From Lentzea pudingi (GTDB taxonomy: Bacteria; Actinomycetota; Actinomycetes; Mycobacteriales; Pseudonocardiaceae): a stretch of DNA of 64,000 nucleotides. Shown piece by piece: positions 1 to 64,000 of the stretch. Below the pieces are notes generated by a model, which did no database searches, was not told the DNA's origin, and was given only the letters and a program-made list of their open reading frames with translations. Made by a program: the position numbers and the translations under genes. Where the stretch lies: positions 1-64,000 of the forward strand of contig NZ_BMNC01000012.1 in assembly GCF_014646255.1 (NCBI RefSeq). The letters run 5' to 3'. The first letter of the stretch is position 1, and each line of letters starts with the position of its first letter.

Positions 1-36
1 GCAACGACCGCTAGAACCCAAGAGATTGCCGGGGGT

Positions 37-55
37 CTGGGGGCAGAGCCCCCAG
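37..55. terminator. Perfect stem-loop downstream of livF
   Basis: CTGGGGGC-AGA-GCCCCCAG forms an 8-bp perfect stem with a 3-nt loop, in the gap beyond the livF stop. It has no T-tract, as is common for actinobacterial terminators. It could serve either strand. Inference from structure only. Confidence 0.5.
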
Positions 56-119
56 GGGAACCACGCAACCGCAACCCCGCCAACGCACCCCAACCACCTA
101 CGACAGCAGCGCGAAAGGA

Positions 120-166
120 CAAAACCCAAAACAAAAGCGGGGCAGAGGCCAAGCCCCCACCCCGCT
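120..166 (-). terminator. Rho-independent-type terminator of the liv operon
   Basis: Read on the minus strand, AGCGGGG (166-160) pairs with CCCCGCT (142-136), and the stem is followed by TTTTGTTTT. It lies 18 bases past the livF stop, the expected place for the end of the livJHMGF transcript. Confidence 0.6.
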
Positions 167-183
167 CCCAAAACCCAAAACCC

Positions 184-900
184 TCAGTGAGCCTCACCCA
201 GGTACGCATCGCGCACCCGCTGGTCAGCCAGAAGCGAATGCCCCGGACCATCCAAAGTGGTCTTCCCAAGGTCGATCACATACCCGTGATCCGACAACGC
301 CAACGCAGCCAACGCGTTCTGCTCCACCAACAAAATGGTGGTGCCCAACGACTGCAGCTCCTTGATGGTGTCGAAGATCTTCTGCGTCATGATCGGCGAC
401 AACCCCATGGAGGGCTCGTCGAGCATCAGCAACCGAGGCTTGGACATCATCGCGCGTCCGATGGCGAGCATCTGCTGCTCACCACCGGAGAAGAGCCCGG
501 CCTTGTTGTTCCGGCGCTCGCCGAGCACGGGGAACAGTTCGTACACCCGCTGGATGTCGGCTTCGACGCCGTCGTCCTTGCGGACGTAGGCACCGAGCTG
601 CAGGTTCTCCTCCACGGTCATCCGGGGGAAGAGCCGGCGGCCCTCGGGGCAGTGCGCGATGCCCTCACCGAGGATCGCGTGCGCCGGGTCGCTGTGGATT
701 TCCTTGCCCTGGAACCGGATCGACCCGGACGTCGGCCGCAACAACCCCGAGATGGTGCGCAGGGTCGTGGTCTTGCCCGCACCGTTCGAGCCGATCAACG
801 ACACGATCTGGCCGGCCTCGACGGTGAACGAGATGTCGCGGACGGCCTCGATCGCGCCGTAGGACACGGAGAGGTTGCGGACTTCGAGCAGCGCGGTCAT
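184..900 (-). CDS. livF: Branched-chain amino-acid ABC transporter ATP-binding protein LivF
   Basis: One of the two cytoplasmic ATPases that drive uptake of Leu/Ile/Val-type solutes. The 238 residues match the usual LivF length. The Walker A motif GSNGAGKTT is at about residues 37-45. An ABC signature (FSGGEQQ) and a Walker B (LLMLDEPSMGL) follow at about 138 and 156. The C-terminus is short, as in LivF rather than LivG. The ATG overlaps the livG stop by 4 bp (ATGA), so translation is probably coupled. It is the last gene of the operon and is followed by a terminator-like hairpin. Confidence 0.93.
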   Translation of the reverse strand: MTALLEVRNLSVSYGAIEAVRDISFTVEAGQIVSLIGSNGAGKTTTLRTISGLLRPTSGSIRFQGKEIHSDPAHAILGEGIAHCPEGRRLFPRMTVEENLQLGAYVRKDDGVEADIQRVYELFPVLGERRNNKAGLFSGGEQQMLAIGRAMMSKPRLLMLDEPSMGLSPIMTQKIFDTIKELQSLGTTILLVEQNALAALALSDHGYVIDLGKTTLDGPGHSLLADQRVRDAYLGEAH

Positions 901-1715
901 GCCTGCTCCTCCTCAGCAGCAGCGGCGGCCTCGACGTCGTGCTGGACTTCGTCCGGGGGCTTGCCGAGGTAGGCCTCGACCACCCGCGGGTCCGCCCGCA
1001 CGACCTCGGGGCTGCCCTCGACGAGCAGCTCGCCCTGCACGAGCACGGAGACCGAGTCGCACAGACCGAAGATGAACTTGATGTCGTGCTCGATGACCAC
1101 GACGGAGACACCCGTCTCGCGGATGCGGAAGATCAGCTGCTGCGTCGCTTCCGTCTCCTGCGGGTTCATACCCGCGGTGGGCTCGTCCAGCAGCAGCACC
1201 GCCGGGTCCGTCGCCAACGCGCGCGCGATCTCCAGACGGCGCTGGTCGCCGTACGGGAGGTTGCGCGAGAGCTCGTCGTCGACGTTGTTCAGGCCGACGA
1301 ACGCGAGCAGCTCCCGCGACCGCTCGCGGGCCGCCTTCTCACCGCGCTGGTAGGCCGGGCCGTGGAACAGCGAGGCCAGAGGGCCCTGCTTCATCCGGAC
1401 GTGGCGGCCGACCATGACGTTCTCCAGCACGGACATGCTGGGGAACAGGCGGATGTTCTGGAACGTGCGGGCCACGCCCGCCTCCGTCACCTTCGCCGGG
1501 TCACCGGGCAGGACGTTGCCCTTGAGCAACACCTCGCCGGTGGTCGGCGTGTACAGACCCGTCAGGCAGTTGAAGAACGTCGTCTTCCCCGCGCCGTTCG
1601 GGCCGATCAGGCCGACGATCTTGCCTTCTTCGAGCGTCAGGGTGACGCCCTTCAACGCCTTGAGGCCACCGAAGACCATCGAGACGTCGCGCGCCTCCAA
1701 AACTGGCGTGCTCAT
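897..1715 (-). CDS. livG: Branched-chain amino-acid ABC transporter ATP-binding protein LivG
   Basis: Second ATPase of the Liv importer, 272 residues. Walker A GPNGAGKTT is at 38-46, then comes the GLYTPTTG stretch typical of LivG, a Walker B (VLLLDEPTAGM) and the long LivG C-terminal tail after the H-loop (VIEHD). The last 20 residues are Ala/Glu-rich and may be a disordered extension. It overlaps livM upstream and livF downstream by 4 bp each, consistent with one polycistronic unit. Confidence 0.93.
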   Translation of the reverse strand: MSTPVLEARDVSMVFGGLKALKGVTLTLEEGKIVGLIGPNGAGKTTFFNCLTGLYTPTTGEVLLKGNVLPGDPAKVTEAGVARTFQNIRLFPSMSVLENVMVGRHVRMKQGPLASLFHGPAYQRGEKAARERSRELLAFVGLNNVDDELSRNLPYGDQRRLEIARALATDPAVLLLDEPTAGMNPQETEATQQLIFRIRETGVSVVVIEHDIKFIFGLCDSVSVLVQGELLVEGSPEVVRADPRVVEAYLGKPPDEVQHDVEAAAAAEEEQA

Positions 1716-3427
1716 GCCTTCTTCGCCTCCAAATGCGCCTCATCGGCGTTTTCATCGGCGCGTTCGACCATCTCAGCGCGCCTGTGCGCATCGGGGATCA
1801 GGCCGACCGGCCGGAACCGCATGATCAGGATCAGCGCGAGGCCGAAGATCATGAGGCGGTAGTCCTCGAAGTCGCGGAGCTTCTCGGGCAGCACGAACAG
1901 CAGCGCGGCACCGAGAACGGCGCCGGGGATCGAGCCCATGCCGCCGAGGATGACCGCCGCGAGCAGCGTGACCGACTCGAGGAACTTGAACGACTCGTAG
2001 GACACGGTGCCGTTCTTGTGCGCGAACACGGCGCCCGCGAGACCCGCGAGCATGGCACCGATGAGGAACGCGAGGATCTTCATCTTGCCGGTGCGGATGC
2101 CCATCGCGCGGGCGGCGTCCTCGTCCTCGCGGATCGCGATCCACGCACGGCCGATGCGGCTGAACTTGAGGTTCGCGAACACCGCCATCGTCGCCGCGAC
2201 GAGCAGCACGATCAGGACGTAGTACAGGACACCGGCCGGCAGCTTGATCGCGCCGATGGTGAACGACTTGTTGAACTCGGCGCCGAACAACGACAGCGCC
2301 GGGATGCCCGGGATGGCGTTGGAGCCATTGGTGAAACCACCGATGTCGTTCTGCGCGGAGCGGGTGAAGATCTCACCGAACGCCAGCGTCACGATCGCCA
2401 GGTAGTCACCGCGGACCCGCAGCGTCGGCGAACCGACGATGGCGCCGAAGATGCCGGCCACGACGGCCGCGATGACGGCGGCGACCGGGAACGGCAGGTC
2501 GAAGCCGAAGTACGCGGTGGCGGCACCGGAGAAGTTCGCTGCCACGAGGGCACCGATGCCCATGAACGCCACGTACCCGAGGTCGAGCAGACCCGCGAGA
2601 CCGACGACGATGTTCAGGCCGATCGCGGTGGCGGCGTAGATGCCGATGTTCGCCGCGACCGTCATCCAGTACTCGTTGCCCGCCTCGGTGAACGGCAGCA
2701 GCAGCGCGCACGCCGCCAGCACGATCACGCTGAAGACGCGGTGCTGCTCGGACAGGGCCGAGATCCAGCGGACGTAACCGACGCCGCTCAGCGCGCCGAG
2801 CAGACCGCCGGCGAACCCGAGGAACGACAGGAAGATCGCGCCCGCGTACGGGTTGGCCGAGCCGACGCCACCGGTGGTGAGCATCGCGGCGACGGCGTAG
2901 AGCACCGCGCCGAACGAGACCAGCAGCACCAGGTAGGCGACCGGCGTGGAGATCTTGAACTTCCACTCGCCCACCGGCCCGATGCCGATGCCGTAGCCCG
3001 CGAGGATCGCCAGCACACCCGCGACGAGTCCGACCACGCCGCCGAACGCGGTGGCTCCGTCGACGGCCGTGATGGCGCCGAGGCCACCGCCCTTGACCGT
3101 GATGTAGACGGCGTTGACGAGCGAAACGATCGTGAGGCCCCAGCCGAGCGCCCGGACGACCCGGCCCCTCGACGGAACCGGTGCGAACGTCGCGACCAGG
3201 ATGAGGACGCCCAGCAGCAGGACGTGCCAGCGGAAGCCCGTGACGGCGAACGGCGCGTCGAAGAACTGCAGCGTGGACTTGTCCGGCCAGTTGCCGTCGT
3301 TGAGGCTGAACGTGACCCACGGCAGGAGCGCCGCGACGATGCCCAGCACGCCACCGGCGGCCGCGAACGGCTTGCCGAGCGACGCGAGCGGAGAAGGCTT
3401 GCCAGAAGTCGTGTCGACCGTACTCAT
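1712..3427 (-). CDS. livM: Branched-chain amino-acid ABC transporter permease LivM with N-terminal membrane extension
   Basis: Membrane permease of the Liv importer. The conserved LivM core occupies roughly residues 240-550 (GLNIVVGLAGLLDLGYVAF, then GSPTLRVRGDYLAIVTLAFGEI in two halves). At 571 residues the protein is far longer than a usual LivM (about 320-420). The first ~230 residues form several extra hydrophobic segments in the same unbroken frame. It overlaps livH and livG by 4 bp. The function of the extension is unknown; similarly extended LivM proteins occur in actinobacteria, so it is probably genuine rather than a fusion artefact. Confidence 0.9.
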   Translation of the reverse strand: MSTVDTTSGKPSPLASLGKPFAAAGGVLGIVAALLPWVTFSLNDGNWPDKSTLQFFDAPFAVTGFRWHVLLLGVLILVATFAPVPSRGRVVRALGWGLTIVSLVNAVYITVKGGGLGAITAVDGATAFGGVVGLVAGVLAILAGYGIGIGPVGEWKFKISTPVAYLVLLVSFGAVLYAVAAMLTTGGVGSANPYAGAIFLSFLGFAGGLLGALSGVGYVRWISALSEQHRVFSVIVLAACALLLPFTEAGNEYWMTVAANIGIYAATAIGLNIVVGLAGLLDLGYVAFMGIGALVAANFSGAATAYFGFDLPFPVAAVIAAVVAGIFGAIVGSPTLRVRGDYLAIVTLAFGEIFTRSAQNDIGGFTNGSNAIPGIPALSLFGAEFNKSFTIGAIKLPAGVLYYVLIVLLVAATMAVFANLKFSRIGRAWIAIREDEDAARAMGIRTGKMKILAFLIGAMLAGLAGAVFAHKNGTVSYESFKFLESVTLLAAVILGGMGSIPGAVLGAALLFVLPEKLRDFEDYRLMIFGLALILIMRFRPVGLIPDAHRRAEMVERADENADEAHLEAKKA

Positions 3428-4338
3428 GCGCGCACCCTTTCCGGCTCACCGAACAGACCCTGCGGGCGGAAGACGAGCACGAGGATCAGCACGACGAAGA
3501 TCCAGACGTAGTCGTACTGGGTGCCACCCGGCATGTACTGACCGGCGACGGTCTTGATCAGACCGATGATGAACGCGCCGATGACCGCACCGCGGATGCT
3601 ACCGACGCCGCCCAGGACGGCCGCCGTGAAGGCGAAGATGCCGGTCTGGAAGCCCATGTCGATGTTGATGTTGTTGAGGTAGCCGCCGTACATGATGCCG
3701 GCGACTCCGGCGAGCACGGCGCCGAAGATGAACGTGAGCACGATCACGCGGTTCGGGTTCACACCCATGAGCTTCGCGGTGTCGGGGTCCTGCGCGGTGG
3801 CACGCATCGCGCGGCCCATGCGTGAACGGTTGACATAGGTCTGCAGGATGACCGCGAGACCCACCGAGAGCACGACGAGCATGACGCCGGTCCACGACAC
3901 GTTGATCGAGCCGATCGTCAGGTTGCCCTCGGGGAAGACCTTCGGGTACGGCAGGTTGGACTTGGCGTTCGGGTAGAAGACGCGCACAGCCTCCTGCAGG
4001 AACACGGACACGCCGAGCGCTGTGATGAGCGGCGCCAGCCGGGGCGCGTTGCGCAGCGGCCGGTAGGCGAACCGTTCCATGATCACGGCGACGACGACCG
4101 CCACCAGGATGCCGCCGACGAACATGAGCGGCAGTGCCACGGCAGCCGACTTCTTGAGATCGTCAGGAAGAAGGGTGAACGTGGCGAGACCTCCGTACGA
4201 GGCCACCATGAAAACCTCGCCGTGGGCGAAGTTGATCAGCTGGATGATGCCGTACACCATCGTGTACCCGAGGGCGATCAGGGCGATCAACGCACCCTGA
4301 ACGACCCCGTTGGCCAGCTGTTGGAGCAGGACTGACAC
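3424..4338 (-). CDS. livH: Branched-chain amino-acid ABC transporter permease LivH
   Basis: Integral membrane permease partner of LivM, 304 residues, normal for the family. The N-terminus shows the family pattern QQLANGVVQGALIALIALG followed by MVYGIIQLINFAHGE. The C-terminus carries the conserved GGVGSIRGAVIGAFIIGL segment. Its ATG follows livJ by 78 bases that contain a strong hairpin, and its stop overlaps the livM start. Confidence 0.93.
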   Translation of the reverse strand: MSVLLQQLANGVVQGALIALIALGYTMVYGIIQLINFAHGEVFMVASYGGLATFTLLPDDLKKSAAVALPLMFVGGILVAVVVAVIMERFAYRPLRNAPRLAPLITALGVSVFLQEAVRVFYPNAKSNLPYPKVFPEGNLTIGSINVSWTGVMLVVLSVGLAVILQTYVNRSRMGRAMRATAQDPDTAKLMGVNPNRVIVLTFIFGAVLAGVAGIMYGGYLNNINIDMGFQTGIFAFTAAVLGGVGSIRGAVIGAFIIGLIKTVAGQYMPGGTQYDYVWIFVVLILVLVFRPQGLFGEPERVRA

Positions 4339-4355
4339 GACTACCTCCGTAGACA

Positions 4356-4386
4356 GCGGGGGCGAGCAAACAACGCCCGCCCCCGC
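4356..4386 (-). terminator. Intercistronic stem-loop between livJ and livH
   Basis: GCGGGGGC (4356-4363) pairs perfectly with GCCCCCGC (4379-4386) across a 15-nt loop. It lies between the livJ stop and the livH start, where ABC operons often carry a partial terminator or RNA-stabilising hairpin that raises binding-protein expression above permease expression. No T-tract follows. Confidence 0.55.
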
Positions 4387-4416
4387 CGTGGCTTCAATCA
4401 GTGTTTAGGTAGTCGA

Positions 4417-5643
4417 TCAGCCGGTGAAGGTGCCGGTCTGAACGTCCTTCCACTTGGCCGAGGTGACCTGGTAGACGGTCAGGACCTTGTTGGTGCTGTC
4501 GCCGTACTGGTCGAACTTGACCTCACCGGTGGCACCGGAGCCGCTGTACTTGCCCACGTTCTGCAGCATGGCGTCACGCTTCGACTCGTCCCAGGCAGCG
4601 CCGTCGACGGTCGCGGCCAGGGCGCCGATGATGGCGTTCGCGGCGTCGTAGGAGAACGCACCGTAGGCGGCGTAGTCCTCCTTGCCGAACTTGGCCTTGT
4701 AGGCGTCGACGAAGGCCTTGGCCGTGGCCAGGGACTCGGTCGGGGCGCCGACGGAGGTGGCGAGGTCGCCCTCCTTGCCGCCGAGCTCGATGTACTTGCC
4801 GTCGAAGATGCCGTCGCCGCCCATCAGCGGAACGTTCAGGCCCGCGGACGCCATCTGCTTGGACAGCGGACCGGCGACCGGGTACTCACCGCCGTAGTAG
4901 ACGGCGTCCGGGCTCAGGGCCTTGATCTTGGAGATGACACCGGAGAAGTCGGTGTCCTTCTCGCCGACCTTCTCGGAGCCGACGATCTGGCCACCCTTCT
5001 TGGCGACCTGCTTCGACAGCTCGGCCGCGAGGCCCTCACCGTAGGTCTTGCCGTCGGTGATGATCGCGATCTTCTTCTTGCCGGCCTTCTCGACGAGGTA
5101 GTTGGCCGCGTACGGGCCCTGCAGGTCGTCGGTGGTGCAGACGCGGAAGTAGTTGTCGAACTGCCGCTTCGGGGCCGTCAGGAAGTCGTTGCCCCTGGTG
5201 AGCGACGGGTTCGTGTTGGCGGGCGACACCTGGGGGATCTTCTTGTCCCGCAGGATCGGCTGGACCGTCTGGGCGACCGACGAGTTCAGCGTGCCGACGA
5301 CACCGACGACGTTCGGGTCGGTCGACAGCTTCGTGGCGGCCTGGGCACCCTTGGCGGGGTTGGCCTCGTCGTCCTGGGCGGACACCGTCAACTTGTAGCC
5401 CTTGACCGTGCACTTCTTGTTCGCCTCGTCCACGGCGAGCTCGGCGGACTGCTTGATGCCGACGCCGAGAGCGGACAGGTTCCCGGACAACGGGGCGACA
5501 ACACCGACGGTCAGAGTGCCCTTCGACGTGTCGCAGCTGCCCCCGTTGCTACCGCTGCCCTCATCCTTGTTCGAGCCACAGGCTGCAAGAACAAGCAGTG
5601 AGGCACCGACGATCGCTGCGGACTTCACAGAGTGCTTACGCAC
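4417..5643 (-). CDS. livJ: Branched-chain amino-acid ABC transporter substrate-binding lipoprotein
   Basis: Extracytoplasmic periplasmic-binding-protein-type I receptor that delivers amino acids to LivHM. I place the start at the GTG at 5643 because GAGGAGG lies just upstream and a lipoprotein signal follows at once: a short basic N-region, a hydrophobic core and a lipobox LAAC with lipid-Cys at residue 22. An in-frame ATG at 5787 would put 48 unlikely residues ahead of the signal. The mature part shows the Peripla_BP_6 pattern (GVVAPLSGNLSALG, then GVVGTLNSSVAQTVQP). About 408 residues. First gene of the liv operon. Confidence 0.92.
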   Translation of the reverse strand: MRKHSVKSAAIVGASLLVLAACGSNKDEGSGSNGGSCDTSKGTLTVGVVAPLSGNLSALGVGIKQSAELAVDEANKKCTVKGYKLTVSAQDDEANPAKGAQAATKLSTDPNVVGVVGTLNSSVAQTVQPILRDKKIPQVSPANTNPSLTRGNDFLTAPKRQFDNYFRVCTTDDLQGPYAANYLVEKAGKKKIAIITDGKTYGEGLAAELSKQVAKKGGQIVGSEKVGEKDTDFSGVISKIKALSPDAVYYGGEYPVAGPLSKQMASAGLNVPLMGGDGIFDGKYIELGGKEGDLATSVGAPTESLATAKAFVDAYKAKFGKEDYAAYGAFSYDAANAIIGALAATVDGAAWDESKRDAMLQNVGKYSGSGATGEVKFDQYGDSTNKVLTVYQVTSAKWKDVQTGTFTG

Positions 5644-5868
5644 GTGATGTCCCTCCTCTATCCCTGCTCCCGGCTGCGCGAGATCTCCGCGCGCCGCTCC
5701 ATCACCCTCTCCTGAGGGATGGCCGGAACCTAGGCGATGACTGTGACCGCAGTCATCAAAGCCAATGGGCTCGTGACCATAACGCAACGCGGCGTTATGT
5801 TTTACTTAAGCAATCTCACAGCCTGTAACCTTCGTTCACTCTTTGGACGGCTGCCATAACGTGGACGT

Positions 5869-7500
5869 ATGACTCCCCGTCGTCGGGTGATCACCGCGGT
5901 GGGCGCTGTCGCGATCATCGTCGCGGCGGTGCTGGTTCTGCGTGCCACCGATGATGCCTCGAAGAAGCCCAGTTCAGAGGCCGTTCGCTTAACTAAGTAC
6001 ACGGCGGATTTCGTCAAGGTTTCATCTCAGCCGGCCCGGCCCAGCCCTCCGTCCACCGTTTGGAGCAGCGACGGGCGGGTCCAATGGACTCCCGTGGACG
6101 GTGCGGCCGGCTACGAGGTCGCCGGGAAGCTCGTCGTCGCGCCCGAGATCGCGGGATCCGGGCGGCCGGAGGTGCGCGCGGTGGACGCGTTCGGCCAGCG
6201 ATCTTCGCCGGTCAGGGCGGAGGAACGGCCCAGCGACTACGGCTGGCGCCGAACGATCGACGGATGGCTGGACGACTTCGACGACACGTTCCTCGAACGC
6301 CGCTACCACCTGAGCGGGCGGCGAGGGTGCGTCAACCCGAGTTCGGGTTCCGGCGGCCGCCTGGTGCTCGACATGCCGTGCGGGAACGACACGGCCGTGT
6401 TGCGCGCACGGACGCCGATGCAGCTGAACGAGTCGGGCGAACTGGGGCGGGTGGCCGTCGTGACGGACGCGGCCGGGCCACGCGGCAGGCTCGTGCTCGA
6501 CCTGGTCCCCGGAACCCCTGATCGACTCGGACCCATACCTCCTCCTGATGCGATCCGCGTGGTGGTGGACGACTCCGTGGCCCCCGGAACGCGTGGAGCA
6601 GGCGTTCTGCATCGATTCGAAGCAGTGCTGACAGATAACGATGTGCGCGTCATGCAAGATGGCGCCCAGATCGCGGCGCTGCCGGTCGTGCCGAAGTGGC
6701 GCGAGGCGAGCGTGTTGATCAGCGTCACCCCGCCGGCCAGCTATCCCGGACGCGTGGAGATCGACGCCGTGGGCTTCACGGGTGGCCGTCAGCCCGTCAC
6801 CGACGTGATCGAGACACCGGTCGTCGCGGGCACGTTGCGCGTGCTCGAACCCGACGAGGAGGCGCCGAGCATCGGCATAGCGCGCGCACCGTTGCGTGCG
6901 GCGCCTTCAGCGCGGTTGCGGACGACGGTGCGATTCGGCGACGGCGGTGATCCGAACGGCCTGGTCGCGGAGCTCGGGCCGGCGAAGGTGCCGTTGCGGC
7001 CGGAGGTGAGCGGCTGGTCGACGGCGGAGGACAGCGAGTTGACGCTGGTGGGAGACCTGCCCGCCGAGTTGCTCGGAGAAGCCGGGACGCACGCGCTGAC
7101 GCCGTTCGTGCTGCGGATGCCGGGTGCGTCGCAGGCCCAGGTGCTGGAGAGCTACCTGGAAATTCCGGGCCAGTCGCCGGCGAAGCTGGAGAACGCCCCG
7201 GCCGAGCCTCCGCCCGTTTTGCCCGTCATGACCGCTGAGTTCACCGCTAAGGGCCCGAACGACGTGACCTTGGTCGTCACCCTCGACGCCGCCCATGCGC
7301 GCTCTGTGGCGCCTATAGCGGGCTTCGAGGTGTACGTCGACAGCTCTCTCGCGGCGACCGTGCCGATGCCCGGTGGCGTAGGTGGCCGGCACGAGCTGCT
7401 GATCGAGCTGAAAGGCAGCCACAACGTCGAAGTCCGCCTGCGCCCTGAGGATCCGGGGCGGCAGACGGACTCCGTGTTGCTCGAACTCAGCGGAAGCTGA
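5869..7500 (+). CDS. Membrane-anchored secreted protein of unknown function
   Basis: I do not recognise this 543-residue protein. It has a short Arg-rich N-terminus, one hydrophobic segment (about 8-25) acting as an anchor or uncleaved signal, then a Pro/Ser linker. A short stretch around residue 68 (VQWTPVDGAAGYEV) resembles a fibronectin-III strand. The remainder is rich in beta-strand-like alternation (e.g. DGWLDDFDDTFLERRYHL), suggesting extracellular beta-sandwich domains. It is divergent from livJ and convergent with the ANTAR regulator (one base between stops). Role unknown; it could be a cell-surface binding protein. Confidence 0.75.
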   Translation: MTPRRRVITAVGAVAIIVAAVLVLRATDDASKKPSSEAVRLTKYTADFVKVSSQPARPSPPSTVWSSDGRVQWTPVDGAAGYEVAGKLVVAPEIAGSGRPEVRAVDAFGQRSSPVRAEERPSDYGWRRTIDGWLDDFDDTFLERRYHLSGRRGCVNPSSGSGGRLVLDMPCGNDTAVLRARTPMQLNESGELGRVAVVTDAAGPRGRLVLDLVPGTPDRLGPIPPPDAIRVVVDDSVAPGTRGAGVLHRFEAVLTDNDVRVMQDGAQIAALPVVPKWREASVLISVTPPASYPGRVEIDAVGFTGGRQPVTDVIETPVVAGTLRVLEPDEEAPSIGIARAPLRAAPSARLRTTVRFGDGGDPNGLVAELGPAKVPLRPEVSGWSTAEDSELTLVGDLPAELLGEAGTHALTPFVLRMPGASQAQVLESYLEIPGQSPAKLENAPAEPPPVLPVMTAEFTAKGPNDVTLVVTLDAAHARSVAPIAGFEVYVDSSLAATVPMPGGVGGRHELLIELKGSHNVEVRLRPEDPGRQTDSVLLELSGS

Positions 7501-7501
7501 C

Positions 7502-8113
7502 TCAGCCGAAGTTCTCGATGACGGCCTCGGCGACGGCCTTCATCGTGGTGCGGCGGTCCATGGCGGTGCGCTGCACCCAGCGGAACGCCTCGGGCTCGCT
7601 CAGCCCCTGCTTGGTCATGAGAACGCCCTTGGCGCGCTCCACGACCTTGCGGGTCTCCAGGCGCTCGGTGAGCCCGGCGACCTCCTGCTCCAGCGCGGCC
7701 AGCTCGTTGAACCGGCTCATGGCCAGCTCGATCGCGGGCACGAGGTCCCGCTTCTGGAACGGCTTGACCAGGTAGGCCATCGCACCCGCGTCACGGGCGC
7801 GCTCGACCAGGTCGCGCTGGCTGAACGCGGTGAGGATCACGACCGGCGCGATCCGGTTGCCCGCGATGTGCTGCGCCGCCTCGATCCCGTCGACCTTGGG
7901 CATCTTGACGTCCAGGATCACGAGGTCGGGGTCGAGTTCGGTCGCGAGCTTGATGGCCTCTTCACCATCTGCGGCCTCGCCCGCCACGTCGTAGCCCTCT
8001 TCGCGCAACATCTCCACGAGGTCGAGGCGGATCAGCGCCTCGTCCTCGGCGACGAGCACGCGAGGGGCCTTGCGCGTGGCTTCGGACTGGGCCTCGGCAG
8101 CCTGCTGGGTCAC
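7502..8113 (-). CDS. pdtaR: ANTAR-domain response regulator, PdtaR-like
   Basis: 203-residue cytoplasmic response regulator with an N-terminal receiver and a C-terminal ANTAR RNA-binding domain. The acidic pair (AEDE) is near residue 23, the phospho-acceptor Asp at 68 (VILDVKMP) and the conserved Lys in YLVKPF. The ANTAR part spans about 145-200 (RKVVERAKGVLM, then AFRWVQRTAMDRRTTM). ANTAR proteins antiterminate transcription by binding paired hairpins; mycobacterial PdtaR acts with the kinase PdtaS. No kinase gene is adjacent here, as is usual for this family. Confidence 0.9.
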   Translation of the reverse strand: MTQQAAEAQSEATRKAPRVLVAEDEALIRLDLVEMLREEGYDVAGEAADGEEAIKLATELDPDLVILDVKMPKVDGIEAAQHIAGNRIAPVVILTAFSQRDLVERARDAGAMAYLVKPFQKRDLVPAIELAMSRFNELAALEQEVAGLTERLETRKVVERAKGVLMTKQGLSEPEAFRWVQRTAMDRRTTMKAVAEAVIENFG

Positions 8114-8155
8114 CGGGGTCCTCCTGACGATCGTTCCTGCGGGCGAAAGCGCAGT

Positions 8156-8977
8156 CTAGCGGTGGTCAGGCCGCTGATCAGGCTCACCGGCCGTGATGGC
8201 AGACACGAACTCCTCGGGCCACGGATAGGTCCGCAGGCCTTCCTCGACGTCCTCGGCCGGAGCGTCGAGGCGGCGCAGCACGATCTGCCGGGTGGTCCCG
8301 AAGTCCGGGTGGCCGAGGCTGTGCCGGATCTCGTCCTCCGAGGGACCACCGGCCCACTCGGCGAACCAGGCCCCGCCCATCGGGAGTGCGCGCAACCAGC
8401 TGGCGTCATGCCACAGGTGTACTCGCCGCAGCAGGGCGCTCCCAGTGGCCGATTCCGCGACCGCGTCATCGGTACCTCCGCCATCGGTGTACTCGACGCC
8501 GCGGTGCTCGTGCATCCAGCGCACGTACCGCATGCCGAGATCCCAGGCCGGTTCGTCGACCCCGGCCAGCACGACCCCGGCGTCCCCGGTGGTCAGCTCG
8601 GCCGACCGCCGGTACTGCCGGTGCGCGAGACCGGCGACGCCCATGCCGAACCCGCCCTCGGTGCGCGGCAGCAGTTCGAACAGCAGCGGGCCGAGAGCCC
8701 TGGGACTCAGGTGCAGCCGCAGCGTCTCCCCCGGCTCGACCGTCCGGAACGCGTGGGCGGGCCTGATGATGCTCGCGGGCGGCATCAGCTGGAGCATGCT
8801 CGCGGCGGTGCAGCCCGCGACCAGCACCTCGGCCTCCAGCTGACGCTGGGACTCGGTGGTGGCGTCGGGCAGCAGCGCGTCCCCGTCGCGGACGGCCGGA
8901 ACCGCCTGGGACAGGTTCTCACCCGTGTAGGTGCGCCGGAGATCGGCGAGCTGGTCCGTCGTGGACAGACGTGCCAT
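8156..8977 (-). CDS. Conserved hypothetical protein
   Basis: No family recognised. I choose the ATG at 8977 (273 residues) because GAGGAC lies about 9 bases upstream and the conserved-looking N-terminus (MARLSTTDQLADLRRTYTGE) starts there; a longer frame reaches 9097 but adds Arg-rich, non-protein-like sequence. There is no signal peptide or membrane segment. The C-terminal third is rich in Trp and acidic residues. It lies 42 bases upstream of pdtaR on the same strand, so co-transcription is possible. Function unknown. Confidence 0.7.
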   Translation of the reverse strand: MARLSTTDQLADLRRTYTGENLSQAVPAVRDGDALLPDATTESQRQLEAEVLVAGCTAASMLQLMPPASIIRPAHAFRTVEPGETLRLHLSPRALGPLLFELLPRTEGGFGMGVAGLAHRQYRRSAELTTGDAGVVLAGVDEPAWDLGMRYVRWMHEHRGVEYTDGGGTDDAVAESATGSALLRRVHLWHDASWLRALPMGGAWFAEWAGGPSEDEIRHSLGHPDFGTTRQIVLRRLDAPAEDVEEGLRTYPWPEEFVSAITAGEPDQRPDHR

Positions 8978-9181
8978 GACAGCAGTCCTCGTTTCCGCCG
9001 CCCGGCTCGGCCGACAAGGACGCATGTGCACGCGTCTTCGGTGGTCGGTTCGCTTCAGCGAGCAGGAGTTGCTGAACACTGCGGCGGAGAATGCCACTCG
9101 GTGCCGGGGAGTGGCTCCAGCCTCACGTCTGCTCGGACGCCACTGACCACGGTACCGGACCGGCGCACCTGTTTTTCCGGG

Positions 9182-9783
9182 CTAGTGGGCGCCGACGATC
9201 AGCTTGTACCTCACGTCGACCTCCTTGCCGCCCCCGGAACCGCGGATCAGGAGCTCGTGCTCACCGGACGCCGGCGCGGGGATCCACGCGTAGAGACCAC
9301 AGCCGACGGAGTTGATCCGGCCAGCCGAGGTGCCGTACGGGTTGCCCGCGCGCGCTTCGTAGGTGAACGGCGTGGCGGTCACCTTCGTGAGCGTCTGCGT
9401 CGAGCCGTCCAGCAGCACCTCGCCCTGCGCGCTCTTCATGAACGTCTCGCAGGAGGTGACGTCGCTCGCGAGATTCACGACGGGTGCGAGCAACGGCTTG
9501 GAGGCGGGGACCCGGCACTGACGTTCGACCGGACCTTCGGTGAGCGCCCCGGCGAGCAGCCAGACCTCGACCGGCTGGTCCCGCATGCAGAAGCGCCCGG
9601 AGGTGTCGGACACCGGATTGCTGCCCGAGGGCTGGGAAGCCCAGGTCCACCAGCGGGCCTGGAAGTCGGCCGGCGCCAGTTTGTCCGAAGTGGACGATGG
9701 AGAGGTGGGGGTTGTGCCGCCATTTGCGCGTTTCCGCCACATCCGGCGAGCAGAACAACCAAGAACAGCAGGACAATCCTCAC
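9182..9783 (-). pseudogene. Frameshifted secreted lipoprotein
   Basis: A GTG at 9783 begins a clear lipoprotein signal (MRIVLLFLVVLLAGC, lipid-Cys 15). After about 25 residues that frame turns into Pro/Arg-rich sequence, while a coherent body (APADFQARWWTWASQ through to VRYKLIVGAH) runs to 9182 in the next frame. The two halves join perfectly if one C is added to the CCCCC run at about 9709-9713. This is either a real inactivating frameshift, a phase-variable tract or a homopolymer sequencing error. The start overlaps the stop of the upstream membrane-protein gene (GTGA). Function of the body unknown. Confidence 0.65.
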
Positions 9784-10136
9784 TGGTTCTCGCGTCCCTT
9801 GCGTCGTTGTTCCTCCGCGCGCTCACGGCAGCGGCGCAGGAACTCCTGATCGTCATCAGCTTGAGTGGCCGCGAACCGTCCCGGCCGGTCGTACTCGGGA
9901 AAAGCAGGAGCACTCCGCTCGTGCGCTCCGAAACGCGCGCGTCCGGTCCCCACCACCGGACGGCCCGCGACGAACCAGGCGATCGAGCCCACCAACGGGA
10001 ACAGCAAGACCAGCAGAAGCCACATCATCTTCGGCAGATTGCGAACCGAACCCTCGTCCGTCGTGATCACGTCCACGACGGCGAAGATCGTCACGCCGAG
10101 CATCACCACTCCGAACAGCCCACCGAAGTACAGCAT
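9780..10136 (-). CDS. Small membrane protein with PLDc_N-like domain
   Basis: 118 residues with two hydrophobic helices (about 3-24 and 38-60) separated by a short polar loop. The second helix has the pattern MMWLLLVLLFPLVGSIAWF followed by GRP, which matches the PLDc_N (phospholipase D N-terminal) small-protein family. No catalytic PLD motif is present. The C-terminal 50 residues are charged and probably cytoplasmic. The stop overlaps the GTG of the lipoprotein gene by 4 bp, so the two were probably translated together. Role unknown. Confidence 0.75.
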   Translation of the reverse strand: MLYFGGLFGVVMLGVTIFAVVDVITTDEGSVRNLPKMMWLLLVLLFPLVGSIAWFVAGRPVVGTGRARFGAHERSAPAFPEYDRPGRFAATQADDDQEFLRRCRERAEEQRRKGRENQ

Positions 10137-10566
10137 CTCCTACCCCCAGGTCGTGCGGTCGCCGCACATGTTGACACAAGTGCCACTCCGAGAACACAGT
10201 TCACACGTCAATCATCTCGCGGCCAATTCACGAAGCCGTGAATCCACCGAAACAAAAGCGGCATTGACAGCACTCCGCCCCTGCGGCCATCAGGCCCATG
10301 GCGGCTGCCCGCCGACCTGAGCAACCAATTGACCCCGCAGGAGGAAAAGGGGCAACAACGGGCCGCTGTTCCGAACTCGGCTCATCGCTCCGAATAGCCT
10401 CCACTCGATTCGAACGACGTTTCGCCGGCCGGAACGTTCACACCGTCCCAGTTGGACTGGACCACGTCGACGACCACGCCGCCGAGCCGTTCCGCGCCTG
10501 ACGCTGAGCACCAGACCTGCTGCACTCCCGTTGTCCAGGCCGTAAGCGGGCCTTAGCGTCGGAGGT
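10137..10566. other. Intergenic region, no convincing gene
   Basis: 430 bases between the start of the PLDc_N-like gene (minus) and the thiamine-diphosphate enzyme (plus). Open frames exist but look Arg/Ser-rich and lack ribosome binding sites. The region is less GC-rich than its neighbours near 10200-10260, suggesting divergent promoters. A short dyad CCAGT-TGG-ACTGG sits at 10448-10460. Confidence 0.5.
10531..10559 (+). promoter_or_regulatory. Putative promoter of the thiamine-diphosphate enzyme
   Basis: TTGTCC (10531-10536), 17 bases, then TAGCGT (10554-10559). The start ATG is 7 bases after the -10 element, so the transcript would be leaderless or nearly so. The GGAGGT directly abutting the ATG is too close to be a normal Shine-Dalgarno site, which supports this reading. 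Confidence 0.4.
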
Positions 10567-12153
10567 ATGCCCCAGGGTGCCGAGAGCTTGCTGGACGTGC
10601 TGGCCGCGCACGACGTCGAGGTGGTGTTCGGACTGCCCGGCGTGCACAACCTCGCCATCTGGGAAGCGCTGCAACGACATCCAGGCATCCGCATGATCGG
10701 CGTGCGCCACGAGCAGACGGCGGTCTACGCGGCAGATGGATACGCACGCGCCACCGGCAGGCTGGGCGTGGCGATCGTGACCACCGGCCCCGGTGCGGCG
10801 AACACCCTGGGCGCCACCGGCGAGGCGTGGTCGTCCGGCAGCCCGGTGCTCGTGATCGCCACGGACATCCCGTCGACGCTCCGGCGCCCCGGCGTCCACC
10901 GCGGCGTGCTGCACGAGACACGCGACCAGAAGGCCATGTTCGTCCCGGTGACCAAGGCGTCGTTCGACGTTCCTTCCGCTGTGGACGTGGCCGCGTACAC
11001 GGATAAGGCCGTGCAGCAGGCCACCCAGAGCCCGCACGGTCCGGTGTACCTCGGCGTCCCCACGGACTTCCTCTCCGCCGAGGTCCCGCACTACACCGTC
11101 ACGAAGGTCGAACCCGTCCACGCGGCCGTCGACCTGACCGAGGCCGAACGCCTGATCTCCGCAGCGGTGCGACCGTTGATCTGGGCGGGCGGCGGCGCGG
11201 CGCGGTCAGGAGCCGGAGACGCGATCAGTGCGTTGGCCGCGAAACTGCAAGCACCGATCATCACGACGTACGGCGCACGCGGCCTGACGGACAGCCCTCA
11301 CGTCGTGCGAGGCCCAGTGCACGCACCGCCCGTGGGCAAGCTGTGGGACGACGCCGACCTCGTGATCGGCATCGGCACCGACTTCGACGGCATGATGACC
11401 CAGAACTGGTCGCAGCCGCAGCCGCCCGCCCTGCTGGCCATCAACATCGACAAGGCCGAGGCGAACAAGAACTACCCGGCGGACGTCACGCTGGAGGGCG
11501 ACGCGGCCGTCGTCACCGCGGCGCTCGCCGACGAGGTGACCGCCAAACAAGCCTCCGTCGACATCGACGCCGTCAACGCCGAGGTGCGCGCGCTGGCCGA
11601 AGCCGACTCCCCCGAGGCCATGAAGTTGTTGCGGGCGTTGGAAGGCACGGACGCCACGATCGTCGCCGACATGTGCATCCCCGGCTACTGGATCGGCGGC
11701 TTCCACCACGTCACGAAACCCCGTGGCCTCGCCTACCCGGTCGGCTGGGGCACTCTCGGCTTCGGCTTCCCGGCATCGATCGGCGCGGCGGTCGACCACC
11801 GCACGATCGCGGTCGTGGGCGACGGCGGCTTCCTCTTCGCGTGCGGCGACCTCGCCACTCTCAGGCAGGAAGGCTTGCCGCTCACCATCGTGCTCGTCGA
11901 CGACGGCGGCTACGGCATGCTCCGCTACGACCAGCGGATCGCGAACCACGCGATCAGCGGTGTCGACCTGACCCGCCCGGACTTCGCCAGGCTGGCCGAG
12001 AGCTTCGGCATCCCGGCCGTCACCCTGGACGGTTTCGACGGGCTGGCCGACGCACTGGCGGCGGCCTCCGGCCCGGCCATGATCGTCGTCAACGCGCACC
12101 TCGACCCGCCGATCACCACGTCCCCGCGCTGGTACCGCAAAAACGCCACTTGA
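10567..12153 (+). CDS. Thiamine-diphosphate-dependent enzyme, acetolactate-synthase-like
   Basis: 528 residues with the three-domain layout of the pyruvate-oxidase/acetolactate-synthase family. The N-terminal Pyr domain has catalytic Glu 49 ([17 protein letters not shown]) and [10 protein letters not shown] central FAD/nucleotide-like domain follows. The C-terminal PP domain has the Mg-ThDP motif starting GDGGF near residue 418 and running to DDGGYGM. No regulatory subunit gene is nearby, so it is more likely a catabolic or specialised homologue than the biosynthetic IlvB. Substrate cannot be assigned. Confidence 0.85.
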
Positions 12154-12182
12154 TCAGGCACGTCCTCGGTACCGTCCCGTTC

Positions 12183-13562
12183 ATGGGACGTGGCCTGGGG
12201 ATCGTGCTCATCGTGCAGGCGGTGGTGCTGACCGCGTTGTCCGGCCGCTACGGCTTCCACCGCGACGAGCTCTACTTCGTCGCAGCCGGCAAACGTCCCG
12301 ACTGGGGCTACGTGGACCAGCCCCCGATCACGCCGGTCCTCGCCCGCCTCACGACCGAGGTGTTCGGCGAAACCCCGACAGGCCTGCGGGTCATGGCGAC
12401 GCTCTTCGCGCTCGCCATCACCGTCGTGGTCGCCCTGACGGCGAAGGAACTGGGCGGCGGCACCACGTTCGCGGCCGCCGCCTCCGCGACGTCGACGTTC
12501 GTGCTCGCCGTGAGCCACATGCTCTCCACCGCCACCGTCGACCTGCTGATCTGGGTCCTCATCGGCTACTTCGCCGTCAGGCTCCTGAAATCCGGCGACG
12601 GCCGCTGGTGGCTCGCCCTCGGCGCGACAGCAGGCGTCGGCCTGGCCAACAAGTGGCTCCTGCTGTTGCTCTTGGCGGCACTAGGGGCCGCGCTCCTGGC
12701 CGTGGGCCCGCGCACCGTCCTGCGCACGTGGTGGCTCCCCGCGGGTGTGGCGGTGTGCGCGGTCATCGCTACTCCAGTGGTGGTGTGGCAGGCGTTGCAC
12801 GACTTCCCGTTGCTCACGGTGGCCCGCGGGATCAGCGAGGACGACGGCGCCGAGAACCGCATCATGTTCGTCCCGATGCAGCTCCTGATGCTGTCCCCGC
12901 TCCTCGTCCCGGTGTGGCTGATCGGCCTGCGAAACCTCTGGCGCGACAGGACCTTCCGCTCGATGGCGCTCGCCTACCCGATCCTCTGCGTCCTGTGCCT
13001 CATCACCGGCGGCAAGCCGTACTACGCGGTCCCGCTGCTGCTCGTCCTGATGGCCGCAGGCGCGCGCCAGGCTCAAGAATGGCTGCGACGCAACAAGAAA
13101 CTCGGCAGCGTCCTGGTGACCCTGAGCGTCGTGCCGGCCGTGGTCGGCTCGCTGCCGATCCTCCCGCCGAGCGCCCTGGGCCCGGTCATCGCCATCAACC
13201 CGGAACAGGGCGAACAGGTCGGCTGGCGCGAACTGGCCCAGACCGTCCAGGACGCCTGGCAGGACAACGACCGCCCCGTCGTCATCACCCGCAACTACGG
13301 CCAGGCCGGCGCGATCGAGGCCTACACCGAGATCCCCGTGCACTCCGGCCACATGTCGTTCTACGACTGGGGACCGCCAGAGCCCACCAGTTCGAAAGTC
13401 CTGCTGGTCGGGTTCAGGCAGCCGCCGTTCGACGACTGCGAGGTCGTCGCCACGCACCACAACCCCGTGGAGAACGAAGAAGACGGCACGGAGATAAAGG
13501 TGTGCACGGCGCCAACGGAACCATGGGACTCCTTCTGGCCAAAGCTCCGCCACTACTACTGA
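12183..13562 (+). CDS. Membrane glycosyltransferase, GT39/ArnT-PMT family
   Basis: 459 residues. The N-terminal extracytoplasmic loop carries [11 protein letters not shown]-like residues ([17 protein letters not shown]), with the Asp-Glu pair typical of the GT-C acceptor loop, followed by [10 protein letters not shown]. About nine to eleven hydrophobic helices follow. The C-terminal ~140 residues form a soluble domain ([15 protein letters not shown]). Such proteins transfer a sugar from a polyprenyl phosphate to a lipid or protein outside the membrane. It starts 29 bases after the thiamine-diphosphate enzyme stop, so the two may be co-transcribed although no functional link is obvious. Confidence 0.85.
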
Positions 13563-13635
13563 ACAACACCGGCCACTTAGGACGTTGGAGCAGCTCCACC
13601 ACGAACCCCTCTTCGGCTGAATTCGCCCGAACTTG

Positions 13636-13665
13636 TTGGAAACACTGGTTGTGTGGCTCTAGCTT
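13636..13665 (+). promoter_or_regulatory. Putative leaderless promoter of the HTH regulator
   Basis: TTGGAA (13636-13641), 18 bases, TAGCTT (13660-13665), then the ATG at 13672 only 7 bases downstream. No Shine-Dalgarno sequence lies between, so the mRNA probably starts at the ATG. Confidence 0.45.
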
Positions 13666-13671
13666 CATTTC

Positions 13672-14505
13672 ATGCCAAAGAGAGACTCCACTGTCCGAGG
13701 ACGTGAGTTCGGCGCGGGCATACGCGCGGCCCTCGAGAAGGCGGGCTTGACCGGACGCGGCGCCGCCCACCTCGCGGGCTGGGACCCCGCCAAGCTGTCC
13801 GACCTGCTCAACGGCAAGGGAGGTATCAGCGAGCACGACCTCGTCCGGCTGCTGGGCGTCTGCCGCACGCCGATCGAGGAGTCCGACCACCTGCTGGCGG
13901 TGTTCCGCGAGGCCGACCGGTCAGGCTGGCTCCAGGTGCACGGCGAGAGGCAACCGGTACTGCCCCGCACGCTCAGCGAGCACGAAGCGGTGGCCGCCGA
14001 GAGCATCTGCTGGAGCATGAACCTCATCCCCGGACCGCTCCAGCTACCGGACTACTTCCGCGCGTTGATCGCCAGCAACCCGAACACTCCCCAGCGGGAG
14101 GCGGACGAACGCGTCGCAGCTCGTGCCGCTCGTCAGCAGCAGTTGTTCAGACGCCGCTGCGACATGACGTTCTACATCCACGAGCAGGCGCTACGGCTTC
14201 CGGTCGGCAGTTCCGAGGTCATGTCAGACCAGTTGCACCACCTCGTGACCATGGGAGTCCGTCCGTACATCACCTACCGAATTCTGCTCACGTCGGCGGG
14301 GGCGCACGCGGGTTTGGCCGGATCCTTCACCCTCATGACGTTCGACAAGCTGGAACCGGTCGTGTTCATCGATGCTGAGAACCACGCCGTCTTCCTGGAC
14401 GACAAGGGCTCCGCCAAGGCGTACAAGAACATCGTGAGCTCTCTCGACCGAGTCGCACTGGATGCGGAACAATCGATGGAGTTGATCGAACGCTTGACCT
14501 CATGA
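13672..14505 (+). CDS. Scr1-family helix-turn-helix regulator with DUF5753
   Basis: 277 residues. The N-terminal XRE-type HTH (about 20-75, including AAHLAGWDPAKLSDLLNGKGG) is followed by the DUF5753 ligand-binding-like domain (SICWSMNLIPGPLQLPDYFRA and a C-terminal NIVSSLDRVALDAEQS). These regulators are abundant in actinomycetes and are usually paired with a DUF397 partner (WhiJ-like systems affecting development and antibiotic production). A DUF397 gene follows immediately. Target unknown. Confidence 0.88.
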   Translation: MPKRDSTVRGREFGAGIRAALEKAGLTGRGAAHLAGWDPAKLSDLLNGKGGISEHDLVRLLGVCRTPIEESDHLLAVFREADRSGWLQVHGERQPVLPRTLSEHEAVAAESICWSMNLIPGPLQLPDYFRALIASNPNTPQREADERVAARAARQQQLFRRRCDMTFYIHEQALRLPVGSSEVMSDQLHHLVTMGVRPYITYRILLTSAGAHAGLAGSFTLMTFDKLEPVVFIDAENHAVFLDDKGSAKAYKNIVSSLDRVALDAEQSMELIERLTS

Positions 14506-14518
14506 GGGGGCACGTCAG

Positions 14519-14689
14519 ATGACCGAGTGGCGAAAGAGCACCTACAGCGTCAACGGCACCGACTGCGTGGAGATCGGTCACGGCGTCGGTGTGCGGGACA
14601 GCAAGGCTCCGGCCACCCACATCGCACTCGGACCAGGTGCGTGGACCGCGTTCCTCACGGCGACGAAGGCTGACAAACTCACCCGGTGA
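14519..14689 (+). CDS. DUF397 small protein
   Basis: 56 residues starting MTEWRKSTYSVNGTDCVEIG and containing GVRDSKAP, the diagnostic DUF397 signature. The body is short but complete, ending near AWTAFLTATKADKL. A GAGGGGG Shine-Dalgarno lies 9 bases upstream, overlapping the end of the HTH gene. DUF397 proteins act as partners, probably anti-regulators, of the adjacent Scr1-family HTH protein. The stop TGA overlaps the GTG of the DinB gene. Confidence 0.88.
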   Translation: MTEWRKSTYSVNGTDCVEIGHGVGVRDSKAPATHIALGPGAWTAFLTATKADKLTR

Positions 14690-15171
14690 CCCGATCCTGG
14701 CCGACCAACCTCGCCCACGACGAAGGCGTGCTCGCCTGGGAGTTCCTGGACTTCCTCCGCAAGACCGCAGTGATGAAGGTGGAGGGCCTCACCCGCGAGC
14801 AGGCCGCGACAGCCCCGATCGCCACATCCCCGAAGCTGACGCCCCTCGGCCTGCTCAAGCACCTGACAGCCGTCGAACGCTACTGGCTCTGCATCGCGGG
14901 CGCGGGCCTCGACCTGCCGTCACTCTGGCGGGGCGACCCGGACCCGTCCTGGAACCTTGAAGACGACGACACCCCGGCGTCGCTCATCCAGGCCTACCGC
15001 GAGGAATGGGCGAACGCCGAGGCGCTGAAGAAACTAGACCCGGACGCGACGGCGGCGGACGGCAAGCGCACCGTGCGGTGGATCCTGGCCCACGTGGCGC
15101 AGGAAACCGCACGCCACGTGGGCCATCTGGACCTGCTCCGCGAACTCGCGGACGGCCAGACCGGCGAGTAG
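14686..15171 (+). CDS. DinB/DUF664-family protein
   Basis: 161 residues starting at a GTG that overlaps the DUF397 stop (GGTGA), indicating coupled translation. The four-helix DinB-like pattern is visible: EGVLAWEFLDFLRKTA, then the metal-ligand His of LLKHLTAVERYW and a second one in HVAQETARHVGHLDLLRE. Family members are metal-binding, often thiol (mycothiol or bacillithiol)-dependent enzymes; the substrate is unknown here. A deletion remnant of this same gene lies at 16253-16334. Confidence 0.85.
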   Translation: MTRSWPTNLAHDEGVLAWEFLDFLRKTAVMKVEGLTREQAATAPIATSPKLTPLGLLKHLTAVERYWLCIAGAGLDLPSLWRGDPDPSWNLEDDDTPASLIQAYREEWANAEALKKLDPDATAADGKRTVRWILAHVAQETARHVGHLDLLRELADGQTGE

Positions 15172-15174
15172 GAC

Positions 15175-15399
15175 TCAGTCAGCGGTGCGGCCGCGACGGG
15201 TCCGCCACCGATCGCGCAACACGCTGAACGCGATCCCGCCGAGCAACAGCAGGATCTGTCCCACGAAACAGGCGAGCCCCACCCAGAAGGTGGTCCGCAA
15301 CCACAGCGCCAGACTGCTGAGCAACGCGAACCCCATGACGAGGACGAACCCGAAAACTCGCTCCATGAAGAACTTCTTGAAGCGTTGAACAACACCCAT
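15175..15399 (-). CDS. Small membrane protein, possible partner of the displaced RHS tip
   Basis: 74 residues with two hydrophobic segments (about 15-34 and 39-60) and basic ends (RFKKFFMER, RDRWRTRRGR). GGAGGA lies just upstream of the ATG at 15399, which makes it a credible gene. It sits 54 bases downstream of the displaced RHS C-terminal tip on the same strand, the position usually taken by an immunity gene. This role is inferred from position only. Confidence 0.65.
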   Translation of the reverse strand: MGVVQRFKKFFMERVFGFVLVMGFALLSSLALWLRTTFWVGLACFVGQILLLLGGIAFSVLRDRWRTRRGRTAD

Positions 15400-15453
15400 C
15401 GCATCCTCCGGATTCGCGAAGTGCGGTCACGACTCTGGCGATACATGCGCAGA

Positions 15454-16252
15454 TCAGAACAACTTCATTTCCCAGTTCCTGCGGTTGATGAGAAGACCCG
15501 CTCCTGCAGAGATGTGGCTTCTGAGCCTGGTCGAGTTGTTCCAAGCCTTGGTCTGACGTAGACCTTCCGGAGGGTGCGGCCACCGAGTCCGCCGGCTTGA
15601 AGACCGCCTTCCTGGCTCCACCGAACGCCTTGGACGCCATCCAGCCCACGACCTCACGGCGGGTGACGGGTTCGCCCGCCCACCGCGCCACAGCGACGCG
15701 GCCAGCACCGACACCGGCGGCGACGCCCGTCAGTCCCGTCACCACCCAGTGGCCGATGCGGTTGCGGTTCTGCCACGCCCAGTTGCCCGCCTTGCGCAAC
15801 CAGCTCGGGGCCCACCACTTGCCGTCGAGGTCGGTCTCGTTGATCGGGTCGCCGTTGACGTAGTCGTAGGCGGAACCGCCCTCGACCGGGTCGACGCACA
15901 GGAAACGGCCGAGAAGCGGGCTGTACGGCCGAGCTCCCATCTGCACAATCGTCAACGCACCCGCATGCTCGAACGGACGCTGGTGCTGACCGAGCCAGCC
16001 GTAGTCCATCTGACCCGGCCGGTTGTCCGAGTCCACCGCGCCGTTGGCGGCCAGCGGCTCACGAATGGCGAGAACGCGCGGAGAGCGCCGAAACTGCTTG
16101 CGCGTTGTGTCCGTGCTGAGCGACAAGTCACCGCGCACGGTCGGGTGGTCGTAGGCACGTGACTGCGTGCCTACCGTCAGCAGCACACCGCCGGGCAACG
16201 AGAGCGAGCGGGACAGCAGCTTCTTGTCCTCGCCCAGCACCAACTCGCCGAC
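15454..16252 (-). pseudogene. Displaced C-terminal RHS fragment (orphan tip), frameshifted
   Basis: This has no start and no N-terminal RHS part. From about 16250 to 15850 it matches the end of the large RHS protein downstream: LGEDKKLL, SLPGGVLLT, the RHS core GQMDYGWLGQHQRP and GRFLCVDPVEGGSAYDY, up to DLDGK. After DLDGK it diverges completely, as polymorphic RHS toxin tips do. The tip holds a Gly/Val-rich hydrophobic stretch, then needs a frameshift near 15575 to continue to a plausible end (LRSHISAGAGLLINRRNWEM). A second disturbed stretch (TTRKQFRRSPRVLAIRE) replaces the conserved TDAAGNQVGQLRHYTPFGE. Probably an inactive former toxin tip. Confidence 0.75.
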
Positions 16253-16334
16253 GAAGCCGTGCTCGCCTGGGAGTTCCTGGACTTCCTGCGCAGAACTGCT
16301 CCGCGAACTGGCGGACGGCCAGACCGGCGAATAG
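16253..16334 (+). pseudogene. Deletion remnant of the DinB gene
   Basis: On the plus strand this reads DEAVLAWEFLDFLR and then jumps to LLRELADGQTGE-stop. These are the beginning and the very end of the intact DinB protein at 14686-15171, with the middle ~120 residues missing. Identity is also clear at nucleotide level (gtgctcgcctgggagttcct is shared exactly). It abuts the displaced RHS tip at about 16250, so the tip and this remnant mark the edge of a rearranged segment. Confidence 0.8.
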
Positions 16335-16567
16335 CCGGCGTTCACCTGTCCACATCTTCGGCAGCGGTGGAATCTCTCCGCGCAGAACGCCTCGATCTTG
16401 CGATTTCGCCTGCGCTGCCACCAGGGTGCACTGGTGGGCACGTTGTCAGACTGCGGACGTGACATCCGCCGTCTGACAACGGCTCGGCGAGCCGTCGTGG
16501 GTGCAGGTGATGGTCTGCACCGGGTCAGGGGCCGGTTCACCTTCTCCAATGTGACACGCCCTGACCA
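16335..16567. other. Rearranged intergenic segment
   Basis: No gene is credible here. It holds the 41-base hairpin at 16441-16481 and a second small dyad GGCTC-GGC-GAGCC (16481-16493). The rest has no recognisable homology within the window. Confidence 0.4.
16441..16481. terminator. Long near-perfect hairpin downstream of the HEAT-like gene
   Basis: Arms CGTTGTCAGAC and GTCTGACAACG pair over 11 bp. One mismatch follows, then GCGGA/TCCGC pairs 5 bp around a 7-nt loop. It lies 87 bases past the stop of the minus-strand HEAT-like gene and fits a terminator without a T-tract. It could instead be an end or relic of a small repeat element. Confidence 0.5.
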
Positions 16568-17323
16568 TCATGTGATCTCGCCCGGCCAAAGCTTCTCCCT
16601 CAACGACACGACAGTACCGGCAAGCACGTCGTCTACCTCGGATGCCGCGCTTGGCGACAGCGTGCCGGCCTGCCGAACCAGGACCAGCCGTTCCTTCAGC
16701 GCAGGGACCGCCAACGCTGCGGCGGCATGCCGCACCACCGCCTCCTTGCGGTGGAACAAACACGCGACGAGCCCATCACCCACGACGTCCAGCGATTCCG
16801 GAGGCAGGGCGCCGTCCCTGGCCAGCCGCCGAATCGAATCGGCCGCCGCCACTCGAATCTTCGAGCGCCAGTCCTTCAGTCTGCCGGCGACGAGCCGCGC
16901 GGCCTCAGGATCAGCCGTGTCCCCCAGCCCTACCACCGCGATGCCCCGGCGGTGAGCCGACCACTGTCCCAGATCTCGTGCCAGGTGCTCGACCGGCTTC
17001 AACAGCCGCAGCCGTGGGATCCCGTAGTAGCACAACGCCGGGCTGCGGTAGGGACTACGGCGTACCAGCCAATCGGCAGGGTCACCTTTGCGTCCCTTCC
17101 CGAAGAACTCCAGCACGTACGACGGATCGCGGTCCGGACGGCGTTCCGCGAGCACACGGCACAGAATCGGCGCCACTGCCATCGATCGGCTGTGCTCTTC
17201 GAGCAGAGCTTCGATGTGAGCATCGACGCTCGCGTCGTCGGACTCGACCAGAGCACGGATGCGCGCCCCTCGATCCGGGGAGTTTCGATCGAACACTCCG
17301 GCCAGAGCGACATCGATGTTCAT
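16568..17323 (-). CDS. HEAT-repeat-like protein, candidate RHS immunity protein
   Basis: 251 residues from the ATG at 17323 (GAGGT 9 bases upstream; a longer frame to 17383 lacks support). It is alpha-helical in character, with repeating helix pairs rich in Ala/Leu/Arg in the second half (e.g. GRLKDWRSKIRVAAADSIRRL and HKEAVVRHAAAALAVPAL-like pattern), resembling HEAT repeats. No signal peptide or membrane helix. It is the first gene downstream of the RHS gene on the same strand, 117 bases away, the usual position of an immunity gene. Immunity function is inference. Confidence 0.65.
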   Translation of the reverse strand: MNIDVALAGVFDRNSPDRGARIRALVESDDASVDAHIEALLEEHSRSMAVAPILCRVLAERRPDRDPSYVLEFFGKGRKGDPADWLVRRSPYRSPALCYYGIPRLRLLKPVEHLARDLGQWSAHRRGIAVVGLGDTADPEAARLVAGRLKDWRSKIRVAAADSIRRLARDGALPPESLDVVGDGLVACLFHRKEAVVRHAAAALAVPALKERLVLVRQAGTLSPSAASEVDDVLAGTVVSLREKLWPGEIT

Positions 17324-17355
17324 CTGTTGGTACCTCAACACTGTGTCGAAACGAA

Positions 17356-17387
17356 CGGGGTGGGACGTTTCGCAACGCCCCACCCCG
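17356..17387 (-). terminator. Stem-loop between the RHS gene and its downstream gene
   Basis: CGGGGTGGG (17356-17364) pairs with CCCACCCCG (17379-17387), a perfect 9-bp stem with a 14-nt loop. On the minus strand it follows the RHS stop by about 54 bases and precedes the next ATG. It may terminate or attenuate RHS transcription, giving the downstream gene separate control. Confidence 0.5.
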
Positions 17388-17440
17388 ACTTTGTTCTGCT
17401 CATGCCCGGTTCGAACCGAAGTGGACGGAGATCTGGCTCA

Positions 17441-20400
17441 TCATCTTCCGAACAGACCGATCGCGCACGCCGTGCCGCTGGCGATCATCCTGATGCTCCA
17501 GGCGGTCACTGACGTCGCCAGACGTATCGACATCTCGCGCATGTTGTCTTTGCACCGCATTACCCGGGGATTCATCTTCACATGGTTGTACAGCCTTCCG
17601 GCCTTGCTCGCCTGGAAGCGTGCCTTGGCCTGTTTGAAGGCGCCCTTGGCCCGGCTGACGGTCTTCACCGCGGTGTTGCGAACCCAGCTGCCCGCCGCGA
17701 CGACCTTGCGGCCGGTCCACTTCATGCCGGACCAGACCCGCGGCGCGGCCTTGGTCGCGGCCCACGCACCGAACCTGAACAGGTACGGCGCCGAGGCACG
17801 AGCAGCCCACGGAATCGCCACCCGCAGACCCATCACGGCCGCCACGACGCAGAACGGGCACTTGCCGTCCAGGTCGTTGGCGTTGACGGGATCGGCGTTG
17901 ACGTAGTCGTAGTCGTTGGCGGAACCGCCCTCGACCGGGTCGACGGACAGGAACCGGCCGAGCAGCGGGCTGTAGGGCCGTGCTCCCATCTGCACGATCG
18001 ACAACGCACCCGCGTGCTCGTACGGGCGCTGGTGCTGCCCGAGCCAGCCGTAGTCCATCTGGCCTGGCTGGTTGTCCGGCACGTTGTCGTTGTCGACGGC
18101 ACCGTTGCCGGCCAGCGGCTCCCCGAACGGCGTGTAGTGCCGCAACTGACCGACCTGGTTGCCCGCCGCGTCGGTCGTGAGGACCGTGTCGCCGCGCACG
18201 CTCGGGTGGTCGTACGACCGGGTGTCACCGTTGATCGTCAGCAACACCCCGCCGGGCAACGAGATCGAGCGGGTCAGCAGCTTCTTGTCCTCGCCGAGCG
18301 CGAGGTCCGAGGCATCACCTTCGGCGGTGTAGCCGTACAGCACGACCGTCTGCGCGTCGCCCTGTTCCGCACCCCGGCGCACGATCCGGTCACTGGCGTC
18401 GCGCTGGTACGCGACGGCAGCGGGGTCCGCGCCGACCGAGCGGGCACTGATGTTGCGGCCGGCCGCGTCCCACGTCAGGTGCGTCGTGGAACCGTTGACC
18501 GCGTACTCGGTGGTGTTGCCGGCGTCGTCGTACTTGATGCCGGACACCGCGTTGTGACCCGTCGTGGCCAGCAGCCGGTCGGCCGCGTCGTAGCAGTAGT
18601 TCGTGGTCTGCGTGCCGCTCGCGGTCTGGTCGAGCAGCTTGACGCGGTTGGTGTTCGCACCGGCGTTGCCGATCGAACCCGCCGGACACCCCTCCGCGGT
18701 GGACGAGGAGAAGTCGTACGTGTAGACGTGGCCGTTGACCGCCGCCTTGGTGAGCCTTCCCGCCGTGTCGTAGATGTAGTTGTGGCCACCGGCGCCCGCA
18801 TCGAAACCGTTCAGCGTCTCGTCGACGATCGTGCCCGCACGGGTGCGCGTCACGGCCGCGGTGACCTCGGCGCCGGGCTTGGTCTTCCACGTGTGCGAGG
18901 TGACCTGGCCGGTGCCGTCCTTGCCGATCGCCGACAGCGAGGTGCCGTTGGCGTACGCCACGGACGCGAGCTCACCGGCCGCGTTGTACGCGGGCTTGGC
19001 GAGCAGCGTGCCGTCGAGCGACACGGTCAGGTGCCTGCCCGCGTCGTCGTAGGTGTTGGTGATGACCTGAGCGGTGTTCTGCGGCAGGTTCACCTTCTCC
19101 GTGATGAGGCGTCCGGCGCGGTCATGCGTGGACTCCGTGCGCACACCGTGCACGTCGGTGTACTCGACCACGCGGCCGAGGAGGTCGACCCTCGTGGTGA
19201 CGATGCCGTTGTGGTCCGACACGCTCGACACGAGCGGATCGCCGTTCACCGCGTGGTTCGTGGTGACGACGCGCTCCCCCGCCGAGCCGTTCGCCGGGTA
19301 CTTGACCGAGACCACGCGGTCGCGTTCGTCGTAGGTGGTGCAGGTCCACTTGCCCGCGCTGCCCTCGGCCACGACACGGCCCGAGGCGTCGAAGATCTGT
19401 TCGTCCTCGCGCGCCGGACCTGTCGCCGGAGCGGGCATCCTGGTGAGCTTCGCCAGCCCGCCCTGGTTGATCGCCTCGACCTGCGGGGTGCACGGGTTGT
19501 CCCGCGTCTCCTGGTCGCCGTAGTAGACGTAGGTGGTCTGCGCGTTGTTCGGCGCGGTCACGCCGGTCTTGCGCAGGTACCCGGTGCCGACGTTCTCGTA
19601 GGACGTCTTGACCTGCCTGCCGTTCGCCGTGTTGCTGCTGGCGAGCCCGTAGACCGGGTCGAGACCGTTCTCACCGAAGTTGGTCGTTGTGACCGACGGC
19701 GTGAGTCCGAGCGACTCGCCCTTGGTCACGGACGTCGTGAGGCCGTACTTCGGCTTCAGGTTCGCCGCGGGCACGACCTGCTGGGTGCCACCGGGAGTGG
19801 TCCAGTGCAGTTCGAGCTGCGCGAACGACGTGAGGTCGTAGTACTCGACGCGGATCTTCTTCGCGGCGCCCGCCGACGGGCTGTTGACCGTCGCCTCGCG
19901 CCACTTCGAGCCGGTGTCGATCCAGTCGTCGATGACGTTCGCGTCGTCGATCCACACGCGGACGCCGTCGTCGGCGACGACGCGGAGCTTGTAGTTGCCC
20001 GCCTCGGGGAACACGATGTCGCCGGTGGCCCTGATGGAGAAGTTGTCCGCCGCGATGCCGGTGGCGGGTGCAGCCTCTCCCCAGTTCCGCACGAACGTGC
20101 CGTCCGCGGCCAGACCGGTCTGGTACACCTTGGGCGTGCCGGTCAGCTCCTTGTTGTCGTAGAACGACACGGCGAGACCGTTCAGGTTCTCGTCGTAGTT
20201 CGTCTTCGTGTGCGGGACGGTCGCCACGCACTCCGGCTTCAGCTCCTGGCCGGTGAAGCACGACGCCGGGCCAGGACCGTAGTTGTCGGTCGGCCTGTCC
20301 TGCGCGTCGTACAGCGTGGACGACACCCGGCCGGCGGCGTCCGTGCTGGTCAGCAGCTGGTCCTTGACGTTCCACGTCTGCGACGTGGTCTTGCCGGTCG

Positions 20401-23400
20401 CGTCCGTGCTGGTCAGCATCCGGAAGGCGTCGTCGTAGACGACCTTGCGGGAGAAGCCTGACAGCGGGTTGACCCCGGCGATGTCCACGAAGGACGTCCG
20501 CTGGGCGCGGTCGTAGCGGTACGCGTGGTGACCGCGTTCCACGGCCGCCGACGTCACCGGCTCGTAGATCTGCTTGACGACCGGGCTGGTCGCCGTGTGG
20601 TCGACGTAGTGGACGATGAAGCTCGCGCGGTCGTTGTTGCGGTTCGCGTGGTCCTGGCTGACCCAGTCGACCGCCAGGCTGTCCCTCAAGCCGTCGAGCA
20701 GGCCGTTGGTCGTGAAGCTGAACTGGGTCATCTCGCGGCCGGGATCCTCCACCCCCGCGAGGTTCCCGCGGTGGTAGAACAGCCTGGTCTGGCTGCCGTC
20801 CCAGTACTGGATCCGGCACAGCATCTGCGCGGGAGGCAGGTTCTCCGCGTCCGGCGGAGGAGTGGCGCCCGCGTAGCAGTCGTCACCCGGCCGGTTGTAG
20901 AAGAGCTTCTGCGAACGGCCGGAGACCGGGTCCTTGATCTCCTTGAGCCGCGAGGGCGACCCGTCGTAGACGTTCTGCAGCGCCGCGGGCTTGCGGGCGT
21001 CGATCGCACCGGTCTGCGACTCGAGCTTGCCGGCGGAGTTGAACACGAAGACGTCCGACCCGTAGGTCAGCGTGATGCGCCCCGCCGTGTCCAGCACGAG
21101 GGTGCCCGACTCGCCGTCCGGCGGGGTGTAGCCACCGGTGGTCTTCTTCGTCCACGTGTGCTTCGCACCCGTGGCGTCGGTCAGCACGACGTTCTGGTCG
21201 GTGACCTTGGCCTCGGTGAAGCCCGTGCCGCTGCCGTCCAGGTCGGCGCTCAGCGTCCAGCCCTTGGGCAGTGCGGGCAGGTCCGAGGAGTGCAACCAGT
21301 CGGCGGGGATGATCTGCGGCGGCACGGTGGTGCCGTCGGTCGTGCGCGTGAACAGGCGCAGGTACGCCCAGCTGGTGGCCTCGGCCAGTTCGACCTTGAT
21401 CGGCACCCGCTGTCCCGCGGTCAGCTTCACGCTGGTCGCGACACCCCAGTTCACGTCACTGCAGCAACCCTGGTCGTAGACGGAGTTGCCGTTGACCCAC
21501 ACGCGCAACCGGTCGTCGTGCACACCGGCGAACTGGTAGTCCCCGGTCGAGGGTGCCTGGAAGTAGCCCTCCCAGCGCGCGACGAACCAGTCCTTCGGCA
21601 GTGCGGGAGCGAACGGCGACGTGTCGCCCCAGTCCACGTTCACCTGGGGTTCGGTGCGCACCAGCACCGGCTCCTGCTGCGGGCTGATCTCGCCGTTGTG
21701 CGACAGGTCCGGGAAGTACGACGCCCGCAGGCCCTTCTGCTCCTGCTGCTGCGAGTTGTAGGTCATGTTCAGACCCGCGGTACCGCCGACCGTCGTGAAC
21801 GTCGGAGAGGAGATCGACGTCGTCACGTTGCCGTTGGCGAGGTTCACCTCGATCGGGCCGACCTTGTCCCCCGGCGCCGGGCCGCGGTTGCCGATGCGCT
21901 GGTCGACCTTCAGGTGGAAGACCGAGCTCGGGATCCTCGACGTGGCACCGCTGACGGCCTTGGCCTGCCACGTGTAGGAGACACCGTCTTGCAGGACGCC
22001 GGACGGAATCGTCCACTTCGGAGTGTCGAGGCAGCCGGAGTCGACCACGACACCCGACTTCGCGTCCGCACCGGTCGCGACGGTGAAGCAGTACCTCACC
22101 TGCTCGCCGTCCGGGTCGCTGACGGGGCTGACCTCGAGGGTCGGCGTCGTGTTCGTGATGACGCTGTGGTCCGCGGGACCGACCAGCGTCGGCGCGGGCG
22201 GCGCCGAACCCGTGTCGACGGTCAGCGTGACGACCGTGTCCTTGTAGGTCCAGGCTCCCGGCTGCTCCGCGCCCACGATCATGAACGTGGCCATGTGCCG
22301 GATGTCCGCGATGTGCTGCAGGAAGCTCACCAGGCTGTCGCCGGTCAGCGAGCCGACCTGGCCGACGAGACCGGTGGCCAGCAGGCCTCCGAGACCGTTG
22401 AAGTCCATCGCGGAGGCGTGGTAGAGCTGCGCCGGCCACGTCTTGTCCGGGCTGAGCGGCCCGCTCTTCTTCGTCACGTCGACCTTGGCGCCGACGATGC
22501 GCTGGCCGTACAACGACTGGTAGTCGAAGCGGATGGCGCTGCGCCAGTACTTGTCACCGCGGTCCAGCGAGTTGCCGAACTGCACGCTGCACATCTGGCA
22601 CCAGTAGCCGTCGGACTTGTACGACTCGGCGTAGGTGACACCGAAGCTGAACGTCGGGTCGACGCTGACGGGGTAGACCCGCTTCGGGTCTTTCAGCCAC
22701 GCCTCGTCGACCGCGACCGTGAGCACCCAGTCCTGGCCCGACTTCTCGACCGCGTAGGTGCCACCGGTCTGGGCGGGCGGCGTCTCCTCGGCCTTGCCGG
22801 AGGAGTCCCAGGTGACGATCGGCGGCATGACGATCTTCGGGGTGCCCTTGGCGTCCCGCAGTTCGACCGTGCCCTGCTCCGTCACGGTCGGCGTCAGCGT
22901 GCCGGTCTTGAGGGTGAACCGCCACTTGTTGGTGGTGGGCACCTTCTTCAGCAGGATGGTCTCCTTGACCGAGCCCGCCGTGACCTCGTACTGCAGGTCC
23001 GTGTCAGCGGCGACGTCGGTGTACTCCACCTTGGAGTCCGAGACCTTGGCCTGCTTGCCCTTGGCCGGCCTCTCCGGCGCCAGCGAGACCTTGTTCCCGT
23101 CGTACTCGACGGTGATCAGCGCCGCATCGTCGGCCTTGCCCGCGAGGGTGGGGTTGAGCGGGTGCTGCCTGGCCTTCACGCGCCGGGTCGGCGTGTCCGC
23201 CACCAGCGTCGAGTCGACCGGCTGCCAGGAACCGGTGGCGTCCTTGACGTTCAGCGGCTCCGTGGACTGCTTGATCGTCTTGGTGCCGTCCGGGTTGGTG
23301 TACTCGTCGACGAACATCGACCGGGAGGTCACCTTCGACTTCTCCGGGTCGAAGCTCGACGTCTCCCGCTTGGCCAGCGGGCCGAAGTCGGCCTTCGGAT

Positions 23401-23605
23401 CCGCTGCCGCGATCGGCGGTGCGGGCACTTCGCGCCCCTTGAGCACCGGCAGCTGCGTCGTGTCGACGGCCGGAGACTTCGCGGGAGGCGCGGCGAACGC
23501 GGGTGCGGACGCCAGACTGATCGTCAGAGAGGTTGCGAGCGCAGCGGCAAGCACCCGTGCGAATCTTCGCGCACGAGTGTGCCGCGTCGCTGAGCGACGC
23601 GTCAT
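17441..23605 (-). CDS. Secreted RHS/YD-repeat polymorphic protein with two PA14 domains
   Basis: 2,054 residues from the ATG at 23605 (GGGGGAT upstream, signal peptide directly after; a longer frame adds 36 implausible residues). Order: a Sec/Tat-like signal with twin Arg and a cleavage-like ASAPAFAA near residue 40; a wall-associated N-terminal region; a DNRLRE-like part near 350-450; PA14 domain about 620-760; YD repeats; a second PA14 about 1140-1290; more YD repeats (YDAADRLLATTG, YIYDTAGRL); the RHS core ending GRFLSVDPVEGG near 1885; then a ~150-residue variable tip with Lys/Arg-rich and hydrophobic stretches. The tip matches no toxin I know. Probably a secreted contact-dependent effector. 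Confidence 0.88.
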   Translation of the reverse strand: MTRRSATRHTRARRFARVLAAALATSLTISLASAPAFAAPPAKSPAVDTTQLPVLKGREVPAPPIAAADPKADFGPLAKRETSSFDPEKSKVTSRSMFVDEYTNPDGTKTIKQSTEPLNVKDATGSWQPVDSTLVADTPTRRVKARQHPLNPTLAGKADDAALITVEYDGNKVSLAPERPAKGKQAKVSDSKVEYTDVAADTDLQYEVTAGSVKETILLKKVPTTNKWRFTLKTGTLTPTVTEQGTVELRDAKGTPKIVMPPIVTWDSSGKAEETPPAQTGGTYAVEKSGQDWVLTVAVDEAWLKDPKRVYPVSVDPTFSFGVTYAESYKSDGYWCQMCSVQFGNSLDRGDKYWRSAIRFDYQSLYGQRIVGAKVDVTKKSGPLSPDKTWPAQLYHASAMDFNGLGGLLATGLVGQVGSLTGDSLVSFLQHIADIRHMATFMIVGAEQPGAWTYKDTVVTLTVDTGSAPPAPTLVGPADHSVITNTTPTLEVSPVSDPDGEQVRYCFTVATGADAKSGVVVDSGCLDTPKWTIPSGVLQDGVSYTWQAKAVSGATSRIPSSVFHLKVDQRIGNRGPAPGDKVGPIEVNLANGNVTTSISSPTFTTVGGTAGLNMTYNSQQQEQKGLRASYFPDLSHNGEISPQQEPVLVRTEPQVNVDWGDTSPFAPALPKDWFVARWEGYFQAPSTGDYQFAGVHDDRLRVWVNGNSVYDQGCCSDVNWGVATSVKLTAGQRVPIKVELAEATSWAYLRLFTRTTDGTTVPPQIIPADWLHSSDLPALPKGWTLSADLDGSGTGFTEAKVTDQNVVLTDATGAKHTWTKKTTGGYTPPDGESGTLVLDTAGRITLTYGSDVFVFNSAGKLESQTGAIDARKPAALQNVYDGSPSRLKEIKDPVSGRSQKLFYNRPGDDCYAGATPPPDAENLPPAQMLCRIQYWDGSQTRLFYHRGNLAGVEDPGREMTQFSFTTNGLLDGLRDSLAVDWVSQDHANRNNDRASFIVHYVDHTATSPVVKQIYEPVTSAAVERGHHAYRYDRAQRTSFVDIAGVNPLSGFSRKVVYDDAFRMLTSTDATGKTTSQTWNVKDQLLTSTDAAGRVSSTLYDAQDRPTDNYGPGPASCFTGQELKPECVATVPHTKTNYDENLNGLAVSFYDNKELTGTPKVYQTGLAADGTFVRNWGEAAPATGIAADNFSIRATGDIVFPEAGNYKLRVVADDGVRVWIDDANVIDDWIDTGSKWREATVNSPSAGAAKKIRVEYYDLTSFAQLELHWTTPGGTQQVVPAANLKPKYGLTTSVTKGESLGLTPSVTTTNFGENGLDPVYGLASSNTANGRQVKTSYENVGTGYLRKTGVTAPNNAQTTYVYYGDQETRDNPCTPQVEAINQGGLAKLTRMPAPATGPAREDEQIFDASGRVVAEGSAGKWTCTTYDERDRVVSVKYPANGSAGERVVTTNHAVNGDPLVSSVSDHNGIVTTRVDLLGRVVEYTDVHGVRTESTHDRAGRLITEKVNLPQNTAQVITNTYDDAGRHLTVSLDGTLLAKPAYNAAGELASVAYANGTSLSAIGKDGTGQVTSHTWKTKPGAEVTAAVTRTRAGTIVDETLNGFDAGAGGHNYIYDTAGRLTKAAVNGHVYTYDFSSSTAEGCPAGSIGNAGANTNRVKLLDQTASGTQTTNYCYDAADRLLATTGHNAVSGIKYDDAGNTTEYAVNGSTTHLTWDAAGRNISARSVGADPAAVAYQRDASDRIVRRGAEQGDAQTVVLYGYTAEGDASDLALGEDKKLLTRSISLPGGVLLTINGDTRSYDHPSVRGDTVLTTDAAGNQVGQLRHYTPFGEPLAGNGAVDNDNVPDNQPGQMDYGWLGQHQRPYEHAGALSIVQMGARPYSPLLGRFLSVDPVEGGSANDYDYVNADPVNANDLDGKCPFCVVAAVMGLRVAIPWAARASAPYLFRFGAWAATKAAPRVWSGMKWTGRKVVAAGSWVRNTAVKTVSRAKGAFKQAKARFQASKAGRLYNHVKMNPRVMRCKDNMREMSIRLATSVTAWSIRMIASGTACAIGLFGR

Positions 23606-23895
23606 GTTGTTGTATCCCCCAGGATGAAGGGGAGCGCGCGGGCTCCGCAGCCCGGACGATCCCCTTGATAGTGATCGTCGCAAAGCATGCCGAAAACGGA
23701 CATACGAAAGCAATGAGCCGTTCGGCCTAAATCACACTCAGTGCAGGCGACGTCACACTCCGGACATCAGCGTTCGACCGGTCGGGGCGGAAGGAGCGGC
23801 TGACCACTCTGTCGGGTGCACCGACCCGTTCGATCACCTCCTGGCACTGGTGATGCGTCGCGTCCGGCTTGGTGCGGTCGACCAGCAGACCTCTG
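23606..23895. other. Gap upstream of the RHS gene
   Basis: 290 bases between the RHS start and the LysR stop, both on the minus strand. It is AT-richer around 23665-23745, where the RHS promoter is expected, but I cannot fix -35/-10 elements with confidence. No gene seen. Confidence 0.35.
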
Positions 23896-24813
23896 TCATG
23901 GCTGGCTGATGTAGCCACCCGCGGTGTTCTGGCAGGCTTCTCGCAGCGCGCTCACCGCGTCGCGCAGCAACGGGTTGGTGTTCGCCGTGCGGTGGACCAC
24001 GTGCACGTGTCTGCGCAATGGCTTGTGGCGCAACAGCATCGCGTGCATGCCGTCCATCTCCTTATACCCGAGCGCGGGCACCAGAGCGACGCCGACGCCG
24101 GCCGCCACCAACGACTGCACGACCTCGTAGTCGTTGCTGCGAAAGGCGATTTTGGGCGCGAAGCCCGCCGCCGCGCACAGCCGCGTGAGACACGTCGCGC
24201 CGGAAGTCCCGTCGCGAGAGGCGATCCAGCGTTCGTCTCTGAGGTCTTCGAGTTTGACGTTGTTCTTCGCTGCCGAGTGCTCGCTCGGCACCATCACCAG
24301 GAGTGCCTCGTCCAGCAACGGCAGCACGGTCAGCTCTTCCGGCCACGTGCGCGGGACGAGGTCGTACGCGTAGACCAGCGCCAGGTCGAGCTCGCCGGTC
24401 AGCACCAGTGGCAGCACGGCGTCCGGCTCCGCCTCGTCGAGACGGATCTCGGCGCCCGGCAGCTCCGCCTGCAGCCTCGCCAGTGCCTTCGGCACCACCC
24501 GCGAGCTCGCCGTGGGGAACGTGCCGATTCGCAGGCGCCCGCGCAGGCCCTGGACCATCGCCTTCACCTCGTGCTCGAACCCGTCGAACGCGGCGAGCAG
24601 CTCGCCGCCGCGGTCGGCGATGAGCAGAGCAGCGCTGGCCGGCCTGATCGAGTGCGCCTCGCGTTCGAAGAGCGTCACGCCGACCGCCCGCTCGAACGCC
24701 GAGATCTGCTGCGACACGGCCGACGACGTGTAGCCGAGACGGCGGGCGGCCTCGGCGAAGGAACCCGTCTTCACGACCTCGACGAGCGTGCGGAGATGAA
24801 CCGGGTTGAGCAC
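23896..24813 (-). CDS. LysR-family transcriptional regulator
   Basis: 305 residues starting at GTG 24813. The N-terminal winged HTH is classical (residues about 5-60: HLRTLVEVVKTGSFAEAARR, then SAVSQQISAFERAVG). The effector-binding domain fills the rest (LRGRLRIGTFPTASSRVVPKA in two parts). It is divergent from the aldehyde-dehydrogenase operon with an 81-base spacer containing a T-N11-A dyad, so it very likely controls that operon in response to a pathway intermediate. Effector not identifiable from sequence. Confidence 0.9.
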   Translation of the reverse strand: MLNPVHLRTLVEVVKTGSFAEAARRLGYTSSAVSQQISAFERAVGVTLFEREAHSIRPASAALLIADRGGELLAAFDGFEHEVKAMVQGLRGRLRIGTFPTASSRVVPKALARLQAELPGAEIRLDEAEPDAVLPLVLTGELDLALVYAYDLVPRTWPEELTVLPLLDEALLVMVPSEHSAAKNNVKLEDLRDERWIASRDGTSGATCLTRLCAAAGFAPKIAFRSNDYEVVQSLVAAGVGVALVPALGYKEMDGMHAMLLRHKPLRRHVHVVHRTANTNPLLRDAVSALREACQNTAGGYISQP

Positions 24814-24838
24814 CAGGCCAGCTTATGCTCGACGTCGC

Positions 24839-24859
24839 GAGGTTTCGTTCTGCGACCTC
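24839..24859. promoter_or_regulatory. LysR-type operator (T-N11-A dyad)
   Basis: GAGGT (24839-24843) and ACCTC (24855-24859) are perfect inverted arms separated by exactly 11 bases, giving the T-N11-A signature of LysR-type sites. It lies between the divergent regulator and aldehyde dehydrogenase genes. Confidence 0.55.
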
Positions 24860-24894
24860 TGGCGCACGCCCCCCGCAGCCACCAGGGTGGAGGC

Positions 24895-26379
24895 ATGCCC
24901 TACATCTCCACGAACCCGTCGAACACCTCCGACGTGGTCGCCGAGATCGAGCTCGGGACCAGCAGCGCCTTCGTCGACGCCGCCCAGCGGGCCAAGGCAG
25001 CCCAACGCGCGTGGGCACGCGTGCCCGCACCCGTGCGAGGCCAGGTCATCGGCAACATCGGCCGCCTGGTCGAGGCGAACTTCGAACCCCTCTCCCAGCT
25101 CGTGACCCGCGAGATCGGCAAGCCGATCGCGGAGGCCCGCGGCGAGGTCCAGGAGATCGTCGACACCGCGAACTTCTTCGTCGGCGAGGGCAGGCGCCTC
25201 TACGGGCAGACGGTCCCCTCGGAGATGGCGGACAAGCAGCTCTTCACGTTCCGCAACCCCGTCGGCGTCGCGGCGATCATCACCGCCGGCAACTTTCCCG
25301 TCGCCGTGCCCTCCTGGTACATCATCCCCGCGCTGCTGTGCGGCAACTCGGTCGTCTGGAAGCCCGCCGAGTACTCCGCCGCGTCAGCCCGGGCCTTCTA
25401 CGACGTGTTCCAGGCCGCCGGCATCCCCGCCGGGGCGTTCGAGATCGTCTTCGCCGACGGCTCGGAGACATTCGCCGGACTGAAGCGGTCGTTGCAGCAG
25501 GGCCTCGTCGACAAAGTCGGCTTCACCGGCTCCACCGAGGTCGGTGTGCGCATCGGCGAACTGTGCGGACGCCACCTCCAGACACCGTGCCTGGAACTGG
25601 GCGGCAAGAACCCGATGATCGTCACCGAGGACGCGGACCTCGACCTGGCCGTGCAGGGCGCGTTGTTCGCCGGCTTCGGCTCCGCGGGCCAGCGCTGCAC
25701 CTCGCTCGGCACGGCGATCGTGCACGAGTCGGTGTACGACGAGTTCCTGACCCGGTTCGTCGAGGCCGTCGGCGGCGCCACCGTGGGCGACCCGACCGGC
25801 TATGTCCTCTATGGACCGTTGCTGGACGAGAAGTTCGCGCTGGCGTACGAGAAGTACCTCGGCTGGATCGGCGAGCACCACACGGTGCACGGCCCGACCG
25901 GCCGCATCTCGGCCACCAGTCCCCGCAACGGCTTCACTGGTGAGAACGGCTTCTTCTACCACCCCGCAATCGTTTCCGGTGTGCGTGAGGACGACGAACT
26001 GTTCCTGCAGGAGACGTTCGGCCCGATCGTCGGCGTCATGAGGTACTCGGACCTCGACGAGGCGATCGAGCTCGGCAACAAGCCGGGCTACGGCCTCTCC
26101 TGCTCGATCTACACCACGGACCCGAACAAGGCCTTCCGGTTCCGCGCCGGCATTTCCGCCGGGATGGTCAGCGTCAACAACTCGACGTCCGGGGCCGAGG
26201 CGCACCTGCCGTTCGGCGGCAACGGCAAGAGCGGCAACGGCTCCCGGCAGTCGGGCGTGTGGGTGCTCGACCAGTTCACCCGCTGGCAGTCCATGAACTG
26301 GGACTACTCCGGGAAGCTGCAGAAAGCGCAGATGGACACTCTCGCGATCGAGGCGAACCTTGACTACCGCCTCGCCTGA
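24895..26379 (+). CDS. NAD(P)-dependent aldehyde dehydrogenase
   Basis: 494 residues, full length for the superfamily. The catalytic Cys is at 268 (GQRCTS) and the general-base Glu at 234 (LELGGKNP). The NAD-binding GFTGSTEVG and the C-terminal ETFGPIVGV and LPFGGNGKSGNG motifs are present. The ATG has GGTGGAGGC upstream. First gene of a catabolic operon ending in glutaryl-CoA dehydrogenase, so a semialdehyde such as aminoadipate or glutarate semialdehyde is a reasonable substrate guess. It does not carry the ALDH7 C-terminal signature, so the precise substrate stays open. Confidence 0.88.
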   Translation: MPYISTNPSNTSDVVAEIELGTSSAFVDAAQRAKAAQRAWARVPAPVRGQVIGNIGRLVEANFEPLSQLVTREIGKPIAEARGEVQEIVDTANFFVGEGRRLYGQTVPSEMADKQLFTFRNPVGVAAIITAGNFPVAVPSWYIIPALLCGNSVVWKPAEYSAASARAFYDVFQAAGIPAGAFEIVFADGSETFAGLKRSLQQGLVDKVGFTGSTEVGVRIGELCGRHLQTPCLELGGKNPMIVTEDADLDLAVQGALFAGFGSAGQRCTSLGTAIVHESVYDEFLTRFVEAVGGATVGDPTGYVLYGPLLDEKFALAYEKYLGWIGEHHTVHGPTGRISATSPRNGFTGENGFFYHPAIVSGVREDDELFLQETFGPIVGVMRYSDLDEAIELGNKPGYGLSCSIYTTDPNKAFRFRAGISAGMVSVNNSTSGAEAHLPFGGNGKSGNGSRQSGVWVLDQFTRWQSMNWDYSGKLQKAQMDTLAIEANLDYRLA

Positions 26380-27520
26380 GCTGCCCGCTCGAGCAGAGGT
26401 CGTCGTCATCGGCGGCGGGGTGATGGGCACATCCATCGCCTTCCACCTCGCCGAGGCAGGAGTCCGGGACGTCGTGGTCGTGGAGAGGGATGACCTGGGG
26501 TCCGGCTCCACCTGCAAGGCAGCGGGTGGAGTGCGCGCCCAGTTCTCCGACGAACTGAACATCAGGCTCGGAGCTCGATCCATCGAACTGTTCCAGCGCT
26601 TTCAGCAGCGCCCCGGGCAGGAGATCGATCTGCACCAGGTCGGCTACCTGTTCCTCCTTTCTTCTCGGGAACACGTCACGGCGTTCGAGCGCAACGTCGA
26701 TCTCCAGAACTCCCTCGGCGTGCGCAGTCGCATGCTGACTGCCGAGGAGGCCCGGCGGATCTCGCCGCTGATCGAAACGGACGGTCTGCTCGCGGCGACC
26801 TACTCGCCCGACGACGGACACTGCACGCCCGAGTCCGTCGTGCTGGGCTATGCCACCGCGGCCCGCCGGTTCGGGGTCCGCTTCCACACCAGAACAACCG
26901 TGAGATCGATCGTAGGGACGGGGTCCGACACTTTTCGCGTCGAAACCGACCGCGGCGCGGTTTCGGCGGGGACTCTGGTCTGCGCGGCGGGTGCCTGGTC
27001 GCGGGAGATCGGCGCGATGGTGGGCGTTGACCTGCCGGTTTCCCCTCTGCGACGCCAGATCATGTTCACCGAACCCATGCCGGAGCTACACGATCGGGTG
27101 ACTCCCTTCACGATCGACTTCGGCAGCACCTTCTACTTCCACCGCGAAGGCCGGGGACTGCTGTTCGGCATGTCCGATCCCGACGAGACACCGGGCTTCA
27201 AGCTGGACATGTCCGACGCGTGGCTGCCCCGGCTCACCGAGGCGATCGGCAGGCGGGCGCCGAGGCTGCTGGACGTGGGCGTGCGCGACGGGTGGGCCGG
27301 GCTGTACGAGGTGACGCCGGACCACAACGCGCTGATCGGCTCGGCCGGAAGGTTCTTCTACGCCACGGGCTTCTCCGGGCACGGCTTCCTGCAGGGCCCC
27401 GCGGTCGGCGAGGTCGTGCGCGACCTCGTGCTGGACCGCGAGCCCTTCGTCGACGTGTCCACTCTGGACGCCTCCAGGTTCGCCGCCGACCGGGCCCGGC
27501 CGGAACTCAACTGCGTGTGA
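26360..27520 (+). CDS. FAD-dependent amine/amino-acid oxidoreductase, DAO family
   Basis: 386 residues starting at TTG 26360, 20 bases inside the aldehyde dehydrogenase gene; no other start lies close enough to include the FAD site. The dinucleotide-binding motif VVVIGGGVMGTSIAFHLAEAG is at about residues 14-34. The C-terminal GLYEVTPDHNALIG and TGFSGHGFLQGPAVGE motifs are typical of the sarcosine/glycine/pipecolate oxidase group. In the lysine/pipecolate route such an oxidase makes the imine that opens to aminoadipate semialdehyde, which would feed the neighbouring dehydrogenase. Substrate is inferred from context. Confidence 0.85.
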   Translation: MTTASPELPARAEVVVIGGGVMGTSIAFHLAEAGVRDVVVVERDDLGSGSTCKAAGGVRAQFSDELNIRLGARSIELFQRFQQRPGQEIDLHQVGYLFLLSSREHVTAFERNVDLQNSLGVRSRMLTAEEARRISPLIETDGLLAATYSPDDGHCTPESVVLGYATAARRFGVRFHTRTTVRSIVGTGSDTFRVETDRGAVSAGTLVCAAGAWSREIGAMVGVDLPVSPLRRQIMFTEPMPELHDRVTPFTIDFGSTFYFHREGRGLLFGMSDPDETPGFKLDMSDAWLPRLTEAIGRRAPRLLDVGVRDGWAGLYEVTPDHNALIGSAGRFFYATGFSGHGFLQGPAVGEVVRDLVLDREPFVDVSTLDASRFAADRARPELNCV

Positions 27521-27528
27521 GGAATGTG

Positions 27529-28647
27529 ATGGACGTTCTCGAGCTCATGGACGAGTGGGGGCCGGAGAAGGTCGTCTGCGTGTCCGATCGGCGCACCGGC
27601 ATGAAAGGTGTGCTCGTCATCGACAACACCGCGCGCGGCATGGGCAAGGGCGGCACGCGGATGAGCCCGCAAGTGACGGTCGCGGAGATCGCCCGTCTCG
27701 CGCGCGTGATGACGTGGAAGTGGGCCGGCGTCGACCTGTTCTTCGGCGGCGCGAAGGCGGGGATCGTGTTCGATCCTTCCTCTCCCGACAAGGAAGCGGC
27801 GCTGCGGGCGTTCGCGCGCAAGCTCTCCAACGAGGTGCCGCGCGAGTACGTGCTCGGGCTCGACATGGGCCTCACCGAACGGGACGCCGCGATCGTCCAG
27901 GACGAACTGTCGGACCGCGGCGCTATGATGGGCGCACCGGCTCAACTCGGCGGTCTTCCGTACGACGAGCTGGGCGTCACCGGGTACGGCGTGGCCGAGG
28001 TGGCGGACGAGTTGGTGGAGCTGCGCGGCAAACGCGTGGCGGTACAAGGGTTCGGCGCGGTCGGTGCCGCGGCGGCGAAGCGGTTCGCCGAACTGGGCGC
28101 TGTCGTCGTCGCCGTGTCGTCGGTGCACGGGGCGCTGGTGGATGCCGGCGGCCTGGACGTGGCACGGCTGCTGAAGCTGCGAGCCGAGTTCGGTGATCTC
28201 GCGGTGCGGCAGTACGGCGAGGTCCGCGCGCTCGGTGCCGAACTACGGGTGCCGTGCGACGTGCTGGTGCCGGCCGCCCTGCAGGACGTGATCGACGCGG
28301 AACTCGCGGGCGAGCTCGACACCACCTTGGTGGTCGAGGGCGCGAACCTGCCGACTTCCGTCGCGGCACAGGAGATCCTCGCACAGCGCGGGATCACGGT
28401 CGTGCCGGACTTCATCGCGAACGCCGGCGGCGTGGTCGCGGCGGCGTTCGGGATGGACGCGCGGTACTCACCGTTCCCGGTGAACCCCGCGACGGTGCTG
28501 GAGGCCGTGTCCGCGAAGCTGAGAGCGAACGCGGTGAACATCATCGCCGAGGCCCGAAGCCGTGGCACCACAACACATGTGGCGGCGCGCGAGCTGTCGC
28601 AAGAACGCGTGCTGGCCGCGATGAAGCTGCGGGGGCGGGTCGCATGA
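27529..28647 (+). CDS. Glu/Leu/Phe/Val-type amino-acid dehydrogenase
   Basis: 372 residues from ATG 27529 (an in-frame GTG at 27526 is adjacent; GAGGA lies upstream). The substrate-binding part has GGTRMSP and the catalytic Lys of FFGGAKAGI. The NAD(P) domain shows VAVQGFGAVGAAAAKRFAELG. The C-terminal half has LVVEGANLPT and VPDFIANAGGVV. It is shorter than hexameric GDH (about 420-450), closer to Leu/Phe dehydrogenases. It may deaminate aminoadipate or regenerate an amino donor in the pathway. Its stop overlaps the next frame (ATGA). Confidence 0.85.
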   Translation: MDVLELMDEWGPEKVVCVSDRRTGMKGVLVIDNTARGMGKGGTRMSPQVTVAEIARLARVMTWKWAGVDLFFGGAKAGIVFDPSSPDKEAALRAFARKLSNEVPREYVLGLDMGLTERDAAIVQDELSDRGAMMGAPAQLGGLPYDELGVTGYGVAEVADELVELRGKRVAVQGFGAVGAAAAKRFAELGAVVVAVSSVHGALVDAGGLDVARLLKLRAEFGDLAVRQYGEVRALGAELRVPCDVLVPAALQDVIDAELAGELDTTLVVEGANLPTSVAAQEILAQRGITVVPDFIANAGGVVAAAFGMDARYSPFPVNPATVLEAVSAKLRANAVNIIAEARSRGTTTHVAARELSQERVLAAMKLRGRVA

Positions 28648-29195
28648 GCCCGCTCGCAGGTGCGGCGGTCGCGCCGCGTGCAACGGCGGAAGCGCGTCCA
28701 CAACCGGAGGCGCGCGCAAAGGCAGTGGCGTGCAAGACAGCGCGCGCAACAGCGAAGGCTCACACGGCAGCCGTGCGCACATCGCCACAGCGAGACCAGA
28801 TGCACGAGGCGCGCGGCAACGCGGTCATCGCGGACCTCGGCCTCAAGCCGGCGGTGTGCACATCGCCACAGCGAGACCAGATGCACGAGGCGCGCGGCAA
28901 CGCGGTCATCGCGGACCTCGGCCTCAAGCCGGCGGTGGCGCACGCAACGACGGCGGTGTGCACATCGCCACGGCGGGACTTGGTGCACGAGCTGCGTGAC
29001 AGCGCGGTCATCGCGAACCTCGGCCCCAAGTCGGCAATGACGCATGCAACGACGACGCCGCGTGCAACGACGGAAGCGCGTCCACAACCAAAGACGCGCG
29101 CAAAGGCAGTGGCGTGCAAGACAGCGCGCGCAACAGCGGTGCCGCATCCAGCGGTGACGTCGCACGCAACGACACAGCGGAGGCACGGCGTATGA
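28644..29195 (+). CDS. Repeat-built reading frame of doubtful coding status
   Basis: 183 codons, open from an ATG overlapping the dehydrogenase stop (ATGA) to a TGA overlapping the CoA-transferase ATG (ATGA). It is made almost entirely of repeats: an 81-bp unit at both ends, and two identical 81-bp units plus a degenerate third in the middle. The translation is Ala/Arg/Thr-rich with no recognisable fold. Third positions use many A bases, unlike neighbouring genes, so this may be an expanded non-coding repeat that merely stays open. All repeat lengths are multiples of 3, which preserves the frame. Confidence 0.45.
   Translation: MSPLAGAAVAPRATAEARPQPEARAKAVACKTARATAKAHTAAVRTSPQRDQMHEARGNAVIADLGLKPAVCTSPQRDQMHEARGNAVIADLGLKPAVAHATTAVCTSPRRDLVHELRDSAVIANLGPKSAMTHATTTPRATTEARPQPKTRAKAVACKTARATAVPHPAVTSHATTQRRHGV
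28674..28754 (+). repeat. 81-bp outer repeat, copy 1
   Basis: Begins ccgcgtgcaacggcggaagc. It is nearly identical to 29058-29138 (a handful of base changes) and is placed 384 bases before it. It flanks the inner tandem repeats on the left. Confidence 0.85.
28778..28939 (+). repeat. Two tandem 81-bp repeats
   Basis: Units 28778-28858 and 28859-28939 are essentially identical, each starting cacatcgccacagcgagacc. A degenerate third unit starts at 28961 after a 21-bp insertion. The period corresponds to 27 codons. Confidence 0.88.
28961..29041 (+). repeat. Degenerate third copy of the inner 81-bp repeat
   Basis: Starts cacatcgccacggcgggact. It keeps the frame and several blocks of the tandem unit (gcggtcatcgcg, cctcggcc) but carries many substitutions, so it is an older copy. 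Confidence 0.75.
29058..29138 (+). repeat. 81-bp outer repeat, copy 2
   Basis: Begins ccgcgtgcaacgacggaagc and matches 28674-28754 almost base for base. It flanks the inner tandem repeats on the right. Confidence 0.85.
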
Positions 29196-30277
29196 GCTCC
29201 CTCGAAGGCGTGGTGATCGCGGACTTCAGCAGGGTGCTCGCGGCGCCGTACGCGACGATGATGCTGGGCGACCTCGGTGCCGAGGTGGTCAAGGTCGAGC
29301 AGCCCGGCAGGGGCGACGAGACCCGTACTTGGGGTCCGCCGCACTACGAGGACGAGGCGACGTACTTCCTGTCCGTCAACAGGAACAAGACGTCCGTGCA
29401 GATCGACCTGTCCTCCGAGGCGGGCCGGCAAGAGGCGCGCGAACTGATCGCGCGGGCGGACGTCGTGGTCGAGAACTTCAAGCCAGGCACGATGAAGAAG
29501 TTCGGGCTGGACTACGAGTCGCTGGGGCGTGACGACCTCGTCTACTGCTCCATCTCGGGGTTCGGTTCGGGCAAGGGTGCGGATCTGCCCGGCTACGACC
29601 TGCTCGTGCAGGCCGTGGGTGGGTTGATGAGCGTGACCGGGCCAGGTCCGTACGAGCCGGTGAAGACCGGGGTGGCGCTGGTCGACGTGCTGACCGGGTT
29701 GCACGCGTGCGTCGGCATCCTGGCGGCGTTGCGGCATCGGGAGGCTACCGGGCTGGGGCAGCTCGTCGAGCTGGACCTGCTGACGGTGTTGTTGTCGAGC
29801 ATGGTGAACCAGAGCGCCGGGTTCACGCTGGCCGGTTCGGTGCCGAAGCCGATGGGCAACCGGCATCCGTCGATCGCGCCGTACGAGGTGTTCCCGACGG
29901 ACGACCAGCCGATCGTGCTCGCGGTGGGCAACGACCGGCAGTTCCGCCGGTTGTGCTCGGTGCTGGACGTGCCGGAGCTGGCCACGGACTCGCGGTTCGT
30001 CACGAACTCCGATCGCGTGGAGAACGTGGACGAGCTGTTCGAGCTGCTCTCGGTGAGGTTGCGGGCGCGGCCCGCGCAGCACTGGTTCGAGACGCTGACG
30101 CCGCTGGGCGTGCCGTGTGGTCCTGTCAACGATGTCGCGCACGCGTTCGCGCTGGCCGAGTCGCTGGACCTCGATCCCACCGCGACGATCGGCGACATGA
30201 CGCTCGTCGCGAACCCCATCCGCCTGTCGCGCACGCCGGTGACGTACCGGCTGCGCCCGCCGAAGCTGGAGCAGTGA
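29192..30277 (+). CDS. Class III CoA-transferase (CaiB/BaiF), probable glutarate CoA-transferase
   Basis: 361 residues from ATG 29192 (GGAGG 12 bases upstream). The family N-terminus LEGVVIADFSRVLAAPYATM is followed by MLGDLGAEVVKVEQP and NRNKTSVQIDL. The catalytic Asp lies in the YDLLVQAVGGLMSVTG region. Proteins of this type next to glutaryl-CoA dehydrogenase activate glutarate using succinyl-CoA or a related donor (SUGCT-like). The GTG of the dehydrogenase is one base after its stop, so the two act as a unit. Substrate is inferred from the pairing. Confidence 0.85.
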   Translation: MSSLEGVVIADFSRVLAAPYATMMLGDLGAEVVKVEQPGRGDETRTWGPPHYEDEATYFLSVNRNKTSVQIDLSSEAGRQEARELIARADVVVENFKPGTMKKFGLDYESLGRDDLVYCSISGFGSGKGADLPGYDLLVQAVGGLMSVTGPGPYEPVKTGVALVDVLTGLHACVGILAALRHREATGLGQLVELDLLTVLLSSMVNQSAGFTLAGSVPKPMGNRHPSIAPYEVFPTDDQPIVLAVGNDRQFRRLCSVLDVPELATDSRFVTNSDRVENVDELFELLSVRLRARPAQHWFETLTPLGVPCGPVNDVAHAFALAESLDLDPTATIGDMTLVANPIRLSRTPVTYRLRPPKLEQ

Positions 30278-30278
30278 C

Positions 30279-31439
30279 GTGCAGGACCCGTTGGAGTTGC
30301 TGGACATCCCGTCGTTGCTGAGCGACGAGGAGCGAGACATCCAGGCCACGGTCGCGGCCTACCTGAGCGGCCACGTCCGGCCGCACGTCGCCTCGTGGTT
30401 CGAGGCGGGCGTCCTGCCGCGCGAACTGGCGCAGGAGCTCGGCAAGCTCGGCGTGCTGGGCATGCACCTGCAGGGGTACGGGTGTGCCGGCACGTCGGCG
30501 CTCGCGTACGGGCTCGCGTGCCTGGAGCTGGAGGCCGTCGACAGCGGTATCCGCAGCTTCGTGTCCGTGCAGGGCTCGCTGTCGATGTACTCGATCTGGA
30601 AGTACGGCTCGGAGGAGCAGAAGCAGGAGTGGCTGCCGCGCCTGGCCGCCGGTGAGGCGATCGGGTGTTTCGGGCTGACCGAGCCGGACTTCGGCTCGAA
30701 CCCGTCCGGCATGCGCACGCGGGCGGTGCGCGACGGAGCGGACTGGGTGCTGAACGGCACCAAGACGTGGATCACGAACGGCGGCCTCGCGGACGTGGCG
30801 ACGGTGTGGGCGCGGACCGAGGAGGGAATTCGAGGATTCCTCGTTCCTCGGGGCACACCGGGATTCTCCACACAGGACATCAAGCAGAAGCTGTCGATGC
30901 GAGCATCCGTCACCTCCGAGTTGGTCCTGGAGGACGTGCGGCTGCCGGAAAGCGCGCGGTTGCCGCTCGCGACTTCCTTGCGCGCCCCGCTCACATGTCT
31001 GAACGAGGCCCGGTTCGGGATCGTGTTCGGTGCTGTCGGTGCCGCGCGGGATTCGTTGCAGGCTGCGCTCGACTACTCCGGTACGCGCATCCAGTTCGAC
31101 CAGCCGATCGCCTCGTTCCAGCTCACCCAGCGCAAGCTCGCGAGCATGACGGTGCAGGTCAGCAATGCGATGCTGCTCGCTTTGCACCTCGCGAGGCTGA
31201 AGGAGGCCGGCACGCTGAAGCCCGAGCAGATCAGCGTCGGCAAGTACAACAACGTCGAGTCGGCCATCGCGATCGCCCGGGAAAGCCGGACCGTCCTCGG
31301 CGCGAACGGCATCTCGCTCGAGTACTCGCCCTTGCGTCACGCCAACAACCTGGAATCCGTACTTACTTATGAGGGCACTTCCGACATCCACCTGCTATCC
31401 ATCGGCCACGCGTTGACCGGAATCGCAGCTTTTCGTTGA
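30279..31439 (+). CDS. gcdH: Glutaryl-CoA dehydrogenase-like acyl-CoA dehydrogenase
   Basis: 386 residues starting at GTG 30279. The flavin region CFGLTEPDFGSNPSGMRTRA and the loop TWITNGGLADV are typical. The catalytic Glu is at 365 in TYEGTSDIH, as in glutaryl-CoA dehydrogenases. N-terminal YGCAGTSALAYGLACLELE and RSFVSVQGSLSMYSI also match that family. It would oxidatively decarboxylate glutaryl-CoA to crotonyl-CoA in the cytoplasm, the last step of the pathway encoded upstream. Confidence 0.88.
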   Translation: MQDPLELLDIPSLLSDEERDIQATVAAYLSGHVRPHVASWFEAGVLPRELAQELGKLGVLGMHLQGYGCAGTSALAYGLACLELEAVDSGIRSFVSVQGSLSMYSIWKYGSEEQKQEWLPRLAAGEAIGCFGLTEPDFGSNPSGMRTRAVRDGADWVLNGTKTWITNGGLADVATVWARTEEGIRGFLVPRGTPGFSTQDIKQKLSMRASVTSELVLEDVRLPESARLPLATSLRAPLTCLNEARFGIVFGAVGAARDSLQAALDYSGTRIQFDQPIASFQLTQRKLASMTVQVSNAMLLALHLARLKEAGTLKPEQISVGKYNNVESAIAIARESRTVLGANGISLEYSPLRHANNLESVLTYEGTSDIHLLSIGHALTGIAAFR

Positions 31440-31491
31440 TCGTTCGCCCTATCCTGCACTCCGCAACGGGGTTCGCGGGTGGGAGGACGTT

Positions 31492-32085
31492 CTGCCGGAG
31501 GAGACAAACAGCCGCAGTGACGCGCGTCGCAACCGCAGGCGATTGCTGGATGCCGCGACGCACGTTCTGCGGGCTGAACCAGCAACGGCGACGATGCAGT
31601 CGATCGCGCGCAAGGCAGCGCTTTCCCAAGCGACGGCGTATCGGCACTTTCCGTCCGTGGAGGCGCTTGTGGCGGCCTATCACGAAGACGTCATCACGTC
31701 GTTGGTCGAACACGGCGAACGGTCTCGCAAGACCGGCAAAGAACTGTTCGAGCACCAGGCCGCGCGCTGGGTGAAGCTGCAGAACGTGCACGGCCCAGTG
31801 ATAGTGCGGTTCTCGTCGCAGCGCGGGATCCTGGCACGACTGCAGAACGCCGAGGAGATGGCGGCGCTGACGTGCGGCGCGTGGGACCAGGCGTTGCGCG
31901 GTGTGCTGATCGACTTGGCGCTGCCCGACGCTTTGCTGAACGTGGCACGGTTTCTGCACAACGCGTTGTTCGACCCGCGGGAGATCCTCGACCTGACGAA
32001 AACCGCCGGACTACCTGACGAGCAGGTGGTCCGGCGGCTCTCGGACGCGTTCTACGGCGCGTTGAAGGGCTGGGCCTCCGACTAG
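31492..32085 (+). CDS. TetR-family transcriptional regulator
   Basis: A TTG start at 31543 would cut into the first HTH helix. The frame extends upstream through NSRSDARRNRRRLLDAATHV, the normal TetR N-terminus, and no ATG/GTG/TTG lies further up before the gcdH end. The CTG at 31492 sits 5 bases after GGGAGGA and is the best candidate, giving 197 residues. The HTH is TMQSIARKAALSQATAYRHF. The C-terminal ligand domain is unassigned. The stop is shared with the convergent cyclophilin gene in a CTAG. It may regulate the operon upstream or an unlinked target. Confidence 0.78.
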   Translation: MPEETNSRSDARRNRRRLLDAATHVLRAEPATATMQSIARKAALSQATAYRHFPSVEALVAAYHEDVITSLVEHGERSRKTGKELFEHQAARWVKLQNVHGPVIVRFSSQRGILARLQNAEEMAALTCGAWDQALRGVLIDLALPDALLNVARFLHNALFDPREILDLTKTAGLPDEQVVRRLSDAFYGALKGWASD

Positions 32086-32777
32086 ATCCCGAGCGGGAGC
32101 ACCCACTTCAGCTCGGACTTGACGTTCGGGCGGCCGTCGAGCGGGTTCTCCCCCGCGATCCCACCGGCCGCGATCTTGTCCAGGGTCTTGAGGCCCTCGG
32201 GCAGGATCTGGCCGAACACGGAGTAGTTCGGGCGCAGGATCGAGTCCGACTGCACGAGGAAGAACTGCGAGCCGTTCGTGTCGGGGCCGGCGTTGGCCAT
32301 GGCGAGCGTGCCGCGCGGGTAGATGCGGCGCTGGCCGGTCGGGTCGTTCGGCGCGGGCTGCAGGTCGGTCGGAAGTTCGTCCTTGTACTTGTAACCGGGG
32401 CCGCCCTCACCCGTGTTGGACGGGTCGCCGCACTGCAGCACCTGAAGCGTCGGGTACGCGGTGAGCCGGTGGCACTCGGTCTGGTTGTAGAAACCGCGGT
32501 GCGCCAGATGGATGAAGCTGTGCGCGGTGCACGCGGCCTTGGCGCGGTCGAGCACCAGCGGGATGTCACCCTGGTTGGTCTTCACCTTGACCAGGACCTT
32601 GCCCTTGGTGAACCACGGGTCGCGCGGGATGGACACCGGACGAGCGGCGGGCTCCTCGGGGGTCGCGGTGTAGCCGCAGTCGGGCCGGGCCGTTCCGGTG
32701 TCGGCGGACGCGGTGCCCGTCGTGGTGAAACCGACGACCAGTGCCGCCACTGCCAGTCCAGCTGCGATTCGCCTCAT
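32082..32777 (-). CDS. Secreted cyclophilin-type peptidyl-prolyl isomerase
   Basis: 231 residues with a cleavable signal peptide (MRRIAAGLAVAALVVGFTTT, cleavage near ASA-DTG around residue 25). The cyclophilin fold follows from about 60: VKTNQGDIPLVLDRAKAACT, FIHLAHRGFYNQTECHRL, GTLAMANAGPDTNGSQFF. The GSQFF and catalytic-face residues are kept, though the usual FHR Arg is displaced. It probably assists folding of exported proteins at the cell surface. Confidence 0.9.
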   Translation of the reverse strand: MRRIAAGLAVAALVVGFTTTGTASADTGTARPDCGYTATPEEPAARPVSIPRDPWFTKGKVLVKVKTNQGDIPLVLDRAKAACTAHSFIHLAHRGFYNQTECHRLTAYPTLQVLQCGDPSNTGEGGPGYKYKDELPTDLQPAPNDPTGQRRIYPRGTLAMANAGPDTNGSQFFLVQSDSILRPNYSVFGQILPEGLKTLDKIAAGGIAGENPLDGRPNVKSELKWVLPLGI

Positions 32778-32836
32778 GCGCGTTTCCTAGTGGAGCCCGG
32801 GGCGGGCGGCAAGTCTTAACGGATCACACGGGTCGC

Positions 32837-33169
32837 TCAGTTGTCCGTGGACTCGGTGATCTCGTACTCGCACTTCGCCTCCGCGCCGGAGCCCGTGATC
32901 TCCTTCTCCTTCTCCACGCGGAGCTTGCACGTCGCCTGGCCGGTCTGCGGCTTCACCGTGAGCGTGATCCTGCCGAGTGCGTTGGCGAGCAGGGCGCGGT
33001 CTTTCACCGGCAGGTCCACGGTCTCGGTCCCGGACGCGCCGCCGGGAACGCTGAGCGTCATCTCGGCCTTGCCGGTGCCCTCGATGTCGTAGAACGCCTC
33101 GTAGGTGTAGCTCTTCTGACCGCACGCGGTGAGCGCCAGGACGGGAATCAGCAGGAGAAGTTTCTTCAT
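32837..33169 (-). CDS. Small lipoprotein of unknown function
   Basis: 110 residues from ATG 33169, where the signal MKKLLLLIPVLALTACGQKS begins (lipid-Cys 16); a longer frame to 33214 adds 15 Arg-rich residues and is not favoured. The mature part is beta-rich and ends in Lys/Glu-rich strands (CKLRVEKEKEITGSG, CEYEITE) with two Cys that could form a disulfide. No family recognised. It follows the two-component regulator gene by 60 bases on the same strand. Confidence 0.75.
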   Translation of the reverse strand: MKKLLLLIPVLALTACGQKSYTYEAFYDIEGTGKAEMTLSVPGGASGTETVDLPVKDRALLANALGRITLTVKPQTGQATCKLRVEKEKEITGSGAEAKCEYEITESTDN

Positions 33170-33229
33170 GACTCGAATTCTGGTGATGTGCGCGGGACGG
33201 GACTTCTGCCGCAAGACCGGTTGCGGGTC

Positions 33230-33856
33230 CTACTTTTGGCCGACCAGCCGGGTTTCCCACGCCCAGGCGGCGATCTCGACGCGGTTGCGGGCGTCCAGTT
33301 TGGTCTGGACGCTCGCCAGGTGCGTCTTCACCGTGCCTATGGAGATGAACAGCTCTTGTGCGATCTCGGCGTTCGTCTTGCCCACGGCGGCGAGCTTCAC
33401 GACGTCGAGCTCGCGCGAGGAGAGCTTGTGCGGTTGTTGCGACGCAGGCGTGTTCATGTGCTGCAACAGTCTGACGGTGATCGACGGGCTGATGAGCGCA
33501 TCGCCCGTGACGGCCGCACGGACCGCTTCGACGAGCAGGTTCGGACCGGCGTCCTTCAGCAAGAACCCGCACGCGCCGTTCTTCAACGCCGTGTGCACGT
33601 ACTCGTCGTGGTCGAACGTCGTGCACACCACCACGTTGACGTCGTTCGCAATCTGTCTGAGCGCTTCGAGTCCGTCCATGCGCGGCATGCGGATGTCCAT
33701 CAACGCGACGTCCGGCTTGGTGCGGCGTGCTTCGGCGACGGCCTCGACGCCGTCCTGCGCTTCCGCCACGACCTCGATGTCGGACTCGGCCCCTAGAATC
33801 ATGCCGAACCCCGTGCGCACCATCGCCTGGTCGTCCGCGACGAGAACCCTGATCAC
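33230..33856 (-). CDS. NarL/LuxR-type response regulator
   Basis: 208 residues from GTG 33856, overlapping the kinase stop (GTGA). The receiver has VADDQ at 6-10, phospho-acceptor Asp 54 (ALMDIRMP) and Lys in FLLKD. The C-terminal LuxR HTH is KLSSRELDVVKLAAVGKTNA then AQELFISIGTVKTHL. It partners the adjacent DesK-like kinase and probably controls the divergent ABC exporter operon. Confidence 0.92.
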   Translation of the reverse strand: MIRVLVADDQAMVRTGFGMILGAESDIEVVAEAQDGVEAVAEARRTKPDVALMDIRMPRMDGLEALRQIANDVNVVVCTTFDHDEYVHTALKNGACGFLLKDAGPNLLVEAVRAAVTGDALISPSITVRLLQHMNTPASQQPHKLSSRELDVVKLAAVGKTNAEIAQELFISIGTVKTHLASVQTKLDARNRVEIAAWAWETRLVGQK

Positions 33857-34932
33857 GCGGTCGCCCTTCCTGTCGGGAGCGCGGCGTCGACGACCCAGCC
33901 GCCGTCGATGCCAGGCCCCGCCTTGATCCTGCCACCGAGCGCCTGCACGCGTTCGGTGAGTCCGACGAGCCCGAAACCGTTGCCCTGTCTCGCGGGCTTG
34001 CCGTCGTTGGAGATCTTGACCGTCACCCAGTCCGGTGTGCTCTGGATCTGGACGTCCACCGTGGTCGCTTCCTGGGCGTGCTTCCTGATGTTGGTCAACG
34101 ACTCCATGACGACGCGGTGGACCGAGCTGGCCACCTCGAGCGGCAGCGTCCCGGTGTCGCCGTGGATCTCGAGGGTGGCCCGCGGTTCGGCGGCGACCAA
34201 CGGCTCGATGTCGACGATGCCCGCGACCGGCGCCACCGGGGCGTCGTCGCGGAGCATGCCGATCATGCGGCGCATCGCGGCCATGGCCTCGCCGCCGGCC
34301 TCCTCGATGCGGTCCAGGGCCTGTTTGGCCTGCGCGGGGTCGCGTTCGACGATCCGGCCGGCGCCCTGGGCGAGCACGACCATGCCGGTGATGTGGTGGC
34401 CGACGAAGTCGTGCAGGTCGCGGGCGAACTCGGCCTTCTGCCCGGCCTTGACGGCCGCGACCTGCTTCTCCCTCGCGTTGCCCAGCAGGCGCAGGTAGCC
34501 GGCGCCCGCGACCACGCCCGTGGCGACGACCAGCAGTGCCATCGCCATGGCCAGTTCGGAACTGCGCACCGGGTACCGCAGGGGCTGGGTGACCAGCGCG
34601 AGGGCGACCCAGCCGAGCAACGGCGCGTCCCGCCACGACCGTGCCCGGCCGGCCGTGACCGCCAGCACGCCGGTCAGCGCCAGGCTCTCGGCCAGGCCGA
34701 ACTCCTTGTCGAGAGGGTTGACCAGCGTGAACGTGAGGCACGCGGTGGCGGCGAGGGCGGCCAGGCCCCGGTGGGGACGCAGCCAGGCGACCGCGGGCAG
34801 CACGATGCAGCCGAACGCGGCCCAGCCGGTCCACGGGTAGAGGCCCGGGGACCTGAACAGGCCGTAGTAGAAGTCCACGGACGCCGCGGCGAGCAGAGCG
34901 GCGAGCGCGCCGAGCCTCCAGAGCATGGCCAT
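33853..34932 (-). CDS. Sensor histidine kinase, HisKA_3 (NarL partner) type
   Basis: 359 residues from ATG 34932 (an ATG two codons later is also possible; the frame stays open farther upstream but without membrane-protein character). Five or six N-terminal membrane helices (residues about 5-145) are followed by the H-box [17 protein letters not shown] with His 164 and an ATP-binding domain ([22 protein letters not shown]). There is no large extracytoplasmic sensor, suggesting detection within the membrane, as for kinases coupled to ABC exporters. Confidence 0.9.
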
Positions 34933-35034
34933 GACCCTATGCACTCGGACGCGGTCCGCAGATCGGCCGAAAGACAGAGGCGGACCGTGCTCGGGACCGA
35001 GGTCCTCGCCTCCGCTCCGGACTTTGCTGACCAT

Positions 35035-35718
35035 GTGAACAACTTCGCTTCCGCCGCCGTCGACCTCGTGAAGGTGTACGGCTCCGGCGACACCGCGGTT
35101 CGAGCACTCGACGGGGTGACGGCCGGGTTCCGGCCGGCCGCCTTCAGCGCGATCATGGGGCCGTCCGGTTCCGGCAAGTCGACGCTCATGCACTGCCTGG
35201 CGGGCCTCGACACGGCCACGTCCGGCGCGGCGCTGCTCGGCGGGAAGGACCTGACCAGGCTGTCGGACACCACGCTGACGAAGGTGCGCAGGGACCGCGT
35301 CGGGTTCGTGTTCCAGGCGTTCAACCTGCTGCCGACGCTGACGGCCGAGCAGAATGTCCTGCTGCCGTTGACCCTGGCAGGCCGGCGGGTGGACAAGGTC
35401 TGGTTCTCGCAGCTCGTGGAAGAGCTTGGGCTGTCGTCACGGCTATCGCACCGGCCCTCGGAAATGTCCGGCGGGCAGCAGCAGCGCGTGGCATTGGCTC
35501 GTGCGCTGGTCACGCGCCCCGAAGTGGTTTTCGCTGATGAGCCGACCGGGAACCTGGACTCGCGGTCGTCGTCTGACGTGCTCGGCCTGCTACGGCGAGC
35601 TGTGCGCGAGTACGGCCAGACCATCGTGATGGTCACGCACGACGACAGGGCCGCCTCTTATGCCGATGCCGTGGTGCACATGGCCGACGGCCGGGTCGTG
35701 CAGGCGGTCGCGGCATGA
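35035..35718 (+). CDS. ABC exporter ATP-binding protein (MacB/LolD type)
   Basis: 227 residues from GTG 35035. Walker [11 protein letters not shown]-loop [17 protein letters not shown], signature [15 protein letters not shown], Walker [14 protein letters not shown] and the H-loop VTHD are all intact. The FNLLPTLT segment is characteristic of exporters paired with FtsX-type permeases. The stop overlaps the permease ATG by 4 bp. Divergent from the two-component system, which probably regulates it. Confidence 0.92.
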
Positions 35719-37490
35719 GGAGGTTCCTGCCTGTCCTGTCGATCACGATCGCGGCGTTCTTCGCCTACTCGACGGTGCTCGCCAAGGACGTCACCGAGCG
35801 CACCCTGGCGGCGGGGGCGGCCCGTCTGGTCGAAGTGTTCGCGCTGCTCGGAGCGTTCGTCACGGTCGCGATGATCGTGGCGGCGCTGGTCTCCACCTCG
35901 ACGTTCCGGATCGTGTTCGCACAACGCATGCGGGAGCTCGCGTTGCTGCGGGCCGTGGGCGCCTCACGAGGACGGCTGGCGCGGGGGCTGATCATCGAGG
36001 GAGCGCTGACCGGGTTGCTGGCCTCGGTCGCCGGGGTCGCGCTGGCTGCGGGCGCCGGACAGCTCGTGCCGCTGGCGGGCCTGGCGGCGCCGGGGTTCCC
36101 GTTCACTCCCGCGCTGGTCGTGGTGCTCGGATCGTTCGTGCTGACGACGCTCGCCGTGCTGGCACCCGCCTGGTCCGCGGCCAAAGTCTCGCCGCTGGAG
36201 GCGCTGCGCACCTCGGCCGTGCAGGACGCCCAGAGCCGGATCGGCCGGCCGCGCTGGGTGCTGGGGCTCCTGATGGCCACGGGTGCGGGTGCGTTGGTGG
36301 TCTTCGTCGTGATCGACGGCCTTGCGACCACACAACGGCCGACCGGGATGACCGAAGACCTGCTGCTGCGCACGACCATCAGCGGTGCATTGGCGTTCGG
36401 CGCCTTGATCACACTCGGGCCCGCGCTCATCGCACCCGTGCTGCGGTTGATCGGACTTCCTTTGCAGCGCAACACCATCGCGACGCTGGCAGTGAGCGGT
36501 GTCGGCGGCGCACCTCGCCGGGCCGCCTCGGTCACCGCGGTGGTCGCGCTGGGCGTCAGCCTCGTCATCGCGACGCTGACCGGCGCGAACACCCTGCAAG
36601 GGCTCGGAAAAGCCGAGATGGCGAGCGCCTACCCGGCCGATCTGGAGATCACCGGACCGGTCGACGCCGAGGCGTTGACCGGCGCCGGGCTCACGGACGT
36701 GCTTCCCTACCGCCGCACCGAGATCACCATCAACGGCACGCTCACCATGCGCGCCACCGACCTCGACATGACCAAGCTCCGCGACCTCACGGACTTCCAG
36801 GTCGACGCCGGGGCGCTCGGGGACATGGGGCCACGCGGGATCATCCTGTCGACCGCCACCGCGAGCAGGCTCGGCCTGACCGCCGGATCCCGGGCGGACG
36901 TGAACGGCGTGCCGATGACCGTGGCGGCGACGTTGTTCGGCGGGGTGCCGCTCGGCAGCGCGTTGCTGCACCCGTCCGATGTGGAGGGTGAGCCGGCCGG
37001 TGTGCTCGCCAACGGTGCCGAGGAACGCGTACCGGCGGGGCTCGAGGTCGAGTCGCTCACGGACCACCGCCGGGCGCAGGAGAACTGGTTCACCTCATTG
37101 GTCGTAGTCGCGGTAGGACTGCTGTTCCTCACGGTTCTGATCGCCGTCGTGGGAGTAGGTTCGACCACGGCGTTGTCGGTGCTCGAACGGACTCGTGAGT
37201 CCGGTCTGCTGCGTGCGATCGGCCTGACCCGAGGGGAACTCAGTCGCCTGGTCACGGTCGAAGCCGCCCTGTACGGGATCGTCGGCGCGGTGATCGGGCT
37301 CGCCATCGGCATTCCCTACGCGTGGCTCGCGATCATCTCGCTCGGCGTCGAGTGGCCTCTGCAGGTGCCCCTCGGACCGGTCGGCGTGGTCGTGCTCGTC
37401 CTGGCCGCACTCACCGCGGGTGCGGGGCTGCTGCCTGCCCGCCGCGCGGCCCAGGTGAGTCCGGTGTCGGCACTTCACTCGATCCAGTGA
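35715..37490 (+). CDS. FtsX-family ABC exporter permease, duplicated (ten-helix-like)
   Basis: 591 residues with two FtsX units. The first has helices around 30-55, 90-115 and 130-150 with FAQRMRELALLRAVGASRG. After a long extracytoplasmic domain (about 280-440) a second unit follows (RTRESGLLRAIGLTRGELSR, then YGIVGAVIGLAIG). This layout belongs to permeases exporting peptides, lipids or antimicrobials with a MacB-like ATPase. Substrate unknown. Confidence 0.9.
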   Translation: MRRFLPVLSITIAAFFAYSTVLAKDVTERTLAAGAARLVEVFALLGAFVTVAMIVAALVSTSTFRIVFAQRMRELALLRAVGASRGRLARGLIIEGALTGLLASVAGVALAAGAGQLVPLAGLAAPGFPFTPALVVVLGSFVLTTLAVLAPAWSAAKVSPLEALRTSAVQDAQSRIGRPRWVLGLLMATGAGALVVFVVIDGLATTQRPTGMTEDLLLRTTISGALAFGALITLGPALIAPVLRLIGLPLQRNTIATLAVSGVGGAPRRAASVTAVVALGVSLVIATLTGANTLQGLGKAEMASAYPADLEITGPVDAEALTGAGLTDVLPYRRTEITINGTLTMRATDLDMTKLRDLTDFQVDAGALGDMGPRGIILSTATASRLGLTAGSRADVNGVPMTVAATLFGGVPLGSALLHPSDVEGEPAGVLANGAEERVPAGLEVESLTDHRRAQENWFTSLVVVAVGLLFLTVLIAVVGVGSTTALSVLERTRESGLLRAIGLTRGELSRLVTVEAALYGIVGAVIGLAIGIPYAWLAIISLGVEWPLQVPLGPVGVVVLVLAALTAGAGLLPARRAAQVSPVSALHSIQ

Positions 37491-37544
37491 GGTGTGCCGG
37501 ATCCGGGGCGGGGTACCCGGACTGCATAGGGAGGTAATGCAGCT

Positions 37545-37739
37545 ATGGGATTCGACGAGTTGAAGAACAAGGCCAAGGACCTGGTCGGCCAGCACGGTGA
37601 CAAGGTCGACGACGGTGTGGAGCGCGCGGGTCAGTTCGCCGACGACAAGACCGGCGGCAAGCACAGCGAGCACATCGACCAGGGCGAGGACAAGCTCAAG
37701 GAAGGCCTTCGCAACTTCGGCGGTCAGCAACAGCAGTAG
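37545..37739 (+). CDS. MT0933-like small antitoxin-family protein
   Basis: 64 highly charged residues: GFDELKNKAKDLVGQHGDK, then a DDGVERAGQFADDKTGGK stretch and HIDQGEDKLKEGL. This is the pattern of the MT0933-like (Rv0909) antitoxin family, and also resembles stress proteins of the CsbD type. A good GGGAGGT precedes the ATG. No toxin gene is adjacent, so an orphan or a non-toxin role is possible. A 10-bp hairpin follows its stop. Confidence 0.75.
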   Translation: MGFDELKNKAKDLVGQHGDKVDDGVERAGQFADDKTGGKHSEHIDQGEDKLKEGLRNFGGQQQQ

Positions 37740-37740
37740 C

Positions 37741-37763
37741 GGGACCCACTCACAGTGGGTTCC
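37741..37763 (+). terminator. Terminator-like hairpin after the MT0933-like gene
   Basis: GGGACCCACT-CAC-AGTGGGTTCC forms a 10-bp stem (one G-T pair) with a 3-nt loop directly after the TAG stop. No T-run follows. It probably isolates the small gene from the NACHT gene. Confidence 0.6.
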
Positions 37764-37811
37764 TGAGGCGGCACAGGCGGCTGGTTCGCGTGTGGGTTAC
37801 GCCTGTTCGGA

Positions 37812-37870
37812 TTCACTTCCGCGATCCCGGCGACACGGTTACCGTCGTTCGCCGGGATCGCGGAGGTGAA
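37812..37870 (+). promoter_or_regulatory. 22-bp inverted repeat enclosing the NACHT ribosome binding site
   Basis: Arms 37812-37833 and 37849-37870 pair over 22 bases with a single G-T wobble, around a 15-base spacer that itself contains ACGGT-T-ACCGT. The right arm includes the GGAGG Shine-Dalgarno (37862-37866) and ends one base before the likely GTG start at 37872. If transcribed, the site would be locked in a very stable hairpin, so translation of the downstream gene should need an opening event, or the transcript starts inside the repeat. Confidence 0.75.
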
Positions 37871-37871
37871 G

Positions 37872-39902
37872 GTGGATCCGAGCGGGGTGACGAGGGCGGC
37901 AAGGTTGACCGCGTTGGCCGCGTTGTGCCTGGTCACCGTCGTTTTATTACTACCTGCGGCCATCAGCGTCAGCACCGGCGGGACCGTGCCGGGGTTCATC
38001 GGCGAGTTCGGCCGGTGGTTGTGGCCCGCGGTCGGCGTCATGGTGCTCGTCGCGGTCGGTCTCGCGCTCTGGGAACGCGTCCGGGGCCACGAGACCAGCA
38101 ACCGCGCCGCCGCCCTCGCACGGGTCGAGTCGCGGGTGAAAGACCTGCTCGCCGCCTCACTGGCGGCCCAGACGCAGATCAAACTCGGCGTCCTGAAGCA
38201 GCCCCGGCTGTCCGTGCGGGTCGAGGGCGAAGAGGTCTCCTCGGCAGACGTGGAGGCCGTCTACGACCGCCTCGGCCAGACCATGGTCCTGATCGGGCCG
38301 GTCGGCAGCGGCCGGTCTACCTTGCTGCGTGAACTGTGCCTGGTGCTGGTCGAGAGGGCGCGCAACAACCCGGACGCGCCGATCCCGGTCGTCGTGGACT
38401 TGTCGACGTGGCGCGCGTACGGCGCCCGCAAGCCGACTGAGTTCACCGCCTGGTTGCTGCGCGAGATGAACCGCTGCTACGGCATCAGCCGCTCGGCCGG
38501 CACGATCTGGCTGCGCCGCGAGCGGGTGGCCGTGCTCATCGACGGCCTGGACGAGGTGCCGCGCGTCGACCGCGCGCACTGCGAGGCCGAACTCGCGCCG
38601 TTCGCCTCCGTGGTGAGCTCGACGGGCCCGATCGAGAACCTGCCGTCGGTGGTGGTCGAGCCGTTGTCACGCGGTCAGGTGCTCGAGTACATCGCGTCGG
38701 TCAGCCCTCGCCTCGACAGCCTGGAATCAGCCCTGACCCCGGAGATCTGGGAGCGGCTGGACTCCCCTCTGGCGTTGAACCTCCTAGCGCTGACGCATCT
38801 CGACAAGCAGGTCGACACGATCGGCACCGACTTCGTGGGCTCCTTCGTCGTAGAAAGGCTTTCCGGCCAACGCGGCGCAGGGCCCACCATTCGCGCGTTG
38901 AAGTTCCTCGCACGGTTGGGGCGGCCAGACCTCGGCGCGCCCGTGCACATGCCTCACCGCCGTGCGTGGCTTCCACTGCTGCCGACGCGTCCGCTGTGGT
39001 TGCTGTTCGTGCGCGCGGTGCCTGCGGCGTATGCCGGTGGTGTGTGTGCCGTGGCGTTCATGACAGGACTGCGCCTCGGTTTGTGGCCCGCTGTGGTGTT
39101 CGTGGTCGCCGCTTCTTCTTTGCTCGTGCTCGTGAACAAACTGCCGCACGTCTTCCACCCTCCTGGGCGCGCGCACGGCATTGTGACTGCCGCGCTGGGA
39201 TTCCTGGCCGGTGTGTTCGCGGGATTGCTGGTCGGGCTCGCGGGTTTGTGGCTGGGCGATATCGGCACGCCGTGGCCGTACGCCGTCGCGTACGTGTTCG
39301 TGGTGGTGGCGTCGTTCTTCTTGGCGTTGGGTTTCATACCGGGTGACGCACCCGTGCCTTGGGCGTTGCTGATCGCCGCCGCCCCCGGCGTCTCGATGAT
39401 CTGGACCGGTCCCTACGCGGTACTGACGGGCATGGGGATCGGCTTCTCGGCGGGTGTGGCAGGCGGAATTTTCGCCGCCGCTGTGGGACGTGTGTGGCGC
39501 ACGGTGCGTCCGGTGCAACAGCAACGCATGCGACAAGGACGCCCGTGGTGGGTGCAGCCGGCGGTCCCGGTCCTCGGCACGGTCGGTCTGCTGGGCGGGA
39601 TCGGCGCGCTCGGCTCCTGGGGCACGGCGCTCGGAGTGGCACTGGGTCTGCTGGTGACCCCGACCGCCGCCCGCGACTACGTGTGGCCGTTCGACGCGCT
39701 CGCCGAAGTCGCCGCCGAGGCGGTGACGCGCCCCTTGTCGCTGGGCGAGTTGTCGTTCCGCCGCAAGGCTTTGCTCCACCTCGCGCAGGACCGGCTGCTG
39801 CTCACCCGCGTCGACGGCGAGTACCGCTTCGCGCACGTCGCCCTGCGCGATCACCTCGCGTCGTGCGACCCGACGGCGCTGGTCCGGGCCACGCGCCGTT
39901 GA
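37872..39902 (+). CDS. Membrane-embedded NACHT-type NTPase
   Basis: 676 residues from GTG 37872, which is well spaced from GGAGG (37862-37866); an in-frame GTG at 37866 overlaps that Shine-Dalgarno. Two N-terminal helices (about 10-32 and 48-66) precede the NTPase: a Walker A-like IGPVGSGRSTLL near 142 in which Arg replaces the invariant Lys, VVVDLSTW, and Walker B VAVLIDGLDEVP near 220. The usual sensor-1 segment after Walker B is missing. The second half has about six more helices and a C-terminal winged-helix-like part (LLHLAQDRLLLTRVDGEYRFAH). NACHT/STAND proteins act in signalling and phage defence; this one may be a degenerate member. Confidence 0.82.
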   Translation: MDPSGVTRAARLTALAALCLVTVVLLLPAAISVSTGGTVPGFIGEFGRWLWPAVGVMVLVAVGLALWERVRGHETSNRAAALARVESRVKDLLAASLAAQTQIKLGVLKQPRLSVRVEGEEVSSADVEAVYDRLGQTMVLIGPVGSGRSTLLRELCLVLVERARNNPDAPIPVVVDLSTWRAYGARKPTEFTAWLLREMNRCYGISRSAGTIWLRRERVAVLIDGLDEVPRVDRAHCEAELAPFASVVSSTGPIENLPSVVVEPLSRGQVLEYIASVSPRLDSLESALTPEIWERLDSPLALNLLALTHLDKQVDTIGTDFVGSFVVERLSGQRGAGPTIRALKFLARLGRPDLGAPVHMPHRRAWLPLLPTRPLWLLFVRAVPAAYAGGVCAVAFMTGLRLGLWPAVVFVVAASSLLVLVNKLPHVFHPPGRAHGIVTAALGFLAGVFAGLLVGLAGLWLGDIGTPWPYAVAYVFVVVASFFLALGFIPGDAPVPWALLIAAAPGVSMIWTGPYAVLTGMGIGFSAGVAGGIFAAAVGRVWRTVRPVQQQRMRQGRPWWVQPAVPVLGTVGLLGGIGALGSWGTALGVALGLLVTPTAARDYVWPFDALAEVAAEAVTRPLSLGELSFRRKALLHLAQDRLLLTRVDGEYRFAHVALRDHLASCDPTALVRATRR

Positions 39903-39944
39903 ACCTTCCCGTTCTGCGGGCCGTAGGCCTGACAGAAAGGTCGG

Positions 39945-40652
39945 GTGTTGTGCATGCGTTGGTCGAAGGGCTGGATCGCGGCCGCCGGGGTCTTCTCGGT
40001 CGTCGCGGCCATCGGGGGCACGGCCTTCGCACTCGCGGGATCCGGTGCCTCCTCGTCGCAGCCGGGGGTGGCGGGCAAAGAGGTGTGCGGTGGGCAGCAG
40101 GTGAGGACGACTAACGCCAAGGGGCCGGCGACCGTGCTGTCGGACAAGTTCCCGGTGGGCACGCTGTTGCGCGTCACCAATCCCGGGAACGGGCGCGTGA
40201 TCACCGTGACCGTGACCGGCAAGTCGACCGCTTGCGCGGTGCTGAACACCGCGGCGCTTGATTCCCTGTGGTCCGCGGAAACAGAGGAAGGCGCAGTGGA
40301 CAGCGTTCTCAAGCGCATCCGGGTGGAGATCGTGGGGAACGCGCCGGCGCCGACACCCACCACGCGCACGTCCACCCCGCGGGTGCGGGCTTCCGGAACG
40401 GTCGGGCAGGTCGTCTGCGACGGTGCGACCGTCGGGTTGTCGGCCGTCGGCGGGGCGCCAGGGGCGTTCTCGGCGCAGCTTCCGATCGGGACCTCGGTGC
40501 GGGTGACCAACCTGGACAACGGCAAGCAGATGACCGTCCCGATCGTCGGTGTCGGGTCGGCCTGCGTCGTGCTGAACAGCGCTGCCTTCGAGCTCCTCGG
40601 GGAGTCCGGCAAGAACCTGATCAAGCGCGCCCAGATCGAGATGGTGACCTGA
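39945..40652 (+). CDS. Secreted protein with two RlpA-like double-psi beta-barrel domains
   Basis: About 235 residues; GTG 39945, TTG 39948 and ATG 39954 are all possible starts after GAAAGG. A signal/anchor helix (about 10-30) is followed by two related repeats: FPVGTLLRVTNPGNGRVITV near 70 and LPIGTSVRVTNLDNGKQMTV near 180. Each then has ACxVLNxAAxxxL and a closing IxVEIV or IEMV strand. This is the DPBB pattern of RlpA, but the catalytic-type GPFxxGRxxDLS is replaced by GKSTACAVLN or GVGSACVVLN, so peptidoglycan cleavage is doubtful. Confidence 0.75.
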   Translation: MLCMRWSKGWIAAAGVFSVVAAIGGTAFALAGSGASSSQPGVAGKEVCGGQQVRTTNAKGPATVLSDKFPVGTLLRVTNPGNGRVITVTVTGKSTACAVLNTAALDSLWSAETEEGAVDSVLKRIRVEIVGNAPAPTPTTRTSTPRVRASGTVGQVVCDGATVGLSAVGGAPGAFSAQLPIGTSVRVTNLDNGKQMTVPIVGVGSACVVLNSAAFELLGESGKNLIKRAQIEMVT

Positions 40653-40666
40653 CCGAGCCGGTCAGA

Positions 40667-42643
40667 TCACCAGTCCGCGGACTCGTCCGGCTCCTCCGGC
40701 TCCGGCCACTCGTCGGCCTCCGCGCCCGAACCCCAGGCCGCTCCACCTGTGGTCGTCGTCCTGGACTTCGGCTTGGGTGCCTCCGCGGGTGCCGCCGGCG
40801 ATGCGGGACCGCCGACCGCCACCACCTCCAGGATCTGCTCGCCGTACTTCGTGAGCTTGGCCTGGCCGACACCGCTGACCGCGCCCAGGGCGGCGAGCGA
40901 GCCGGGGCGTGACGCCGCGATGGACTTCAGCGTGGCGTCGTGGAAGATCACGTAGGCGGGCATGCCCTGCTCGCGGGCCTGGGCGGCACGCCACTCGCGC
41001 AACGCCTCGTAGAGCGGGCCCGCGTCGGCCGGGAGGTCGACCTTCACCTTGGCCGCGCCGGACGAGGACGACGCCGTGCGCGTGGTCGAGCGGACGGGCG
41101 CCGGGTCCTTGCGCATCTTCACTTCGCGCTTGCGGCCGAGGACCTCGGCGCTCGCCTCGGTCAGCACCAGCGTCGAGTACTCGCCCTCGACGGCCAGCAG
41201 ACCCTGCGCGAGGAGCTGGCGGACCACGCCGCGCCACTCGCCCTCGGTCAGGTCCTCGCCGATGCCGAACGTGCTGAGCTGGTCGTGGTCGAACTGGATG
41301 ACCTTGGCCGTCTTGCGGCCCAGCAGGATGTCGATGGCCTGCCCGGCGCCGAACTTCTGGTTCCGCTCCTTGCGCAGGCGGTAGACCGTGGAGAGGACCT
41401 TCTGCGCGGCCACCGTGCCGTCCCACGACTCGGGCGGGCTCAGGCAGGTGTCGCAGTTGCCGCACGGGACGCCGGACTCGTTGAAGTACTCCAGCAGCCG
41501 GGTGCGGCGGCACGAGACCGTCTCGCAGAGGGCGAGCATCGCGTCGAGGTGCGCCTGCGAACGGCGGCGGAACGCCAGGTCACCTTCCGACGACTCGATC
41601 ATCTTGCGCTGCTGCACCACGTCCTGCAGGCCGTAGGCGAGCCACGCGGTGGACGGGAGGCCGTCGCGGCCCGCGCGCCCCGTCTCCTGGTAGTAGCCCT
41701 CGACCGACTTCGGCAGGTCGAGGTGGGCGACGAAGCGGACGTCCGGCTTGTCGATGCCCATGCCGAACGCGATGGTGGCGACCATGACCAGGCCGTCCTC
41801 CCGCAGGAACCGGGCCTGGTTGCGCTGGCGGACCGACCCGTCGAGACCCGCGTGGTACGGCAGCGCGGGGATCCCGTTCGCCACCAGGAACTCCGCCGTC
41901 TTCTCCACCGACGCGCGGGACAGGCAGTAGACGATGCCCGCGTCGCCGGGGTGCTCGCCGCGCAGCAGGTCCAGCAGCTGCTTCTTCGGCTCCTTCTTGC
42001 CGACGATGCGGTACTGGATGTTCGGCCGGTCGAAGCTGGAGACGAACTGACGCCCCTCGCCGAGCTCCAGGCGCGTGAGGATCTCCTTGCGGGTCGCCTC
42101 CGTGGCCGTGGCGGTGAGCGCGATGCGCGGCACCTTCGGCCAGCGCTCGTGCAGGTGCGTGAGCGAGAGGTAGTCGGGCCGGAAGTCGTGGCCCCACTGG
42201 GAGACGCAGTGCGCCTCGTCGATCGCGAACAACGCGATCTCGCCCTGCTCCAGCAGCCGCAGCGTGGCCTCCGACGTCAGCCGCTCCGGCGCCAGGTAGA
42301 GCAGGTCGAGCTCGCCGTTGACGAACTCGGCCTCGACCATCCGCCGTTCGTCCCACGACAGCGACGAGTTCAGGAAGCCCGCGCGCACGCCGAGGGCACG
42401 CAGCGCGTCCACCTGGTCCTGCATCAGCGCGATGAGCGGGGAGATCACCACGCCCGTGCCGGGCCGCACCAGGGCGGGCACCTGATAGCACAGGGACTTG
42501 CCGCCGCCGGTCGGCATGAGCACGAGCGCGTCGCCACCCGCGATCACGTGCTCGACGATGGCGGCCTGGTCGCCGCGGAACTCGGGGTACCCGAAGACGC
42601 GCTGCAGAACCTGCAGCGCGTCCCCGTGCTCGGTTGAACCCAT
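40667..42643 (-). CDS. recQ: ATP-dependent DNA helicase RecQ
   Basis: 658 residues from ATG 42643 (an earlier in-frame ATG at 42667 is less likely). Helicase motifs: MPTGGGKSLCYQVPAL (I), FAIDEAHCVSQWGHDFRP (II), LTATATEATR (III), YYQETGRAGRDG (VI). The RecQ zinc site (CRRTRLLEYFNESGVPCGNC) and winged helix follow. A single HRDC domain is at about 555-625 (GPLYEALREWRAAQAREQG). The C-terminus is an acidic, Pro-rich tail. It unwinds DNA 3'-5' in recombination and fork repair. Confidence 0.95.
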   Translation of the reverse strand: MGSTEHGDALQVLQRVFGYPEFRGDQAAIVEHVIAGGDALVLMPTGGGKSLCYQVPALVRPGTGVVISPLIALMQDQVDALRALGVRAGFLNSSLSWDERRMVEAEFVNGELDLLYLAPERLTSEATLRLLEQGEIALFAIDEAHCVSQWGHDFRPDYLSLTHLHERWPKVPRIALTATATEATRKEILTRLELGEGRQFVSSFDRPNIQYRIVGKKEPKKQLLDLLRGEHPGDAGIVYCLSRASVEKTAEFLVANGIPALPYHAGLDGSVRQRNQARFLREDGLVMVATIAFGMGIDKPDVRFVAHLDLPKSVEGYYQETGRAGRDGLPSTAWLAYGLQDVVQQRKMIESSEGDLAFRRRSQAHLDAMLALCETVSCRRTRLLEYFNESGVPCGNCDTCLSPPESWDGTVAAQKVLSTVYRLRKERNQKFGAGQAIDILLGRKTAKVIQFDHDQLSTFGIGEDLTEGEWRGVVRQLLAQGLLAVEGEYSTLVLTEASAEVLGRKREVKMRKDPAPVRSTTRTASSSSGAAKVKVDLPADAGPLYEALREWRAAQAREQGMPAYVIFHDATLKSIAASRPGSLAALGAVSGVGQAKLTKYGEQILEVVAVGGPASPAAPAEAPKPKSRTTTTGGAAWGSGAEADEWPEPEEPDESADW

Positions 42644-42682
42644 GCCGCCGATGCTAGCGAGCAGCACCGACAGTCCGGATCG

Positions 42683-44533
42683 CTAGCCCAGCTCGCTCTT
42701 CGTACCAGCGGAAACGCTGCCGGCGACCAGCGGAGCGGACGACGCGGCCGGCACCGAGCCCTTCAGCGGGATCCGCACCGACGTGTCCGCCAGGTCGACG
42801 GTCAGCCTCGGCAGCTGGCCCGGCCGCACGATCGCGGTCGAGTCGGTGCCCCCGATCACCAGGCCGAGCCGGTGCCCCGCCTTGAGGAGATGGTCCGTTG
42901 TGGACAGTCGGAACGTCATCCGGTACTTGGTTCCCGGCGTGATCGTGCGCGGCGTCGAGAGAGACTGGTAGTTCGCGAGATCCGCCCAGCCACGCGCGAT
43001 GATCTGCGCGTCGACGTTGCCCGTCGTCGCCTCCGTGTTGCGGTAACAGGCGTCATCGCCCGTGCGGCTCTCGCCCCAGCACGACTCCGTGGTCAGCGTC
43101 CGGATGCCCTCGCCGGTCCGCACCGTCGCCGGTCCGTAGTCGACCAGGTACGCCGTGAGGTGCGCGGTCGGCGTCGACGACGACACCCCCACCGTGATCG
43201 AGGACGTGCCCGCAACGCGCAGGTCCGAGGTCAGCGGCGCCGTCGAGTAGATCGCCCTGCCCGTGTTCGAGCCGGAGAGCCAGTTCGCCGGCGTGCCGCT
43301 GCCGTTGTCGGTGAACGCCGACGTGCCGGTGCCCGGCGCCGTGCCGAGTCCCGAAGAAGAAGGACGCAGCACGGTGCTGACGGTCCCTGCCGGCGGCCAC
43401 GTCTGGTCGTCCGCCCACTGGTTCGGCGCGCGTTCGGCCGACACCTGCGCCTCGTTCTCGATGCCGTTCTGGACGTTGAGCAGCCAGCGGTCGAACCACC
43501 GGTGCAGGGTCGGCACCCACTCGCTGCGCCGGAAGTCGAACGGGTCGACGTGCGCGGTCTGCGAGAACCACAGCTTCTTCGGGACCGTCGAGGGCACCGC
43601 GTCCCAGAACTGCCCGTACTGCAGCGTCTTCACGTTGAGGTCGTTCAGGCCGTGGATCGCGAAGATCGACGCCTTCACCTTCGACGCGTTGCGCACGAAG
43701 TCCCGTGTCTGCCACATCGGCGTGTAGTCGCCGTTGGCGGGAGAGCCGTTCGTCATCTGCGAGCGCACGGCACCGCACCGCGAGCGCGCGTTGGAGTTCT
43801 CGAACTGCGACCCGAGCCCGGTCGGCGAGCTGTAGCCGGGGTACGCGACGCCGTCCGAGCGGAACCAGTCGTACCAGGAGCTGATGGCCGCGATCGGCAC
43901 GATGGTCTTCAGCCCGTCGATGCCGGTCGACGCGACGCCGTTCGCGATCGAGCCGTCCCACGACTTGCCGATCATGCCGACGGCACCGGTCGACCAGGAC
44001 GCGGACTTCGTGGCGGAGCCGGTCAGGGTCGAGTAGCCGGTGCGCCGGCCGTTCAGCCAGTCGATGACGGCGGTGCCGGAGGCGATCTCCGACTGGCCGC
44101 CGACGTCGACGCAGCCGCGCGACCGGTTCGTGCCGAGGAAGTCGACCAGCACGACGGCGTAGCCGCGCGGGACGAAGTAGTTGTCGTAGAAGAGCGGGAA
44201 CTTGACCGGCACCCCGGCGGAGTCGTAGGTCTTGACCTCGCTCTCGTTGCCGCGCCCGGCGCTCTGGTAGTAGGGACTGGCGTCCATGATCACGGGCACG
44301 CGCCCGGTCGTGGACGGCCTGATGACATCGGCCGCCACCCGGTCTCGGGTGCCGTCGCCGTCGAGGTCGAGCCCGGAGTCGACGTACACCGTCTCGCGGA
44401 CCGCGTCGGCCATCGAGTGGATCGGCGCGGTCACACCGCCGGACAGGCTGAACGCTGGTGTCGCCGCTGTGGCAGGGAGTGGCGCCAGGGTCAGGGCCCC
44501 TGCGAGCGCCACTACAACACGAACACGCTTCAT
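42683..44533 (-). CDS. Secreted X-Pro dipeptidyl-peptidase-like serine hydrolase (S15)
   Basis: 616 residues with a signal peptide (MKRVRVVVALAGALTLAPLP, cleavage near ATA-ATP). The alpha/beta-hydrolase core has DGDGTRDRVAADVIRP, the nucleophile Ser in GKSWDGS, an acidic residue in HGLNDLNV and His in TAHVDPFDF. The C-terminal jelly-roll (PepX_C, e.g. DHLLKAGHRLGLVIGG) completes the S15/CocE layout. It is exported and probably removes X-Pro dipeptides or hydrolyses related esters or amides outside the cell. Confidence 0.9.
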   Translation of the reverse strand: MKRVRVVVALAGALTLAPLPATAATPAFSLSGGVTAPIHSMADAVRETVYVDSGLDLDGDGTRDRVAADVIRPSTTGRVPVIMDASPYYQSAGRGNESEVKTYDSAGVPVKFPLFYDNYFVPRGYAVVLVDFLGTNRSRGCVDVGGQSEIASGTAVIDWLNGRRTGYSTLTGSATKSASWSTGAVGMIGKSWDGSIANGVASTGIDGLKTIVPIAAISSWYDWFRSDGVAYPGYSSPTGLGSQFENSNARSRCGAVRSQMTNGSPANGDYTPMWQTRDFVRNASKVKASIFAIHGLNDLNVKTLQYGQFWDAVPSTVPKKLWFSQTAHVDPFDFRRSEWVPTLHRWFDRWLLNVQNGIENEAQVSAERAPNQWADDQTWPPAGTVSTVLRPSSSGLGTAPGTGTSAFTDNGSGTPANWLSGSNTGRAIYSTAPLTSDLRVAGTSSITVGVSSSTPTAHLTAYLVDYGPATVRTGEGIRTLTTESCWGESRTGDDACYRNTEATTGNVDAQIIARGWADLANYQSLSTPRTITPGTKYRMTFRLSTTDHLLKAGHRLGLVIGGTDSTAIVRPGQLPRLTVDLADTSVRIPLKGSVPAASSAPLVAGSVSAGTKSELG

Positions 44534-44617
44534 GAAGATTCACGCTAAGGAGTGACGAAGTCGCCCCGTCAGAGCCGAAAGGCTTGACCCTCTGCTGTTG
44601 CGCCGCGCAGTTCCCTC

Positions 44618-44629
44618 ACGAATATTCGT
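44618..44629. promoter_or_regulatory. 12-bp perfect palindrome, putative operator
   Basis: ACGAATATTCGT is a perfect palindrome in an AT-rich pocket between the divergent S15 peptidase and maleylacetate-reductase-like genes. It ends 5 bases before the proposed GTG at 44635, where a repressor would block expression. No regulator gene is adjacent. Confidence 0.4.
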
Positions 44630-44634
44630 CACTC

Positions 44635-45573
44635 GTGAGCTTCACCTTCGAACCCGGCCGCACCCGCGTCGTCTTCGGCCGCGGCACGGTCGCCTCCGTG
44701 CGCGCGGAGGCCGAACGGCTCGGTGCGACGCGCGTGCTGCTGATCGCCCGGCACGGCGGCGACAGGGTGGCGGCCGAACTCGGCTCGCTGCTCGTCACCC
44801 GGTTCACCGGCGCGGCCATGCACACGCCGGTCGAGGTCACGGAGCGCGCGCTCGCCTCGTTACGCGAACACGGAGCGGACTGCATCGTGTCGGTCGGCGG
44901 TGGGTCGAGCACAGGGCTGTCGAAGGCGCTCTCGGTGCGTGCGGACGTACCGCAGCTCATCGTCCCGACGACTTACGCGGGTTCCGAGGTCACCCAGGTG
45001 CTCGGCGAGACGGCGTCGGGGCTGAAGAAGACGCGGCGCGACCCGGCGATCCAGCCGGACACGGTGATCTACGACGTCGACCTCACGCTGGACCTGCCGC
45101 TCGACGTCACGGTGACGAGCGCGCTCAACTCTCTCGCGCACGCCGTCGCGGCCCGCGGTAACGAGAACCCCTTGATCGACGCCATCGCGACCAGGGCGAT
45201 CGAGGGCGTTTTGCACGCTTTGAGCGGAAATCCTTCCACTGTGGACAACCGGACCGCGCTGCTGTCCTCGGCGTGGCTCGCCGGCACGTGCCTCGCGTCC
45301 GTCCCCATGGGACTGCACCACAAGCTCGCGCACGTCCTGGGCGGTGCGTTCGGTTTGCCCCATGCCGCAACCCACACGGCGCTGCTCCCCCACACCGCGC
45401 CCGCTGACCTGGCACGGAGGATCCACGACACGGCCACGCGGTTCGGCGCGGCGACCTCGTTGCGCGAACTGGGGATGGCGGAGTCCGATTTGTACCGTGC
45501 CGCGGAGATCGCCGACCACCCGGACGCCCTGCGGGTGCTCACGAACGCCTGGCGCGACGCATCGTCCGACTGA
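44635..45573 (+). CDS. Maleylacetate reductase-like iron-containing alcohol dehydrogenase
   Basis: 312 residues from GTG 44635; no clear Shine-Dalgarno. The N-terminal VVFGRGTVASV, the NAD-binding VSVGGGSSTGLSKALS and VPTTYAGSEVTQVLGET match maleylacetate reductases. Metal/active-site His residues are in MGLHHKLAHVLGG and LPHAATHTALLPH. The family is usually about 350 residues, so the C-terminal helical domain here is short. It would reduce maleylacetate to 3-oxoadipate in aromatic degradation, but no dioxygenase is nearby. Confidence 0.8.
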   Translation: MSFTFEPGRTRVVFGRGTVASVRAEAERLGATRVLLIARHGGDRVAAELGSLLVTRFTGAAMHTPVEVTERALASLREHGADCIVSVGGGSSTGLSKALSVRADVPQLIVPTTYAGSEVTQVLGETASGLKKTRRDPAIQPDTVIYDVDLTLDLPLDVTVTSALNSLAHAVAARGNENPLIDAIATRAIEGVLHALSGNPSTVDNRTALLSSAWLAGTCLASVPMGLHHKLAHVLGGAFGLPHAATHTALLPHTAPADLARRIHDTATRFGAATSLRELGMAESDLYRAAEIADHPDALRVLTNAWRDASSD

Positions 45574-45633
45574 TGGGTTGTCATTCTTAAGGCTGATGTT
45601 CACGGCTCTGAACTCAGACGAACCTCCGATGTG

Positions 45634-45654
45634 CTTCCTGAAGACTTCCTGAAG
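45634..45654 (+). repeat. Two direct 10-bp repeats at 11-bp period upstream of the esterase gene
   Basis: CTTCCTGAAG occurs twice, at 45634-45643 and 45645-45654, separated by one A. The helical-turn spacing is typical of response-regulator direct-repeat sites. It ends 10 bases before the ATG at 45665, so it could also just include the ribosome binding site. Confidence 0.45.
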
Positions 45655-45664
45655 CATCGAAGGC

Positions 45665-46963
45665 ATGCTCAGCCCGTTGGATCTGTCTCTGATAAACGGA
45701 CCGATCCCCACGGCCGCGACGGTGGCGGCCGCTCTCGCTCTCACGTACCTGGCGATCCGGAAGAACCGGACCTGGTGGGTCCGCGTGCTGCCGATCGCCG
45801 TGCTCGCGTGCGCGCTCGTGGTGACCGGGCTGGCGCTGTTCATCGACCACGTGTGGAAGCCGTGGCCGGAACCCTTGCCGACGATCCTGGTGGTGTGGGT
45901 GGGCGCGGCCCTCGTCGCGCTGACGCTCGCGGCCGTCAGGCTGCGCTCCGGCCGATGGTACGGCCGGGCGTTCGGCGTGCTCCTCGCGTTGGGCGTGACG
46001 ATGAGCGCGGCGGTCGCCACGAACGCCCACTTCGCGCAGTACCCCACCGCGCGCGCGGTGCTCGACGTCTTCCGCAACGACCACGTCGACCTGAACGCCG
46101 CCGCTCCCCCGCCCTCCGCGTTCGTAAACGTGCCCGCCGGCAAGACGCTCGCCGACGTCTGGAAGCGGCCGGTGGACCTGCCTGACAAGGGCACGGTCTC
46201 CGAGGCGGAGATCCCCGGCGCGTTCAAGGCGCGGCCGGCGTGGATCTACCTGCCTCCCGCGTACAACACGACCCCGCGCCCGAAACTGCCCGTCATCGTG
46301 CTGATGCCGGGCCAGCCGGGCAGTCCGCGCGACTGGTTCGACGGTGGCCGCATCCTCGACAACCTGGACGCGTACGCACGGCAGCACGACGGGCTCGCGC
46401 CGATCGTCGTGGTGGTCGACCAGCTCGGCACGTCCACCGCGAACCCGGCGTGCTTCGACTCGAAGCTGGGCCAGGTCGAGACGTACCTGGCCCGCGACGT
46501 GCCCGCGTGGATCAAGCAACGGCTGAACGTCGACGAACGCCGTGAGGCGTGGACCATCTCGGGCTTCTCCCAAGGCGCCACGTGCTCGCTGCAGCTGGCC
46601 GTGCGCGCGCCGGACGTGTACGGCAACTTCATCGCCCTCGCCCCTCAGCACGAGCCCACCCTGGGCACGCGGCAGGAGACGGTGCAGACGGCTTTCGGCG
46701 GCGACGAGGCCGCGTTCTTCAGGGTCAACCCGATGGACGTCCTCGCGCGCCAGCGTTTCCCGCAGACCGCAGGTGTGGTCGTCGCCGGACGCGACGACGC
46801 CGCGTACCGCAACGCGGACGCCGAGTTGTTCGAGGCGTGCCGCAAGGCCGGAATGGACGTGCAGTGGAAAGAACTGCCGCACAGCCACGACTGGAACATG
46901 GCCCGGGAAGGCCTCTTCGGGTCGCTGCCGTGGCTCGCGCAGCGAACAGGGCTGGGCAGATGA
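45665..46963 (+). CDS. Membrane-anchored alpha/beta hydrolase, possible aminoacyl-lipid hydrolase
   Basis: 432 residues. Three to four N-terminal helices (about 15-120) are followed by an esterase-D-like domain: LPVIVLMPGQPGSPRDWFDG, VVVDQLG, nucleophile Ser in ISGFSQGA, and a C-terminal His in LPHSHDWN. The stop overlaps the ATG of the aminoacyl-phosphatidylglycerol synthase (ATGA). Pairs of a synthase with a hydrolase that removes the amino acid from lipid are known in other bacteria, which is the best guess for its role. Confidence 0.8.
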   Translation: MLSPLDLSLINGPIPTAATVAAALALTYLAIRKNRTWWVRVLPIAVLACALVVTGLALFIDHVWKPWPEPLPTILVVWVGAALVALTLAAVRLRSGRWYGRAFGVLLALGVTMSAAVATNAHFAQYPTARAVLDVFRNDHVDLNAAAPPPSAFVNVPAGKTLADVWKRPVDLPDKGTVSEAEIPGAFKARPAWIYLPPAYNTTPRPKLPVIVLMPGQPGSPRDWFDGGRILDNLDAYARQHDGLAPIVVVVDQLGTSTANPACFDSKLGQVETYLARDVPAWIKQRLNVDERREAWTISGFSQGATCSLQLAVRAPDVYGNFIALAPQHEPTLGTRQETVQTAFGGDEAAFFRVNPMDVLARQRFPQTAGVVVAGRDDAAYRNADAELFEACRKAGMDVQWKELPHSHDWNMAREGLFGSLPWLAQRTGLGR

Positions 46964-49401
46964 CCGCCCGGCTGTTCCGCACCGCACCGCTGACGTGCTC
47001 GTTCCTGATCGTCTTCTGGACGGCGGGGGCGTTGACCGGGGCGATCGGCGGCGCGAGCGACGACCTGCTCACGCGCACCGGGTTCGGCACCGGGAGTCCC
47101 TGGTGGACGGTGCTCACCTCGGCGCTGTGGTCGATGGACCTGCTGGGGTACGCCGCGACCACCGTGCTGCTGCTCGTGGCCGGGCCGTTCGCGGAACGCA
47201 CGCTCGGCGCACCGAGGACCGCAGCCGTCTTCCTCGGCTCGCACGTGGTCGGTTCGTTCTTCGGGCTCGGACTGGTGATGATCGGCCGGGACCTGCACTG
47301 GGGCTGGCTCGAGTCGCTCGTGGGCGAGGTGGCGGCGGGGCCGTCGACCGGCGGCGTGGGCCTGGTGCTCGCGCTGACGTTCCGGATGCCGCCGCTGTGG
47401 AGGCGTCGCGTCCGGCTGATGATGATCTTGTCGGTGCTGGTCCTTACTCTGTACTCGGGTTGGCTGGAAGACCTGCTCCGACTGTCCGGTGGCGTGGCCG
47501 GGTTGCTGATCGGAGCTTTGTTCCTGAAGAGCGGGCCGGTGCACAAGGCGCGTTCGCTGCAGGAGACGCGGGTGCTGGTGGCGCTGCTGCTCGCGGCTTC
47601 GGCGCTCGGGCCGGTGGTGTCGATGATGTCGCCGTACCCGAACGGGCCGCTGTGGTGGTTCGCCGACGTCGTGGCGGTCGCCCAGCCGTCGCAGGAGGAC
47701 GTCGAGGCGGTGTGCTCCTCGGACGCGGTCGAGCTGTGCCGGACGATGGTGGTCCAGCTGTCGTACGGGCGGTTCCCCGCGCTCGTGATGTCGTTGCTGC
47801 CGGCGTTGCTGCTGCTGGTGCTGGCGGAAGGGCTGCGGCGCGGGCGCCGGTTCGCGTGGCGGACGGCGCTCGTGTTCAACGTGGCGTTCGCGGCGTTCAT
47901 CGGTTCGTATGTCGTGTACGTCGCGCAGTTCCCGGACGCGAGCGTGCTGGAGCTGTCGGTCTCGTTCGGTGTGCCGATGCTGGCACCGCTCGCGATCATC
48001 GTGGTGCTGTTGCTGACGCGCGGGCATTTCGACGTGCGTCTGCCTCGGCGTGCCGTCGTGAAGTTCTGGCGGTTCACGGCGATCAGCGTCACGTTGCTCT
48101 CGGCGCTGTACGTCTTCGGCGGGTACCTGGTCCGCGACCAGTTCACGCCGGAGCCGGGATTCGGTGCGCTGCTCGCGGACCTGCCGACGCGGTTCCTGCC
48201 GCCCGGCTACCTCGACCTGGTGCCGTTGCGGTTCTCGGCCGAGGGGTTCGTCGGCACGTTGCTGTTCGAGTACACGGGCGTGGTGTTCTGGCTGATCGTG
48301 CTGGCCGGGCTGCTGATGGCGTCGTGGCGGACGTGGCCGTCCTCGTGCGAGGAGTCGGCGGCGCACGCCCGCGAGCTGATGCGGCGCCACGGCGGTTCGT
48401 CGTTGTCGTACATGACGACGTGGCGCGGCAACCAGTACTGGTTCACGCCGGACGGCGAGACGGCCATCGCGTACCGCGTGGTGGCGACCATCGCGCTGAC
48501 GGTCGGCGACCCGATCGGCCCGGCACGGGTGGACGCCGTGCGCGGGTTCGCGGAGTTCTGCGCGCAGAACGGCTGGACGCCGTGTCTCTACAGCGTGGGA
48601 GCGGAGACGCGCGCCGCGGTGGAGGGGCTCGGCTGGTCCGCGGTGCAGGTCGCCGAGGACACGATGATCGAGCTCGACCAGCTGAGCTTCACGGGCAAGA
48701 AGTGGCAGGACGTGCGCACGGCGTTCAACAAGGCCGCCAAGGCCGGGATCACCGCCGAGTGGTGCACGTACGCCGACGCGCCGTACGCGATCACGGACCA
48801 GATCCGGTCGATCTCGGCGGAGTGGGTGGCGGACAAGGGCCTGCCCGAGATGGGTTTCACGCTGGGAGGCCTGGAGGAGCTGGCCGGTGACGGGGTCCGC
48901 TGCCTGCTGGCGGTCGACGAGGACCGGACGGTGCACGGCATCACGAGCTGGCTGCCGGTGTACGAGGGTGGCGAGGTCGTCGGGTGGACGCTCGACTTCA
49001 TGCGCCGCCGCTCACACGGCTTCCGCGGCTCGATGGAGTTCCTGATCGCCTCGGCGGCACAACAGCTGCAGGCAGAGGGAGCGCGGTTCCTGAGCCTGTC
49101 CGGGGCACCGCTCGCCAGGCTCGACCGCGGTGAGCGGCCGCGGGCGTTGCAGCGCGTCCTGGACCTCACCGGGCAGGTGCTGGAGCCGGTGTACGGGTTC
49201 CGCTCGCTGTTCGCGTTCAAGGCGAAGTTCCAGCCGACCTACCAGCCGATGTTCATGGTGTACCCGGACTCGGCGGCACTGCCGCGCATCGCGAACGCGG
49301 TGAGCCGCGCGTACCTGCCGCACCTCAACGCACGCCAGGGGCTCAGGCTCGCGAGCAAGATGATCATCCGGACGCGTGAGCGCGTGACCACTCGCCAGTG
49401 A
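46960..49401 (+). CDS. MprF-like aminoacyl-phosphatidylglycerol synthase with rhomboid-like N-terminus
   Basis: 813 residues. The N-terminal ~220 residues resemble a rhomboid six-helix domain (GPSTGGVGLVLAL), but the catalytic His position reads LSGGVAGLLIG, so protease activity is unlikely. More helices follow (about 260-480). The C-terminal half (about 480-800) is the DUF2156 double-GNAT synthase domain: YMTTWRGNQYWFTPDGETAI, GPARVDAVRGFAEFC, and FLSLSGAPLARL. It transfers Lys or Ala from tRNA to phosphatidylglycerol and flips it, lowering surface charge and raising resistance to cationic peptides. Confidence 0.87.
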   Translation: MTARLFRTAPLTCSFLIVFWTAGALTGAIGGASDDLLTRTGFGTGSPWWTVLTSALWSMDLLGYAATTVLLLVAGPFAERTLGAPRTAAVFLGSHVVGSFFGLGLVMIGRDLHWGWLESLVGEVAAGPSTGGVGLVLALTFRMPPLWRRRVRLMMILSVLVLTLYSGWLEDLLRLSGGVAGLLIGALFLKSGPVHKARSLQETRVLVALLLAASALGPVVSMMSPYPNGPLWWFADVVAVAQPSQEDVEAVCSSDAVELCRTMVVQLSYGRFPALVMSLLPALLLLVLAEGLRRGRRFAWRTALVFNVAFAAFIGSYVVYVAQFPDASVLELSVSFGVPMLAPLAIIVVLLLTRGHFDVRLPRRAVVKFWRFTAISVTLLSALYVFGGYLVRDQFTPEPGFGALLADLPTRFLPPGYLDLVPLRFSAEGFVGTLLFEYTGVVFWLIVLAGLLMASWRTWPSSCEESAAHARELMRRHGGSSLSYMTTWRGNQYWFTPDGETAIAYRVVATIALTVGDPIGPARVDAVRGFAEFCAQNGWTPCLYSVGAETRAAVEGLGWSAVQVAEDTMIELDQLSFTGKKWQDVRTAFNKAAKAGITAEWCTYADAPYAITDQIRSISAEWVADKGLPEMGFTLGGLEELAGDGVRCLLAVDEDRTVHGITSWLPVYEGGEVVGWTLDFMRRRSHGFRGSMEFLIASAAQQLQAEGARFLSLSGAPLARLDRGERPRALQRVLDLTGQVLEPVYGFRSLFAFKAKFQPTYQPMFMVYPDSAALPRIANAVSRAYLPHLNARQGLRLASKMIIRTRERVTTRQ

Positions 49402-49513
49402 CGTGACCCGGGACGTCGCCGGGCGAATTCGCGGCCGGGCGAATGCCTCGCGCTGAGCGTGAACTGCCCAGCCAGCCTTCTGGGTCACGCCGCTAGACCG
49501 AAAGGGTGGTGAG

Positions 49514-49530
49514 GTGATGCTCGTCATCAC
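49514..49530. promoter_or_regulatory. Inverted repeat upstream of the ATPase-LuxR regulator
   Basis: GTGATG-CTCGT-CATCAC, 6-bp perfect arms with a 5-base spacer, 31 bases before the ATG at 49561. A candidate operator, possibly autoregulatory. Confidence 0.35.
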
Positions 49531-49560
49531 ACTCCCGCCCCACTAGGCGAAGATGCGCCG

Positions 49561-51711
49561 ATGACCGTGCGGGGCACTCTGCCTGCCCAGACCACGACGT
49601 TCATCGGCCACTCCGGGGTGCTCGCCGACACCGAGGCACTGCTGCGGCGATCCCGCCTGGTCACGCTCACCGGCACGGGCGGCGCGGGCAAGACCCGGAT
49701 CGCCGTGGAGACCGGGCGTGCGCTGGCCGGGGCGTTCCAGCACGGGGCGTGGCGGGTGCGGCTCTCGGGCCTGAAGGACCCGGCGGCACTGGCCCGCACC
49801 GTCACCACCGAGCTCAGGATCGTCGACAACTCGCCGGAGCCCGGGCTCGGCAGGCTCGTGGAGTCGTTGCACGACAAGCACTTGTTGCTCGTCCTGGACG
49901 GCTGCGAGCACCTGCTGGACGCGGTCCGGCACCTCGTGCACCACCTGCTGCGCGACTGCGAGGGGCTGACGGTCCTCGCCACCTCACGGGAACCGCTCGG
50001 CGTCTACGGCGAGCAAGCGCTACGGGTTCCGCCGCTGAGCGTGGAGGACGCGGCCGAGCTGTTCCTGGACCGGGCGGAGGCGGCCGGTCCAGCTGACGTC
50101 GCAACGCTGTGCCGGGCGGTCGAGAGGTTGCCGCTCGCCATCGAACTGCTGGCCGCGCTGCCGGCCGGCGTGGTGCCGCACCAGGCCGAGCCCGCCACGC
50201 TGGAACAGGTGCTTGAGTGGGCGGCGCGGCACTGCACGGAGGAGGAACGGCGGCTGTGGGCGCGGCTGTCGGTGTTCCCGGCGGACTTCGACCTCGCCGC
50301 CGCCGAGGCCGTGGCGGACGCGGACGTGCGGGAACCGTTGTCCGCGTTGGCTCTCAGGTCGATCGTGGCGACGGCGACGAGCCCGATCACCGGTGAGACG
50401 CGCTATCGGCTGCAGGACACCGTGTCGCAGTTCGGGGCGCGGCTGCTGGGCGACGCGGACGAGGTGTTGCGCCGCTATGCCGTGCACTACAGCGAGTTCG
50501 TGCACGAGGCCGCCGATTCGTGGTTCTCGCCGGACGAGGCGTTGTGGATGGGCAGGCTGTGGGAGGAGTGGCCGAACGTCCGCGCTGCCGCCGGGTACGC
50601 GCTGCGGACCCGTGACCTGGCCGCGACCGGAGCCGTCATGGCGATGAACGTGCAGCGGGCGCGCTTCACGTCTTTCGCGGGGATGCTCGGGCAGGCGTCG
50701 GACCTGCTCGCGGCCGCTCGCGAGGTGATCACCGAGGCGCCGCTGCGGACGTCGTTGCTGGCACACGGCGCATACATGGCGCAGGTGCGTGGCGACGCGG
50801 CGGTGGCGTTCCTGCTGATGTCCGAGGCACGCGCGTTACCGCGATTACCGATCACCGACGTGCACCTGGTTCTCGCCGAGGCCACGCATCTCTTCTTCGT
50901 CGAGGGCTCACCGGACTGCGTTCCCTTGTACGCGCACATCGTCGAACAGTGCCGTCCGTACGCGTCGCCGGGCGACACCTACATCACCGAGCTCATGCAC
51001 GCGATGGCCACGTGTTTCCTGCTCGACGCCGAGGCCGCCGACAAGGCGACGACTGCGTTGGCCAGGCAGGCGGAGAACAACGGCGTGAACTGGTCGCACG
51101 CCTGGGGTCTGTGGCATCGCGGCCTCTACGAACTGCTGCACGGCGACCCGGCGCAGGTGCATCCGCTGGTGGTCGAGGCGTTGCGGATCCAGCTAAAGCT
51201 CGGCGACACGTGGAGTGCCCCGTTCAGCCTGTGGCTGCTCGCCTGCACGTGCGCCGAACTCGGCGCCCTGGACCGCGCGGCGCGGCTGCTCGGCGCGTTG
51301 CGGTCGCAGGAACGGGTCTCGCGGATCTCGTTCGGCGGCATGAGGCCGTTCCACCTGCTGCTGGACCGCGCCGACCGGACCGTCCGCCGCTCGCTCGGCG
51401 ATGACTACCAGGTGATCACGACGCTCGGCGCGGACCTGCGTCCCGAGCAGGCGATGGCGTTCGCGCTCGAACCGGTGCCGGACTCCGAACGGCGGCCGGC
51501 GAGGCCGCTGCTGCCCGGCGGCCTGACCCGGCAGGAGTTCACCATCGCCGGCCTGGTCGCGGAGGGGTTCACGTCGAAGCAGATCGGGGCACGGCTGTAC
51601 ATCTCGCCGCGCACCGCGGACCGCCACGTGGTCAACATCCGGGTGAAGCTCGGCCTGCCGAGCAGGGGTGCGCTCGCGGCCTGGCACCGCACGGCCTCCG
51701 GCGAGCGTTAA
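49561..51711 (+). CDS. STAND ATPase-LuxR transcriptional regulator
   Basis: 716 residues. An NB-ARC/AAA-type ATPase starts at once: TTFIGHSGVLADTEALL, Walker A GTGGAGKTR near 40, Walker B LLLVLDGCEHLLDAV near 105, LATSREPLGVYGE and LPLAIELLAA. A helical tetratricopeptide-like middle follows (about 330-600). The C-terminus has a LuxR HTH (GLTRQEFTIAGLVAEGFTSK, then RTADRHVVNIRVKLG). Such large regulators integrate signals for specialised metabolism; the target is unknown. Confidence 0.9.
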   Translation: MTVRGTLPAQTTTFIGHSGVLADTEALLRRSRLVTLTGTGGAGKTRIAVETGRALAGAFQHGAWRVRLSGLKDPAALARTVTTELRIVDNSPEPGLGRLVESLHDKHLLLVLDGCEHLLDAVRHLVHHLLRDCEGLTVLATSREPLGVYGEQALRVPPLSVEDAAELFLDRAEAAGPADVATLCRAVERLPLAIELLAALPAGVVPHQAEPATLEQVLEWAARHCTEEERRLWARLSVFPADFDLAAAEAVADADVREPLSALALRSIVATATSPITGETRYRLQDTVSQFGARLLGDADEVLRRYAVHYSEFVHEAADSWFSPDEALWMGRLWEEWPNVRAAAGYALRTRDLAATGAVMAMNVQRARFTSFAGMLGQASDLLAAAREVITEAPLRTSLLAHGAYMAQVRGDAAVAFLLMSEARALPRLPITDVHLVLAEATHLFFVEGSPDCVPLYAHIVEQCRPYASPGDTYITELMHAMATCFLLDAEAADKATTALARQAENNGVNWSHAWGLWHRGLYELLHGDPAQVHPLVVEALRIQLKLGDTWSAPFSLWLLACTCAELGALDRAARLLGALRSQERVSRISFGGMRPFHLLLDRADRTVRRSLGDDYQVITTLGADLRPEQAMAFALEPVPDSERRPARPLLPGGLTRQEFTIAGLVAEGFTSKQIGARLYISPRTADRHVVNIRVKLGLPSRGALAAWHRTASGER

Positions 51712-52316
51712 CGCGCCTCGAACGCGAGCTTCAGCCCCAGCGCGACGAACACGGACGCCGTCAGCCGGTCGAGTAAAGCCTGCTGGCGCAACAGGAACGC
51801 ACGTGCGCGCCCGGCCACCGCGATCAGGACCGGCAGCCACACCAGGCCGAGCCCGAGGTGGATCGCGACGAGCACCGCACCCCACGCGGGCTCACCGGCG
51901 GGCATGAACTGCGGCAGCAGCGACAGGTAGAAGACGCCGACCTTGGGGTTCAACAGGTTCGTCAGCAGCCCCACGCGCAACGACGCGCCGGCTCCCGGCA
52001 CCGGACGTGGGTCTTCGAGCGACACGGCCTTGCGCGAGAGCCACAACGCCTTGACACCCAGGTAGATCAGGTACGCGGCGCCGAGCCAGCGGACGACGTC
52101 GCAGGCCAGTGCGGACGCCCGCAACAACGCGGTGAGGCCGGCGAGGCTCGCCACTGCCCACACCAGACACCCGAGCGTGATGCCGAGGACCACGCCCATT
52201 GCCGCGCGCTTGCCGCTCAACAACGCCGTGCGCAACACCATCACCGTGTCCAGGCCGGGCGTGAGGACGGTGAGCAGCGCGACGAGCGAGAAGCTCAGGA
52301 GTGCGGCGGTCGGCAT
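51708..52316 (-). CDS. LysE/RhtB-family exporter, copy A
   Basis: 202 residues with six hydrophobic helices. The N-terminal pattern VALLTVLTPGLDTVMVLR and GALSGxRAAxGVxLG-like motif (GKRAAMGVVLGITLGCLVWA) and the central GLLTNLLNPKVGVFYLSLLPQF are diagnostic of amino-acid exporters. The stop overlaps the convergent regulator gene by 4 bp. A close paralogue of identical length lies 19 bases upstream on the same strand. Confidence 0.9.
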   Translation of the reverse strand: MPTAALLSFSLVALLTVLTPGLDTVMVLRTALLSGKRAAMGVVLGITLGCLVWAVASLAGLTALLRASALACDVVRWLGAAYLIYLGVKALWLSRKAVSLEDPRPVPGAGASLRVGLLTNLLNPKVGVFYLSLLPQFMPAGEPAWGAVLVAIHLGLGLVWLPVLIAVAGRARAFLLRQQALLDRLTASVFVALGLKLAFEAR

Positions 52317-52335
52317 GCGCCCATCACATCACACG

Positions 52336-52944
52336 TCAGCGCGCGTCCGCCGCCGTCTTCAAGCCGAACGCGATCAGCGCTGAAGCGGACAGCCGGTCCA
52401 GCAGAAGCCGTTGCCGCAGCAGGAAAGCACGCGCGCGGCCGGCCGCCGTGATCAGGATCGGGAACCACACCAGCCCGATGCCGAGGTGGACGGCCACGAG
52501 CACAGCGCCCCACGCGGGCTGGCCGACCGGCAGGAACTGCGGCAGCAACGAGATGTAGAAGACACCCGGCTTGGGGTTGAGCAGGTTCGTCAGCAGCCCG
52601 ACCCGGACGGCCGCGCGCACCGACGGCACCGGCGCGGGTTCGTCGATCTCGACCGGCCGCCTCGACTTCCACAACGCGGTGACACCCAGGTAGACCAGGT
52701 AGCCCGCGCCGAGCCAGCGGACGATGTCGTAGGCCAGTTCGGACGCCTGCAACAACGCGGTCAGACCGATGAGCCCCGCAGCCGCCCACACCAGGCAGCC
52801 CAGCGTGCTGCCCACCACCACACCCATGGCCGTGCGGCGGCCGACCAGCAACGCCGTCCGCAGCACCAGCAACGTCTCCAGGCCCGGCGTGATGACCGTG
52901 AGCAGCGCGACGAACGTGAAGCTCAGGAGCGCGGTGGCCGACAT
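52336..52944 (-). CDS. LysE/RhtB-family exporter, copy B
   Basis: 202 residues from ATG 52944 (the longer frame adds Arg/Gly-rich sequence). It matches copy A along its whole length (VALLTVITPGLETLLVLR, GLLTNLLNPKPGVFYISLLP), so the pair arose by tandem duplication. Both presumably export amino acids or small homologues from the cytoplasm; they may form a heteromer or differ in substrate. Confidence 0.9.
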   Translation of the reverse strand: MSATALLSFTFVALLTVITPGLETLLVLRTALLVGRRTAMGVVVGSTLGCLVWAAAGLIGLTALLQASELAYDIVRWLGAGYLVYLGVTALWKSRRPVEIDEPAPVPSVRAAVRVGLLTNLLNPKPGVFYISLLPQFLPVGQPAWGAVLVAVHLGIGLVWFPILITAAGRARAFLLRQRLLLDRLSASALIAFGLKTAADAR

Positions 52945-53006
52945 GACGCCATGAGAACACGGAAACCCAGCGACACCACAAGAATTAACGCGCCCGTCAC
53001 GTCCGG

Positions 53007-53534
53007 CTAGCGGTACCAGGCCCGCACGCCGATGCGTCCGGTGCTGCCGAGGTCGAGGAGAATCCTGCTCTCCGGCGACGTCGCCACCAGCGGCTGCCAC
53101 GCGTCACCCGGCACGGCCGCGATGTCGACGTGCTTGCCGACCAGCGGCGGTTCCTCCGACGCGTGCGTGTTCCGCCAGACGATCGCGCTCTTCGCGGTCT
53201 CCCCCGGCTGCACCGCGATCGGCTGCGGCGCGTCGTCGAAACCTTCGACCGACGCGATGCCCCCGGAGCCTTCGAGAACCGCGATGTCCAACTGCTCACG
53301 CTGCGCGTCGAGCACCTTCACCTGCGGATAACCGTTGAGCTGCACGGGTTCGCTGCCGCAGTTGGTCAACTCGACCGACATCACGCGCAAGCCCATCGCC
53401 GCGCCGGTTCCGCCCGTGGTGAACCGCAGACCGTTGTCGCACAACGGTTCTTCCGCCGCCTGCGAACCGGTTGTGCCCGCGACCAAGCCGGCGAGCACGG
53501 TGACCACGACGAGAATTCTGCCCCCAGATCCCAT
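53007..53534 (-). CDS. Secreted DUF4232 protein
   Basis: 175 residues with a signal peptide (about 1-26). The mature part follows the DUF4232 layout: MGLRVMSVELTNCGSEPVQL, NGYPQVKVLDAQ, then VQPGETAKSAIVWRN, an immunoglobulin-like beta-sandwich common in actinobacterial secreted proteins. No lipobox is visible. Function unknown. Confidence 0.85.
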   Translation of the reverse strand: MGSGGRILVVVTVLAGLVAGTTGSQAAEEPLCDNGLRFTTGGTGAAMGLRVMSVELTNCGSEPVQLNGYPQVKVLDAQREQLDIAVLEGSGGIASVEGFDDAPQPIAVQPGETAKSAIVWRNTHASEEPPLVGKHVDIAAVPGDAWQPLVATSPESRILLDLGSTGRIGVRAWYR

Positions 53535-53609
53535 GCGACCGATGGTGCCACAGGTCGTGGATCTTGCGGGAAACCTTCACAAGCGGAGAAACGCCCGGTT
53601 GTGAAGGTG

Positions 53610-54281
53610 TCAGGTCAGCCGGTAGCCGTGCGCCGGGCGGTTCGCCATGCCGTACCGCGGCTGCACCTCCGCCTTGCCGATCGTCACCAGGTGCTCCAGG
53701 TACCGGCGGGCACTCACGCGGGACAGTCCCGCCCGGTCCCCGACCTCCTGCGCGGACAGGTCGTTCTCGCTGTCCCGCAACGCATCGGTGACCAGTCGCA
53801 ACGTCACCGCGGACAATCCCTTGGGCATCGCCGGGGAGCGCGGCCGGTGGTGCATCAACGAGTCGACCTCGTCCTGGTCCAGCACCTGCCCGAGCCGCTG
53901 CACCTCGATCCGCTGGGCGAGGTACTCGCGCATCCGGTCCAGGAAAGCGGTCCGCGTGAACGGCTTCACCAGGTAGTTGTCGACACCGCGGGACATGGCC
54001 TGCCGCACGGTCTCCCGTTCGCGGGCCGCCGTCACCGCGATGACGTCCACCGGCGGTCCGCCGCGGGCACGCAGCCGCGAGAGCACCTCCAGCCCGGACA
54101 TGTCGGGCAGGTGGATGTCGAGCAGCACCAGGTCCGGCCGCAACGCCTCCACGGCCCGCAACGCCTCTCCGCCGCGGTGCGCCTCGCCGACCACCTCGAA
54201 CTCCGGCATCGCCTCCAGGAACCCGCGGTGAATTGCCGCCACGGCGAAGTCGTCGTCGACCACGAGCGTCCGGACGCTCAT
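53610..54281 (-). CDS. CitB/DcuR-type response regulator
   Basis: 223 residues from ATG 54281, overlapping the kinase stop (ATGA). The receiver has VVDDD at 7-11, phospho-acceptor Asp 55 (LVLLDIHLPDMSG) and YLVKPF. The C-terminal HTH (LSAQEVGDRAGLSRVSARRY) is of the CitB/DctR type. Together with the adjacent kinase it should sense a carboxylate and activate the divergent tricarboxylate transporter. Confidence 0.92.
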   Translation of the reverse strand: MSVRTLVVDDDFAVAAIHRGFLEAMPEFEVVGEAHRGGEALRAVEALRPDLVLLDIHLPDMSGLEVLSRLRARGGPPVDVIAVTAARERETVRQAMSRGVDNYLVKPFTRTAFLDRMREYLAQRIEVQRLGQVLDQDEVDSLMHHRPRSPAMPKGLSAVTLRLVTDALRDSENDLSAQEVGDRAGLSRVSARRYLEHLVTIGKAEVQPRYGMANRPAHGYRLT

Positions 54282-55849
54282 CGGTTCCCCGTTTCCGGCA
54301 GCCACACGTCGAACGACGCGCCGCCGAGTTCCGAGTCGCTGATCGCCACCCGGCCGCTGCGCCGGGTCACCACCCTCGACACCAAAGCAAGACCTATTCC
54401 CCTGCCGTGCGCGCCCTGGACGTCCTTCGAGCTCACGCCCAGGTCGAAGATGCGGCCGCGTTGCGACTCCGCCACACCCGGTCCGTCGTCGTCCACGACC
54501 ACCCGCACCCCGCTGACCGACGAGCGCACCAGCACCCGCACGGTTCCGCCGGTCTCCACGGCGTCGACGGCGTTGTCGACCAGGTTTCCCAGCACGGTCA
54601 ACGCGTCGTCGCCCGCACGGATGTCGACGGAGCTGCCGGGATCGAGCCGGAGCTCCACACCTCGTTCGTGCGCGGTGGAGGATTTTGCCAGCAACAACGC
54701 CGCGAGCGCGGGATCCGCGTTCGCCCCGTCGATGATGTCGGCCGTGAGCGACCCGGCACCGCCGACCCGTTCGATGTACGCGACGGCGTCCGTGCCGCGA
54801 TCCAGTTCCAGCAGACCACCGATGACGTGCAGGTGGTTCGAGAACTCGTGGGCCTGCGCGCGCAGCACCTCGGTGACGGTGCGCTGGCCGTCGAGCTCGC
54901 GCAACGCGTCGTGCAGCTCGGTCCGGTCGCGCAACGTCAGCACCACACCGACCGCCCGGCCGTCCGTCTTGGCCGTCATCCGGTTCGCGACCAGCACCCG
55001 TTCCCCGGCCAGCACGAGCCGGTCCGCGACGTCGTCGTCGTCCCGGGCCAGGTCCAGCAGGCCGTCGTCGAGGACCTCCGCCGCCGGCCGCCCACTCGGG
55101 TTCTCCGCGAGGCCCAGCAACCGCAGCGCCTCGTCGTTGACCAGCGCGAGCTTCTCCTGGTCGTCCAGGGCGACCACGCCTTCGCGGATGCCGTGCAGCA
55201 TCGCGTCCCTGGTCTCGAGGAGCTGCGCGATCTCCGCGGGTTCGAGCCGGAACGTCCGGCGGCGCACGTGCTGCGTGATCAACGCGGCCCCGAGCACGCC
55301 GACCAGCGCGGCGGCCGCGAGCCAGCCGATCAGCTCCGGCAGGTCCTCGGCGAGGTCGGCGGAGAGCTGGCTCTCCAGGATGCCGACCGACGCCATGCCG
55401 ATGATCCGCCCGTCCGCCGCCCGCACCGGCACCTTCGCGCGGAGCGACGTGCCGAGCGTGCCCGTCTCCGTGCCGACGAAGACCTCACCGGACAACGCCG
55501 ACGTCGGGTCCGTCGACACCCGCTCGCCGATGCGCTTCGGATCGGGGTGGGCGTAGCGGACCCCGTTGTGGTCGGTGACCACCACGTACGTCACGTTGGA
55601 CGCCTTGCGGATCAGTTCGGCCAGCGGCTGGATCGTCGCGGGCGGGTCAACGGAATCGAACGCCTCGATCACCGTGGGTAGCCGCGCCACGCTTTCGGCG
55701 ACGGACAACATCCGGTCTTTGTACGAGTCGCGGATTCGGTCGCTCTGCAGTTTGGCGGCGAGCAGCCCGGCCGCACAGGTGGTCATGAGCACGATGACCA
55801 CCTGCAACGCCAGAAGCAGAGCTCCAAACGAAACAGATCGACGGAACAT
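54278..55849 (-). CDS. CitA/DcuS-type sensor histidine kinase
   Basis: 523 residues. A helix (about 8-32) is followed by an extracytoplasmic PAS/CACHE-like sensor (40-170, with VTYVVVTDHNGVRYAHPDP typical of citrate/fumarate sensors) and a second helix near 175-192. Then comes a cytoplasmic PAS (about 205-310), the H-box AQAHEFSNHLHVIGGLLEL with His 334, and the ATPase domain (VLGNLVDNAVDAVETGG). It likely detects citrate or a related tricarboxylate outside the cell. Confidence 0.93.
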   Translation of the reverse strand: MFRRSVSFGALLLALQVVIVLMTTCAAGLLAAKLQSDRIRDSYKDRMLSVAESVARLPTVIEAFDSVDPPATIQPLAELIRKASNVTYVVVTDHNGVRYAHPDPKRIGERVSTDPTSALSGEVFVGTETGTLGTSLRAKVPVRAADGRIIGMASVGILESQLSADLAEDLPELIGWLAAAALVGVLGAALITQHVRRRTFRLEPAEIAQLLETRDAMLHGIREGVVALDDQEKLALVNDEALRLLGLAENPSGRPAAEVLDDGLLDLARDDDDVADRLVLAGERVLVANRMTAKTDGRAVGVVLTLRDRTELHDALRELDGQRTVTEVLRAQAHEFSNHLHVIGGLLELDRGTDAVAYIERVGGAGSLTADIIDGANADPALAALLLAKSSTAHERGVELRLDPGSSVDIRAGDDALTVLGNLVDNAVDAVETGGTVRVLVRSSVSGVRVVVDDDGPGVAESQRGRIFDLGVSSKDVQGAHGRGIGLALVSRVVTRRSGRVAISDSELGGASFDVWLPETGNR

Positions 55850-55990
55850 GATGGGAATTCTGACGCATCAGCTGTGAAACAGGTCACGAACTAAACGACC
55901 AATACGGAACTTACGACCTAACCCTTACGGGTCTTCCGGCAGTTACCTAGCGTCCCCGCCCAACGTTCGCGACGAAGCGAGGAGTCCTCG

Positions 55991-56965
55991 ATGGGTACGG
56001 CCTGGAGACGAGCAGTGGCGGTCGCCGCTGCTGGACTGGTGCTCGCCGGATGCGGTCAGGGGGCGAAGAGCGCGAGCGGCGGTGACTCCATCGCGAAGCT
56101 GGAGATCATGGCGCCCGCCGACCCCGGTGGCGGCTGGGACCAGACGGCGCGGTCGATGCAGGCGGCGGTGAGCGGTGCGAAGCTCGCGAACTCGGTGCAG
56201 GTCAGCAACGTCGGCGGGGCCGGCGGCACGGTCGGCCTGCAGAAGCTGCTCAACGAGCGCTCCGAGTCGTTCCTCATGATCACCGGCCTGGTCATGGTCG
56301 GCGCGGTGGAGACCAACGCGTCGCCGGCCCGCCTCGAGGAGACCACGCCGATCGCGCGCCTGACGGCCGAGGACGAGGTCGTCGTCGTGCCGGCCGACTC
56401 GCCGCACAAGACGATCGACGACCTCCTGGCCGCCGTCGCCGACAAGGGCAAGGGCGTCTCGATCACCGGCGGTTCGGCCGGCGGCACCGACCACATCCTC
56501 GCCGGGATGCTGCTCAAGGCGAAGAACATCGCCCCGGACAAGCTGAACTACGTGCCGTACTCCGGTGGTGGTGAGTCGCTGGCGGCGCTGCTGGGCAAGA
56601 AGGTCGACGCGGGCATCTCCGGCGTCGGCGAGTACAAGGAGCAGATCAAGGCGGGCAAGCTGCGCGCGCTGGGCACGTCCGGCCCGAACCCGGTCCCCGA
56701 CCTGAACGTGCCGACGTTCAAGGAACTGGGCGTCGAGCTGATCAACTGGCGTGGCGTCGTGGCGCCCGCGTCGATCTCGGCCGAGGCCAAGACCAAGCTG
56801 ACCAAGCTCGTCACCGACATGCACGCGAGCCAGCAGTGGAAGGACGAGCTGTCCAAGAAGGGCTGGACGGACACGTTCCTGACCGGCGCCGAGTTCTCCA
56901 CGTTCATGGCCAAGGAGATCGGTCGTGTGAAGCCCGCACTGCAGGACATCGGGCTCGTCAAGTGA
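55991..56965 (+). CDS. tctC: Tripartite tricarboxylate transporter substrate-binding lipoprotein TctC
   Basis: 324 residues with a lipobox VLAGC (lipid-Cys 21). The body has the TctC/Bug pattern: EIMAPADPGGGWDQTARSMQ, NVGGAGGTVGLQKL, SITGGSAGGTDHI, VPYSGGGESLAALLGKKVDA. It binds the carboxylate outside the membrane and hands it to TctAB. GAGGAG lies upstream of the ATG. The downstream gene overlaps (GTGA). Confidence 0.93.
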   Translation: MGTAWRRAVAVAAAGLVLAGCGQGAKSASGGDSIAKLEIMAPADPGGGWDQTARSMQAAVSGAKLANSVQVSNVGGAGGTVGLQKLLNERSESFLMITGLVMVGAVETNASPARLEETTPIARLTAEDEVVVVPADSPHKTIDDLLAAVADKGKGVSITGGSAGGTDHILAGMLLKAKNIAPDKLNYVPYSGGGESLAALLGKKVDAGISGVGEYKEQIKAGKLRALGTSGPNPVPDLNVPTFKELGVELINWRGVVAPASISAEAKTKLTKLVTDMHASQQWKDELSKKGWTDTFLTGAEFSTFMAKEIGRVKPALQDIGLVK

Positions 56966-57453
56966 TTGCTGCAAAAGTCGAGGAGTACGCGTTCGGCGGT
57001 CTGGTCGCGGCGGTCGGGGTCTTCACCCTGGTCGACGCGACCACGATCGCCGGGCGCGACGACAACGTCGTAGGACCACGCGCGTTCCCTTACGCCGTGG
57101 GGATTCTGCTCGTCGTGACGGGCATCGCGGCCATCATCGCGACGGCGCGCGGAAAGCTCGGCCAGGCCGAGGACGCCGAGGACGTCGACGAGAACGTCCG
57201 CACCGACTGGCTCACCGTGGCCAAGCTGGTGGCCGTGCTGGTCGCGCACCTGGTGCTGATCGACGTGATCGGCTGGCCGGTGGCGGCAGCGCTGCTGTTC
57301 TTCGGCGCGGCCTGGACGCTGGGCGCGACCTGGTGGCGGGCGCTGCCGATCGCGGTGGTGCTGGCGCTGGTCGTGCAGGTGGTGTTCGCGTACGGCCTGG
57401 GCCTGTCGCTGCCCGCCGGGATCTTCGAAGGGGTGCCGTTCCTCGATGGATAG
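56962..57453 (+). CDS. tctB: Tripartite tricarboxylate transporter small membrane subunit TctB
   Basis: 163 residues from GTG 56962, overlapping the tctC stop. Four helices in the TctB arrangement with the conserved [19 protein letters not shown] early and a central acidic loop ([14 protein letters not shown]). It forms the membrane complex with TctA. It overlaps tctA by 8 bases. Confidence 0.9.
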
Positions 57454-58942
57454 CATCACCATGCTGATGGAGGGCTTCGCGACGGCCGCGCAGCCCGAAT
57501 ACCTGCTGTACGCGCTGCTGGGCGTCACGCTCGGCACTGCCGTCGGTGTGCTGCCGGGCATCGGACCGGCGATGACGGTGGCGTTGCTGCTGCCGCTGAC
57601 CTACACGCTGGAACCGACCGCGGCGCTGATCATCTTCGCCGGCATCTACTACGGCGGCATGTACGGCGGCTCGACGACGTCGATCCTGCTGAACACACCG
57701 GGCGAGTCCGCGTCCATCGTCACCGCCTTAGAGGGCAACAAGATGGCCAAGGCGGGGCGCGGTGCCGCCGCGCTCGCGACGGCGGCCATCGGCTCGTTCG
57801 TGGCGGGCACGATCGCCACGGTGCTGCTCACGCTCCTGGCGCCGGCCATCGCGGACGTCGCGGTCAAGCTCGGCCCCGCCGACTACGTGGCGCTGATGGT
57901 GGTGGCGTTCACGACGGTCGCCGCGTTGCTCGGGTCCTCCCCCGTGCGCGGCCTGGCGTCGCTGGGGCTCGGCCTGTTCATCGGGCTCGTCGGCACCGAC
58001 ACGCTGACCGGCCAGCAACGGTTCACGCTCGGCATCACGACGATGGCCGACGGCATCGACGTCGTCGTGGTCGCGGTCGGCGTGTTCGCGGTCGGCGAGG
58101 CGCTGTACGTGGCGTCGCGGCTGCGGCACGGGCCGATCGAGGTCATCCCCGTGGGCGGCAGGTGGATGACGGGCGAGTTCTGGAAGCGCTCGTGGAAGCC
58201 GTGGCTGCGCGGCACGTTCATCGGCTTCCCGATCGGCACCGTGCCGGCCGGTGGCGCGGACGTGTCGACGTTCCTGTCGTACGCGGCGGAGAAGAAGCTC
58301 TCGAAGCGGCCCGAGGAGTTCGGCAAGGGCGCGATCGAGGGCGTGGCGGGTCCGGAGGCGGCCAACAACGCCGCCGCGGCAGGCGTTCTCGTGCCGTTGC
58401 TGACTCTCGGGCTCCCCACCACGGCCACCGCGGCGGTGATCGTGGCGGCGTTCCAGAGCTACGGCATCCAGCCGGGTCCGTTGCTGTTCACCAACAACGG
58501 CCCGATGGTGTGGGCGCTGATCGCGTCGCTCTACATCGGCAACGTGATGCTGCTGGTGCTGAACCTGCCGCTGGTGAAGATCTGGGTGAAGGTGCTGCAG
58601 ATCCCGCGGCCGTACCTCTACGCGGGCATCCTGCTGTTCGCGGCGCTGGGCACCTACGCGGTGAACTTCGTCGTGGACGACCTGATCGTGCTGCTGATCA
58701 TCGGTGTGATCGGTTTCTTCATGCGGCGCCACGGTTATCCGGTCGCGCCGCTGGTCGTCGGCCTGATCCTCGGGCCGATGACGGAGGAGCAGGTCCGGCG
58801 CACGCTGCAGATCAGCGAGGGCGACCTCAGCGCGTTGGTGACGAGCCCGTTCGCGGCGGTCGCCTACAGCGTTCTGGCCGTGTTGCTGGTGGTGGCGGTG
58901 GCGCTTCGGTTGCGCCGCAGGAAGTCCGAAGTGACGGTCTAA
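57446..58942 (+). CDS. tctA: Tripartite tricarboxylate transporter large membrane subunit TctA
   Basis: 498 residues, about twelve helices. The two signature stretches are [20 protein letters not shown] and [18 protein letters not shown] followed by NTPGESAS. A second repeat near 265 has [20 protein letters not shown]. It is the ion-coupled permease that moves the carboxylate. Its stop overlaps that of the convergent TetR gene. Confidence 0.93.
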
Positions 58943-59526
58943 CCGCGCACGGCGGCAAGCGCCTGTTCGTACAGCTCGAACGCATCGGCCTTGCCGCCGT
59001 GACGGACCCACAGTTCCGTCGCGGTGTCGACGCACGCGAACACCGTGGCGATGACGCCCATCGCGCGGGCGTCCGGGATCTCACCGGACTCGATGCCCAT
59101 CCGCTTCTCGATCGCGGGCACGAGCGCCCGCTGCCACCTCAGCCGCTTCTCGAAGTACCGGGAGCGCAGAGGCGGGTTCGCGAAGATCAGCGTGGAGATC
59201 TCCAGCACCCGCTGCGGCGTGTGGTCCGAGGCCGTGAGGATCGTGGTGAACCCGGCCCGCAGAGCGTCCCAAGTGGACGCTGCGGAATCATGCGCCTCGA
59301 CGGTGGCGACGAGCAGGTCGCCCAGCGCCTCCTGGTCACCGCAGACCAGGTCTTCCTTCGTGCCGAAGTAGCGGAACAACGAGCGCTGCGACACACCGGC
59401 CCGTGCGGCGACCTGGGCCATCGTGGTCGCCTCGTAGCCCTGCTCGGCGAACAACGCCAGCGCCGTCTCGACGATCTCGGCGACCACGGCCTGACGCGAC
59501 CGGTCCCACAGCGTCGCCTTCTCCAT
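58939..59526 (-). CDS. TetR-family transcriptional regulator
   Basis: 195 residues from ATG 59526. N-terminal [43 protein letters not shown]. The C-terminal ligand domain has the pattern [20 protein letters not shown] common in mycofactocin/MftR-like and related regulators. It lies 70 bases downstream of an SDR gene on the same strand, which it may control. Confidence 0.9.
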
Positions 59527-59596
59527 GGACCCCACTCTAGAGGCGTGGCTCAGAACGTTGCCGGTGTGTTCGTGGTCAGACGGGTGTGTCGCGGCA

Positions 59597-60388
59597 CTAG
59601 CTCTGTCGCACCATCCGGCCGACCATCCTGGCGCCCATCGCACGCGAGGCGAAATGGCGTCCGGCGAACGCCAGCACCCGGTTCATCCGGCCCGAGATGA
59701 CGCCGACGGGCGTGACCCTCTTGTCCAGCGCGCGCAACGCGGTCGCGACGACCTCGCCGGCGGTCTGCATCCGCGTTCCCCCGGCCATCTCCTCGCTGCC
59801 GGCGACCTCGAAGAACTCGGTGCGCGTCGCGCCGGGTGACAGCACCATGACGCGCAGGCCCGTGCCGCGCGACTCGACCCACAGCCCCTCGGTGAAGCTC
59901 ACCACGAAGGCCTTCGTCGCGCCGTAGACCGACGACCAGGGCGTCGCCTGGTAGGCCGCCATGCTCGCCACGTTCACGAGGAAGCCGTGTCCCTTGGCGC
60001 GCAACGGTTCGATGAACGCCCTGCTGATCTCGACCACGGCGTTGACGTCGACCGCTACCTCTTGCCGCAGCCGCTCGGGCTCCTCCTCGTGGAACGCGCC
60101 GAAGTTCGCGAACCCGGCGTTGTTCACGACACTGGTGACGCCGAACTCGGCGACCTCCGCCGCCAGCCTCTCTCCGACGCCCGGCTGGGCCAAGTCCGCG
60201 GCCACGACGTGCACGGTCACGCCGTGCGCGACCCGCAGTTCCCCGGCCAGCTCCTCCAGCCGGTCCTTGCGGCGCGCGACCAGCACCAGGCCCGATCCGC
60301 GCGCCGCCAACCGCCGCGCGAACTCCGCGCCGATGCCCGAACTGGCGCCGGTGACCAGCACCATCTGCTTCCCGAAGTCGACTCCCAT
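59597..60388 (-). CDS. Short-chain dehydrogenase/reductase
   Basis: 263 residues from ATG 60388. Cofactor motif TGASSGIG (about 12-19), VNNAGFANFG and the catalytic YGATK (Ser-Tyr-Lys set with VNVASMA before it) are intact. Arg residues after the second strand (ARRKDR) suggest NADP preference. The C-terminal extension with RALDKRVTPVGVISGRMNRV matches the DltE-like classical SDRs found beside TetR regulators. Substrate unknown. Confidence 0.9.
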   Translation of the reverse strand: MGVDFGKQMVLVTGASSGIGAEFARRLAARGSGLVLVARRKDRLEELAGELRVAHGVTVHVVAADLAQPGVGERLAAEVAEFGVTSVVNNAGFANFGAFHEEEPERLRQEVAVDVNAVVEISRAFIEPLRAKGHGFLVNVASMAAYQATPWSSVYGATKAFVVSFTEGLWVESRGTGLRVMVLSPGATRTEFFEVAGSEEMAGGTRMQTAGEVVATALRALDKRVTPVGVISGRMNRVLAFAGRHFASRAMGARMVGRMVRQS

Positions 60389-60462
60389 GCCGACACCGTA
60401 CGCCACGCTGGCAGTCGCTGCCAACCTGTCGCAATCTGACTCAAGAACTAGGATCCGGCTCT

Positions 60463-60479
60463 TTCTGCTCCTAGCAGAA
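60463..60479. promoter_or_regulatory. Putative PopR operator upstream of its own gene
   Basis: TTCTGCTCCTAGCAGAA: perfect 7-bp arms around CCT, equivalent to TCTGC-N5-GCAGA. It lies 41 bases before the regulator ATG. The same core recurs upstream of the clpP pair, and it resembles the TCTGCC-N3-GGCAGA site I recall for Streptomyces PopR. Confidence 0.65.
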
Positions 60480-60519
60480 CGGCCCTTTGCGGTAGCCGGG
60501 CTGCTGTCACCATGACGAC

Positions 60520-60867
60520 ATGGCGGAGATCCTGGACTTCAAGCGCACTCCGGAACCCCTGTGGCGGGAAGCCCTGGGTCGCAAGCTGCGCGAGACGCGG
60601 GAGGAGCGCGGCGATCGGCTGGTCGACGTGGCCGACCGGGCGGGCATCTCGGTGCAGTACCTGTCCGAGATCGAACGCGGCCGCAAGGAGCCGTCGAGCG
60701 AGATGATCGCGGCGGTCGCCGGTGCGCTGGGCATCGACCTGGCCGACCTGCTGGTCGGGGTCGCCGGCCAGGTCCGCCACCTCCGCGTCCAGCAGGTCAG
60801 CCACTTCCACACCTCGCGCCCGACGGGTCGTCCGTCCGGTCCCGTGGCCATGGCCTTCGCCGCTTAG
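60520..60867 (+). CDS. popR: PopR/ClgR-like XRE regulator of the adjacent clpP genes
   Basis: 115 residues. The XRE HTH spans about 15-75 (WREALGRKLRETREERGDRL, VADRAGISVQYLSEIERGRK, EPSSEMIAAVAGALGIDLAD). After it comes a short tail ending VAMAFAA. A C-terminal Ala-Ala is the degradation signal by which PopR and ClgR of actinomycetes are turned over by Clp proteases. The stop overlaps the convergent clpP stop by 4 bp. It probably represses the two clpP genes and itself through the shared palindrome, and is relieved of repression when it is stabilised or degraded. Confidence 0.8.
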   Translation: MAEILDFKRTPEPLWREALGRKLRETREERGDRLVDVADRAGISVQYLSEIERGRKEPSSEMIAAVAGALGIDLADLLVGVAGQVRHLRVQQVSHFHTSRPTGRPSGPVAMAFAA

Positions 60868-61454
60868 GCGCGCTGGTCCAGCACCTGGTCCACGAGTCCG
60901 TACTCGACGGCGCCCGGTGCGTCGAACACGCGGTCCCGGTCGGTGTCGTGGCGCAGTTCGGCCACGGTCCGGCCGGTGTGCCGGGCCAGGATCGCCTCCA
61001 GCTGCGTGCGCACCCGCACCACCTCGTCCGCCGCGAGGATGAGGTCCGGGATCGTGCCGCGTCCCTGCGCCGCGGGCTGGTGCAGCACGACGCGGGAGTG
61101 CGGCAGCACGGACCGGCGTCCCTCCGCGCCCGCGGCCAGCAGCACGGCACCCGCCGCCACCGCCTGCCCCACGCACGTCGTGGCGACCGGGGCCTTGATG
61201 TAGCGCATGGTGTCGTAGAGCGCGAGCATCGCGGACGGGTCGCCGCCCTCGCAGTTGATGTAGAGGTTGATCTCCAGGTCCGGGTTGTCGGCCTCGAGGT
61301 GGAACAGTTGCGCGATCAGCGCGTTGGCGACGCCGGAGTCGATCCCGGTGCCCAGGTAGACGATCCGCTCGGACAGCAGGTGCGAGTAGACGTCCATGAC
61401 CCGCTCGCCACGGGCGTCCCTCGTGATGACGTTGGGAATGGTGTAGGTGCTCAT
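60864..61454 (-). CDS. ClpP-like subunit with Ala in place of the catalytic Ser
   Basis: 196 residues from ATG 61454. The fold is clearly ClpP: INLYINCEGGDPSAMLALYD, LPHSRVVLHQP with His 125, and EYGLVDQVL carrying the third-triad Asp. The nucleophile segment, normally GQAASMGA, reads GQAVAAGA, with Ala 100 at the Ser position (codon GCG). The Ser-to-His spacing of 25 is kept. It should be proteolytically dead alone, comparable to ClpR subunits of cyanobacteria and plastids, and presumably assembles with the active ClpP encoded directly upstream (4-bp overlap). Confidence 0.88.
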   Translation of the reverse strand: MSTYTIPNVITRDARGERVMDVYSHLLSERIVYLGTGIDSGVANALIAQLFHLEADNPDLEINLYINCEGGDPSAMLALYDTMRYIKAPVATTCVGQAVAAGAVLLAAGAEGRRSVLPHSRVVLHQPAAQGRGTIPDLILAADEVVRVRTQLEAILARHTGRTVAELRHDTDRDRVFDAPGAVEYGLVDQVLDQRA

Positions 61455-62065
61455 GCGACGGCTCCCGAGTGCAGTCCCAGCTTGTGCATGCGGACGGGGA
61501 CGACCTGCCCGAGGTCGGTGACGACGTGGTCGATGAACCCGTACTCGCGGGCCTGCTCGGTGGTGAACCACCTGTCGTGCAACGAGTCCGTGAAGATCCG
61601 GTCGAACGGCTGCCCGGTGTCCTGCGCGATCAGGCCGAGCACGGTGTCCCTGGTGTGGCGCAGGTCGTCCGCCTGCACCTCCACCTCGACGGCACTGCCA
61701 CCGATGCCCGCACTCCCCTGGTGCATCAGGATCCGCGCGTGCGGCAACGCGAACCGCTTGCCCGGCGTACCCGCCGACAGCAGGAACTGCCCGGCGCTGC
61801 AGGCGAGTCCGAGCGCAAGCGTCGCCACGTCGCACGGCACGAGCCGCATCACGTCGCGGATGGCCAGCATCGAGGGCACCGACCCACCCGGCGAGTTGAT
61901 CCACAGGGCGATGTCCTGCCGCGGGTCCTCACTCGCCAGCGACAGCATCTGGGTCGCCAGCACCGTGCCGTTGTCGTCGTCGAGCGCGCCGTCGAGAATC
62001 AGCACCCGCTGACCGAAGAACCGTTCTCGCAGCCCTGGGCTGAAGAGCTTCTCGCTGTTCGTCAT
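61451..62065 (-). CDS. clpP: ATP-dependent Clp protease proteolytic subunit (active)
   Basis: 204 residues. Triad: Ser 90 in GLACSAGQF, His 115 in ILMHQG, Asp in EYGFIDHV. INSPGGSVPSMLAIRD and TGQPFDRIFTDSLHDRWFT also match the family. First gene of the clpP pair; its stop overlaps the second ATG. Pairing with a PopR-like gene suggests the clpP3-clpP4 type accessory locus rather than the essential clpP1P2 beside clpX. Regulated by the palindrome at 62108-62122. Confidence 0.92.
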   Translation of the reverse strand: MTNSEKLFSPGLRERFFGQRVLILDGALDDDNGTVLATQMLSLASEDPRQDIALWINSPGGSVPSMLAIRDVMRLVPCDVATLALGLACSAGQFLLSAGTPGKRFALPHARILMHQGSAGIGGSAVEVEVQADDLRHTRDTVLGLIAQDTGQPFDRIFTDSLHDRWFTTEQAREYGFIDHVVTDLGQVVPVRMHKLGLHSGAVA

Positions 62066-62107
62066 GGCACCGACGATGCCGTTCAGCGGACCGGGTCCGC
62101 CGCTTTC

Positions 62108-62122
62108 TCTGCTGTCGGCAGA
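62108..62122. promoter_or_regulatory. Putative PopR operator upstream of the clpP pair
   Basis: TCTGC-TGTCG-GCAGA, 43 bases upstream of the clpP ATG. It has the same core and spacing as the palindrome upstream of the convergent PopR-like gene, supporting common control. Confidence 0.65.
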
Positions 62123-62139
62123 TCAGCTCACAGCAGCCT

Positions 62140-62844
62140 TCACACGGCCAGCACGCGCTCATAGGTGGGAGACACCGGCTCGTCGTCATCGTGCCGCACC
62201 ACAACGCCTTGTGCCTCGACCCACGAGTGGAACGTCAACGGATCGCGCGAGTGCCCGAAGCACCAGTCCAGTCCGAGCCCTCGCAAGGCCCCGAGCAGCA
62301 CCGTGGTCAGCGACAGCTCCATGCACGCCACCCGCCCGGGGAACCAGTGGCTCACCGCGTGCACGTCCCGCAACACGGCAGAACCTTCGGGCTCCGTTGC
62401 CGGACAGCGGGCCAGTCTCCGCTTGAGCCGCAGCACGAAGGCGATCGCCCAACTCAACGGCAATCGCAGCAGCACAACGGAAACAAGCAGGCAGGCGGTC
62501 GTCAGCACCCTTCTGCCCAACGGCATCGCCACACTTCGCCACTCGGGCAACGCGATCGGCACCCCACCGGCCCGCCGCGCCAGCCGCAGGAGGTCCCGTT
62601 CGACGAGTTCGGTGACCAGCCGGTCCACATCGGCGCGTAGAACATCGACCTCTACCCTGGGAAAGCGCGATTTCAGCGCTGTCACCGCACTACCGAGGTC
62701 CCCTGAACGCCGGAGCTCGTCGAACACCACCCGCCCCGTGGCGTTGAGCAGGTGCCACTGCCCGGTGTACGTGTTGAGCACGACCATGTCTCCGCGTCCA
62801 CCGGGCCGTACGTGCACGGTGGAAGGGACGACGAAATCAGGCAT
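62140..62844 (-). CDS. PqqD-B2 fusion: lasso-peptide-type leader recognition and protease
   Basis: 234 residues from ATG 62844, preceded by GGAGGTG at ideal distance; a GTG at 62853 falls inside that site. The N-terminal ~90 residues form a PqqD-like RRE that binds precursor leaders (LNTYTGQWHLLNATGRVVFD). After a hydrophobic stretch (110-140) the B2 transglutaminase-like protease follows with Cys 174 (RVACMELSL) and His 206 (FHSWVE). It would excise the leader before macrolactam formation. The ATG lies inside the end of the cyclase gene, so the two are coupled. Confidence 0.85.
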   Translation of the reverse strand: MPDFVVPSTVHVRPGGRGDMVVLNTYTGQWHLLNATGRVVFDELRRSGDLGSAVTALKSRFPRVEVDVLRADVDRLVTELVERDLLRLARRAGGVPIALPEWRSVAMPLGRRVLTTACLLVSVVLLRLPLSWAIAFVLRLKRRLARCPATEPEGSAVLRDVHAVSHWFPGRVACMELSLTTVLLGALRGLGLDWCFGHSRDPLTFHSWVEAQGVVVRHDDDEPVSPTYERVLAV

Positions 62845-64000
62845 CGGAAACACCTCCGGTGAACTCGCGCAACCACAGCTCGATGGCCAGCACCTGGTTC
62901 AACGGAGCCCAGGAGGTCTCCAGCCCCTGCGCCGCCCGGTCCAGCCTCTGCAGGACGCGCTGCGGCTCGATCAAGCCGATCTCCGCGCTCACCGGATTCG
63001 CCATCAACTTCCGCAACGTCCGCAGGTTCCGCCGGATCCCCATGTGCGCGGTGCTCGTGTAGTCGCCCTTCGTGCGGCGGCTCAGCACCACCTGCGGCAC
63101 CAGTCCGGCCAACGCCTTCTGCAGCAGGGGCTTTGACCTCGACGGGTCACAACGCCGCCAGGCCGGCAGGCTCAGGCACACCCGCACCACTTCGGAGTCG
63201 AGATAGGGAGCATGCACATCGATCCCGTACAGCGCACCGGTTTCACGCACGGTCCGTTGGGTGGCACCCACGTAGTCCAGCTGCACCAGCATCGCCCGAT
63301 CGCACGCACTCATCCGGTTGTCCTCCGTCAGCGCCAGCAAGTGGCCGGCAAGCGCCTGACGGGCCTGTGGCGCAAGCCAATCGCACGACGGCGACCCCCA
63401 CGACGTGATATTGCGTTCTTCCCACGAGACGACATCCGTCGAGCCGTGGTGCCGTTCCAGTTGCCGGGCGAACGTTGTCAGACCCTGACGCCGATTGACC
63501 GCCGCCAGCCGTACGGACCTGCGGAACAACGAGAGCGGAGACCGGTGCCGCAACCTCGCCCACGCCGAACAGTGCCGCCACAACGTCACGAGGTCTCCAC
63601 GCTGAGCCAGATCCACGAAGTACCCGAGTGGGGCACCCAGTACCAGGTCACCGCCCTCGCCGACCAGGTGCGTCGCGCCTCCCCCCGTGGCGAGGACGGA
63701 CATCCGGGCCCTGGTGGGCCCCATCGCGAGACCGCTCGGATGCGGCAGGTCGGCCCCGGCAGACCAGTTCTGGTAGGGAAGGTGTTCCCCGGTCGCCTGG
63801 ACGACGCTGTGCCGGAACCTCGGGTCCAGACGTCCGCAGAGTTCGGCGCGCCGCAGGTCGTCCTCGACCGACGCCCCCTCTTGCACATACGTCACAACGG
63901 AAAGCGTGTCGAGCTCGGGCGCGGCGAGAAAGGCCAGCGACGTGGAATCAAGGCCACCGCTGAAGTCCGACGACAATGCGGTGCTGCCCGAGGCACGTGC
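62837..64000 (-). CDS. Asparagine-synthetase-like lasso cyclase (C protein), N-terminus cut by window edge
   Basis: 387 residues are visible; the frame runs open to base 64000, so the glutaminase-like N-terminal domain and start lie outside. The PP-loop SSDFSGGLDSTSLAF begins the synthetase domain, followed by VGEGGDLVLGAP, YGIDVHAPYLDSEVVRVCLS and SRRTKGDYT, where the conserved Arg/Lys pair sits. In lasso and related RiPP pathways it activates an acidic side chain as AMP-ester and forms the macrolactam. No precursor peptide is visible in the window; it should be upstream (beyond the edge). Confidence 0.85.
   Translation of the reverse strand, partial: ARASGSTALSSDFSGGLDSTSLAFLAAPELDTLSVVTYVQEGASVEDDLRRAELCGRLDPRFRHSVVQATGEHLPYQNWSAGADLPHPSGLAMGPTRARMSVLATGGGATHLVGEGGDLVLGAPLGYFVDLAQRGDLVTLWRHCSAWARLRHRSPLSLFRRSVRLAAVNRRQGLTTFARQLERHHGSTDVVSWEERNITSWGSPSCDWLAPQARQALAGHLLALTEDNRMSACDRAMLVQLDYVGATQRTVRETGALYGIDVHAPYLDSEVVRVCLSLPAWRRCDPSRSKPLLQKALAGLVPQVVLSRRTKGDYTSTAHMGIRRNLRTLRKLMANPVSAEIGLIEPQRVLQRLDRAAQGLETSWAPLNQVLAIELWLREFTGGVSDA

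What the first reader, a model, noticed from the sequence alone, without database searches (positions are those of the whole stretch)
60864..62065. ClpP pair in which one subunit lacks the catalytic serine
The second gene keeps the ClpP fold, His 125 and the triad Asp but has Ala 100 (GQAVAAGA) where active ClpP has Ser (GQAASMGA). The first gene keeps Ser 90, His 115 and Asp. A dedicated dead/active pair under one operator suggests a hetero-oligomeric Clp with an asymmetric chamber, like ClpR/ClpP of cyanobacteria, but arisen in an actinomycete accessory locus.
Basis: partly seen in the sequence, partly recalled or inferred. Interest (0 to 1): 0.7.

Follow-up and report, generated by a model that had tools for sequence, protein, structure and literature searches.

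The report
Reserve protease with one dead subunit
Many actinomycete bacteria carry a spare protein-shredding machine in which one of the two building blocks has lost its cutting site, apparently several separate times, leaving the other block to do all the cutting.

Summary
In the window's second clpP gene codon 61157-61155 is GCG (Ala100) where active ClpP has Ser; His125 and Asp174 remain. The first gene keeps Ser90/His115/Asp164. It is no sequencing error: Ala is in 24 of 24 same-genus genomes, and 79 of 80 named relatives lack the intact triad.

The locus is not a local invention. It is the ClpP3-ClpP4-PopR reserve Clp module known from Streptomyces: same gene order, convergent PopR-like regulator ending in Ala-Ala, PopR boxes before clpP3 and popR.

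New here: the partner ClpP3 is intact in 188 of 188 pairs, whereas ClpP4 is broken in at least four tree-separated lineages (one a single locus) by different residues, including His to Gly in Streptomyces. ClpP4 keeps the N-terminal loop and docking pocket that ClpP3 lacks or has changed. Best reading: ClpP4 is a non-catalytic ATPase-docking ring; ClpP3 supplies all active sites. No biochemistry was available.

Aside: in 6 of 24 same-genus genomes a lasso-peptide cassette adjoins clpP3.

The parts
61451..62065 (-). clpP3-type gene, catalytic subunit (204 aa; Ser90, His115, Asp164)
   Evidence: PF00574 E 1.8e-52; residues; partner triad intact in 188 of 188 pairs
60864..61454 (-). clpP4-type gene, non-catalytic subunit (196 aa; Ala100, His125, Asp174)
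   Evidence: PF00574 E 2.8e-62; residues; P4 clade; AlphaFold2 model pLDDT 89.9, best PDB matches are M. tuberculosis ClpP1P2 chains, TM about 0.93
61155..61157 (-). codon GCG (Ala100) in place of the catalytic Ser
   Evidence: Ala in 24 of 24 same-genus genomes
61451..61454 (-). ATGA overlap of clpP3 stop and clpP4 start (suggests translational coupling)
   Evidence: sequence
62108..62122 (-). PopR-type box TCTGCC-N3-AGCAGA before clpP3
   Evidence: exact match to TCTGCCNNNRGCAGA; box of the slightly looser form TCTGCYNNNRGCAGA in 24 of 24 same-genus genomes, 22 with 0 and 2 with 1 mismatch, at -57 in 23 and at -54 in one
60520..60867 (+). popR-type XRE regulator (115 aa), convergent; its stop overlaps the clpP4 stop
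   Evidence: HTH_3 E 1.1e-14; a convergent homologue was found at 73 of 80 named loci
60859..60864 (+). last two codons of popR, Ala-Ala, putative ClpP1P2 degron
   Evidence: sequence; AA in 158 of 168 homologue rows, VA in 6
60464..60478 (.). second PopR-type box, before popR (probable autoregulation)
   Evidence: 1 mismatch to the pattern; 22 of 23 same-genus genomes with at most 1 mismatch at about -56
62140..62853 (-). lasso-peptide B protein (PqqD-like plus transglutaminase-like domain), directly upstream; neighbour, not part of the protease
   Evidence: PF05402 and PF13471; the lasso assignment is from domain make-up and order
62837..64000 (-). lasso-peptide cyclase (asparagine-synthase type), continues to 64522 on the contig; neighbour
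   Evidence: PF00733 E 5.1e-26

Best explanation
This is the actinomycete reserve Clp protease ClpP3-ClpP4 with its activator PopR. ClpP4 is a pseudoprotease subunit: it keeps the ClpP fold, axial N-terminal loop and aromatic docking pocket, so it most likely forms the ring to which ClpX/ClpC dock, but cannot cut because its catalytic Ser is Ala. ClpP3 keeps the triad but lacks the N-terminal loop and has a changed pocket, so it most likely supplies all active sites and depends on ClpP4 for substrate delivery. Expression follows PopR: PopR is normally destroyed through its C-terminal Ala-Ala by ClpP1P2; when ClpP1P2 fails, PopR builds up, binds the box before clpP3 (and its own) and switches on the reserve core. 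Shown here: gene content, residues, clade, boxes, Ala-Ala end, recurrent loss. Known from others for Streptomyces: PopR control and the back-up role. Inferred: ring composition, docking side, inactivity of ClpP4 and the switch in this organism.
For: Same order clpP3-clpP4 then convergent HTH gene in named Streptomyces fungicidicus and Tsukamurella records. PopR boxes, agreeing with the S. lividans operator given as TCTGCC-3N-GGCGAATCTGCC-3N-GGCAGA (PMC9775585, section 5 read); TCTGCC-N3-GGCAGA was also the commonest dyad before clpP3 in an unsupervised count (22 of 151 thinned loci). ClpP4 triads: named set 79 of 80 broken, class sample 71 of 106 broken, partner ClpP3 188 of 188 intact. Tree with triad columns removed: P4 clade 99/97; at least 6 changes intact/broken, 5 without Kribbella. 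Docking features: P4 Tyr62-equivalent 178 of 180 and Val at the first N-terminal strand 178 of 180 (Ile in 2); P3 Tyr62 to Trp in 119 of 180, Phe82 to Leu in 145 of 180, no N-terminal strand aligned in 180 of 180. AlphaFold2: N-terminal hairpin in ClpP4 (strands 8-13, 16-21), absent in ClpP3. In S. hawaiiensis ClpP2 S131A has no effect, ClpP1 S113A abolishes activity, and ATPases dock via ClpP2 (PMC9765437, passages).
Against: I found no biochemistry for any ClpP3P4 core. His125 and Asp174 are kept in the window's clade, so part of the site may still matter. 35 of 106 class-sample ClpP4s keep an intact triad, so a dead ClpP4 is not required for the module. Kribbella rubisoli has Ser (TCG). No PopR homologue was found at 7 of 80 named loci, five of them Kribbella, so the module is not always complete; the popR box is weaker outside the genus (47 of 73 named loci, 43 of 100 class loci). 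The ClpP3 pocket is changed, not absent, so docking on ClpP3 is not excluded. The N-terminal gap of ClpP3 rows is partly set by local hit ends; full-length checks rest on the window ORF, the ClpP3 alignment and a ClpP3 model of moderate confidence (pLDDT 76.5).
Confidence: 0.74

Rival explanations
1. ClpP3 and ClpP4 mix within rings, as ClpP and ClpR subunits do in plastids, so the chamber has active and dead sites interspersed in the same ring and graded activity.
For: Dead and active paralogues lie in one overlapping gene pair; the plastid R-ring is described as ClpP1 mixed with ClpR1-4 (PMC7966870 passages).
Against: In actinobacteria the related P1/P2 pairs are described with separate docking and catalytic subunits (passages); ClpP3 and ClpP4 differ at N-loop and pocket, which fits two different ring faces.
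Confidence: 0.12
2. ClpP4 is a regulatory decoy: it joins or displaces subunits of the housekeeping ClpP1P2 core and damps or retargets it, rather than building a ClpP3P4 enzyme.
For: ClpP_ADEP of S. hawaiiensis works by entering ClpP1/ClpP2 complexes (PMC12607617 passages); P4 lies beside P2 in the tree.
Against: clpP4 adjoins an intact clpP3 in 188 of 188 pairs with a partner in view; in S. [quoted passage not shown]
Confidence: 0.07
3. Loss of the ClpP4 triad is neutral (a reading of why, compatible with the best explanation of how): once the docking subunit's serine is dispensable it decays at random, and the dead ring has no function of its own beyond docking.
For: ClpP2 S131A has no effect on ATPase-driven degradation (PMC9765437, passages), so loss would be tolerated; losses hit different triad residues in different lineages.
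Against: Broken states are long conserved within lineages (Gly for His in 16 of 16 f33 ClpP4 genes; Ala, Gly or Asp for Ser in 79 of 80 named loci), and His/Asp are kept in the named set. These do not exclude neutrality.
Confidence: 0.5
4. ClpP4 keeps some activity through a different nucleophile or by completing a neighbouring site.
For: His125 and Asp174 are retained in the window's ClpP4 and in the 80 named loci.
Against: No alternative Ser/Thr/Cys stands at the Ser97 column of the broken-Ser forms (A, G, D, E, W or F instead), and other lineages changed His or Asp.
Confidence: 0.04
5. Sequencing error or decaying pseudogene.
For: None found.
Against: Ala in 24 of 24 same-genus genomes; clpP4 dN/dS median 0.113.
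Confidence: 0.01

Closest known systems
ClpP3-ClpP4-PopR of Streptomyces lividans and relatives (reserve Clp core)
   Same: Second tandem clpP pair besides clpP1P2, convergent PopR-type regulator ending in Ala-Ala, PopR box before clpP3, P4 clade membership
   Different: Streptomyces-type ClpP4 keeps Ser but has Gly for His (15 SGD and 1 SGE among the 16 class-sample f33 genes; named S. fungicidicus also SGD); the window has Ala for Ser. I saw no text stating either change (searches; subscription papers such as Viala 2000 are not held, and figures and supplements were not seen)
ClpP1P2 of Streptomyces and M. tuberculosis
   Same: Heteromeric core; ATPases dock on ClpP2, and in S. hawaiiensis ClpP1 does the cutting; N-loop proline and aromatic patch on the docking subunit (PMC9765437, PMC4416901, passages)
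   Different: Both ClpP1 and ClpP2 keep intact triads (41 of 41 P1 rows; 41 of 42 P2 rows, the other an alignment gap, where the window genome's own pair is counted three times)
ClpR of cyanobacteria, plastids and apicoplasts
   Same: ClpP homologue without a working triad, partner of active ClpP (PMC7966870 passages)
   Different: P4 branches with actinobacterial P2 and is nested among intact P4s, so its inactivation looks separate; ClpR itself was not put in the tree
ClpP_ADEP of S. hawaiiensis (self-resistance ClpP near the ADEP cluster)
   Same: ClpP gene near a natural-product cluster
   Different: ClpP_ADEP is described as most like ClpP1 and catalytically competent with ClpP2 (PMC12607617 passages); here a dead P4-clade subunit paired with ClpP3, present in 24 of 24 same-genus genomes while the lasso cluster adjoins it in only 6 of 24

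Membership tests
ClpP3-ClpP4-PopR reserve module | second tandem clpP pair in addition to clpP1P2 | tested here: met
   4 ClpP genes in the genome, pairs on C12 and C23
ClpP3-ClpP4-PopR reserve module | PopR-type HTH regulator next to clpP4, C-terminal Ala-Ala | tested here: met
   window 60520-60867, ends AMAFAA; AA in 158 of 168 rows (L165 and L184 among the other rows look like chance hits, and a few loci are counted twice)
ClpP3-ClpP4-PopR reserve module | PopR box before clpP3 | tested here: met
   62108-62122; 80 of 80 named loci with at most 2 mismatches against 23 of 800 control stretches
ClpP3-ClpP4-PopR reserve module | subunits in the ClpP3 and ClpP4 clades | tested here: met
   P4 clade 99/97, 0.965; window clpP3 with P3 rows
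ClpP3-ClpP4-PopR reserve module | expressed only when ClpP1P2 fails, PopR degraded by ClpP1P2 | not testable with these tools
   known for Streptomyces from PMC9765437 and PMC12607617 passages
Active ClpP peptidase (for ClpP4) | Ser-His-Asp triad | tested here: not met
   Ala100-His125-Asp174
Active ClpP peptidase (for ClpP3) | Ser-His-Asp triad | tested here: met
   Ser90-His115-Asp164
ClpR (cyanobacterial/plastid) | ClpP homologue lacking the working triad | tested here: met
ClpR (cyanobacterial/plastid) | descent from the ClpR lineage | not tested
   no ClpR in the tree; the P2/P4 actinobacterial clade excludes E. coli ClpP at 100/97
ClpP_ADEP-type self-resistance ClpP | dedicated to the neighbouring natural-product cluster | tested here: not met
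   pair present in 24 of 24 same-genus genomes, lasso cassette adjacent in 6 of 24

The most novel reading that the evidence does not exclude
Actinomycetes have repeatedly removed the active site from one ring of their reserve Clp protease because a catalytic serine in the ATPase-docking ring is a liability when ClpP1P2 is poisoned by Clp-directed natural products; the result is a half-armed, hard-to-poison back-up core. In the window's genus a lasso-peptide cassette has settled directly upstream of it, so that read-through could co-express the back-up with the peptide.
Probability: 0.12. Interest if true: 0.8.

Novelty: new variant of a known kind. Interest (0 to 1): 0.52.

Why it matters
How ClpP3 and ClpP4 share the work is open as far as I could find, and the dead subunit makes it directly testable: in the window's clade the wild-type protein is already the serine-to-alanine mutant one would build. 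At least four separate breakages of the same subunit, and none of its partner in 188 pairs, point to a strong asymmetry in how actinobacterial Clp cores work. It also bears on Clp as an antibiotic target, because this reserve core could rescue cells whose ClpP1P2 is blocked (a review states that beta-lactones are lethal to S. coelicolor strains lacking clpP3 and clpP4; PMC9775585).

Tried and rejected
Sequencing error and pseudogene: rejected. Lineage-specific accessory locus: rejected. Dedicated self-resistance gene of the lasso cluster: not supported, because the pair is in 24 of 24 same-genus genomes while the cassette is next to it in 6 of 24; two further cyclase homologues (52% and 63% identical, G017 and G023) lie inside other contigs. 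The six precursor cores are Gly-rich, five of them Gly/Ser-rich, and unlike the lassomycin core as I recall it (lassomycin sequence recalled, not looked up). A ClpP3 change at the Arg170-equivalent (His in 101 of 109 partners of AHD, GHD and DHD ClpP4s, Arg in 35 of 36 partners of intact ClpP4s) tracks the window's clade and may be one event, so I draw nothing from it. A first regular-expression reading of the Ser motif was unreliable and was replaced by alignment columns. In one search nine genes were dropped, eight because joined hit ends crossed a stop and one a 45-aa fragment; using the best single hit instead left only that fragment (L018) out. The motif missed one row (L123). Promoter and terminator scan: no sigma-70-type match; one + strand terminator-like site at 62086-62100, about the number expected by chance. 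The control for the boxes within the genus is poor: 26 of 240 random stretches also held a box with at most 2 mismatches, probably because those loci are short and the stretches overlap the real boxes (not checked). Limits: class-sample loci were picked by similarity to the window's ClpP4 and the match list was cut, so 71 of 106 is not a census; named and class sets may share some species; nine of the 189 P4-clade genes scored best against P2 and were placed by the tree.

Full report
Observation. On the minus strand of the window, 61451-62065 encodes a 204-aa ClpP with Ser90, His115 and Asp164, and 60864-61454 encodes a 196-aa ClpP with Ala100, His125 and Asp174; the Ala codon is GCG at 61157-61155. 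Stop and start overlap as ATGA. Both match PF00574. The same genome has a separate clpP1P2 pair on contig C23.

Is it real? All 24 genomes of the genus searched carry the gene (in G012 it is split by a contig end) and all 24 have Ala at this position (GCG 22, GCC 2). The genus is very probably Lentzea: the six nearest named records are Lentzea (93-99% identical), and contigs of same-genus handles have the lengths of those records (for example 301463 for L. cavernae). Both genes are under purifying selection. Of 80 named relatives brought by the genome scan (Lentzea, Amycolatopsis, Saccharopolyspora, Rhodococcus, Nocardia, Kribbella, Microbacterium, Glycomyces and others, the best 80 of a capped list) the second gene has Ala in 71, Gly in 7, Asp in 1 and Ser in 1 (Kribbella rubisoli), with His and Asp kept in all 80.

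What the locus is. Directly downstream and convergent lies an XRE-type regulator (60520-60867) whose last two residues are Ala-Ala. A homologue was found, always convergent, at 73 of the 80 named loci; of the seven misses five are Kribbella, one locus ends just after clpP4 (L058) and one is L062. Over all rows it ends in AA in 158 of 168 (VA 6), with a few loci counted twice and two likely chance hits (L165, L184). The palindrome TCTGCC-N3-AGCAGA starts 57 bp before the clpP3 start; a one-mismatch copy starts 56 bp before popR. In the 64-kb window these two places give 4 strand matches against 0.65 expected (1 of 100 shuffles reached 4). In the genus the clpP3 box is kept in 24 of 24 (22 perfect, 2 with one mismatch) and the popR box in 22 of 23 with at most one mismatch. 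In the 80 named loci 80 have a clpP3 box with at most two mismatches, against 23 of 800 control stretches, and 47 of 73 a popR box, against 29 of 730. In the class sample it is weaker: 111 of 121 before clpP3, against 114 of 1210 controls, and 43 of 100 before popR, against 114 of 1000 (some of these loci are clpP1P2 pairs). The review PMC9775585 (section 5 read) gives the S. lividans PopR operator as TCTGCC-3N-GGCGAATCTGCC-3N-GGCAGA. Streptomyces fungicidicus and Tsukamurella tyrosinosolvens records show the same order clpP3, clpP4, convergent HTH gene. This is therefore the ClpP3-ClpP4-PopR module.

The dead subunit is a recurrent trait. I collected further second pairs from a class-wide search (394 genomes; regions). 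In a FastTree placement with the triad columns removed, 189 ClpP4 genes form one group (0.965). Their triads: class sample 106: SHD 35, AHD 21, SGD 15, GHD 7, EHN 6, EHH 5, SHN 4, WHT 3, GHE 2, SHS 2, and SHH, WHD, AQD, SDD, SGE, FHN one each; named 80: AHD 71, GHD 7, DHD 1, SHD 1; window AHD; two plasmid records, SGD and AHD. The partner ClpP3 has SHD in 188 of 188 pairs (the remaining one, L270, has no partner in view). The 16 class-sample genes of group f33 all have Gly for the catalytic His; f33 is very probably Streptomyces, since its ClpP4 is 89.8% identical to that of S. fungicidicus, which shows the same change. In the careful tree (86 rows, triad columns removed) the P4 clade has support 99/97 and lies beside the P2 rows (94/70). 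The fewest changes between intact and broken is 6, or 5 without Kribbella. Read from an intact root these are: loss of Asp in the f34 group and its neighbour (99/99), loss of His in f33 (100/100), loss of His in one locus (L214), and loss of Ser in the 35-row clade that holds the window (96/97), either once with a regain in L142/L143/L145 or twice; the last change is the Ser of Kribbella rubisoli. That makes at least four losses, one of them seen in a single locus. The direction is my inference; parsimony counts alone do not give it.

Why the docking reading. In S. hawaiiensis ClpP1P2, ClpP1 S113A abolishes proteolysis, ClpP2 S131A has no effect, and ATPases dock through the ClpP2 pocket (PMC9765437, passages). 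In M. tuberculosis both ATPases need the ClpP2 face, and the N-loop proline and aromatic patch are conserved in ClpP2 and less so in ClpP1 (PMC4416901, passages). ClpP4 keeps these features: Tyr62-equivalent 178 of 180, Phe/Tyr at 82 in 150 of 180, Val or Ile at the first N-terminal strand 180 of 180, and Pro7 invariant in 30 aligned rows. ClpP3 has Trp at 62 in 119 of 180 and Leu at 82 in 145 of 180, and no N-terminal strand (alignment). AlphaFold2 puts a hairpin at residues 8-21 of ClpP4 (pLDDT 89.9) and starts ClpP3 with a helix (pLDDT 76.5). The ClpP4 model matches M. tuberculosis ClpP1P2 chains best (TM about 0.93). So a dead docking ring and an active partner ring is the natural reading; ring composition was not tested.

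Regulation. The known circuit (PopR activates clpP3P4, ClpP1P2 removes PopR, ClpP3P4 is a back-up) is from Streptomyces (PMC9765437 and PMC12607617 passages). The parts for it are present here; the circuit itself was not tested. Five matches to the ClpB_D2-small family are in the genome, one beside clpP1P2 and none on contig C12, so the pair presumably uses the shared ATPases.

Literature. Seven full-text searches of the open-access library for ClpP4, its active site or PopR led to no text I saw that states that ClpP4 lacks a triad residue; of seven papers I saw passages, and of one of them one whole section, but no whole texts, figures or supplements. Subscription papers (Viala 2000, 2002; Gominet 2011) were not found in the library, and specialists may know the Streptomyces change from alignments.

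Lasso neighbour. Upstream on the same strand lie lasso B and C genes and, just outside the window, a 49-codon precursor (C12:64525-64674) with a YxxP leader motif and core GMANGNGDPSGLQSG (the leader motif and Gly1-Asp8 ring are recalled rules). In 6 of 24 same-genus genomes a cyclase of this kind lies next to clpP3P4 on the same strand. The other five cyclases are 44-67% identical to the window's while their ClpP4s are about 98-99% identical. The conserved clpP3 leader starts right after the lasso B gene in those genomes and after other sequence in the rest. In 6 of 9 no-cassette loci compared (two genomes appear twice) a homologue of C12:71056-72015, a protein with a cellulose-binding domain, lies upstream of clpP3 at about 0.1 to 2.5 kb. 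The meaning is open; a neutral insertion site is the simplest view.

Verdict.

Noticed in passing
window 62140-64000 (-), continuing to C12:64674; L258-L262: Lasso-peptide cassette (precursor, cyclase, B protein) adjoins the clpP3 leader on the same strand in 6 of 24 same-genus genomes; cassettes are far more divergent than the flanking ClpP genes, as if swapped at one site.
   Followed up: partly
L065:9998-10582: Kribbella rubisoli ClpP4 has Ser (codon TCG) within a clade of Ala/Gly ClpP4s, a possible regain or a single-strain oddity.
   Followed up: partly
L065, L074, L104, L105, L107: No PopR homologue was found near the pair in the five Kribbella loci, although a clpP3 box with at most two mismatches was.
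   Followed up: no
L161, L162, L177 and other f34/g102 loci: ClpP4 with Glu at the Ser position and Asn or His at the Asp position: two triad residues replaced, in 11 class-sample genes.
   Followed up: partly
window 61577-61579 (clpP3 residue 163) and its homologues: ClpP3 partners of AHD, GHD and DHD ClpP4s have His at the Arg170-equivalent in 101 of 109 cases, while ClpP4 keeps Arg in 162 of 189; could affect ring pairing.
   Followed up: partly
window 57446-58942 (+), 58939-59643 (-): TctA-family transporter gene overlapping by 4 bp the end of a convergent TetR-type regulator gene.
   Followed up: no
L005:6061-8205 (C12:68061-70205, -): NB-ARC plus TPR protein beyond the lasso cassette, shared with G008 (76% identical).
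   Followed up: no
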